Virus record (IMG/VR): IMGVR_UViG_3300014720_000160
Location: 1-26,179 of that record
Length of the DNA: 26,179 nucleotides
From: a virus
Reading direction: 5' to 3' (one strand)
Shown here: one piece after another, positions 1-26,179 of the stretch
How the letters are laid out: each line of letters starts with the position of its first letter
Position numbering within the stretch: the first letter of the stretch is position 1
The notes under the pieces: generated by a model
The model's database searches: none
What the model was told of the DNA's origin: nothing
The model's input: only the letters and a program-made list of their open reading frames with translations
Made by a program: the position numbers and the translations under genes

Positions 1-59
1 ACACCAGTGCCAACTTGAGCCTCTAACTTAGTTGTCTTTACTTTCGGAATCATGTCCAT
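1..59 (-). CDS. Partial phage gene after the holin-like gene (5' end only)
   Basis: Only the first 19 codons are in the window; the gene runs off the left edge. The ATG at 57-59 has a good ribosome site (GGAG, seven bases upstream), and the product begins MDMIPKVKTTKLEAQVGTG with no stop. The start overlaps the end of the holin-like gene by 32 bases. The position suggests a lysis-module protein such as a second holin, but too little is visible to assign a function. Confidence 0.6.
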   Translation of the reverse strand, partial: MDMIPKVKTTKLEAQVGTG

Positions 60-249
60 GTTTTTTCTCCTTTACCATTACCAGCAGATAACTGAATATT
101 ACATAAATTGCAAGTATTGTCACCCTCTCCCAACCCATCCCCCACATGGCCCAACAAGCCAGTCCACAAGAGGTGAGCAGAGCAAGAATAGTGATAAGGC
201 GTTCTGACAGCACCTGTAGTGCCAAGCGAATGATTGCGGTTGCTTCCAT
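28..249 (-). CDS. Small membrane protein, probable holin
   Basis: A 73-residue protein with an amphipathic N-terminus and hydrophobic segments at about residues 17-35 and 42-58, followed by a charged C-terminal tail (KEKKHGHDSESKDN). Two membrane spans and a charged tail fit class II-type holins, which permeabilise the inner membrane late in infection. The start is backed by AAGGAG just upstream. It lies at the end of the virion operon, where lysis genes are usual, although no endolysin is visible in the window. Similar small proteins recur in aquatic podovirus genomes (recollection, not a search). It could instead be a non-lytic membrane protein. Confidence 0.6.
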   Translation of the reverse strand: MEATAIIRLALQVLSERLITILALLTSCGLACWAMWGMGWERVTILAIYVIFSYLLVMVKEKKHGHDSESKDN

Positions 250-281
250 TTTCTCTCCTTAATGTCGGGATAACCATATTA

Positions 282-491
282 TCATGTCTCCTCGTCATCA
301 TCTCCAAACAGACCAGCACCGTATCCCTCGTCAGCGTCCTTCATCTTCAAGGCTTCTAGCTTCAACGCACGGTCAATGACTTTCATCTTGTCGGTGATAG
401 AGGACGTTTGGTCAGACATGACCTCTGCCATCAGCTTGTTGATGTGCTTCTCAAGCTCTGGGTTTATACCCCTGTCCTTCTTTTTGCTCAT
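282..491 (-). CDS. Small conserved phage protein of unknown function
   Basis: A 69-residue charged helical protein: basic N-terminus (MSKKKDRG), a helical core around NPELEKHINKLMAEVM and TDKMKVIDRALKLEALKMK, and an acidic tail (GDDDEET). The pattern NPELE...LMAEVM...DKMKVIDRALKLE resembles a small phage family seen near structural and lysis genes; I know no function for it. The ATG overlaps the stop of the upstream gene (ATGA at 488-491), so translation is probably coupled. It may be a small virion or assembly factor. Confidence 0.75.
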   Translation of the reverse strand: MSKKKDRGINPELEKHINKLMAEVMSDQTSSITDKMKVIDRALKLEALKMKDADEGYGAGLFGDDDEET

Positions 492-661
492 CGCTTCATC
501 TTGCGAGGCTCGGCACGTTTCATTTGCTTTGCCTGTTCTTTCATCATCATGCGGTTGTAATCTTCAGAAGCACGAAGTTCGTTTTCTCCACCCTCACGAG
601 CCATGCGGTCAATTTCCTTTTTTGTCATTGATTTACCCATCGTGTCGTATCTGTCTTTCAT
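488..661 (-). CDS. Small basic Met-rich phage protein
   Basis: A 57-codon ORF read as MKDRYDTMGKSMTKKEID followed by a segment rich in Arg, Lys and Met and ending EPRKMKR. It is bounded by two ATGA overlaps: its start shares bases with the stop of the upstream gene (658-661), and its stop with the start of the downstream gene (488-491). This chain of couplings is the best evidence that it is real and that the first ATG is used; AGGA lies about nine bases upstream. No homology is recognised. Strong positive charge suggests nucleic-acid contact or packing inside the virion (inference). Confidence 0.7.
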   Translation of the reverse strand: MKDRYDTMGKSMTKKEIDRMAREGGENELRASEDYNRMMMKEQAKQMKRAEPRKMKR

Positions 662-801
662 GATTTTCTGTCCTGTCTTTTGGCTTTTCTCGCTGTTGTG
701 AGTGCAATAGCAATTGCTTGCTTTTGCGGTTTACCCGCCTTCATCTCTCTGCGGATGTTGGCAGAAATGGTTTTCTGACTACTACCTTGTTTGAGTGGCA
801 T
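658..801 (-). CDS. Small conserved phage protein (MPLK-GSSQKTIS type)
   Basis: A 47-residue basic protein beginning MPLKQGSSQKTISANIRREM and continuing with a KPQKQAIAIAL helix and an Arg/Lys-rich end. The arrangement GSSxKTIxxNI...M..G.PQKQAIAIAL is a recurrent phage and prophage small-protein pattern that I recognise, related in style to DUF6496-like proteins; no biochemical role is known to me. The start has GGAG six bases upstream and follows the stop of the 861-residue protein by one base. Its stop overlaps the next ATG (ATGA). Confidence 0.75.
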   Translation of the reverse strand: MPLKQGSSQKTISANIRREMKAGKPQKQAIAIALTTARKAKRQDRKS

Positions 802-802
802 T

Positions 803-3388
803 TCATTCTCCTCTTACAGTTTCGTAAATTGAGCCGACAGGTCTTGGAACGCCATAACCTAAAATTGCGTTGTTTATCAATCTCTGAGTGAATGACATCT
901 TGTCTGCCAAGGATGCAGGAGCCACATAGATTTCCTGTAACCTTGCAGCAATAGCATCTGTTTGAGACTTGCTCATCAAACCGTATGACACCAAGTCATC
1001 ACTGATGTACTTCCAATCTTTAATTGCTCCAGACAAGCTACCTTCCGCTTTGTCAGCAATAATTTGACCGACAGCTTTGGCAAACTGTTGCTTACCATTA
1101 GGCTCTGCCAAAACAATACGTGATACTTCAGCAAACTCTTCACGGTTTTTACCAAGAACAATGTCTCGCACACGCCTAGAGTCTGTTGTTCCAGCAAGAA
1201 TTACTTTGGCCTTATCCTCTGCGGCTTGTCTGATTGCAGATGCTTCTGTACCAGCTTGGTTTGTAACAGCGGCGGCTTCTTTTTTACCAGTAGCTTTAAT
1301 CTCAGATGCTGTTTTCTTTTCTAGCTTTAATGCTTTTGCTGCATCTTGTATGCGTTTTTGCTCAACCTTTGCCGCTTGCTTTTTTGCTTCAGAGGTAATA
1401 TTTGGAGTTTGCTTTGTCAACATCTCTGGCAAACCTTGCGCTTCTGTACGCAAAGCTGTAGCAAGTTTTCCTCTTGCGCCACCGAATCGTTCTGCCCTAG
1501 CAAGGTTCGTGACATACGCTTGCGCTTTTGCTTGCAAGTCAGACAAAGATGGGTGAGACAAGAAGTCTTTATTCTTTGCTTGGTTTAACCAAGAACTTGC
1601 CTGTTGAGCATTCATTCCTCTAAGTTGACTTGCAACGAAGTCTCCAGCAGTTTGTCTTACAAGACGCTCATCACCTGTCTGCGTAATTAACCTGTCAACC
1701 CCTGTTTTATTAGAGAAAAATACATTTCCAAGTTCGGCAGGTGGCTTTAACACATCTGCTGTGCCTTGCTCTATCTCAGTTAAAGATTTACCTGCCTTTG
1801 TCTCAAACTGTTCCAAACGCTTTGTGGCCTGTGCCCAGTTGTCTTGCAAAGCTCTACGCTCTACTTGACCAACATAGTCCTCTTGCAACTTCTTTAGCAA
1901 GCCATAAACATTTTGTTGAACTTGTCCTCTGACGGCTTCATAACCTTCAGGTGGGTTCTTGAACACTGTGCCAGCAAATCTACGGGCATCATCAGCCGCT
2001 TCAAAAGATGAGCGAAAAACCCTGTAAAACCGTTCTCCATCTTGTTGCACCGGAAAGCCAAGTCTTGATGCAGCTTCCGCTTGTTCCTTTGTCAACTCAT
2101 AACGCTGGTCAATCACAGAGTCACGGATACGCTTGTAAAAGGCAAGCACACCAGGGTCTGTAACTTTACGCACAGTTGGAGAGGTAACTAGGTCAAAAGG
2201 TCTTGTTAGAATCTCTATCTGCTTGTAGGCATCCATGTCAGATAGCTTCACGCCTTTGGCTTCGTTTGCCGCAACAATTTTTGCTTGCTCTTGACGCAAG
2301 GTTTTATCAAGCACATCTCTTTCATTAATGATGGCTTTTTGTCTTGCCAAGGTAGTTTGTTGTACAGGCGTAAATACATCTGTCAAGGGTTTATCTTGTC
2401 CGATAGTTTTTATTTCTGCTTGCGCTTTGCCAATGTTTTGCTGACCTCTTTGACTCAACTTACCTGACTGTTGTCTCAAATTTGCAATTTGAGTACGGGT
2501 TTGTTTTTCAAGTTGTTGAACTTGAGCTTGAGCTTTACTGAGAATATCTTTTGCATCCATCTCTGCAAGTTGACGTACAGACGGACTGTAAGACCTTGCT
2601 CTTGCTCTAATTTCATTTGCACGTTTTGTAGCATCATCTAAGATTTGTTTTGATTTGAAAGCAGCTTGTGACTCTATTGTTCCAGCATCTGTTGCCGCAG
2701 TACTACGCAACCGTGCAACATCCTTCTTCAGCATTTCAACAATTTCTTTTTCTGCTTCTATGCTGTTTTGACCACCACGAATGTCATCCAGCTTCTTTTG
2801 AATGAATGCACGTTGCTCCCCAGACAAATTCGGTGCAGAAATACCTTGCTCTTGCAATAACTGTCCTACAGTTCTGCCTGTAGAAAAGCCAGGTATCCCC
2901 ATCTTTGTACCTAAGGCAGAAACTAATCCACCTACTCTTGTGCCTAAATATTGAATAGGAACAGGGCCAAGAGTGCTTGCCAGTAAGCGAACTGCTTCAG
3001 CATCAAGACTAGGGCCATACTTGGATTCATAAATCTGACCAGCAGTTTCTCCAGTTATGCCACCAACAACACCCGTTGCCATTGCCGCAGGGCGAGATGA
3101 CTTCATGGCTGTACCAGCTAACTCTAAACCTGTTCCTACATATCTAGCGGCTCTTCCTACAGGGCCAGGCAAGGCTTCACCTTTACGTATAATCTTACCT
3201 GTTGTTTCTGCTATTTCAGGAAATACAGTGCCAGAAATACCGCCTATCAAACCTTGACGGCCTACCTCTGTGCCCTTTTCTAAAAGGCTAGGTTCTTTCT
3301 TTGTGGACTCAGGAACAGGCAATTGAAAAACATCATCTTCAAATTTAATGGTTGTTTTAGGAGCCTCGTCCTCAAATTTGATTGCCAT
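803..3388 (-). CDS. Large internal virion / DNA-ejection-like protein
   Basis: An 861-residue protein and the largest in the window. The N-terminus carries two IKFEDE/IKFEDD boxes (residues 3-8 and 14-19). A Gly/Ala-rich, weakly hydrophobic region follows at about 45-165. Long charged coiled-coil stretches follow, around 190-360 and 650-740 (repeated AEKE, KQAAKVEQK and KAKVI patterns). No catalytic motif was recognised; in particular no obvious lytic transglycosylase domain. Being last of three big helical proteins downstream of the fibre genes fits proteins such as T7 gp14-16 or P22 gp7/16/20, which are ejected with the DNA and form a conduit across the envelope. That role is inferred from position and composition. 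Confidence 0.65.
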   Translation of the reverse strand: MAIKFEDEAPKTTIKFEDDVFQLPVPESTKKEPSLLEKGTEVGRQGLIGGISGTVFPEIAETTGKIIRKGEALPGPVGRAARYVGTGLELAGTAMKSSRPAAMATGVVGGITGETAGQIYESKYGPSLDAEAVRLLASTLGPVPIQYLGTRVGGLVSALGTKMGIPGFSTGRTVGQLLQEQGISAPNLSGEQRAFIQKKLDDIRGGQNSIEAEKEIVEMLKKDVARLRSTAATDAGTIESQAAFKSKQILDDATKRANEIRARARSYSPSVRQLAEMDAKDILSKAQAQVQQLEKQTRTQIANLRQQSGKLSQRGQQNIGKAQAEIKTIGQDKPLTDVFTPVQQTTLARQKAIINERDVLDKTLRQEQAKIVAANEAKGVKLSDMDAYKQIEILTRPFDLVTSPTVRKVTDPGVLAFYKRIRDSVIDQRYELTKEQAEAASRLGFPVQQDGERFYRVFRSSFEAADDARRFAGTVFKNPPEGYEAVRGQVQQNVYGLLKKLQEDYVGQVERRALQDNWAQATKRLEQFETKAGKSLTEIEQGTADVLKPPAELGNVFFSNKTGVDRLITQTGDERLVRQTAGDFVASQLRGMNAQQASSWLNQAKNKDFLSHPSLSDLQAKAQAYVTNLARAERFGGARGKLATALRTEAQGLPEMLTKQTPNITSEAKKQAAKVEQKRIQDAAKALKLEKKTASEIKATGKKEAAAVTNQAGTEASAIRQAAEDKAKVILAGTTDSRRVRDIVLGKNREEFAEVSRIVLAEPNGKQQFAKAVGQIIADKAEGSLSGAIKDWKYISDDLVSYGLMSKSQTDAIAARLQEIYVAPASLADKMSFTQRLINNAILGYGVPRPVGSIYETVRGE

Positions 3389-3390
3389 GA

Positions 3391-4881
3391 TTACTCCACA
3401 ACGGCATTTCTGCCGTTAATAATAATTTTTGTATCTTTAGGAAGATTTGCGGCTTCTGCTTCTTCCATAGACGCAAAGTTTCTACGCTGAGTTTGAGCGT
3501 CATCTCTTGTGTAGTCTTGACCAGGAACAAGATTTGTCCTCATGCCTTCTCTTAAGTTGATTTCTGGCAATCCATACAACTGACGTTTGAGTTGAATAGA
3601 GTCATCAACACGCTTAGCCATACCACCAATTTTGTTCAACATACCCTGTGCATCATCACCTGGTTGTGGAACAGCACCATAACTACGTGCAGCCTCTCCA
3701 CCTGTCACAGCTTTACCAGATATGTTCAAATAGTAATTATTGCGAATGTCTCTAACTTTTGTTAAAAACTGTTGCAACTCAGGAGGTATTTCTGAAGACA
3801 ATAGTTGATTTAAATAGTCTCCTTTTTCTGAAAAGAATGCTTCAACTCGGTATTGTTTTAACAGTTGATTGAGTCTTGGATTTTTTAAATCTTGTACCAA
3901 GCCTTGCAAATCGTTTTTCAAGATTACATCTGCTGTGTAACCTTCTGTTACTTTTGCGCCTGGCTTTAAGAATCCACCCTGTTGCGCTTTTGCATTTGCT
4001 AGTGCTAGTGCTTGTTCTCTAGCAAGCCTTGCTCGTTCGTCTGCGGCAAGACGATTCTCTCTTGCAATACGCTCTTGCTGTTCTCTAGCTGCTTTAGCAT
4101 CTGCTCTAGCATTAGCATTTTGTACAAGAGTATTGTTAAGTCCAACAACGGTATCTATGTCTTTTCTTGCTTTACGGACATTTTCAAGAACAGCAACATC
4201 ACCCTGACGGTCACGTATAGCTTTGAGAACTGGAGACTCAGCTTCTGCAAGGGCCATAGTGACCATCAAGTCGCCTCTTTCCTTGTCGTACTTTTTGACT
4301 TCCATAGCCTCTGTCAACGCTTTTTCTAGCGTGGCTACCTTTGCTTGCATGGCTTTGAAGTTCTTGTCGAACTCTATTTGCTCTCGCTTGTACAGGTCTG
4401 CTCTACCTTTTTGGTAGCCTTCCAACATGCCGTTCATGGCATACATAGACCGCTGTGCATCACTTTTACCAACAAGCATTCCAACAATGCTAATAAGAGA
4501 GAACATGGCGGCTAAGTCAGTAGCAGTGTCTTTGGTAGGAACAAACGCCATAGTAGACATCTCTTGACGAGCTTGTTCCAAAGTTTTTCTCTCTGGCATG
4601 GCCTTGACTTCATCTGCAAACGTGGCAAGGTTCTCTGCCTTCATCTTTGCTTCTGTAGCTTTTTCTTGTCTCTTTGCTTCTTCAATAGCAATGTCAGCTT
4701 TTCCAACAGCTAAAGCGGCTTTTGACTCTTCACTACTCAACTCACTCAGCACAGGGCCAACTTCAACAGGCCCAATCATTCCTTCTGGCGTAGGTTTAGG
4801 TTGTACCAACGCTGCCGTTTTAGGCAACTTTGGCATGACTGGCATTTTGGTGAAGTCACTAAGAGCAGAGGTAGCCATCAT
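3391..4881 (-). CDS. Internal virion-like coiled-coil protein
   Basis: A 496-residue protein. It has a Pro-rich start, a charged helical segment at 50-110, a hydrophobic stretch at about 122-138 (AAMFSLISIVGMLVG) that could be a membrane span, and two strong coiled-coil blocks (about 150-200 and 255-300, the second an Ala/Arg/Glu-rich heptad run). The C-terminus is mixed and ends INGRNAVVE. No enzymatic motif was seen. The start overlaps the stop of the upstream gene (TAATG), and there are two adjacent ATGs. It is probably one of the ejected internal core proteins, judged by context; it could also be a structural hub protein. Confidence 0.6.
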   Translation of the reverse strand: MMATSALSDFTKMPVMPKLPKTAALVQPKPTPEGMIGPVEVGPVLSELSSEESKAALAVGKADIAIEEAKRQEKATEAKMKAENLATFADEVKAMPERKTLEQARQEMSTMAFVPTKDTATDLAAMFSLISIVGMLVGKSDAQRSMYAMNGMLEGYQKGRADLYKREQIEFDKNFKAMQAKVATLEKALTEAMEVKKYDKERGDLMVTMALAEAESPVLKAIRDRQGDVAVLENVRKARKDIDTVVGLNNTLVQNANARADAKAAREQQERIARENRLAADERARLAREQALALANAKAQQGGFLKPGAKVTEGYTADVILKNDLQGLVQDLKNPRLNQLLKQYRVEAFFSEKGDYLNQLLSSEIPPELQQFLTKVRDIRNNYYLNISGKAVTGGEAARSYGAVPQPGDDAQGMLNKIGGMAKRVDDSIQLKRQLYGLPEINLREGMRTNLVPGQDYTRDDAQTQRRNFASMEEAEAANLPKDTKIIINGRNAVVE

Positions 4882-5942
4882 TAGCCTCCAGGTGTCGTTG
4901 TTGTTGTTTGTGTCGTTTGTGTAACTGTAGGCGTACCTGCCAACGTACGCATGATGTTGTTGAAGTAGCTGGAGGTCAGTTGATTTGCATACTGGTCAGC
5001 TTGCAAACCTGTTCTGATAGCACCAAGAACAATCTGGTCACCAATACTGGTTAACTTCAAGCCGTAATCACTTTGCTGTTGCAATAACTGGTTACGGATA
5101 GCCTCTACTCTGGCGGCAGTCTGTTGTGCGCCTACGCCGCCACGGGCAGAAGCAGCTTGTGCGGCTTGTGCTTGTGCGGCTTGTAACTGCTGTCTGGCAA
5201 CAGGTGTGAGTTCCCCAGCCTGTGCTTGACGCTGTAACTCTGCACCTTTTTGCAAGTAAGGGGCGGCAAGAGCTTCCATTTCTCTCCTGCTACGTTGACC
5301 TTGTTCTGAGGCTTTTCTAGCCGTTCTAGCACCAATAATTGCTTGAATACCACCCAAACCAAGTCTGGCAAGTGTGTCTTCTTTAAGGCCTGTAGCTTCT
5401 GACAAACGAGCCAGCACGCCTTTGTCGCTTGGCTTGAGAACATCTGTCAAGTCTGCTTTTTGGCTTCTATCTTCTACAGGGGGCAAACCAGCACCGTAAC
5501 CTTGTGCGCCGTACAAAGCGGCTCTGTCTAGTGAGCCTATATTTACTTCTGGTACAGGCCCAACTTGTGGAGCAGGAGCATAAAATGAATAGTCAGGTTG
5601 TGCAAATACACTAACTGGAGGTAAAGCAGTACCTTCTATGTTGGTTGGTGCGGCTACAGACATCGTTGTAGGTTCTGTAAAAGCAAAGTTTTGTTCGTAC
5701 TGCGGAACATACGGTTGTGCTGTTGCTTGCTCACCATACATGTCATACGTGAATTCTTCTTGGAAAGAAGGGATGCCTGTTTCTGGGTCAGGCATACCGC
5801 TACCACCCCTGTCTTTCAGCAGTTGTGCTTCTTCAGGGGTGATGTACGCAAGCATGTGGTTTTCTGGTGCTTTTGCTTGCAACAAACGAGCAATCTGGCG
5901 CACATCTGCACCAACACGGGTGATGTTTTTAAGTGTTGCCAT
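4881..5942 (-). CDS. Internal virion-like protein with AYITPEEAxLL motif
   Basis: A 353-residue protein. Residues 30-60 hold the segment MLAYITPEEAQLLKDRGGSG followed by MPDPETGIPSF. I recognise this pattern from proteins in the internal virion or tail region of podovirus-like phages and prophages. A Pro/Tyr/Gln-rich low-complexity linker (about 65-150) leads to a helical region, with an Ala/Gln-rich coil at 225-300 and a Thr-rich tail. Its ATG follows directly on the stop of the upstream gene (TGAATG). A role in DNA ejection or core assembly is inferred; no enzyme motif is visible. Confidence 0.65.
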   Translation of the reverse strand: MATLKNITRVGADVRQIARLLQAKAPENHMLAYITPEEAQLLKDRGGSGMPDPETGIPSFQEEFTYDMYGEQATAQPYVPQYEQNFAFTEPTTMSVAAPTNIEGTALPPVSVFAQPDYSFYAPAPQVGPVPEVNIGSLDRAALYGAQGYGAGLPPVEDRSQKADLTDVLKPSDKGVLARLSEATGLKEDTLARLGLGGIQAIIGARTARKASEQGQRSRREMEALAAPYLQKGAELQRQAQAGELTPVARQQLQAAQAQAAQAASARGGVGAQQTAARVEAIRNQLLQQQSDYGLKLTSIGDQIVLGAIRTGLQADQYANQLTSSYFNNIMRTLAGTPTVTQTTQTTTTTPGG

Positions 5943-7169
5943 TCACAGTCCTAACGCATCTTTAAGACGCAAAGATTCTTCGTTCCACACACTTTGCCGT
6001 TTTTTGCCAGATTCTTTGCTCTCAATTTCACCTGCTCCACGACTTGATGTCAAGCCAGTTGTGGGTAGCGGTGCGGCAGAGGACAGGTTCAATCCTTCAT
6101 TTAACGGTGTTCTTGCAGTCGGACTTACGCCCGTGAAGTACATGCTTGGATAGATTGTTTTAGCAGGTGTTTGCTCTGCTGGTTTCTCAGGTTCTTTTGC
6201 TGATTTCTCAGGAATAGGCTGATTTTCTTCTACGATTTCTCTCTGACCAGTAACTTTCACTTCTGGCAAGCTGTCAGTCACTGTGAAGGGTAAGACATTC
6301 TCAGGTGCGGCTGGCTCCCGCTGTGCAGTGACTTTCACTTCTGGCAAAGTATCAGCAGGTGCTGATGATGGTTTTGTCACAGTTGTAGATGTGTATGGCA
6401 ACACGTTTTCAACCGCACCAGCCTCTCTACCAGCAGTAACCCTGATTTCACCAAGCTGGTTTCCAGCATCTGTCATTGTTCCTGTACCTGCATCTGCAAG
6501 TTGAGTACCTGGCTGTGCTTTGCTGGTATCTACCAATTTTTGTGCGTCAGCAGCAGCTTGTTGTTCTGGTGACAGTGTTGCTTTGTAAGCCTTGTCTTTG
6601 TAAATGTCGTATCCCACATTTGCCAAATCAATCAACTGTGTATTAACAGCAACATCAATAGCTTTTTTAACGTCTCCACCAGTAGCTATAAAAGTACCAA
6701 CGCCTTTACCAGCAGCAGTACCAACACCTGTGGTCTTGCCAAACTCAGTAGAGCCAACAGCATCTCCAACACCTGCTCCTATACCGCCAGATACAGCATT
6801 TCTGATAATGTCTTCTGGCCTACCACCCGCAACAACTGTACCTGCGGCAGAGCCTGCGGCAGAACCAATAGCAGCAGAGCCTGTAGATGTTGCTGTGCTG
6901 ATGCCAACATAGGCTGTCACACCAGAAACAGCACCTGCTTTAAGAGAATCTTCTAACGAATTACCTTGAGCCAATGAACTAGCAGTAGTAATTGCAGCAG
7001 AACCAGCGGCAGTAGCGGCAGCGGCAGAAGGAGCCGCCACACCAACCGTTGTCAAAATAGAATTACCAATAGCTGGAATCAATGCTGGATTGACAATGGC
7101 AACGACAACAAGAGCAACTGCTGCTACTTTTTTGAATGCGGATTTAACTTTTCTCCAAAATTTACCCAT
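5943..7169 (-). CDS. Ala/Gly-rich membrane-interacting virion protein with VTAxRE repeats
   Basis: A 408-residue protein. A basic amphipathic N-terminus (MGKFWRKVKSAFKK) leads into a hydrophobic span at 15-34, then a long Ala/Gly/Ser/Thr-rich region (40-180) with small-residue motifs like those of membrane-inserting ejection proteins. From 239 there are three repeats of about 22 residues (239-260, 275-296 and a partial one from 301) of the form (L)PEVKVTAQRE...ENVLPFT. The C-terminus is basic and polar. It sits at the head of the internal virion gene group. It probably acts at the host envelope during DNA entry (inference). The repeats resemble the EVxVTAxR stretch found near the TonB box of TonB-dependent receptors. 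Confidence 0.6.
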   Translation of the reverse strand: MGKFWRKVKSAFKKVAAVALVVVAIVNPALIPAIGNSILTTVGVAAPSAAAATAAGSAAITTASSLAQGNSLEDSLKAGAVSGVTAYVGISTATSTGSAAIGSAAGSAAGTVVAGGRPEDIIRNAVSGGIGAGVGDAVGSTEFGKTTGVGTAAGKGVGTFIATGGDVKKAIDVAVNTQLIDLANVGYDIYKDKAYKATLSPEQQAAADAQKLVDTSKAQPGTQLADAGTGTMTDAGNQLGEIRVTAGREAGAVENVLPYTSTTVTKPSSAPADTLPEVKVTAQREPAAPENVLPFTVTDSLPEVKVTGQREIVEENQPIPEKSAKEPEKPAEQTPAKTIYPSMYFTGVSPTARTPLNEGLNLSSAAPLPTTGLTSSRGAGEIESKESGKKRQSVWNEESLRLKDALGL

Positions 7170-7170
7170 G

Positions 7171-7461
7171 TCATGCTCCTATTTCTCTAGATGCAAGCAT
7201 CTGTTCTGTTATTTTGCCCAAAGTTGAAAACACCGCCAAAGACGGATAATCAACCTTCATGTCCAACTCATCTGGTTCTACCAACTTGCTTGCAACAGCT
7301 TGCTCTTTAAAGACAGGATACAAAGTCCTATCTTTAATAACAGCATCAGCCATCTGACCAACTTTTACAAGTGCTTCAGGCGAAACGCCAACACTGGCAA
7401 GATATTCTTTGATGCCTTGCTTTGCTTCAAACATCTGTTTGTTTGACGATTTTGTTGCCAT
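7171..7461 (-). CDS. Small hypothetical virion-region protein
   Basis: A 96-residue soluble, mostly helical protein. Visible features are a basic start (MATKSSNKQ), a helix around MFEAKQGIKEYLASVG and a segment MADAVIKDRTLYPVFKEQAV. GGAG upstream supports the ATG. It lies one base after the repeat protein at 7463-7801 and just before the Ala/Gly-rich protein, so it is probably cotranslated with the ejection module. I do not recognise a family; a small accessory or chaperone for an internal protein is possible but unproven. Confidence 0.65.
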   Translation of the reverse strand: MATKSSNKQMFEAKQGIKEYLASVGVSPEALVKVGQMADAVIKDRTLYPVFKEQAVASKLVEPDELDMKVDYPSLAVFSTLGKITEQMLASREIGA

Positions 7462-7462
7462 A

Positions 7463-7801
7463 TCACACTCCTAAAGCTGTTGCTATCTGTTGATGAATGG
7501 TCTGGTGTACACCTATCCAATCATAGAAATCTTCTTCCACATTCCAGTCACTGTCGAGCAATTGGAAGGGATTATCCAAGCCTAGAACACTTGCCAGACG
7601 CTGATGTTCTTGATTGTGCACAAACAGCCAGTCATCCAAGTTATCGTAATCAGCATCTGTCAGTGGATACTTCTGCACAGCAATACCGTTATCTCCCAAG
7701 ATTTCGTAGAACAACTGGTGTTGCACACCGTTCTCAAACAAGAATTCTCCCAGTCCGTCTTTGTCACCAAACTTCACGTAAGACAAAACTTCAAAATTCA
7801 T
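7463..7801 (-). CDS. Acidic hypothetical protein with three internal repeats
   Basis: A 112-residue acidic protein built from three similar segments, at about residues 17-37 (GEFLFENGVQHQLFYEILGD), 56-75 (DDWLFVHNQEHQRLASVLGL) and 93-112 (YDWIGVHQTIHQQIATALGV). The shared pattern is aromatic, hydrophobic pair, H-x(2-3)-HQ, then a hydrophobic helix ending LG. Its ATG overlaps the stop of the membrane/coiled-coil protein (ATGA at 7798-7801). No known family is recognised. It may be an adaptor or fibre-assembly helper, given its place between fibre and ejection genes. Confidence 0.65.
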   Translation of the reverse strand: MNFEVLSYVKFGDKDGLGEFLFENGVQHQLFYEILGDNGIAVQKYPLTDADYDNLDDWLFVHNQEHQRLASVLGLDNPFQLLDSDWNVEEDFYDWIGVHQTIHQQIATALGV

Positions 7802-8019
7802 TTGTCTGCCTTGTTGTCTAGTTTGTTGAAGATTTGTTTGAGAATATCTTTGACTTCAGAAATGTCAGCACGGTAATCATCTTTTGCCACATATTCTTTA
7901 GGTAATTCATTTATCTTGTCCTCCAGTTTCTGTATCTGTCTTGTCGTGTTGTTAAAGACATAGACAGCAAGAAAGCCAGCAATGCTGACCACGATGTTGA
8001 AGATTTGTTGGTTATCCAT
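7798..8019 (-). CDS. Membrane-anchored coiled-coil protein
   Basis: A 73-residue protein with one N-terminal hydrophobic segment (about 6-24, FNIVVSIAGFLAVYVFNN) followed by a charged coiled coil (28-70) with KLEDKINELPKEYVAKDDYR and a C-terminal KLDNKADK. Short phage proteins of this plan (membrane span, then LPxxYVxKDDYRxDIxxxKDxLxxIxxKLDxKADK) commonly follow tail-fibre genes. Some are annotated as holin- or Rz-like, but the function is not established. One base separates its start from the stop of the upstream fibre gene. Confidence 0.7.
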   Translation of the reverse strand: MDNQQIFNIVVSIAGFLAVYVFNNTTRQIQKLEDKINELPKEYVAKDDYRADISEVKDILKQIFNKLDNKADK

Positions 8020-8020
8020 G

Positions 8021-8704
8021 TCAGACAGCGTAGTAAGGTACTTTTACTACCACCCCGTTAAGGTTGACTTGCATGAATCCAGCAGGTTGCAAAGGCAGAC
8101 TTGCTATGCCGTATGTTGCTGTAGCCGTTGTATTTCCTGTGAAATTGAACACAGCAGCGTTGGTTGTGCCACCAATAATGGTGACGTTTGCCAGTGTCAG
8201 GTCGCCTACGTTAGATACTGTGCTACCAAGGGTCAGGGTAGTGTTACCTAACACCACGTTAGAGTTCTGTAGGTTGCTGTTACCTATGGCAATAGTGACG
8301 TTAGAAGCACTTGTCAGTCTGCCTTGCTGGTCTACGGTAAAGGAAGCTACGTTTGTAGCGTCACCGTATGTGCCTATAGTCACAGCAGTGTTGGCAAGAG
8401 ATACAGTGCCTGTAGAGGTTATAGGGCCACCTGTAAGGCCTGTACCTGTGGCTACGTTGCTGACATAGACAACCTCAGAGTTATCTACCTTCTGCCACAC
8501 AGAGCCGTTAAATACACACCAATCACTTATTACCCAGTCTGTGATGCCGTTAAGGTTGGTAGAGCCAGAAACAGACACAACATAGTAGTCCCCTTTCGTA
8601 CCTACGCTAGAGGTAAGGGTAGGGTCGTTGGTAGCGGCATCCCATGTACCTTTGTAGTTAAGTGCAGCTACGACATTGAGAGAGGAACTGACTGTTTTTA
8701 ACAT
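8021..8704 (-). CDS. Tail fibre / spike-like protein
   Basis: A 227-residue protein. The N-terminal part (about 16-70) carries a pattern common in phage fibre and carbohydrate-binding tail proteins: YKGTWDAATN, then GTKGDYYVVS, ITDWVISDWCVFNG and SVWQKVD. The rest (75-200) is a Gly/Asn/Thr/Val-rich beta repeat (GTGLTGGPITSTGTVSL, LGNTTLTLGSTVSNVGDLTL) typical of trimeric fibre shafts, ending in a beta segment LNGVVVKVPYYAV. It probably contributes to host attachment. GAGGT precedes the ATG. Part of the shaft resembles the fibre-like protein at 10215-10988. Confidence 0.75.
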   Translation of the reverse strand: MLKTVSSSLNVVAALNYKGTWDAATNDPTLTSSVGTKGDYYVVSVSGSTNLNGITDWVISDWCVFNGSVWQKVDNSEVVYVSNVATGTGLTGGPITSTGTVSLANTAVTIGTYGDATNVASFTVDQQGRLTSASNVTIAIGNSNLQNSNVVLGNTTLTLGSTVSNVGDLTLANVTIIGGTTNAAVFNFTGNTTATATYGIASLPLQPAGFMQVNLNGVVVKVPYYAV

Positions 8705-8712
8705 GGTTTACC

Positions 8713-9042
8713 TCATGAACCATCGCCAGGTGTCACGTAGATAGTAGCGTTGCTACTAACGGTAATGCCTGTGAAATAAGCGTTGGGTACGAAAGAGAGA
8801 ATCTCATCTGTACCTGGCAACAGTGGAATAGATGTGCCTGTGGTAGTAATGACTGCGGCATTACTGTTTGCACTAGCACCATCTGAGCCGTAACCTAGAA
8901 AGACAGTAACAGTACCAGCATTGATGATGCGGTACTGATTACCACCAAGCGTGGTAGATACGGCTTGTACAGCAGCAGGTGCTGTTGTAGCCGCTAGGAA
9001 AGTGACAGTGTTGCCTGTCCTTGTGAAGGCTTGAATTCCCAT
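8713..9042 (-). CDS. Small beta-rich tail/fibre-associated protein
   Basis: A 109-residue protein starting MGIQAFTRTGNTVTF. I chose the ATG at 9040-9042 because it overlaps the stop of the tiny upstream ORF (TAATG) and has GGAG about ten bases upstream; a TTG at 9057 would add five residues but is unlikely. The sequence is rich in Val, Thr, Ala and Gly, including a segment RIINAGTVTVFLGYGSDG and a C-terminal ATIYVTPGDGS. Such small beta-sandwich-like proteins occur beside fibre genes, and some are capsid or tail decorations. No precise family is assigned. Confidence 0.65.
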   Translation of the reverse strand: MGIQAFTRTGNTVTFLAATTAPAAVQAVSTTLGGNQYRIINAGTVTVFLGYGSDGASANSNAAVITTTGTSIPLLPGTDEILSFVPNAYFTGITVSSNATIYVTPGDGS

Positions 9043-9119
9043 TATGTGTTGCTCCAAGGCACTCCTGTGGCAGTCACTGGATTCTTCTTCAGTTCAATCT
9101 GAGCCACTAAAAACGTCAT
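9042..9119 (-). CDS. Tiny ORF (25 aa) between fibre accessory genes
   Basis: ATG at 9117-9119 with a strong ribosome site (AAGGAG, seven bases upstream). The product begins MTFLVAQIELKKNPVTATGV and ends PWSNT. Its TAA overlaps the ATG of the next gene (TAATG), which supports real, coupled translation. The fragment reads like part of a fibre or tail accessory protein, and no family is recognised. It is either a genuine small protein or a leader peptide for the downstream gene. Confidence 0.55.
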   Translation of the reverse strand: MTFLVAQIELKKNPVTATGVPWSNT

Positions 9120-9146
9120 GGTTATGCTCCTTTTAATGCGGCTACA

Positions 9147-9404
9147 TCAGCTTGCAGTTAGGTGATGATTGTTTTCATCTCTTGGCAATGCCGCCTTAAG
9201 CTGATTTACTGTTGAAGCAGAGTCAATCGCTATTTGCATGGCGGCATACTTGTCACGAATGGCTTGTCTAGCAGTCTCTGCCGCTGTTGCTTCAGAGGGA
9301 ATGGTTGCCTTGATGTCTAGCGGTGCAAACTCAGCAGACCGAGCCGCCCTGCGCTTGTCGTGGGCAATGGCTTTTGCCTTGGTCATGTTGATGACGATGG
9401 TCAT
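9147..9404 (-). CDS. Fibre-assembly-like helical protein
   Basis: An 85-residue helical protein beginning MTIVINMTKAKAIAHDKRRA. The upstream in-frame start would add 15 residues lying within the endonuclease gene and is less likely; the ATG at 9402-9404 has GGAG nine bases upstream. Proteins with M(T)IxINMxKAKxIAxDKRRAAR...AxxAARQAIRDKYA are frequent last-gene partners of phage fibres and resemble DUF4376-type tail-fibre assembly proteins. Its ribosome site lies within the last codons of the homing endonuclease gene, so the insertion kept it translatable. The assembly role is inferred from context. Confidence 0.7.
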   Translation of the reverse strand: MTIVINMTKAKAIAHDKRRAARSAEFAPLDIKATIPSEATAAETARQAIRDKYAAMQIAIDSASTVNQLKAALPRDENNHHLTAS

Positions 9405-9405
9405 T

Positions 9406-10002
9406 TCAGTTTCTCCATGTTGCGCCACATGAGATGTGGCCGATTGCACTTCGGGTTACGCCAAACTGAGCAGCGATAGCGCTCTGAGTGACTCCATTTT
9501 CAAGCATGTGCTTAATCTGCACAACCTTGTTTTCATCGAGCTTTGTAGCACGTCGGTTTCTCGCTTGCTCTGTAGCGGTTGCCCATTTGCAGTTTTCTTT
9601 GAAGTAGCCAAGCGAATTATCAATTCTTTCAATACTCAACCCATGCGGCTGGTTTCCCATGTCTTCGAAGAAACCTGCAAATGTTCTCCACTTTTCGCAG
9701 ACTGTTATTCCGCGAGCGCCATAGTCTTTGAATGCGTGATGACTAGGATTGTTGCACCTGCGTACCATTGAATCCCAGACGCGGTATTCGTTCGACCTAG
9801 ACATTCCGTGCGAAGTCCATGAGCATCCGCAAGACTGAGTTTTACCGCTGGCAAGATGGACATGCTTTACAGCTTTTTCAGTCCCACACTCGCAAACGCA
9901 TTGATACATACGTTCGTTGCGAGTTGAATGCCTAAATGACTCACCGACAGACCATTTGCCGATCTGTTTGCCAGTCAAACTTGGTGGACTTAGTCTTGCC
10001 AC
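9406..10002 (-). CDS. Homing endonuclease-like protein with C-terminal HTH
   Basis: A 198-residue protein. A Cys cluster (C35, C37, C39 and C58, C60) suggests zinc binding. Residues 73-145 hold the pattern YRVWDSMVRRCNNP, KDYGARGITVCEKW, FFEDMG, LSIERIDNSLGYFKENCKWAT, which I recognise from free-standing phage HNH/AP2-type homing endonucleases. The C-terminus (154-198) is a DNA-binding HTH with Q-S-A-I-A-A-Q-F-G-V-T and ends GATWRN. The gene fills the junction between two fibre-accessory genes: its start overlaps the upstream gene by 13 bases, and its last codons carry the next gene's ribosome site. Such enzymes cut alleles lacking the insert and spread by repair; activity here is untested. 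Confidence 0.85.
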   Translation of the reverse strand: MARLSPPSLTGKQIGKWSVGESFRHSTRNERMYQCVCECGTEKAVKHVHLASGKTQSCGCSWTSHGMSRSNEYRVWDSMVRRCNNPSHHAFKDYGARGITVCEKWRTFAGFFEDMGNQPHGLSIERIDNSLGYFKENCKWATATEQARNRRATKLDENKVVQIKHMLENGVTQSAIAAQFGVTRSAIGHISCGATWRN

Positions 10003-10184
10003 GACCAGGCATCCCTAAAAAGTCTATCGCTCGGCACGTCAGCCACGTCCACAATTTTGAAGGGCTTGCCAGCGGGCACATCTTTGGCCGCAATGGCTTC
10101 GATGCTCAAGCCGCACTCGGCAGCGGGTACGATTACGGCCACGCCACCTTCGTCATTCGGGTAGATGATGCGTTGGTTTTCCAT
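9990..10184 (-). CDS. Small fibre-associated protein
   Basis: A 64-residue protein with the pattern IIYPNDEGGVAVIVPAAECG, then IEAIAAKDVPAGKPFKIVD and a C-terminal LFRDAWSWQD. I recognise the motif (AxKDVPAGxPFKIVDxxDxPxDRxFRxAW) from small proteins that follow tail-fibre genes in many phages and prophages, usually annotated as hypothetical or fibre-assembly proteins. AAGGAG lies eight bases upstream. In similar loci the next gene is the KAKxIAxDKRRAAR protein; here a homing endonuclease sits between them. The C-terminal residues may have been changed by that insertion. Confidence 0.75.
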   Translation of the reverse strand: MENQRIIYPNDEGGVAVIVPAAECGLSIEAIAAKDVPAGKPFKIVDVADVPSDRLFRDAWSWQD

Positions 10185-10214
10185 TTGGGTTTCTCCTTGG
10201 GTGAATGGACGGGA

Positions 10215-10988
10215 TTAGCGGAAGATGGCGACATATAAATAAGCATTATCAATAGCGCCGGGTGATGTGTATGTGTAGCCAGTTACAAGTCTTATTGCTG
10301 TTGTTGATGGTGTTCCATTAAAAAATGTAACACTCTCCCTTGTTAAACTGTAGTACACGGTAGAACAGTTTGCCGCATAATTCGCATCAGGCATCGCAGT
10401 CGTAAAGTTCACGGTGTAATCACCAGTTCCGTTATCCGTAATACTCGACACATTCCCACTTGCACGAATTGCCACTGTTCCCAAGCCGTTGAAATTGACC
10501 CAAGCCCTACAGCCGTATGCTGTTGCTACAGAGCCGTAGCCTGAGTTGAATTGAAAGTTACCAGAGGCATCAAACTCACCACGCTGTGAGCCACCAGTTG
10601 CAAATCCAACCCTGTCAGCGCCGGGGAAGTAGATGCCGGTGTTGGTGTCGCCAGTGGTGGTGATGGATGGTGCAGTATTGCTACCCGCACCAAATGTTGC
10701 TATGTTTGCACTTATATTTCCAGTAATAGCAACATTACCCAAAGATGTTTGGTTGCCAGTAACTATCAATGTAGACACGTTTGCCGTGCCACTGACGTTA
10801 GCACCAGTAATAGTCACATTACCACTGCTGATAGTGACGTTTGTGAGCGTCACATTACCAAAAGAAGTTACTGTATTACCAAGCTGTACAGCGGTATTAC
10901 CGATAGTGACAGGGGTAGCAAAGTTAGTATCTAGTTGCGATAGCGGAATTGCCGCAGTCGCAGAACCAAAAATATTAGGAACAGCCAT
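10215..10988 (-). CDS. Tail fibre-like protein
   Basis: A 257-residue protein. The N-terminal third is a Gly/Asn/Thr/Val repeat shaft (TIGNTAVQLGNTVTSFGNVTL, ISSGNVTITGANVSG). At 112-135 it has GDTNTGIYFPGADRVGFATG, a segment I recognise from many phage fibre proteins. The C-terminal part includes GCRAWVNFNG and SITDNGTGDYTVNFTTAMPD (about 159-200), a beta-sandwich-like terminal domain common in fibre tips. It lies directly after the nozzle-like gene, and its start is within two bases of that gene's stop. Probable receptor-binding or fibre-tip component; the receptor is unknown. Confidence 0.8.
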   Translation of the reverse strand: MAVPNIFGSATAAIPLSQLDTNFATPVTIGNTAVQLGNTVTSFGNVTLTNVTISSGNVTITGANVSGTANVSTLIVTGNQTSLGNVAITGNISANIATFGAGSNTAPSITTTGDTNTGIYFPGADRVGFATGGSQRGEFDASGNFQFNSGYGSVATAYGCRAWVNFNGLGTVAIRASGNVSSITDNGTGDYTVNFTTAMPDANYAANCSTVYYSLTRESVTFFNGTPSTTAIRLVTGYTYTSPGAIDNAYLYVAIFR

Positions 10989-10989
10989 A

Positions 10990-12984
10990 TTAGAACCTCA
11001 CTCTCAATTCATGTTCAAACTCAATCGTGTTGACAGTTAGCGCAGGGTCTGTGCTAGTCATTGTCAACCCCAAATACTTACCATACTGTTGTGCATCTGA
11101 CTTGTACAAGGCATACCCCGCACTTGTCAACCAGCCTATTGTCGTAGAAGAATTGTTCACCCACGTTAATGTGACATTCTGGTTGTTGTACCAAGTCACA
11201 CTGTTGTTCAAGGTGTACACAGGGCTAGAACCACTCTCACTATCTACTGTCACATTGAATGTGCCACCAGTGGTAAGGGTAGCCTCAATACCAAACTTCA
11301 GAGCCTGTTTGGTACGGATAGGGTCACGCATAGGAGACAAAGAAGTCTGTATCTCTGAAGACACATTAGCAGTCGCATCCCCGTACAAACGGAAAAGTGC
11401 TGTGTCTGTCACACCATACAGGTTAATCAAGCCGCTTACAGGGGCAGAAGAGACATACCGCAACTCACCCTGGCTGGTGATAAACCATTTCTTCTCAAAA
11501 AAAACGCACTGTACAAACCTGTCTCCCGTGGTTGTGGGGAAAGTAGGCAGCAGGTAGAAGTTAAAAGCCGCACACAGGATGTTGTTAAGCAAGACTTGAC
11601 CAGCAGTTACAGGCTTAGAAAAGTCGATATAAGGGAAAATACCATCAAGCTGGTCAGAAATCTTGCTGGTTGTTGAGCCTACAAGGGCATACACCCCGTA
11701 GTTATTCATGAACAACACAGAGCGGAAATAGGGGAAAACAGCGTATTTCAGCTTGCTACCAACAGACGCAGAAACGTTGGTGTTGGTAAACAGGGTATCT
11801 CCTGTATTTGTAATCCTGACATCAGAAAAAACGTTAATACTGTCTTCACCGTAGATATACAAGAAGTTGTTGGCAGATACCATGTGTTGGATATTGCCAC
11901 GCAACGTAGAGTCAGAAATAGTTTCAGCACCAGCAGAAACAGAGGTGAAGTCGGTAGGGCTGGTGGCAGAAGAATAGGTGACTGTACGACCTGTAGAAAT
12001 CCACACTCGCCCTGAGAAAGTGGCAACGCTGGATATTTCTTCCAGATTGGGTACGCCAATCACGGTTGCATTTGCATTTCCAGACAATGTAGGAGGTGCG
12101 GCTATGGTGACAGTAGGAACACTTGTAAAGTTATCCCCCACGTTTGTCATGATAACTTCTGTGACAGCATTGCCAAACACAATAGCTGTAGCAGTGGCAT
12201 TGCCACCGCCTCCACCAGTAATGGTTACAGCAGGAGGAGAGGCAGGGTCATAGCCAGAACCACTGTTGGTTACCTGTATGTACAGAGCACCCTTGGTGAA
12301 TGTCAGAAGTTGGGCAATAGCGTTAGCACCACTACCACCACCGCCTGTGATTGTTACTGTAGGTGCGGCTGTATAGCCACTACCACCGTTGGTAACAGAT
12401 ACAGAAGTTACAGCATTTGCGGTGATAGAGGCTTCTGCCGTAGCTTGCGTACCATTTGTCTGGTTAGGAGCAGAGATTGTTACTGCTGGCGCAGAGGTGT
12501 ATCCTGACCCCCTGGCTGTCAAACCAATCCTGCCAACACCACCAACCTTCAGCAAGTCAGTGCCATCCCAAGTAAACAGTCCTTTATTGGGGTCACCGAT
12601 AAATACTTCTTCATTCTTCCACTGAGCGATAGACACGTTGGCAGACGAGAACGTGCCTGTCACACCGACATTGCCGACAGTCCCTGTATCTATAACTACG
12701 TATTGCGCTCTACCGTCTTCTTGGAAGGCCAACAAATAGTCAGATAAGCCAAGATTGGTGTTGGAGAGGGTAGTTACTGTATTGCCAAACGATATAGCGT
12801 TATTGCCACCATCTTTGACTGTGACTTGAGCAGGGACAATCTTGATGTTGCCAAACCCGATAGGCATGGCATTCTCAATCCAAGAAAACTCCTCGTCATC
12901 AATGGCTGTCCTGTTGGACTTGGTGTTTAAGCCCTTGAAGTTCTTATAGACAGCATAAGATTTCTTTTGCTCTGCTGCTGCCAT
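10990..12984 (-). CDS. Tail nozzle / hub-like protein with inserted GSGYT repeats
   Basis: A 664-residue beta-rich protein. The N-terminus ([34 protein letters not shown]) fits stopper/nozzle proteins such as P22 gp10 and T7 gp12-like folds, in which a short 'KGLNTK...ID..E...EN' opening precedes a beta-propeller. Between about 155 and 305 there are four repeats with a GSGYTxAPxVTI core (159, 200, 241 and 282) and a Gly-rich turn. The remaining C-terminal part resumes the propeller-like sequence, with segments such as [13 protein letters not shown] and [14 protein letters not shown]. Position right after the adaptor gene supports a tail nozzle assignment. The fold assignment is inference. Confidence 0.7.
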
Positions 12985-12986
12985 GA

Positions 12987-13826
12987 TTAGAAGGTAGAGT
13001 AGGGGTCAGGGATTCTGCGTGTGTACACAGAGTTCAACACCGCTTGGATTTGCTTTGCATACTCCTGCTTGTATATCTCAGCTTCTCCGTAGCTCTGTTC
13101 TTTGTACTTGGCTTTGTAAGCCGCATAGAAAGCTACAGGCGAGGTGTAGGGGTCTTGAATCTGGTCGGTAGCGTTAGGCGTGTTCAAGCTCAAGGCAGTA
13201 GGCAAGATAGTGCTGTCTATCTCTACGACATACGCTTGGTCAGGAACAGGGCCAACATAGATAGTGTTTTGTCCGTAAACAGAGAAACACACGGGTCTGC
13301 CAACATAGTTTTGCCAGTAGCGCAGTTGAGCGTTGAAGTTTGACCAGGGCAGATACCGCAGAGGAATACGGCTGTTACCCCAGTAAATGTTGACGTTCAG
13401 GATGTCTAGCGTTGTACCAGTAGCAATAGTGGCATAGGGGATGATTTCCGCAGGGCCAGAATACTGCAAAGTAGCAGTGCCATCTGTGAACGGGGCAGAA
13501 GGTGGGAAAGTGTAGCCAGAAGCTGGATAAGGCGGAGCTGTATTACTTAACACACCACTGACAGTTACTTCGTAAATGAAAATGTTATTAAATACAAATT
13601 CGCCAGCAGTCACAGTAGCACCCGCAGTCCATATAGTTGCGGCAACACCTGTACTTGAAATTGGGGTGGCAGTAATTTGAAGGGTACGTAAGCACCCAGT
13701 ATCTCTCGCTACTCGCTCACGGGCATCGTTGATGTAGTCCGTTAGCTCCGAGGTTGTCCAGAAGACAGAGTTTGCATCATGCAATAACCGCTGTACTTCC
13801 GTGATGTAGGAAGAGAGAGTTGCCAT
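12987..13826 (-). CDS. Head-to-tail adaptor (SU10-like adaptor)
   Basis: A 279-residue protein. The N-terminal segment ([44 protein letters not shown], read across residues 1-44) matches the helical start of podovirus adaptor proteins (SU10-type, P22 gp4-like). These bind the portal ring and close the head. A beta-rich middle (60-165) and a helical end with [19 protein letters not shown] follow, as in the family. It sits between head genes and the nozzle-like gene, the usual order portal - capsid - adaptor - nozzle. AAGG precedes the ATG. Confidence in the class is good; the exact subfamily was not tested. Confidence 0.8.
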
Positions 13827-13838
13827 GTTACCTTCATG

Positions 13839-14180
13839 TTATGCAACCCTCTGATTGACCTTTCCCCCAACGGATTTCTCAATCCGTAAGGGTACTACGC
13901 CAACCGCCGAGGGTAACGAGCGGTTCTTTGTTGGATTTTCTGTCGAAATGTTTAACTTCTTCAGAGTTTCCATTGCTTCTTCAAGTTCGCTGTGGAGTCG
14001 TATCATGCCCAACTGGACTAGATACTTTTCCTTGTCCTCGTCTTGGTAACCAAGCATGTGCCTAGCGGCAGGTACAGTTATTTGAACTGTCTTGCCAACA
14101 GGAAAATCGTAACCGACATAGTTGTACTCAGCGTACAAATCTTTGTCGGTATTGTTGGTTACATAAACGAGGTCTGTCAT
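13839..14180 (-). CDS. Small head/connector-region protein
   Basis: A 113-residue protein. The first 60 residues are beta-like (YVTNNTDKDLYAEYNYVGYDFPVG, KTVQITVPAARHMLGY) and the rest is helical and charged (LHSELEEAMETLKKLN) with a basic tail. The ATG overlaps the stop of the upstream gene (ATGA at 14177-14180), and its stop lies 12 bases before the adaptor start, so it is cotranscribed with the head-completion genes. Proteins of this size and place are often described as head closure or virion structural proteins. I do not recognise a specific family. Confidence 0.65.
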   Translation of the reverse strand: MTDLVYVTNNTDKDLYAEYNYVGYDFPVGKTVQITVPAARHMLGYQDEDKEKYLVQLGMIRLHSELEEAMETLKKLNISTENPTKNRSLPSAVGVVPLRIEKSVGGKVNQRVA

Positions 14181-14587
14181 AGTGTTACAACGTCACCGTA
14201 CACAGTAATATCAACAGTGTTGTTTGCTGCCGCTCCTGTGTTCACGCACACAAACAAAGGTGTTGTATAGATTTTGGTTGACGTATTTGCTGTCAACGCA
14301 AGGTCTTGATACAAACCTGTGCCAGTGATGTTTGAGAGAACAGTTGCATTAGAAACTGCGTTTGCCAAGTTACCATCATTGCTTGTGAAGATAGTAACGT
14401 TGGCAGCGGCAACACTTCCGTTGGCATTAAAAGCAGTAATACGGCGAACGATGTAGCCAGTACCGACAGTGGAAATTGTTGCCACAGCATTACCAGTATT
14501 TCCCATCGCAACGGGAGGATTGGTAGAGCCAACAGCAAAATTGCCGAAACCGTCTGGGTACAGTGAGCCTACATGGTTTGCGTTCAT
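14177..14587 (-). CDS. Beta-rich virion protein, possible decoration protein
   Basis: A 136-residue protein dominated by Asn, Thr, Val, Gly and Ala, for example TISTVGTGYIVRRITAFNAN and VTIFTSNDGNLANAV. No Cys-rich, enzymatic or membrane pattern is seen apart from one Cys near the C-terminus. AAGGAG lies six bases upstream of the ATG. Position two genes after the capsid protein and a beta-sandwich-like composition suggest a capsid decoration or head-stabilising protein (inference). It could also be a fibre-like component. Confidence 0.6.
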   Translation of the reverse strand: MNANHVGSLYPDGFGNFAVGSTNPPVAMGNTGNAVATISTVGTGYIVRRITAFNANGSVAAANVTIFTSNDGNLANAVSNATVLSNITGTGLYQDLALTANTSTKIYTTPLFVCVNTGAAANNTVDITVYGDVVTL

Positions 14588-14596
14588 ACTGTCTCC

Positions 14597-14920
14597 TTAG
14601 CTTGTGTAGGTGCTATTTGCACTGATACCACCATTGATGGTCAATGCTGTAGCAGCACCAGCACCAGCAATAATTGACTGTGCAAACACGTTCACGCCAT
14701 CAGACAAAATCATGCCGCCAGTGTTATTGGCAAGCAAAGTTGTGATAGAAGAGCCGTTATTTGCAGTAACAATTACGTTAGCTGATGGAAACACCATATA
14801 AGTACCAGCAGGAATCACAGTGCCAGCGTTAGCGGCAGTCAGTGAAACATTGGAGAAGTAAGCACCAGCAGTGTTGGTGGTTGCATTCGCCAGAATGATT
14901 TTGTTCATTGCTAAAGCCAT
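14597..14920 (-). CDS. Beta-rich virion protein following the capsid gene
   Basis: A 107-residue protein (MALAMNKIILANATTNTAGA at the start) with beta-type sequence, including AGTVIPAGTYMVFPSANVIV and ALTINGGISANSTYTS. AAGGAG is seven bases upstream. The gene lies 12 bases after the major capsid protein, the classic place for a decoration or cement protein. It shares composition, but no obvious alignable motif, with the 136-residue protein downstream. Function by position only. Confidence 0.6.
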   Translation of the reverse strand: MALAMNKIILANATTNTAGAYFSNVSLTAANAGTVIPAGTYMVFPSANVIVTANNGSSITTLLANNTGGMILSDGVNVFAQSIIAGAGAATALTINGGISANSTYTS

Positions 14921-14931
14921 GTCTTATCTCC

Positions 14932-15933
14932 TTACAGTGAGAGGTAGTTGTAACCCGTCACCTTGGTCATGGCTTTGGGCTTGACGTTCACCAATTCGGC
15001 AATCATCAAAACCGCACCGACATAACCAATTTGCCAGTTGGGGAGAGTGGACTCAAAGCCTGTAAACACAAACGAACCTTGCTCGTGGATGTACAGAGAC
15101 AAGTAGTTGGTGTTCAGGAAGTACACAGTACCTTCTGGGCAGTAGGGGTCTGGATAGATAGGTACGCCAGCAACCATCAAAGCACGGAAAGCGGCTTGAG
15201 GGCCATTGGTTTCACCGTCAAAACCTGCACCTGGGGTGATAACGTATTGCTCTTGACCAACAAAGTCTTGAGCCAACAGTGTCCAAGTACCAAAACCGCA
15301 AACACCAAAAGAAGGCATTTCTGCACCGTTTTTGACAGTACCAGAGATGTATTGCAGGATGTTTTGACGGGTTGGGTTCACAGAGCCAGCGGCATACTGA
15401 GAGGATTTCCACCAAGTGTAAGAACTACGGTCAATATTGCCGTAAGTACCAGAGTTAGCAACAGCAGCGGGCAAACCGATGAACTGTTGGGTATTGCTGG
15501 TGTTGGTGTACAAGGCCGTTGCCATTGCATCCATCATCACGTTGGTTGCATCGTTCATACGAGCTTCAATCAACGGAATAATGGCCGCATCTTGCTGAAC
15601 TGCGCCTTCCATACCGAGGAAGGGTACGGGAGAAATCATCAGTTTCAGGTCGAATTCAGCGTTGTAAGCACCTTGCTGGACTGACGGTTGGGCAAAAGAG
15701 CCACTGTAGTCAGACCATTGAGCGTTCACAAACTGTGCGCCTTGGACAGGAACGGTTACAGAAGACACACCACCAGAGGCAGACTGACTGTTGGCAATCA
15801 GAGCCGCCATCAAGGGCGTGGAGTTGTAAAGCTGGACAACCAGCTTAGGGATAAAGGCTCTACGAGTTACATAAGTCAGTTCATTGAACTGTGCTGACCC
15901 TGTAGCTGGTAGGATGCCGCCGCCAATAGCCAT
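14932..15933 (-). CDS. Major capsid protein (HK97-like fold expected)
   Basis: A 333-residue protein with a very strong ribosome site (AAGGAGG, four bases from the ATG), as expected for the most abundant virion protein. Features typical of phage capsid proteins are an N-terminal arm (NELTYVTRRAFIPKLVVQLY), TPLMAALIANSQSASGG, a long internal region with EARMNDATNVMMDAMATALY, and a C-terminal domain with GVPIYPDPYCPEGTVYFLNT and FTGFESTLPNWQIGYVGAVL. It lies after a scaffold-like gene and before small head proteins. The fold is inferred from length, sequence style and context; no protease gene is seen, so maturation cleavage, if any, is unclear. Confidence 0.85.
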   Translation of the reverse strand: MAIGGGILPATGSAQFNELTYVTRRAFIPKLVVQLYNSTPLMAALIANSQSASGGVSSVTVPVQGAQFVNAQWSDYSGSFAQPSVQQGAYNAEFDLKLMISPVPFLGMEGAVQQDAAIIPLIEARMNDATNVMMDAMATALYTNTSNTQQFIGLPAAVANSGTYGNIDRSSYTWWKSSQYAAGSVNPTRQNILQYISGTVKNGAEMPSFGVCGFGTWTLLAQDFVGQEQYVITPGAGFDGETNGPQAAFRALMVAGVPIYPDPYCPEGTVYFLNTNYLSLYIHEQGSFVFTGFESTLPNWQIGYVGAVLMIAELVNVKPKAMTKVTGYNYLSL

Positions 15934-15966
15934 AAGGCCTCCTTACGTGGTTTGAAAATTACCCTC

Positions 15967-16497
15967 TTACAACCCAATAGGACGTTGCGGTTTACGCAGG
16001 TCATTGAGCGCATTCATAGCCTCATTCCGTGCAGCGGAGACAGGATTCTTCCAATACTTGTTCAAGTCAAATTGCTTAACAGCACTTGGGTTGTATCCAG
16101 TTGGTGTAGGCACTGCGGCCTGTTTCATCCACTGATGGTATTCGGCTGCTGTCTCGTGGTTAGTGATACCACGCTCCAACATGATTTTTTCTACATCACT
16201 AACCTCGGATTCGTTAGCAATCAAACCCTTTTTCATCAAAGACTGGCGGCGATTTTGCAGTTCTTCCAGAGCTTCTTTCTCACGCAACTTGGCTTCCAAG
16301 GCTTGCACACGGTCTTCCGAGCGGCTAACCGCACGGTGTGTGTAGTCTTCAATGTCAAGTTCGGGGATAGGAAGGTCAGGTTTGACCCGCTTGGTCATCC
16401 GCAAAAAGTCTTTGCGAGTTTCTGGGTTCTCCGCAAGAGTTTGTGCAAGTGCTGCCAACTCATCACGGGCTTCTAAGGACAGATTTTCTAGTGACAT
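15967..16497 (-). CDS. Capsid scaffolding-like protein
   Basis: A 176-residue, highly charged helical protein starting MSLENLSLEARDELAALAQT. I chose the ATG at 16495-16497, which follows an AGAGGGG ribosome site; an in-frame ATG nine codons upstream would overlap the homing endonuclease stop. The middle (about 58-110) is a coiled coil (SRSEDRVQALEAKLREKEAL, EELQNRRQSLMKKG), and the C-terminus has DLNKYWKNPVSAARNEAMNA. Helical, coiled-coil proteins right before the capsid gene are typically assembly scaffolds. No protease motif is seen. Confidence 0.7.
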   Translation of the reverse strand: MSLENLSLEARDELAALAQTLAENPETRKDFLRMTKRVKPDLPIPELDIEDYTHRAVSRSEDRVQALEAKLREKEALEELQNRRQSLMKKGLIANESEVSDVEKIMLERGITNHETAAEYHQWMKQAAVPTPTGYNPSAVKQFDLNKYWKNPVSAARNEAMNALNDLRKPQRPIGL

Positions 16498-16511
16498 AAA
16501 GTTACCCCTCT

Positions 16512-16955
16512 TTATACGTTCCAAGTTGCACCACGTTTCATGTAACCAATGTTTGCATGGGATACATTAAACATAGTTCCAAGTTCACGATGAGACAAAC
16601 CAGATTCACGAATGAATTTAATTTGCTCTTCGTTCAACTTCGACCCACCGCATTTTTCTCCACTAGCAGAACGCTTCTTTGCAACCATATCAGCAGAGTT
16701 TTCTGCGTGTGTAGCAAGCCAAAGATGGTCTGGATTCACACAAAGGCGGTTGTCACAAGCATGAGCAACAACCATACCGTCTGGAATTTTTCCTTTGTAT
16801 GCCTCGTAAGAGGCACGGTGAGCAGAAGCTGTCTTGCCTTTTTCTGACCCACAAAGACCATAACCAGCGTTAGAAGTACAGCCAAGCCACACCCAACACC
16901 CAATTTCAGGCACTGGTGTAGACAGGCGTTCAATACGCTGTTGGTCTTTTATCAT
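16512..16955 (-). CDS. HNH homing endonuclease with C-terminal HTH
   Basis: A 147-residue protein. It opens with CWVWLGCTSNAGYGLCG, then HRASYEAYKG, and has the HNH core VVAHACDNRLCVNPDHLWLAT (H65, N74, H77), as in free-standing HNH_3 phage endonucleases. The C-terminal 45 residues (SKLNEEQIKFIRESGLSHRE, then MFNVSHANIGYMKRGATWNV) form a DNA-binding HTH typical of modular homing enzymes. It sits exactly between a small virion gene (TAG, then two bases, then ATG) and the scaffold-like gene, without disrupting either. The C-terminal tail resembles that of the other homing enzyme at 9406-10002. Likely mobile and self-spreading; activity untested. Confidence 0.9.
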   Translation of the reverse strand: MIKDQQRIERLSTPVPEIGCWVWLGCTSNAGYGLCGSEKGKTASAHRASYEAYKGKIPDGMVVAHACDNRLCVNPDHLWLATHAENSADMVAKKRSASGEKCGGSKLNEEQIKFIRESGLSHRELGTMFNVSHANIGYMKRGATWNV

Positions 16956-16957
16956 GA

Positions 16958-17140
16958 CTATATAACTCTTTTGCCATCGCCTGGCTTTTGGACAGCCATG
17001 CTGGACTTGTTGAGTTTATTGGGGGCACTCAAGCCACCAAACTGAGAAAAACGGGGGGTGTTGGTGACAACGCCATTTTGTTGGTTGTTGTCAGTTGGTT
17101 TGCGAGGTGCAGCAGCGGCACGGGGCTTAAAAAGTTCCAT
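16958..17140 (-). CDS. Small basic hypothetical protein
   Basis: A 60-residue, Pro/Asn/Lys/Arg-rich, probably disordered protein (MELFKPRAAAAPRKPTDNNQ..., ending KPGDGKRVI). AAGGA lies six bases upstream. It follows the Pro-rich helical protein within the head gene cluster and precedes the homing endonuclease by two bases. No family is recognised. Low complexity and positive charge could mean interaction with DNA or with the capsid interior, but this is a guess. Confidence 0.55.
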   Translation of the reverse strand: MELFKPRAAAAPRKPTDNNQQNGVVTNTPRFSQFGGLSAPNKLNKSSMAVQKPGDGKRVI

Positions 17141-17149
17141 CTTTGTTCC

Positions 17150-17608
17150 TTACATTGGGGGAGGGGGAGGCATACCGCCAGCGGGAGGCATACCAGGGAT
17201 AGGTGCTTGAGCCATTGCTCTGCCTTCAGGGGTAGCACCACCCGCCTGTGGCAAGGTTTGCAGTAACTGGAGAATCTCAGATTGCTGTAATTCGTCAGTT
17301 TTGCCTTTTTTCTGACCAATCAAACCGCTGAGTGCCCTAATAGCGTTAAGGGTTTTCTTGCCCTCTTCTGAAACGGAGCCAAAAGCGGGGAGGGATTGCT
17401 CAAGCAAATCAATAGCCATACTTATGTTAATAAGTGCAGCTTCCTTATTTCCCATCTTGGGTTCTGGAGTAGACATGGGGGAAGCCATTGGAGGAGCTTC
17501 GGGAGCTTGTGCATCCATTTCGTCTGGCATTTCGTTAGGGGTGGGTGTGCCAGCAGCCGCCTGGCTACTACGCATTAACTCCATCAACTTATCTGGTGGA
17601 ACACTCAT
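17150..17608 (-). CDS. Pro/Met-rich helical head-region protein
   Basis: A 152-residue protein starting MSVPPDKLMELMRSSQ. The ATG at 17606-17608 is preceded by AAGGAG five bases upstream; the GTG six bases further up lies inside this ribosome site and is unlikely. The first 55 residues are Pro/Ala/Glu/Met-rich, residues 58-115 are helical (KEAALINISMAIDLLEQSLP and TLNAIRALSGLIGQKKGK), and the end is Pro/Gly/Met-rich (ending GGMPPPPPM). Position between portal and scaffold/capsid genes suggests a head-assembly or portal-associated factor. No exact family is recognised. Its upstream leader contains two hairpins (17623-17646 and 17660-17684). Confidence 0.6.
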   Translation of the reverse strand: MSVPPDKLMELMRSSQAAAGTPTPNEMPDEMDAQAPEAPPMASPMSTPEPKMGNKEAALINISMAIDLLEQSLPAFGSVSEEGKKTLNAIRALSGLIGQKKGKTDELQQSEILQLLQTLPQAGGATPEGRAMAQAPIPGMPPAGGMPPPPPM

Positions 17609-17622
17609 AATCACTCCTTGCC

Positions 17623-17646
17623 ATGTTTGTAACCACTTACAAACAT
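17623..17646 (-). promoter_or_regulatory. Perfect hairpin just upstream of a ribosome binding site
   Basis: The bases ATGTTTGTAA, CCAC, TTACAAACAT form a perfect 10-bp inverted repeat with a 4-base loop. On the minus-strand transcript it ends three bases before the AAGGAG of the Pro/Met-rich protein gene. There is no U-run after it, so it is not a typical terminator. Translation control, RNA processing or transcript stability are possible. Confidence 0.6.
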
Positions 17647-17659
17647 CTTGTCAATAGGT

Positions 17660-17684
17660 AGAGGGCATTTTTTGTCAGCCCTCT
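17660..17684 (-). promoter_or_regulatory. Second hairpin in the same intergenic leader
   Basis: AGAGGGC (17660-17666) and GCCCTCT (17678-17684) form a 7-bp inverted repeat around an 11-base loop rich in T. It lies eight bases after the stop of the tiny basic ORF and before the 17623-17646 hairpin in transcription order. No strong U-run follows on the minus strand, so it is a weak or non-terminator structure. Confidence 0.4.
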
Positions 17685-17691
17685 GTAGACA

Positions 17692-17766
17692 TTACTTGCG
17701 GCCTTTACGAGTTTTGCGTCCCATACTAGCCATTTTGGGAGCCATTTTTGCTTTCCCGTACATCAT
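17692..17766 (-). CDS. Tiny basic ORF (24 aa) between portal and head genes
   Basis: An ORF read as MMYGKAKMAPKMASMGRKTR followed by KGRK, thus Lys/Arg/Met-rich. It has a clear AAAGGA ribosome site at the right distance and ends in TAA. It is too short for most gene finders. Strong positive charge suggests nucleic-acid binding, and placement suggests a virion or assembly peptide, but no homologue is known to me. Confidence 0.5.
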   Translation of the reverse strand: MMYGKAKMAPKMASMGRKTRKGRK

Positions 17767-17834
17767 GACATTTCCTTTAAAAAGGCCACCTCAAAGGGGA
17801 AGCAGCCACACCCATTCCTTGCGGAAATCTTGAA

Positions 17835-17876
17835 TCAACGGCGGCACTTACGACCGCTTTTTGTCTTCATGTTCAT
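17835..17876 (-). CDS. Possible 13-aa basic ORF coupled to the upstream gene
   Basis: The ATG at 17874-17876 shares bases with the TGA of the upstream 60-residue gene (ATGA), the coupling pattern used across this operon. The predicted peptide is MNMKTKSGRKCRR and then a stop. It is Lys/Arg-rich like the nearby 24-residue ORF. Length alone gives little statistical support, so this is tentative; the ATGA overlap may be chance. Confidence 0.3.
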   Translation of the reverse strand: MNMKTKSGRKCRR

Positions 17877-18055
17877 CTTGAACTCCCATATTGTTTGCGG
17901 TTGGAGTCCCGTTGACTCCTTCCGTACGAGGTTTTAAACCCTGTTTGACGCATTGTCAAGTTGGGTGCTGCCTCATTCCTTTTCAGGGAGGCAGTATCTA
18001 CCCGTGGTTGGTCAGCCGTAGGCTGTGTCATGCCAGCGTTGTTTGGAACCATCAT
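17873..18055 (-). CDS. Small hypothetical protein after portal
   Basis: A 60-residue, polar, probably disordered protein (MMVPNNAGMTQPTADQPRVD..., ending RKQYGSSR). Its ATG overlaps the portal stop (ATGA at 18052-18055), so it is likely translated by coupling. It is rich in Asn, Gln, Arg and Ser with a basic C-terminal half. No family is recognised; a portal- or scaffold-associated accessory is a reasonable guess only. Confidence 0.55.
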   Translation of the reverse strand: MMVPNNAGMTQPTADQPRVDTASLKRNEAAPNLTMRQTGFKTSYGRSQRDSNRKQYGSSR

Positions 18056-19698
18056 CCCACCTTTTTCAAATCTGGTTTACCTTCAGGCTTTTGCGGTTGC
18101 ATTTGTTGCATTTGCTGGGCCATCGCTTGTTGCTCTTCTTGCTTTTGTTGAGCTTTCTTCAGTCGTTCTAACAATAATTGTTTCATTGGGGGTTCAATCA
18201 TGTCAAGCAAGGACTCTTTGTCAATAACGCCAGCTTGGAACAACTCAAACGCCATCTTGCGGCTGTCTTCCATAAAGATGGGAGAATTTGAGTGGGCATC
18301 CACCTTCACCACATAGTCACGGGTGAACTGGTCGGCAATGAATTTCAAGCCATGTGCGTCTGTGTAGTGGGTGTTATCGTAGACCTGCATACATTTCAAG
18401 TATAGGGTAGCCATCTTTTCTAGGCTGTCTTCAATAACAAGCGCACGTTTCTTGGCTCGGCTTGAACCCAGACGGGCAAGTTGAGAAGCGTGACCAGAAG
18501 AGCGCACACCTGCTTCACCACGGCCTTGCAAGACGCTGACGATGCCAGATGCCTCTTCAAACATCAGGTCAATTTCGCCAATTTCACGGAACAAATCAGG
18601 TGGAATAGTTGGTGCTAACTTTTCAACTTTGGCGTTTGGCATATCTGTTGCTAGCAAGCCGCCAGCACGGTTGAGGGCAAAGTTCTTCTCATCCAAAATG
18701 CCTGTAAAGCCAATCAGGGCGGTAGGTGGGCTGACTTGTTTGGACAGCAAGTCCAAGATTTCCGTCATCCGCTTGTTGCGTAACTGCTGGAGGTAGACCA
18801 AACGCTGAACCTCGGACGCACCCCAGTAGTAGTCGTACAGGGGGTTGGGGCAGATTTGGATGAAAGGCAACTCACCTTTCAGGAACATGCTCTCTCCAGA
18901 ACGGTCATAGATGATGACGTTGGGGTCGGCTTTGGTTACAACTTGGTAATCTTTAGTCTCGTCATTCCAAACCCAAAGTTCAATCATCTCGATGGTGTCT
19001 TCGGAGACTTGGGCTTTGTAGGTGGGGTTACCAGTCAAGTCCAGATTAACGTTACCGTACATGGTAGGGTTGGTCTGGGACAAGATGATGCGCTGGATGC
19101 CGTTGGCAATCTCGGTACGCTCATGCTGGGTAGACATGACCCGCTTGACGATTGAGTCCCGCTGTGGATGGGAGTAGAGCCTGTCAAACAACTCGGACTT
19201 GGTGATGTAGTACGAGTGAACAAGGGCTTCTTGCCTGTCTGTGTAGGCACTGTCCTCCCGCAATACGCCAATACAGGCTGGTTCCACCATGTAGGGGTGG
19301 ATGCCGTTGTTGATAACCAGTTTGACAAAGGTTGAGTTGTAGCAGAGTGACCATGTGACTGCGGTTGAGAAGACTTGGTCAGCGTTGCTATTGAGCCATT
19401 CGTCATTGAGGGCTTTGCTGAGAGTTGGGACTTTAATCTGTTCTTGGTCGGAGACAGCGGCTCCAGTGTGGATAGAGAACTTGGTGGTTTCTGCTGAGTA
19501 CAGGAACGAGGTCAGTTGGTCGATATGGGGATAAATCTTGTTGTAAATGGCAGGTACGTCATCAGGAGCGTTACCAAACAGGTAGTAGCTACGCAAGGAT
19601 GAGTAATCGACTTTGCGTTGCTCACGGCTGACGAGGCATTTTTCTATCAAATCCAGATAAAACTGTTCTCTGGCAATTGGCTCTTTAGGTATTCTCAT
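18052..19698 (-). CDS. Portal protein
   Basis: A 548-residue protein with the usual size and sequence style of podovirus-type portals. The N-terminal half includes DDVPAIYNKIYPHIDQLTSF and a segment NSNADQVFSTAVTWSLCYNS. The core has GELPFIQICPNPLYDYYWGA, SEVQRLVYLQQLRNKRMTEI and LDLLSKQVSPPTALIGFTG, the wing/stem/clip-type succession typical of the family. The C-terminus is a Gln/Met/Lys-rich coil (QKQEEQQAMAQQMQQMQPQ). It forms the dodecameric DNA entry/exit ring and docks the terminase and the adaptor. The ATG overlaps the upstream stop (ATGA). Confidence 0.9.
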   Translation of the reverse strand: MRIPKEPIAREQFYLDLIEKCLVSREQRKVDYSSLRSYYLFGNAPDDVPAIYNKIYPHIDQLTSFLYSAETTKFSIHTGAAVSDQEQIKVPTLSKALNDEWLNSNADQVFSTAVTWSLCYNSTFVKLVINNGIHPYMVEPACIGVLREDSAYTDRQEALVHSYYITKSELFDRLYSHPQRDSIVKRVMSTQHERTEIANGIQRIILSQTNPTMYGNVNLDLTGNPTYKAQVSEDTIEMIELWVWNDETKDYQVVTKADPNVIIYDRSGESMFLKGELPFIQICPNPLYDYYWGASEVQRLVYLQQLRNKRMTEILDLLSKQVSPPTALIGFTGILDEKNFALNRAGGLLATDMPNAKVEKLAPTIPPDLFREIGEIDLMFEEASGIVSVLQGRGEAGVRSSGHASQLARLGSSRAKKRALVIEDSLEKMATLYLKCMQVYDNTHYTDAHGLKFIADQFTRDYVVKVDAHSNSPIFMEDSRKMAFELFQAGVIDKESLLDMIEPPMKQLLLERLKKAQQKQEEQQAMAQQMQQMQPQKPEGKPDLKKVG

Positions 19699-20201
19699 TT
19701 TCTCACCTGTAAGTTTTCATGGTCTGCCATGTAACTAGCGGCTCTGGGGCCTTGCAAGTCACCCGCTGCTTTTGGATTTATGCCCACGGATTCTCCGTTA
19801 ATAGATTTAAATTGTCCACCTAGCACGGATTTCATGCTGATATTTGACCCGCCACCCCAGATGACGGAGTCACCAGGGCGTGTTTGCTTCTGTTGTTGCT
19901 GGTTTTGGGCTTGCATAGCGTCTGTAGCTTCGGCAAACTGCTTGTCTGTCAGCTTATTCTTGCGTTTCATGTAGCCAGTCTGGTGTTCACCAGCTTTTGT
20001 AGACTTGATGTCTGTCATGTCGTACTCGATAGCCAGTTGTTTCAAGTTATTGTCGGTTGCAGACGTTTTTGGTGACTTTGTGCCCACGGGTTTGAGATGA
20101 ACAACAGAAATGTCGCCTTTACACAGTTTCATAGGGCATGTAGGCTCCCAAGCCTCAAAAATACCGTGGTTTGTGCAGTAATAGTCTCTCAAAATACCCA
20201 T
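19695..20201 (-). CDS. Zn-ribbon-type protein upstream of portal
   Basis: A 168-residue protein. The N-terminus (MGILRDYYCTNHGIFEAWEP, then TCPMKLCKGDIS) has a Cys/His set (C9, H12, C22, C27) that suggests a small zinc ribbon. The rest is polar and probably disordered, with a Gln-rich stretch (QAQNQQQQKQ). AGGGGG precedes the ATG, and the stop overlaps the portal start. Such proteins next to the portal gene occur in several phages without assigned function. It may bind nucleic acid or the packaging machinery (inference). Confidence 0.6.
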   Translation of the reverse strand: MGILRDYYCTNHGIFEAWEPTCPMKLCKGDISVVHLKPVGTKSPKTSATDNNLKQLAIEYDMTDIKSTKAGEHQTGYMKRKNKLTDKQFAEATDAMQAQNQQQQKQTRPGDSVIWGGGSNISMKSVLGGQFKSINGESVGINPKAAGDLQGPRAASYMADHENLQVRK

Positions 20202-20203
20202 TT

Positions 20204-20593
20204 TTACCCCCTTAGTGCTTCGTCAAGTGTCATTTCGCTGTAATCGTGTCTGTTTGTCATCCCAACCTTGATTTTTATGCCATCAGAAGTGACTTGTAAC
20301 CCCATTTTTGGCATGTAAACGGGCTGTGCTTCTTTCCTGTAGTCCACATAGCGGGTGTTATCCCGCTTTTTCATAATCTTCACATTCCCTGCTTTCCACT
20401 GTTGGTAGGCTTTACTTACCCTTGTTTGCACTCTGGCGGTCAGTGGTTCACGGTTGTAGATGAAAACATCGTGAAAATGACCGTGACTTATGCCCGCAAG
20501 TTCGCAAAAAAGGGCGATAGAGATGCCTCTTTCCTTGTCAGCGTAGAACCGCTGCATGTGTTGGGTGAGTTCACGCTTGCTTAACGGGGGCAT
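20204..20593 (-). CDS. Small HTH (XRE-like) protein in packaging module
   Basis: A 129-residue protein. Residues 23-70 read as a helix-turn-helix of XRE type: ISIALFCELAGISHGHFHDV, then REPLTARVQTRVSKAYQQW (the pattern LAELAGIS...PLT...Q.RLSKA). The C-terminal half is basic with beta segments. It overlaps the glycosyltransferase-like gene by 23 bases and has GGAG eight bases before the ATG. It could be a regulator, or a DNA-binding small terminase partner, but small terminases usually lie before TerL. The exact role is unknown. Confidence 0.65.
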   Translation of the reverse strand: MPPLSKRELTQHMQRFYADKERGISIALFCELAGISHGHFHDVFIYNREPLTARVQTRVSKAYQQWKAGNVKIMKKRDNTRYVDYRKEAQPVYMPKMGLQVTSDGIKIKVGMTNRHDYSEMTLDEALRG

Positions 20594-21377
20594 ATCTGTA
20601 CTCCAAGGTGTAGCCTTTGTCCTGTAACCAGTTTAAAAACTGGATTTCTCCGTGAGCAGTGGTCGGGTCGGAAGGCACAACGATGTGGTTATCACTGACG
20701 AGCTTCCTTGTCTGGGCATGGTGGCCTAGCAAAGAGTCAAAGTCAAAGCCTTCTTCGTGGAAACCACGGCCTACGTACTCAATACTGAACTGTTTGGCAA
20801 TGTCGATAGGGCAATACTTGTAGCCATAGCCTTCAAGGACGGGCTTTAGGATTGCAGACAACTGAGCATCCTCGTTCCAGCCATGTATCTCGTTGCTGTT
20901 CAAGTGCATGATGCCGTGCTTGTTACAGGCTTCTAGGAAACGCTTACTACGCAGGGAAAACCCTCCGTTTTGGACAACAGAAACAGGCTCTGTGGTTTCA
21001 GTCCACGCAAAGTGCAGGTACAGGTGACCATTACCAAAAGCGCAGTGTGAGGGTGCGCCTATGTAGTCATAGTCATAGTATTCAGGTTTGAAGTTATTGC
21101 CGTTCAACACCCAACCGTCATCTTGGACAATCAGGCAGAAGTCTGTTTCTATATACGAATACAGGCTGTGCATAGTAAACAGGGAATACCCTAAGTAATC
21201 TATGGGGTGGCAACGCTTCCACTCTACGCCTTCTGGCATGTTCTCTGGCTTTTCGACAGAGATGAGCAACCCACGGCTACCTGGCAACTCACGCACAGAC
21301 CTGACGATAGAGGGCAGGGCAGAGGCTCCGTTGTTGTGTCCGTAGATGGACACGATTGTGAGTTGGCTGTGGTTCAT
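20571..21377 (-). CDS. DUF5672 glycosyltransferase-like protein
   Basis: A 268-residue protein. I recognise the DUF5672 pattern: YLGYSLFTMHSLYSYIETDF followed by CLIVQDDGWVLNG, YDYIGAP, VVQNGGFSLRSKRFLEACN and GWNEDAQLS. The QDD, NGGFSLRS and ED motifs resemble nucleotide-sugar and metal-binding sites of GT-A type glycosyltransferases. The ATG overlaps the TerL stop (ATGA), so it is cotranslated with the terminase. A glycosyl-transfer role (modifying a virion protein, DNA or host surface) is inference. It is an unusual insertion in a packaging module. Confidence 0.8.
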   Translation of the reverse strand: MNHSQLTIVSIYGHNNGASALPSIVRSVRELPGSRGLLISVEKPENMPEGVEWKRCHPIDYLGYSLFTMHSLYSYIETDFCLIVQDDGWVLNGNNFKPEYYDYDYIGAPSHCAFGNGHLYLHFAWTETTEPVSVVQNGGFSLRSKRFLEACNKHGIMHLNSNEIHGWNEDAQLSAILKPVLEGYGYKYCPIDIAKQFSIEYVGRGFHEEGFDFDSLLGHHAQTRKLVSDNHIVVPSDPTTAHGEIQFLNWLQDKGYTLEYRYAPVKQA

Positions 21378-23128
21378 TGTCCGTACATTCCGATTCTTTT
21401 AAGGTAGTCACTGACATTTCTGCCTACAGCGATTTGTTCAGGGCTGTAGGATTCTTGAGCCGCACTGACATTGCGAGATAGTTTGTGGGCTATCAAACGA
21501 GGTTGAATCTGTTCGGCATAGGCAACGGCAGCGAGGGCAGAGGCAATCACCCTGTCATCTTTACCACGACCAGGTGCGCCCAAGAAGCCACCTTCTCGCA
21601 CGATACCTTTCATCTCTTCTAGGGAATCCATGCTGAGAATGCCCATCATGCCCCGCTCAAAGTAGTCTTTCATGTACTGCAACATGCGTTCTTTGCTGTT
21701 GGCGGTGGTGAGGTAGCCGATACTGTTGGACAGGCCTCCAAGGGTGTCGTTACGCCTCCAGATGTAGTTGGTCATGCTACCTAGCACATCCATCAAATCC
21801 CGCCCTGTAGCCCCGCCCATAGAGGTTGCCAAGCGTTTTAAGTTCCGCAACTCGTTAATAACGGCTTGACCTGGCCCGTTAACTTCGAGGTTAAGGGTTG
21901 AGTTCTTGTATGCGCCGGCAAGGTGTGCAATCACCCACGCAAACTGGTAGGTGTTCAATTCCGAGGTGGCAAACTCAGCAACTTGGTCAAGCCCATCTGC
22001 GTAGCATCTGTAGACTTGAATACAGAATCTATCTGCCCAATCAGAGCTACCATAAGCGGGGTCAGCACCAATAACGTAGTAAGCAGAATCAATAGGCTCT
22101 TCCCATACCTTGAGAGTACCGAGTCTTTCAGTAGATTTAAGAACCTCTGTATCTTGGAACAGTTGACCAAACGCATATCTGTAGTAATCACATTCTGTAT
22201 TCTTGCTCTTCTTGGCAGCTTCTGTACACCGTGTGTGTGAGAAGAAGGAGGAGCCTGTCATCACAAAGGCATAGTCTTCAGTGGGTGGAAACTCTTGATA
22301 CATCAAGGCATCGTCCTTGATACCTTCTGCCATCTTCCACCGCCACCAAGCCATTTGACGAGAGTTAATCTCAAAGCCGTAGAGCTTCTTTATATCCTTG
22401 TGCCACTCTTTCTCTTCCCCTGTCAACTTGCCATCCCAGTACACCTTGTAGATGTTGGAGTCAGCAGGGACGGTGTAATACTCATTACGCCACCAGCCAC
22501 AGAAGATAGCCCTCTGTGTCCTTGCTCGCTTGGCAGTCTTATACATGTCGTGAAACATGTTGAAGCCTTGAGCCGTACTCTCAAACATGTACAGCCTCTC
22601 TGCATTCTTTTCAGCAAGTGAAGCTATCAGGGAGGCTAAACCCTCTTCGTTACCCCACGATGCTGTCTCTGTGCCGTGTAGATAGGTAATAGCCTTGCCT
22701 TGCCCCAGACGAGACTTGTTGCCAGCGATTTGGTAAAACAACCTACTTCTGTTTTTCAACACCATCTGGTTTCTATTATGGGCAACAAGTGGAATCTTGT
22801 ATTCCTTGGGCAACCCTTCCATGTACATAGCCAACGTGCTTCTGAACATATCCCTGTTCTCTTCTGTATCTGCTACGAGTGTGCCTTGCCAGCCAGGGTG
22901 GGTGAACTGCCAGTAGAGGTCAAGAGCCAAGGAAATAGTGGTGATACCAAGTTGTCGGCCTTTAAGGATGACAAAAAAGTGGATGTCATTGTCTAGTCCC
23001 TTTTGTATCTCTTCCATGACATACGTCTGTGTACCAAGTAGATGCTTCATTTTCTGAAGCCCATTTTCTTTGGTTTCCACCTTTAACTCTGCACAGAATT
23101 TATAGAATTTTTGTAAGTCGAAATTCAC
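21374..23128 (-). CDS. terL: Terminase large subunit
   Basis: A 584-residue packaging motor. The Walker A-type loop is LKGRQLGITT (about 55-64). A Walker B-like region is YLHGTETASW (149-158, catalytic Glu probably E154), and the coupling motif is FESTAQG (181-187). The C-terminal RNase H-like nuclease has GADPAYGSSD (D355), LNLEVNGPG (E414) and GKDDRVIASAL (D523/D524). It cuts concatemeric DNA and pumps it through the portal. The start is GTG, overlapping the stop of the HNH gene (GTGA), so it is translationally coupled. The Walker B position has HGTE rather than the usual DE pair; the HxSE-like form occurs in some terminases. Confidence 0.95.
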   Translation of the reverse strand: MNFDLQKFYKFCAELKVETKENGLQKMKHLLGTQTYVMEEIQKGLDNDIHFFVILKGRQLGITTISLALDLYWQFTHPGWQGTLVADTEENRDMFRSTLAMYMEGLPKEYKIPLVAHNRNQMVLKNRSRLFYQIAGNKSRLGQGKAITYLHGTETASWGNEEGLASLIASLAEKNAERLYMFESTAQGFNMFHDMYKTAKRARTQRAIFCGWWRNEYYTVPADSNIYKVYWDGKLTGEEKEWHKDIKKLYGFEINSRQMAWWRWKMAEGIKDDALMYQEFPPTEDYAFVMTGSSFFSHTRCTEAAKKSKNTECDYYRYAFGQLFQDTEVLKSTERLGTLKVWEEPIDSAYYVIGADPAYGSSDWADRFCIQVYRCYADGLDQVAEFATSELNTYQFAWVIAHLAGAYKNSTLNLEVNGPGQAVINELRNLKRLATSMGGATGRDLMDVLGSMTNYIWRRNDTLGGLSNSIGYLTTANSKERMLQYMKDYFERGMMGILSMDSLEEMKGIVREGGFLGAPGRGKDDRVIASALAAVAYAEQIQPRLIAHKLSRNVSAAQESYSPEQIAVGRNVSDYLKRIGMYGQ

Positions 23129-23655
23129 AGCAGGTATCCTTTGCTTTGCATAAAGGCCACAGGGTCTTTAGCTAATTTTGTTAAGTTGCATGTCGGACAT
23201 AGCAACTGGAGATTGTTGAACTCGTGCTTACCACCTTTGGACAAAGGCTTGATGTGGTCAATGTGGTACTTGATAAGCTCTTGTTTGCAAACAGGGCATT
23301 TATTCTTCTGTAGGCTTCGCAATTTGCGGATGTCAGATAACGGTATGTGGTTTGGCAAGCCAGCGGCTCTACGCTTGTGAGCCTTGAGATTCCACAATTC
23401 CTTGTTTGATTCGTAATACTGTTTTTGTTGGGCAAGAAGCCTGTCTCTGTTTTCACGGTAGTATTCCCTTGCTCTAGCAGCCTTTCGCTCTTTAATCTGG
23501 TCTTTAACTTCCAAATACTGCTTGGCTTTTTTTTCTTTGTTTCGTTCGTAGTGGCTTTTAGAACATCCAACGCACATACTGGTACTGACGTATCTTGTCC
23601 CATCATGCCCTTTGCCGCAGACTGCACCCAAATAAGTTCCTGATGATTTACGCAT
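23125..23655 (-). CDS. Zn-finger HNH endonuclease directly upstream of TerL
   Basis: A 176-residue protein. The N-terminus has a C13, H17, C28, C31 finger. Residues 35-100 are a basic coiled stretch. The C-terminal HNH domain has CPVC (120-123), HIDHIKPLSKGGKHEFNNLQ (131-150) and LCPTC (152-156). HNH proteins next to terminase genes are known to take part in DNA cutting during packaging in some phages (for example HK97 gp74). Others are homing enzymes. The coupled GTGA overlap with terL favours a packaging role here, though mobility cannot be excluded. Confidence 0.8.
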   Translation of the reverse strand: MRKSSGTYLGAVCGKGHDGTRYVSTSMCVGCSKSHYERNKEKKAKQYLEVKDQIKERKAARAREYYRENRDRLLAQQKQYYESNKELWNLKAHKRRAAGLPNHIPLSDIRKLRSLQKNKCPVCKQELIKYHIDHIKPLSKGGKHEFNNLQLLCPTCNLTKLAKDPVAFMQSKGYLL

Positions 23656-23687
23656 GAACTCATTTTAGTTTCAATCTTTTGTCTCTG

Positions 23688-23912
23688 TCAAAGTTCATCT
23701 AGATTCCAGTGAATGATGTCGCCAGCAATACGCTTGTTCTTGGCACACGCTATCAATTCCTTGTAATGCAAGGGCGAATACTTCTCCCTCCACTCCGTAG
23801 CCAACTTAATCTTCTGCTTCTTGTTAGTGCAGGACAAGGCTCTCCATATCTCTTGCTGAAACCGAATACGACTCTCCCTCAACGCCATCCTCGTATCCAA
23901 CCCTATATCCAT
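23688..23912 (-). CDS. Small helical leader-operon protein
   Basis: A 74-residue helical, charged protein (MDIGLDTRMALRESRIRFQQ, then EIWRALSCTN, KYSPLHYKELIACAKNKRIA and HWNLDEL). I chose the ATG at 23910-23912, with AGAAGG about ten bases upstream; a TTG 18 bases further up and an ATG at 23888 are alternatives. It overlaps the end of the preceding gene by 89 bases in another frame. A small-terminase or DNA-packaging factor is possible by position before HNH and TerL, but no diagnostic motif was seen. Confidence 0.5.
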   Translation of the reverse strand: MDIGLDTRMALRESRIRFQQEIWRALSCTNKKQKIKLATEWREKYSPLHYKELIACAKNKRIAGDIIHWNLDEL

Positions 23913-24039
23913 ATTCCACAGCCTTCTCAATACTTACCGCCATCATGACCATCATCTGCTCCGTACGGGCAAGCTTAGTCATCAGGTCTGCATACGCCTG
24001 CCGTAACTCATCCTTTCCCATCCAAAACACTTCATTCAC
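23824..24039 (-). CDS. Small acidic hypothetical protein
   Basis: A 71-residue acidic helical protein (start MNEVFWMGKDELRQAYADLM). I chose the GTG at 24037-24039: it overlaps the upstream stop (GTGA), and GGAGG sits five bases upstream. An earlier in-frame GTG at 24051 is less well placed. A hydrophobic Met-rich stretch (EQMMVMMAV) follows, with YGYRVGYEDGVEGESYSVSA near the end. No family is recognised. Its 3' end overlaps the next gene. Confidence 0.55.
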   Translation of the reverse strand: MNEVFWMGKDELRQAYADLMTKLARTEQMMVMMAVSIEKAVEYGYRVGYEDGVEGESYSVSARDMESLVLH

Positions 24040-24260
24040 ATCGTCCTCCACACCCTCACCTGCTCCCCCTCCGTCTTCGCAGTAAACACCCGCCCTAACC
24101 TCTTACCAGCCCTGTAATTGGCATTCAACACCTTAGCCCTCGCCTCTAGCGGCACACAAAAACTATCCCCCACATCCATCTCCTCATACGGGTACGCATA
24201 CACAACCCTCATCTTGGGTGCAGGTACGCCTACTTCAACCTCTATCGCAGTAATCATCAT
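24036..24260 (-). CDS. Small phage protein with VGDSF motif (first late-operon gene)
   Basis: A 74-residue protein with the pattern YPYEEMDVGDSFCVPLEARA, then AGKRLGRVFTAKTEGEQVRV and WRTM. I recognise the arrangement P(F/Y)xxMxVGDSFxVP...GRxFxxKxxxxxVRVWR from small phage proteins of unknown function. It is the first gene of the leftward operon, about 35 bases downstream of the intrinsic terminator. The stop overlaps the next start (GTGA). Early-expressed accessory or regulatory roles are possible, but none is established. Confidence 0.7.
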   Translation of the reverse strand: MMITAIEVEVGVPAPKMRVVYAYPYEEMDVGDSFCVPLEARAKVLNANYRAGKRLGRVFTAKTEGEQVRVWRTM

Positions 24261-24295
24261 CTCTTCCCCTCTACTGATAACTACATAGTAAGCCT

Positions 24296-24334
24296 AAAAA
24301 AAAGGTTAGTCAAGAGCTTGGGACTTGACTAACC
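24296..24334 (-). terminator. Intrinsic terminator on the minus strand ahead of the late operon
   Basis: On the minus strand GGTTAGTCAAG and CTTGACTAACC (plus coordinates 24324-24334 and 24304-24314) form a perfect 11-bp stem with a 9-base loop, followed directly by eight T. This is a canonical rho-independent terminator for leftward transcription. It lies upstream of the whole structural operon, so leftward transcription started further right must pass it. Confidence 0.85.
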
Positions 24335-24356
24335 AACAGGAGACAACTGCAAAAGC

Positions 24357-24384
24357 ACTCTACCAGAAAACCTAATTTTGAAAA
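24357..24384 (-). promoter_or_regulatory. Weak candidate leftward promoter upstream of the leader terminator
   Basis: On the minus strand TTTTCA (24379-24384) and TAGAGT (24357-24362) are separated by 16 bases; each matches four of six consensus positions. Transcription would begin just before the leader terminator. This is a weak match by eye and is offered only because some leftward start is needed in this region. Confidence 0.2.
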
Positions 24385-24763
24385 AATGTAATTTTTTTAT
24401 GTGGGGCGAGAAGTGGGGTGCACGCCTTTACAGACCCCAAGACCCAATCGCATGGCCAGGCAAGCGACAATGAGCACACAAACGAGCACAGGCAAACCCT
24501 ACCCCATGTCCTGACAAGCGGGGAGAGGGTAAGGGATAGATTGTCATCGGGGAGGCGGACGGGTGACAATCCCCCCGCATCCCCAATAATCTGGCATTGT
24601 CATTGTCCTAGTAAGACACTAACATATAAACACACTTAGAATATATTTTATTGTAAGTATATACTAACCCTAGACTATACATCGGGTGTCTTAACTTAAG
24701 CATTCATTGTAAATATCTATCGACAATGCTTGATTGATAAAAATAAATATATCAACGTAGGGG

Positions 24764-24791
24764 TTAACAATCACGTTACTAGTCTTATAAT
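24764..24791 (+). promoter_or_regulatory. Sigma70-like promoter for rightward genes
   Basis: A -35-like TTAACA (24764-24769), a 16-base spacer and a perfect -10 TATAAT (24786-24791). Transcription would start near 24798, leaving a leader of about 40 bases before the GGAGGA ribosome site and the ATG at 24838. The host RNA polymerase could use it directly, as expected for early phage genes. Confidence 0.65.
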
Positions 24792-24837
24792 TAACTCACT
24801 ATCTAATTAAGATAGCATTCAACGGAGGATAGTATCC

Positions 24838-25503
24838 ATGCGAATTATACCGATTCACGTCATGACAAAAGCACAGGCCAGCACGGTAGCTGGCTCTGTA
24901 ACGCAAACTACCAAGATGCCGTGTAAAAGCTACAGTTTGCCTACCGTAGCTTGTATCACAGGCTATAAGATGAGCAAAATAGCTGGCTCTATTTGCTCTA
25001 CATGCTATGCGAATAAGGGTAACTATAAAGCATATGCAAACCACATAGAACCAGCACAGCACGCCAGGCTTGATTCGCTGACTAGTGAATTATGGATTTC
25101 TGCTATGGTAGCTCATATAGCTAACGATAGCTATTTTCGCTGGCATGACAGCGGTGATTTACAGGGCCTGTGGCATCTTGAAAAAATAGCACGGGTGGCA
25201 GAGTCAACCCCTGGCTGCAAACACTGGCTGCCGACCAGGGAATATTCAATTGTCAAAGCATACATAGCTAAACACGGTGCACTACCTAAAAATCTAATCG
25301 TTAGACTCTCTGCTATGTACGTTGACAAGAAAGTGACTATTCCAGCCAGTCTACAAGGCCAGGCTAACGTAACAGTGTCTAACGTACATACCAGCACAGC
25401 GACTGTGCACGGGTTAGAGTGCCATGCACCTAAAAACAATGGCGCATGTGGAGAGTGTAGGGTTTGCTGGTCTACAGAGCCAGTGAGTTATTTGGTTCAT
25501 TAA
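24838..25503 (+). CDS. GP88-like cysteine-rich phage protein
   Basis: A 221-residue protein. The motifs KMPCKSYSLPTVAC, GSICSTCYANKGNY (C53, C56), RWHDSGDL (101-108), CKHWLPTREY (127-136) and LIVRLSAMYVD (153-163) match the pattern of the mycobacteriophage gene-88 family as I recall it; its function is unknown. Near the C-terminus C195, C204, C207 and C210 form a possible metal or Fe-S site. GGAGGA lies eight bases upstream. It is the first gene behind the rightward promoter, so it is probably expressed early. Confidence 0.8.
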   Translation: MRIIPIHVMTKAQASTVAGSVTQTTKMPCKSYSLPTVACITGYKMSKIAGSICSTCYANKGNYKAYANHIEPAQHARLDSLTSELWISAMVAHIANDSYFRWHDSGDLQGLWHLEKIARVAESTPGCKHWLPTREYSIVKAYIAKHGALPKNLIVRLSAMYVDKKVTIPASLQGQANVTVSNVHTSTATVHGLECHAPKNNGACGECRVCWSTEPVSYLVH

Positions 25504-25519
25504 CAGAAAGGGGCATAGA

Positions 25520-25771
25520 ATGCAGAAAAGAATGTTTGCAAAATACAAGAGTATCGACTCTCGCACGGGTATGACTATTCGACCTGGTGACTACATAATC
25601 TATGACACAGAGACACGTCAAGCATGGATTGACGAAGACGAAGACGGGTACAGAGAGCGCACAAAGTACGGGTATGTTTCCGATGTATTCAATATTGGCG
25701 GCAGGGAATACTACCGAAATAAGCAGGGTAGGTGCGAAGATGCCCCATGCTGTGGTTGTTGCACTATTTGA
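25520..25771 (+). CDS. Small protein with Cys-rich C-terminus
   Basis: An 83-residue acidic protein (MQKRMFAKYKSIDSRTGMTI, then RPGDYIIYDTETRQAW). It ends in a cysteine cluster, C-E-D-A-P-C-C-G-C-C-T-I. AAGGGG precedes the ATG. The segment TGMTIRPGDYIIYD resembles short DNA- or metal-associated phage proteins with a beta-barrel start, but I assign no family. It follows the GP88-like gene by 16 bases and is probably cotranscribed. Confidence 0.65.
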   Translation: MQKRMFAKYKSIDSRTGMTIRPGDYIIYDTETRQAWIDEDEDGYRERTKYGYVSDVFNIGGREYYRNKQGRCEDAPCCGCCTI

Positions 25772-25785
25772 AGGAATAGCCCCAT

Positions 25786-25968
25786 ATGAATACTTACAAG
25801 CTCAAAACAGGGGTTAACGTGCTGGCTAGACCGTGGAAAGACGGGAGCTTGCAGCCCTTAACCTACATGTCACACGCACAAGCAGCAAAATCTGCCCTCA
25901 AACACAATGGACAGGTTTACCGCATGAATGCCATGAGTCGATGTTTTTATGTTCAGATTGACGCATAA
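25786..25968 (+). CDS. Small basic hypothetical protein
   Basis: A 60-residue basic protein (MNTYKLKTGVNVLARPWKDG, with SHAQAAKSALKHNGQVYRMN near the end). AAGGA lies about nine bases upstream. It is 14 bases after the Cys-rich gene. The style (short, a beta-type start, then SHAQAAKSA helix) is common in accessory phage genes. No family or function is recognised. Confidence 0.6.
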   Translation: MNTYKLKTGVNVLARPWKDGSLQPLTYMSHAQAAKSALKHNGQVYRMNAMSRCFYVQIDA

Positions 25969-25981
25969 AAGCCCCTACAAG

Positions 25982-26033
25982 CCCCTATTCTGCAAGGGAT
26001 AGGGGTAAGTAGCCCCAAGCCCTTAAAAGGGCT
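25982..26033 (+). other. Two adjacent hairpins between rightward genes
   Basis: CCCCTAT (25982-25988) pairs with ATAGGGG (25999-26005). AGCCCTT (26018-26024) pairs with AAGGGCT (26027-26033) with a 2-base loop. Only a weak T-rich tail (GTTTT at 26043-26047) follows, so this is at most a weak terminator. RNA processing or attenuation is an alternative. Confidence 0.35.
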
Positions 26034-26071
26034 ATAAACCCTGTTTTAATCGATTTAAAGGATGTTCCAAC

Positions 26072-26179
26072 ATGAAAACCACGTACACCTCTGGCCCCTG
26101 GCACACACAAGGCCGCTACATTGTCCCCGCTGACAATGGCCCATCTATAGGGTCTGCTGTTGCGCTAAAAGCCCCAAGC
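26072..26179 (+). CDS. Partial small phage protein (SGPW type), 3' end beyond window
   Basis: An ATG at 26072 with AAAGGA about ten bases upstream opens a frame of 36 codons that runs off the right edge (MKTTYTSGPWHTQGRYIVPA...). The start TYTxGPWxxxGRxI is typical of a common small phage protein family of unknown function. It is probably the fourth gene of the rightward group. Confidence 0.6.
   Translation, partial: MKTTYTSGPWHTQGRYIVPADNGPSIGSAVALKAPS

Follow-up and report, generated by a model that had tools for sequence, protein, structure and literature searches.

A DUF5672 gene predicted to encode a GT-A glycosyltransferase beside the large terminase gene of an uncultured phage

The DUF5672 gene and its packaging module

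The window analysed here is the whole 26,179-nucleotide stretch of viral DNA held in IMG/VR record IMGVR_UViG_3300014720_000160, and it carries a packaging module that is ordered, in the direction of transcription, as HNH endonuclease, terL, DUF5672 gene, ORF129, ORF168 and portal, followed by the capsid protein and an SU10-type adaptor (Table 1). An earlier note on this DNA had placed the DUF5672 gene correctly without giving its strand, which is minus: the ATG lies at position 21377, the stop at 20571 and the reading frame is intact. The ATGA overlap with terL that had been described is exactly 4 nt long (21374–21377, TCAT on the plus and ATGA on the minus strand), and on its other side the gene overlaps ORF129 by 23 nt. 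The match to Pfam DUF5672 (PF18922) covers residues 65–202 of the protein with an E-value of 5.4e-17 and 62.4 bits, against a curated cut-off of 24.4 bits; searches of the 268-residue protein with PHROG and NCBIfam models gave no match. In case of the genes that follow, the portal and the gene order agree with the earlier description, whilst its labels for ORF129 ("HTH") and ORF168 ("Zn-ribbon") found no support, neither protein having a family match in Pfam, PHROG or NCBIfam. A plus-strand gene at 24838–25503 of the window matches Pfam GP88 (E 1e-23).

Table 1. Features of the window referred to in the text.
Feature	Coordinates	Strand	Basis or remark
SU10-type head-tail adaptor, lineage marker	12987..13826	-	Pfam
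Major capsid protein, candidate glycan acceptor	14932..15933	-	
Portal protein, SU10/P22 type	18052..19698	-	Pfam scores slightly below cut-off; PHROG portal
ORF168, 168 aa, conserved; N-terminus with Cys/His	19695..20201	-	
ORF129, 129 aa, conserved; closes cargo slot on side away from terL	20204..20593	-	
DUF5672 gene, predicted GT-A glycosyltransferase, 268 aa	20571..21377	-	Pfam, AlphaFold model, motifs
terL, large terminase subunit, 584 aa	21374..23128	-	
HNH endonuclease	23125..23655	-	4-nt overlap with terL start

The window belongs to a family of small phages that is mainly known from environmental sequence. Its nearest GenBank genomes are those of phages MW202753 and MW202825 (Manatee Spring), which share the module order and have capsid proteins 91% and 89% identical to that of the window; the slot between terL and ORF129 is empty in MW202753 and is filled by a SAM methyltransferase gene in MW202825. 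A prophage-based search for a host using the capsid protein returned a single weak match (29% identity) in 399 genomes from the order of Paraburkholderia.

Predicted fold and catalytic motifs

In order to gain insight into the likely function of the protein, an AlphaFold2 model was computed from an alignment of 34 diverse DUF5672 homologues, reaching a mean pLDDT of 93.8 and a pTM of 0.91. Comparison using Foldseek and VIA gave GT-A enzymes as the top matches of this confident model, as the earlier description of the gene as glycosyltransferase-like had anticipated: the PDB matches listed for the model are GT-A enzymes, comprising chondroitin synthase, glycogenin (Z 12.2, 209 residues, 4.0 Å), alpha-1,3-galactosyltransferase, bacterial GT6, LgtC, LARGE1, UGGT and PBCV-1 A064R-D1, a capsid glycosyltransferase (Z 11.6). 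Among predicted viral structures, matches of the model included giant-virus DUF5672 proteins as well as proteins carrying glycosyltransferase or sugar-epimerase names. A sequence search of the PDB with the DUF5672 profile gave no significant match, so that it is the fold comparison, the motifs and the context that carry the assignment. On these grounds we regard the DUF5672 product with high confidence as a predicted glycosyltransferase.

Four features are considered core to GT-A enzymes: the DxD motif, the G-loop, the xED catalytic base and a C-terminal histidine (PMC7185993). Counterparts of all four were assigned by sequence position and spacing, namely QDD (residues 85–87, within QDDG 85–88), NGGFSLRS (137–144), NED (168–170) and His 220 (within GHH 218–220), and the three motifs that had been named earlier (QDD, NGGFSLRS and ED, the last as NED) are thus all present. 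Across 120 sequences, QDDG is found in 115, the G-loop counterpart NGGFSLRS in 114, NED in 115 and GxH in 119. The fold and the layout of the catalytic motifs resemble those of glycogenin (GT8), GT6 and LgtC at an identity of only ~6–14%, with the difference that in DUF5672 a glutamine replaces the first aspartate of the canonical DxD; distant homologues show QYD or QDH at this position. Pfam states no function for PF18922, whose QDD, NGG and ED pattern the window protein matches. The suggestion that the enzyme is probably active was borne out at the level of sequence: with the motifs kept in ~95% of the 120 sequences and a median dN/dS of 0.11, the protein is apparently active. Phage-encoded glycosyltransferases are a known kind of enzyme, of which the DUF5672 protein is a further member, and a likely activity can be proposed for a family that is of unknown function in Pfam and is missed by PHROGs.

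Distribution, selection and cargo at the terL flanks

A protein search of viral contigs with patterns from close relatives found 106 DUF5672-related stretches, and an alignment-based search found at least 531. Dozens of separate contigs show the order terL-DUF5672-ORF129-ORF168-portal, far more than chance would give, and within the window's lineage this order is retained by most members down to ~73% identity in terL and 47–60% in DUF5672. No broken copy was present among the 125 distinct complete ones, every one of which is intact (three short entries, which are distant homologues with a partial match, lie outside this set), so that the gene is neither confined to one contig nor degraded in relatives. 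Relative to the window copy, the median dN/dS of DUF5672 is 0.11, compared to 0.04 for both terL and portal: the gene is under long-term purifying selection as judged from these substitution rates, maintained and yet evolving faster than these two genes.

In order to describe what occupies the flanks of terL, we used a terL-selected sample of 80 loci, to which all frequencies quoted are limited because loci L163–L234 had been fetched with DUF5672. The slot between terL and ORF129 holds DUF5672 in 25 of the 80 loci, nothing in 42, a SAM methyltransferase of ~210 residues that is unrelated to DUF5672 in four and an ORF of ~60 residues in five, and was unseen in the remaining four. The ~60-residue ORF, which is without family match, lies at L100:2505-2681 and also occurs in L101, L108, L109 and L116. 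Directly upstream of terL, many loci with an empty slot exhibit a gene matching Pfam GT2 (22 loci), a gene for a protein of ~221 residues (18 loci: L154:2399-3064 and 17 others) or both, and the one adjoining terL runs into the terL start with an overlap of 1 nt, 4 nt or longer, in case of the ~221-residue protein mainly through ATGA. This protein has no Pfam match; its model (pLDDT 82) matches GT-A enzymes, for example TarP and polypeptide GalNAc-transferases. In this lineage a glycosyltransferase gene beside terL is common, contrary to the claim that packaging modules rarely carry a sugar-transfer enzyme.

The two arrangements excluded one another in these data: where the upstream region is visible in the terL-selected set, upstream glycosyltransferases occur in none of 21 DUF5672 loci versus 27 of 38 empty-slot loci, and a PF00535 search of 30 records gave matches over the cut-off only in those lacking DUF5672. 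On the terL tree (63 rows), DUF5672 shows ~3 changes and the upstream-glycosyltransferase group four, so that the mutual exclusion, real as it is in the data, goes back to a small number of independent switches. In 11 relatives the slot is empty and a glycosyltransferase beside terL was likewise not seen, indicating that the function is dispensable at this position. That the upstream glycosyltransferases functionally replace DUF5672 appears moderately probable.

Placement of the gene is also variable. In L204, L215 and their relatives, a methyltransferase gene and DUF5672 lie upstream of terL, and this form groups with L193; a methyltransferase of the L204/L215 type comes after DUF5672 in L171, L183 and L205, and L175 and L200 have room for one. 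Homologues from other contigs, some of them from large genomes, nest within the lineage of the window, which indicates horizontal exchange. It is very likely that DUF5672 is an exchangeable cargo of the terL flank, which points to widespread uncultured phages having in common a glycosylation locus whose content is exchangeable. A stronger proposal is that the terL junctions are a dedicated exchange site associated with homing endonucleases, where non-homologous glycosyltransferases, methyltransferases and sugar-nucleotide enzymes would be swapped such that each phage carries one decoration function, co-expressed with the packaging motor, and could switch its coat chemistry; we consider this unlikely. 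We found no description of the swapping of unrelated glycosyltransferases and methyltransferases around terL in the open-access literature, which does not by itself prove that there is none.

Some DUF5672 loci carry an additional gene, for deoxysugar synthesis or for a methyltransferase. RmlC (dTDP-4-dehydrorhamnose 3,5-epimerase) is encoded at L084:5540-6001 (PF00908, E 2e-32), overlapping the terL start, and also lies directly upstream of terL in L005, L010 and L011; all four loci are close relatives of the window and DUF5672-positive. A methyltransferase gene adjoins DUF5672 in L171, L204, L205 and L193, and a search of the window fragment for a methyltransferase gave no match. In L193, a viral contig without recognisable lineage terL, DUF5672 follows a SAM-methyltransferase-like gene and an Anp1-like glycosyltransferase (weak match). 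A Bacteroidia genome (L157:7824-9200) encodes DUF5672 with a GT2 domain fused at its C-terminus, which strongly hints at the function. Distant from terL in close relatives, a methyltransferase-like frame of ~160 residues lies at G003:C1:18276-18614 and in similar places in other DUF5672-positive records.

Possible target of the enzyme

The best explanation in our view, to which we give slightly less than an even chance, is that a late-expressed glycosyltransferase decorates a virion protein using a host nucleotide sugar; for the target taken by itself, a virion protein has an even chance. The DUF5672 product would be a soluble, metal-dependent GT-A enzyme, as fold and motifs support well, and probably made late and alongside the virion proteins, since its gene overlaps the end of terL and precedes the next packaging gene; it is from this order and overlap that expression is deduced. 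A nucleotide sugar of the host would serve as donor, and since some members carry RmlC this may be a dTDP-deoxysugar such as rhamnose; the acceptor would be a phage structural protein, either directly or by way of a short glycan that it bears, and in members having a methyltransferase this would cap the sugar. In many relatives without DUF5672, unrelated glycosyltransferases at the opposite terL flank, or a methyltransferase, may make up for its absence.

Decoration of the virion is preferred due to the linkage of the enzyme to late structural genes and to the sets of glycosyltransferase and methyltransferase genes that are tied to glycosylation of the actinobacteriophage capsid and tail and of the PBCV-1 capsid. 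In PBCV-1, A064R-D1 is the rhamnosyltransferase for the N-glycan of the viral capsid, and the same polypeptide also contains another glycosyltransferase and a SAM methyltransferase (PMC9614988). DUF5672 shares with A064R the GT-A fold, the viral origin, the company, in some loci (L193), of another glycosyltransferase and of a SAM methyltransferase and, through RmlC in some members, a possible link to rhamnose; it differs in that A064R is a single fused protein from a virus of eukaryotic algae, the likeness being at the level of the fold. For actinobacteriophages, two papers (PMC11600133, PMC13313380) describe glycosyltransferase and methyltransferase genes that accompany virion glycosylation, and cite Freeman et al. 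2023 for mycobacteriophage and actinobacteriophage glycosyltransferases reported to modify the capsid and tail tube. Phage-encoded glycosyltransferases are common to both cases, and those of actinobacteriophages often come with a methyltransferase gene, as do some DUF5672 loci; the phages are different. Several results weigh against this reading. Among the proteins compared, none of the virion proteins varied in step with the enzyme, the capsid protein differing weakly, and no other gene was common to all DUF5672-positive genomes and absent from the eight "negative" ones, one of which (G018) ends at terL with its slot unseen. The glutamine of QDD, the missing methyltransferase match in the window, the few DUF5672 changes on the terL tree and the 11 relatives in which no glycosyltransferase was seen beside terL count on the same side. 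If the particles are glycosylated, coat chemistry would pass between environmental phages by gene exchange, and its influence on adsorption, on the stability of the particle and on evasion of host defences would become testable.

A rather unlikely alternative, albeit the foremost one, is that the enzyme acts late in infection on a glycan of the host surface, either lipopolysaccharide or capsule, and thereby keeps progeny from re-adsorbing to debris or prevents superinfection. Homologues in cyanophages S-B05 and S-H68 lie within polysaccharide-like clusters, with an O-methyltransferase, glycosyltransferases and sugar epimerases around them, a context that fits the preferred reading as well. Homologues in bacteria are found on the chromosome, one of them after a gene that resembles a heptosyltransferase by sequence, and TarP, which the upstream ~221-residue protein resembles, is a wall teichoic acid glycosyltransferase. 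However, DUF5672 overlaps late packaging genes, its product has no apparent membrane segment and, among its neighbours, no gtrABC-type partner such as a flippase or anchor was noticed.

An improbable reading treats DUF5672 and the further inserts as moron genes without relation to one another, which gather at the terL junctions via homing endonucleases; the excess of glycosyltransferases would then reflect chance or shared descent and no common function. HNH or endonuclease VII genes do occur at both junctions, between terL and DUF5672 in L002, L038 and L200 and, in the window, at the other terL flank, where the HNH gene is probably a mobile insert since it is present in few relatives only (L001, L008/L083 and partially L064); the terL tree likewise shows few independent switches. 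Against this, the cargo is strongly biased, as genes of three distinct glycosyltransferase families and of two types of methyltransferase share one place with RmlC, and the purifying selection on DUF5672 is long-term.

Glycosylation of modified phage DNA bases ahead of packaging, which the earlier note had also raised, is very improbable. The hydroxymethyl base is normally made by an enzyme of the thymidylate synthase family, and no such gene (PF00303) was found in 27 records, which include near-complete genomes, the window itself being a fragment. The gene does adjoin terL, and in relative L177 DpdA, of 7-deazaguanine DNA modification, is encoded directly upstream of terL (L177:3520-4245, PF23859, E 2e-40), but in that one locus only, and the methyltransferase and RmlC partners suggest glycans instead. 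Least probable is a catalytically dead GT-A fold serving as a structural or chaperone protein, for which QDD in place of DxD and the QYD or QDH of distant homologues could speak, given that the G-loop, xED and C-terminal histidine are kept in ~95% or more of the copies.

In contigs of other viruses, tandem DUF5672 paralogues were observed alongside small phasin-like genes (L195:929-2750 and L223:2323-4188).
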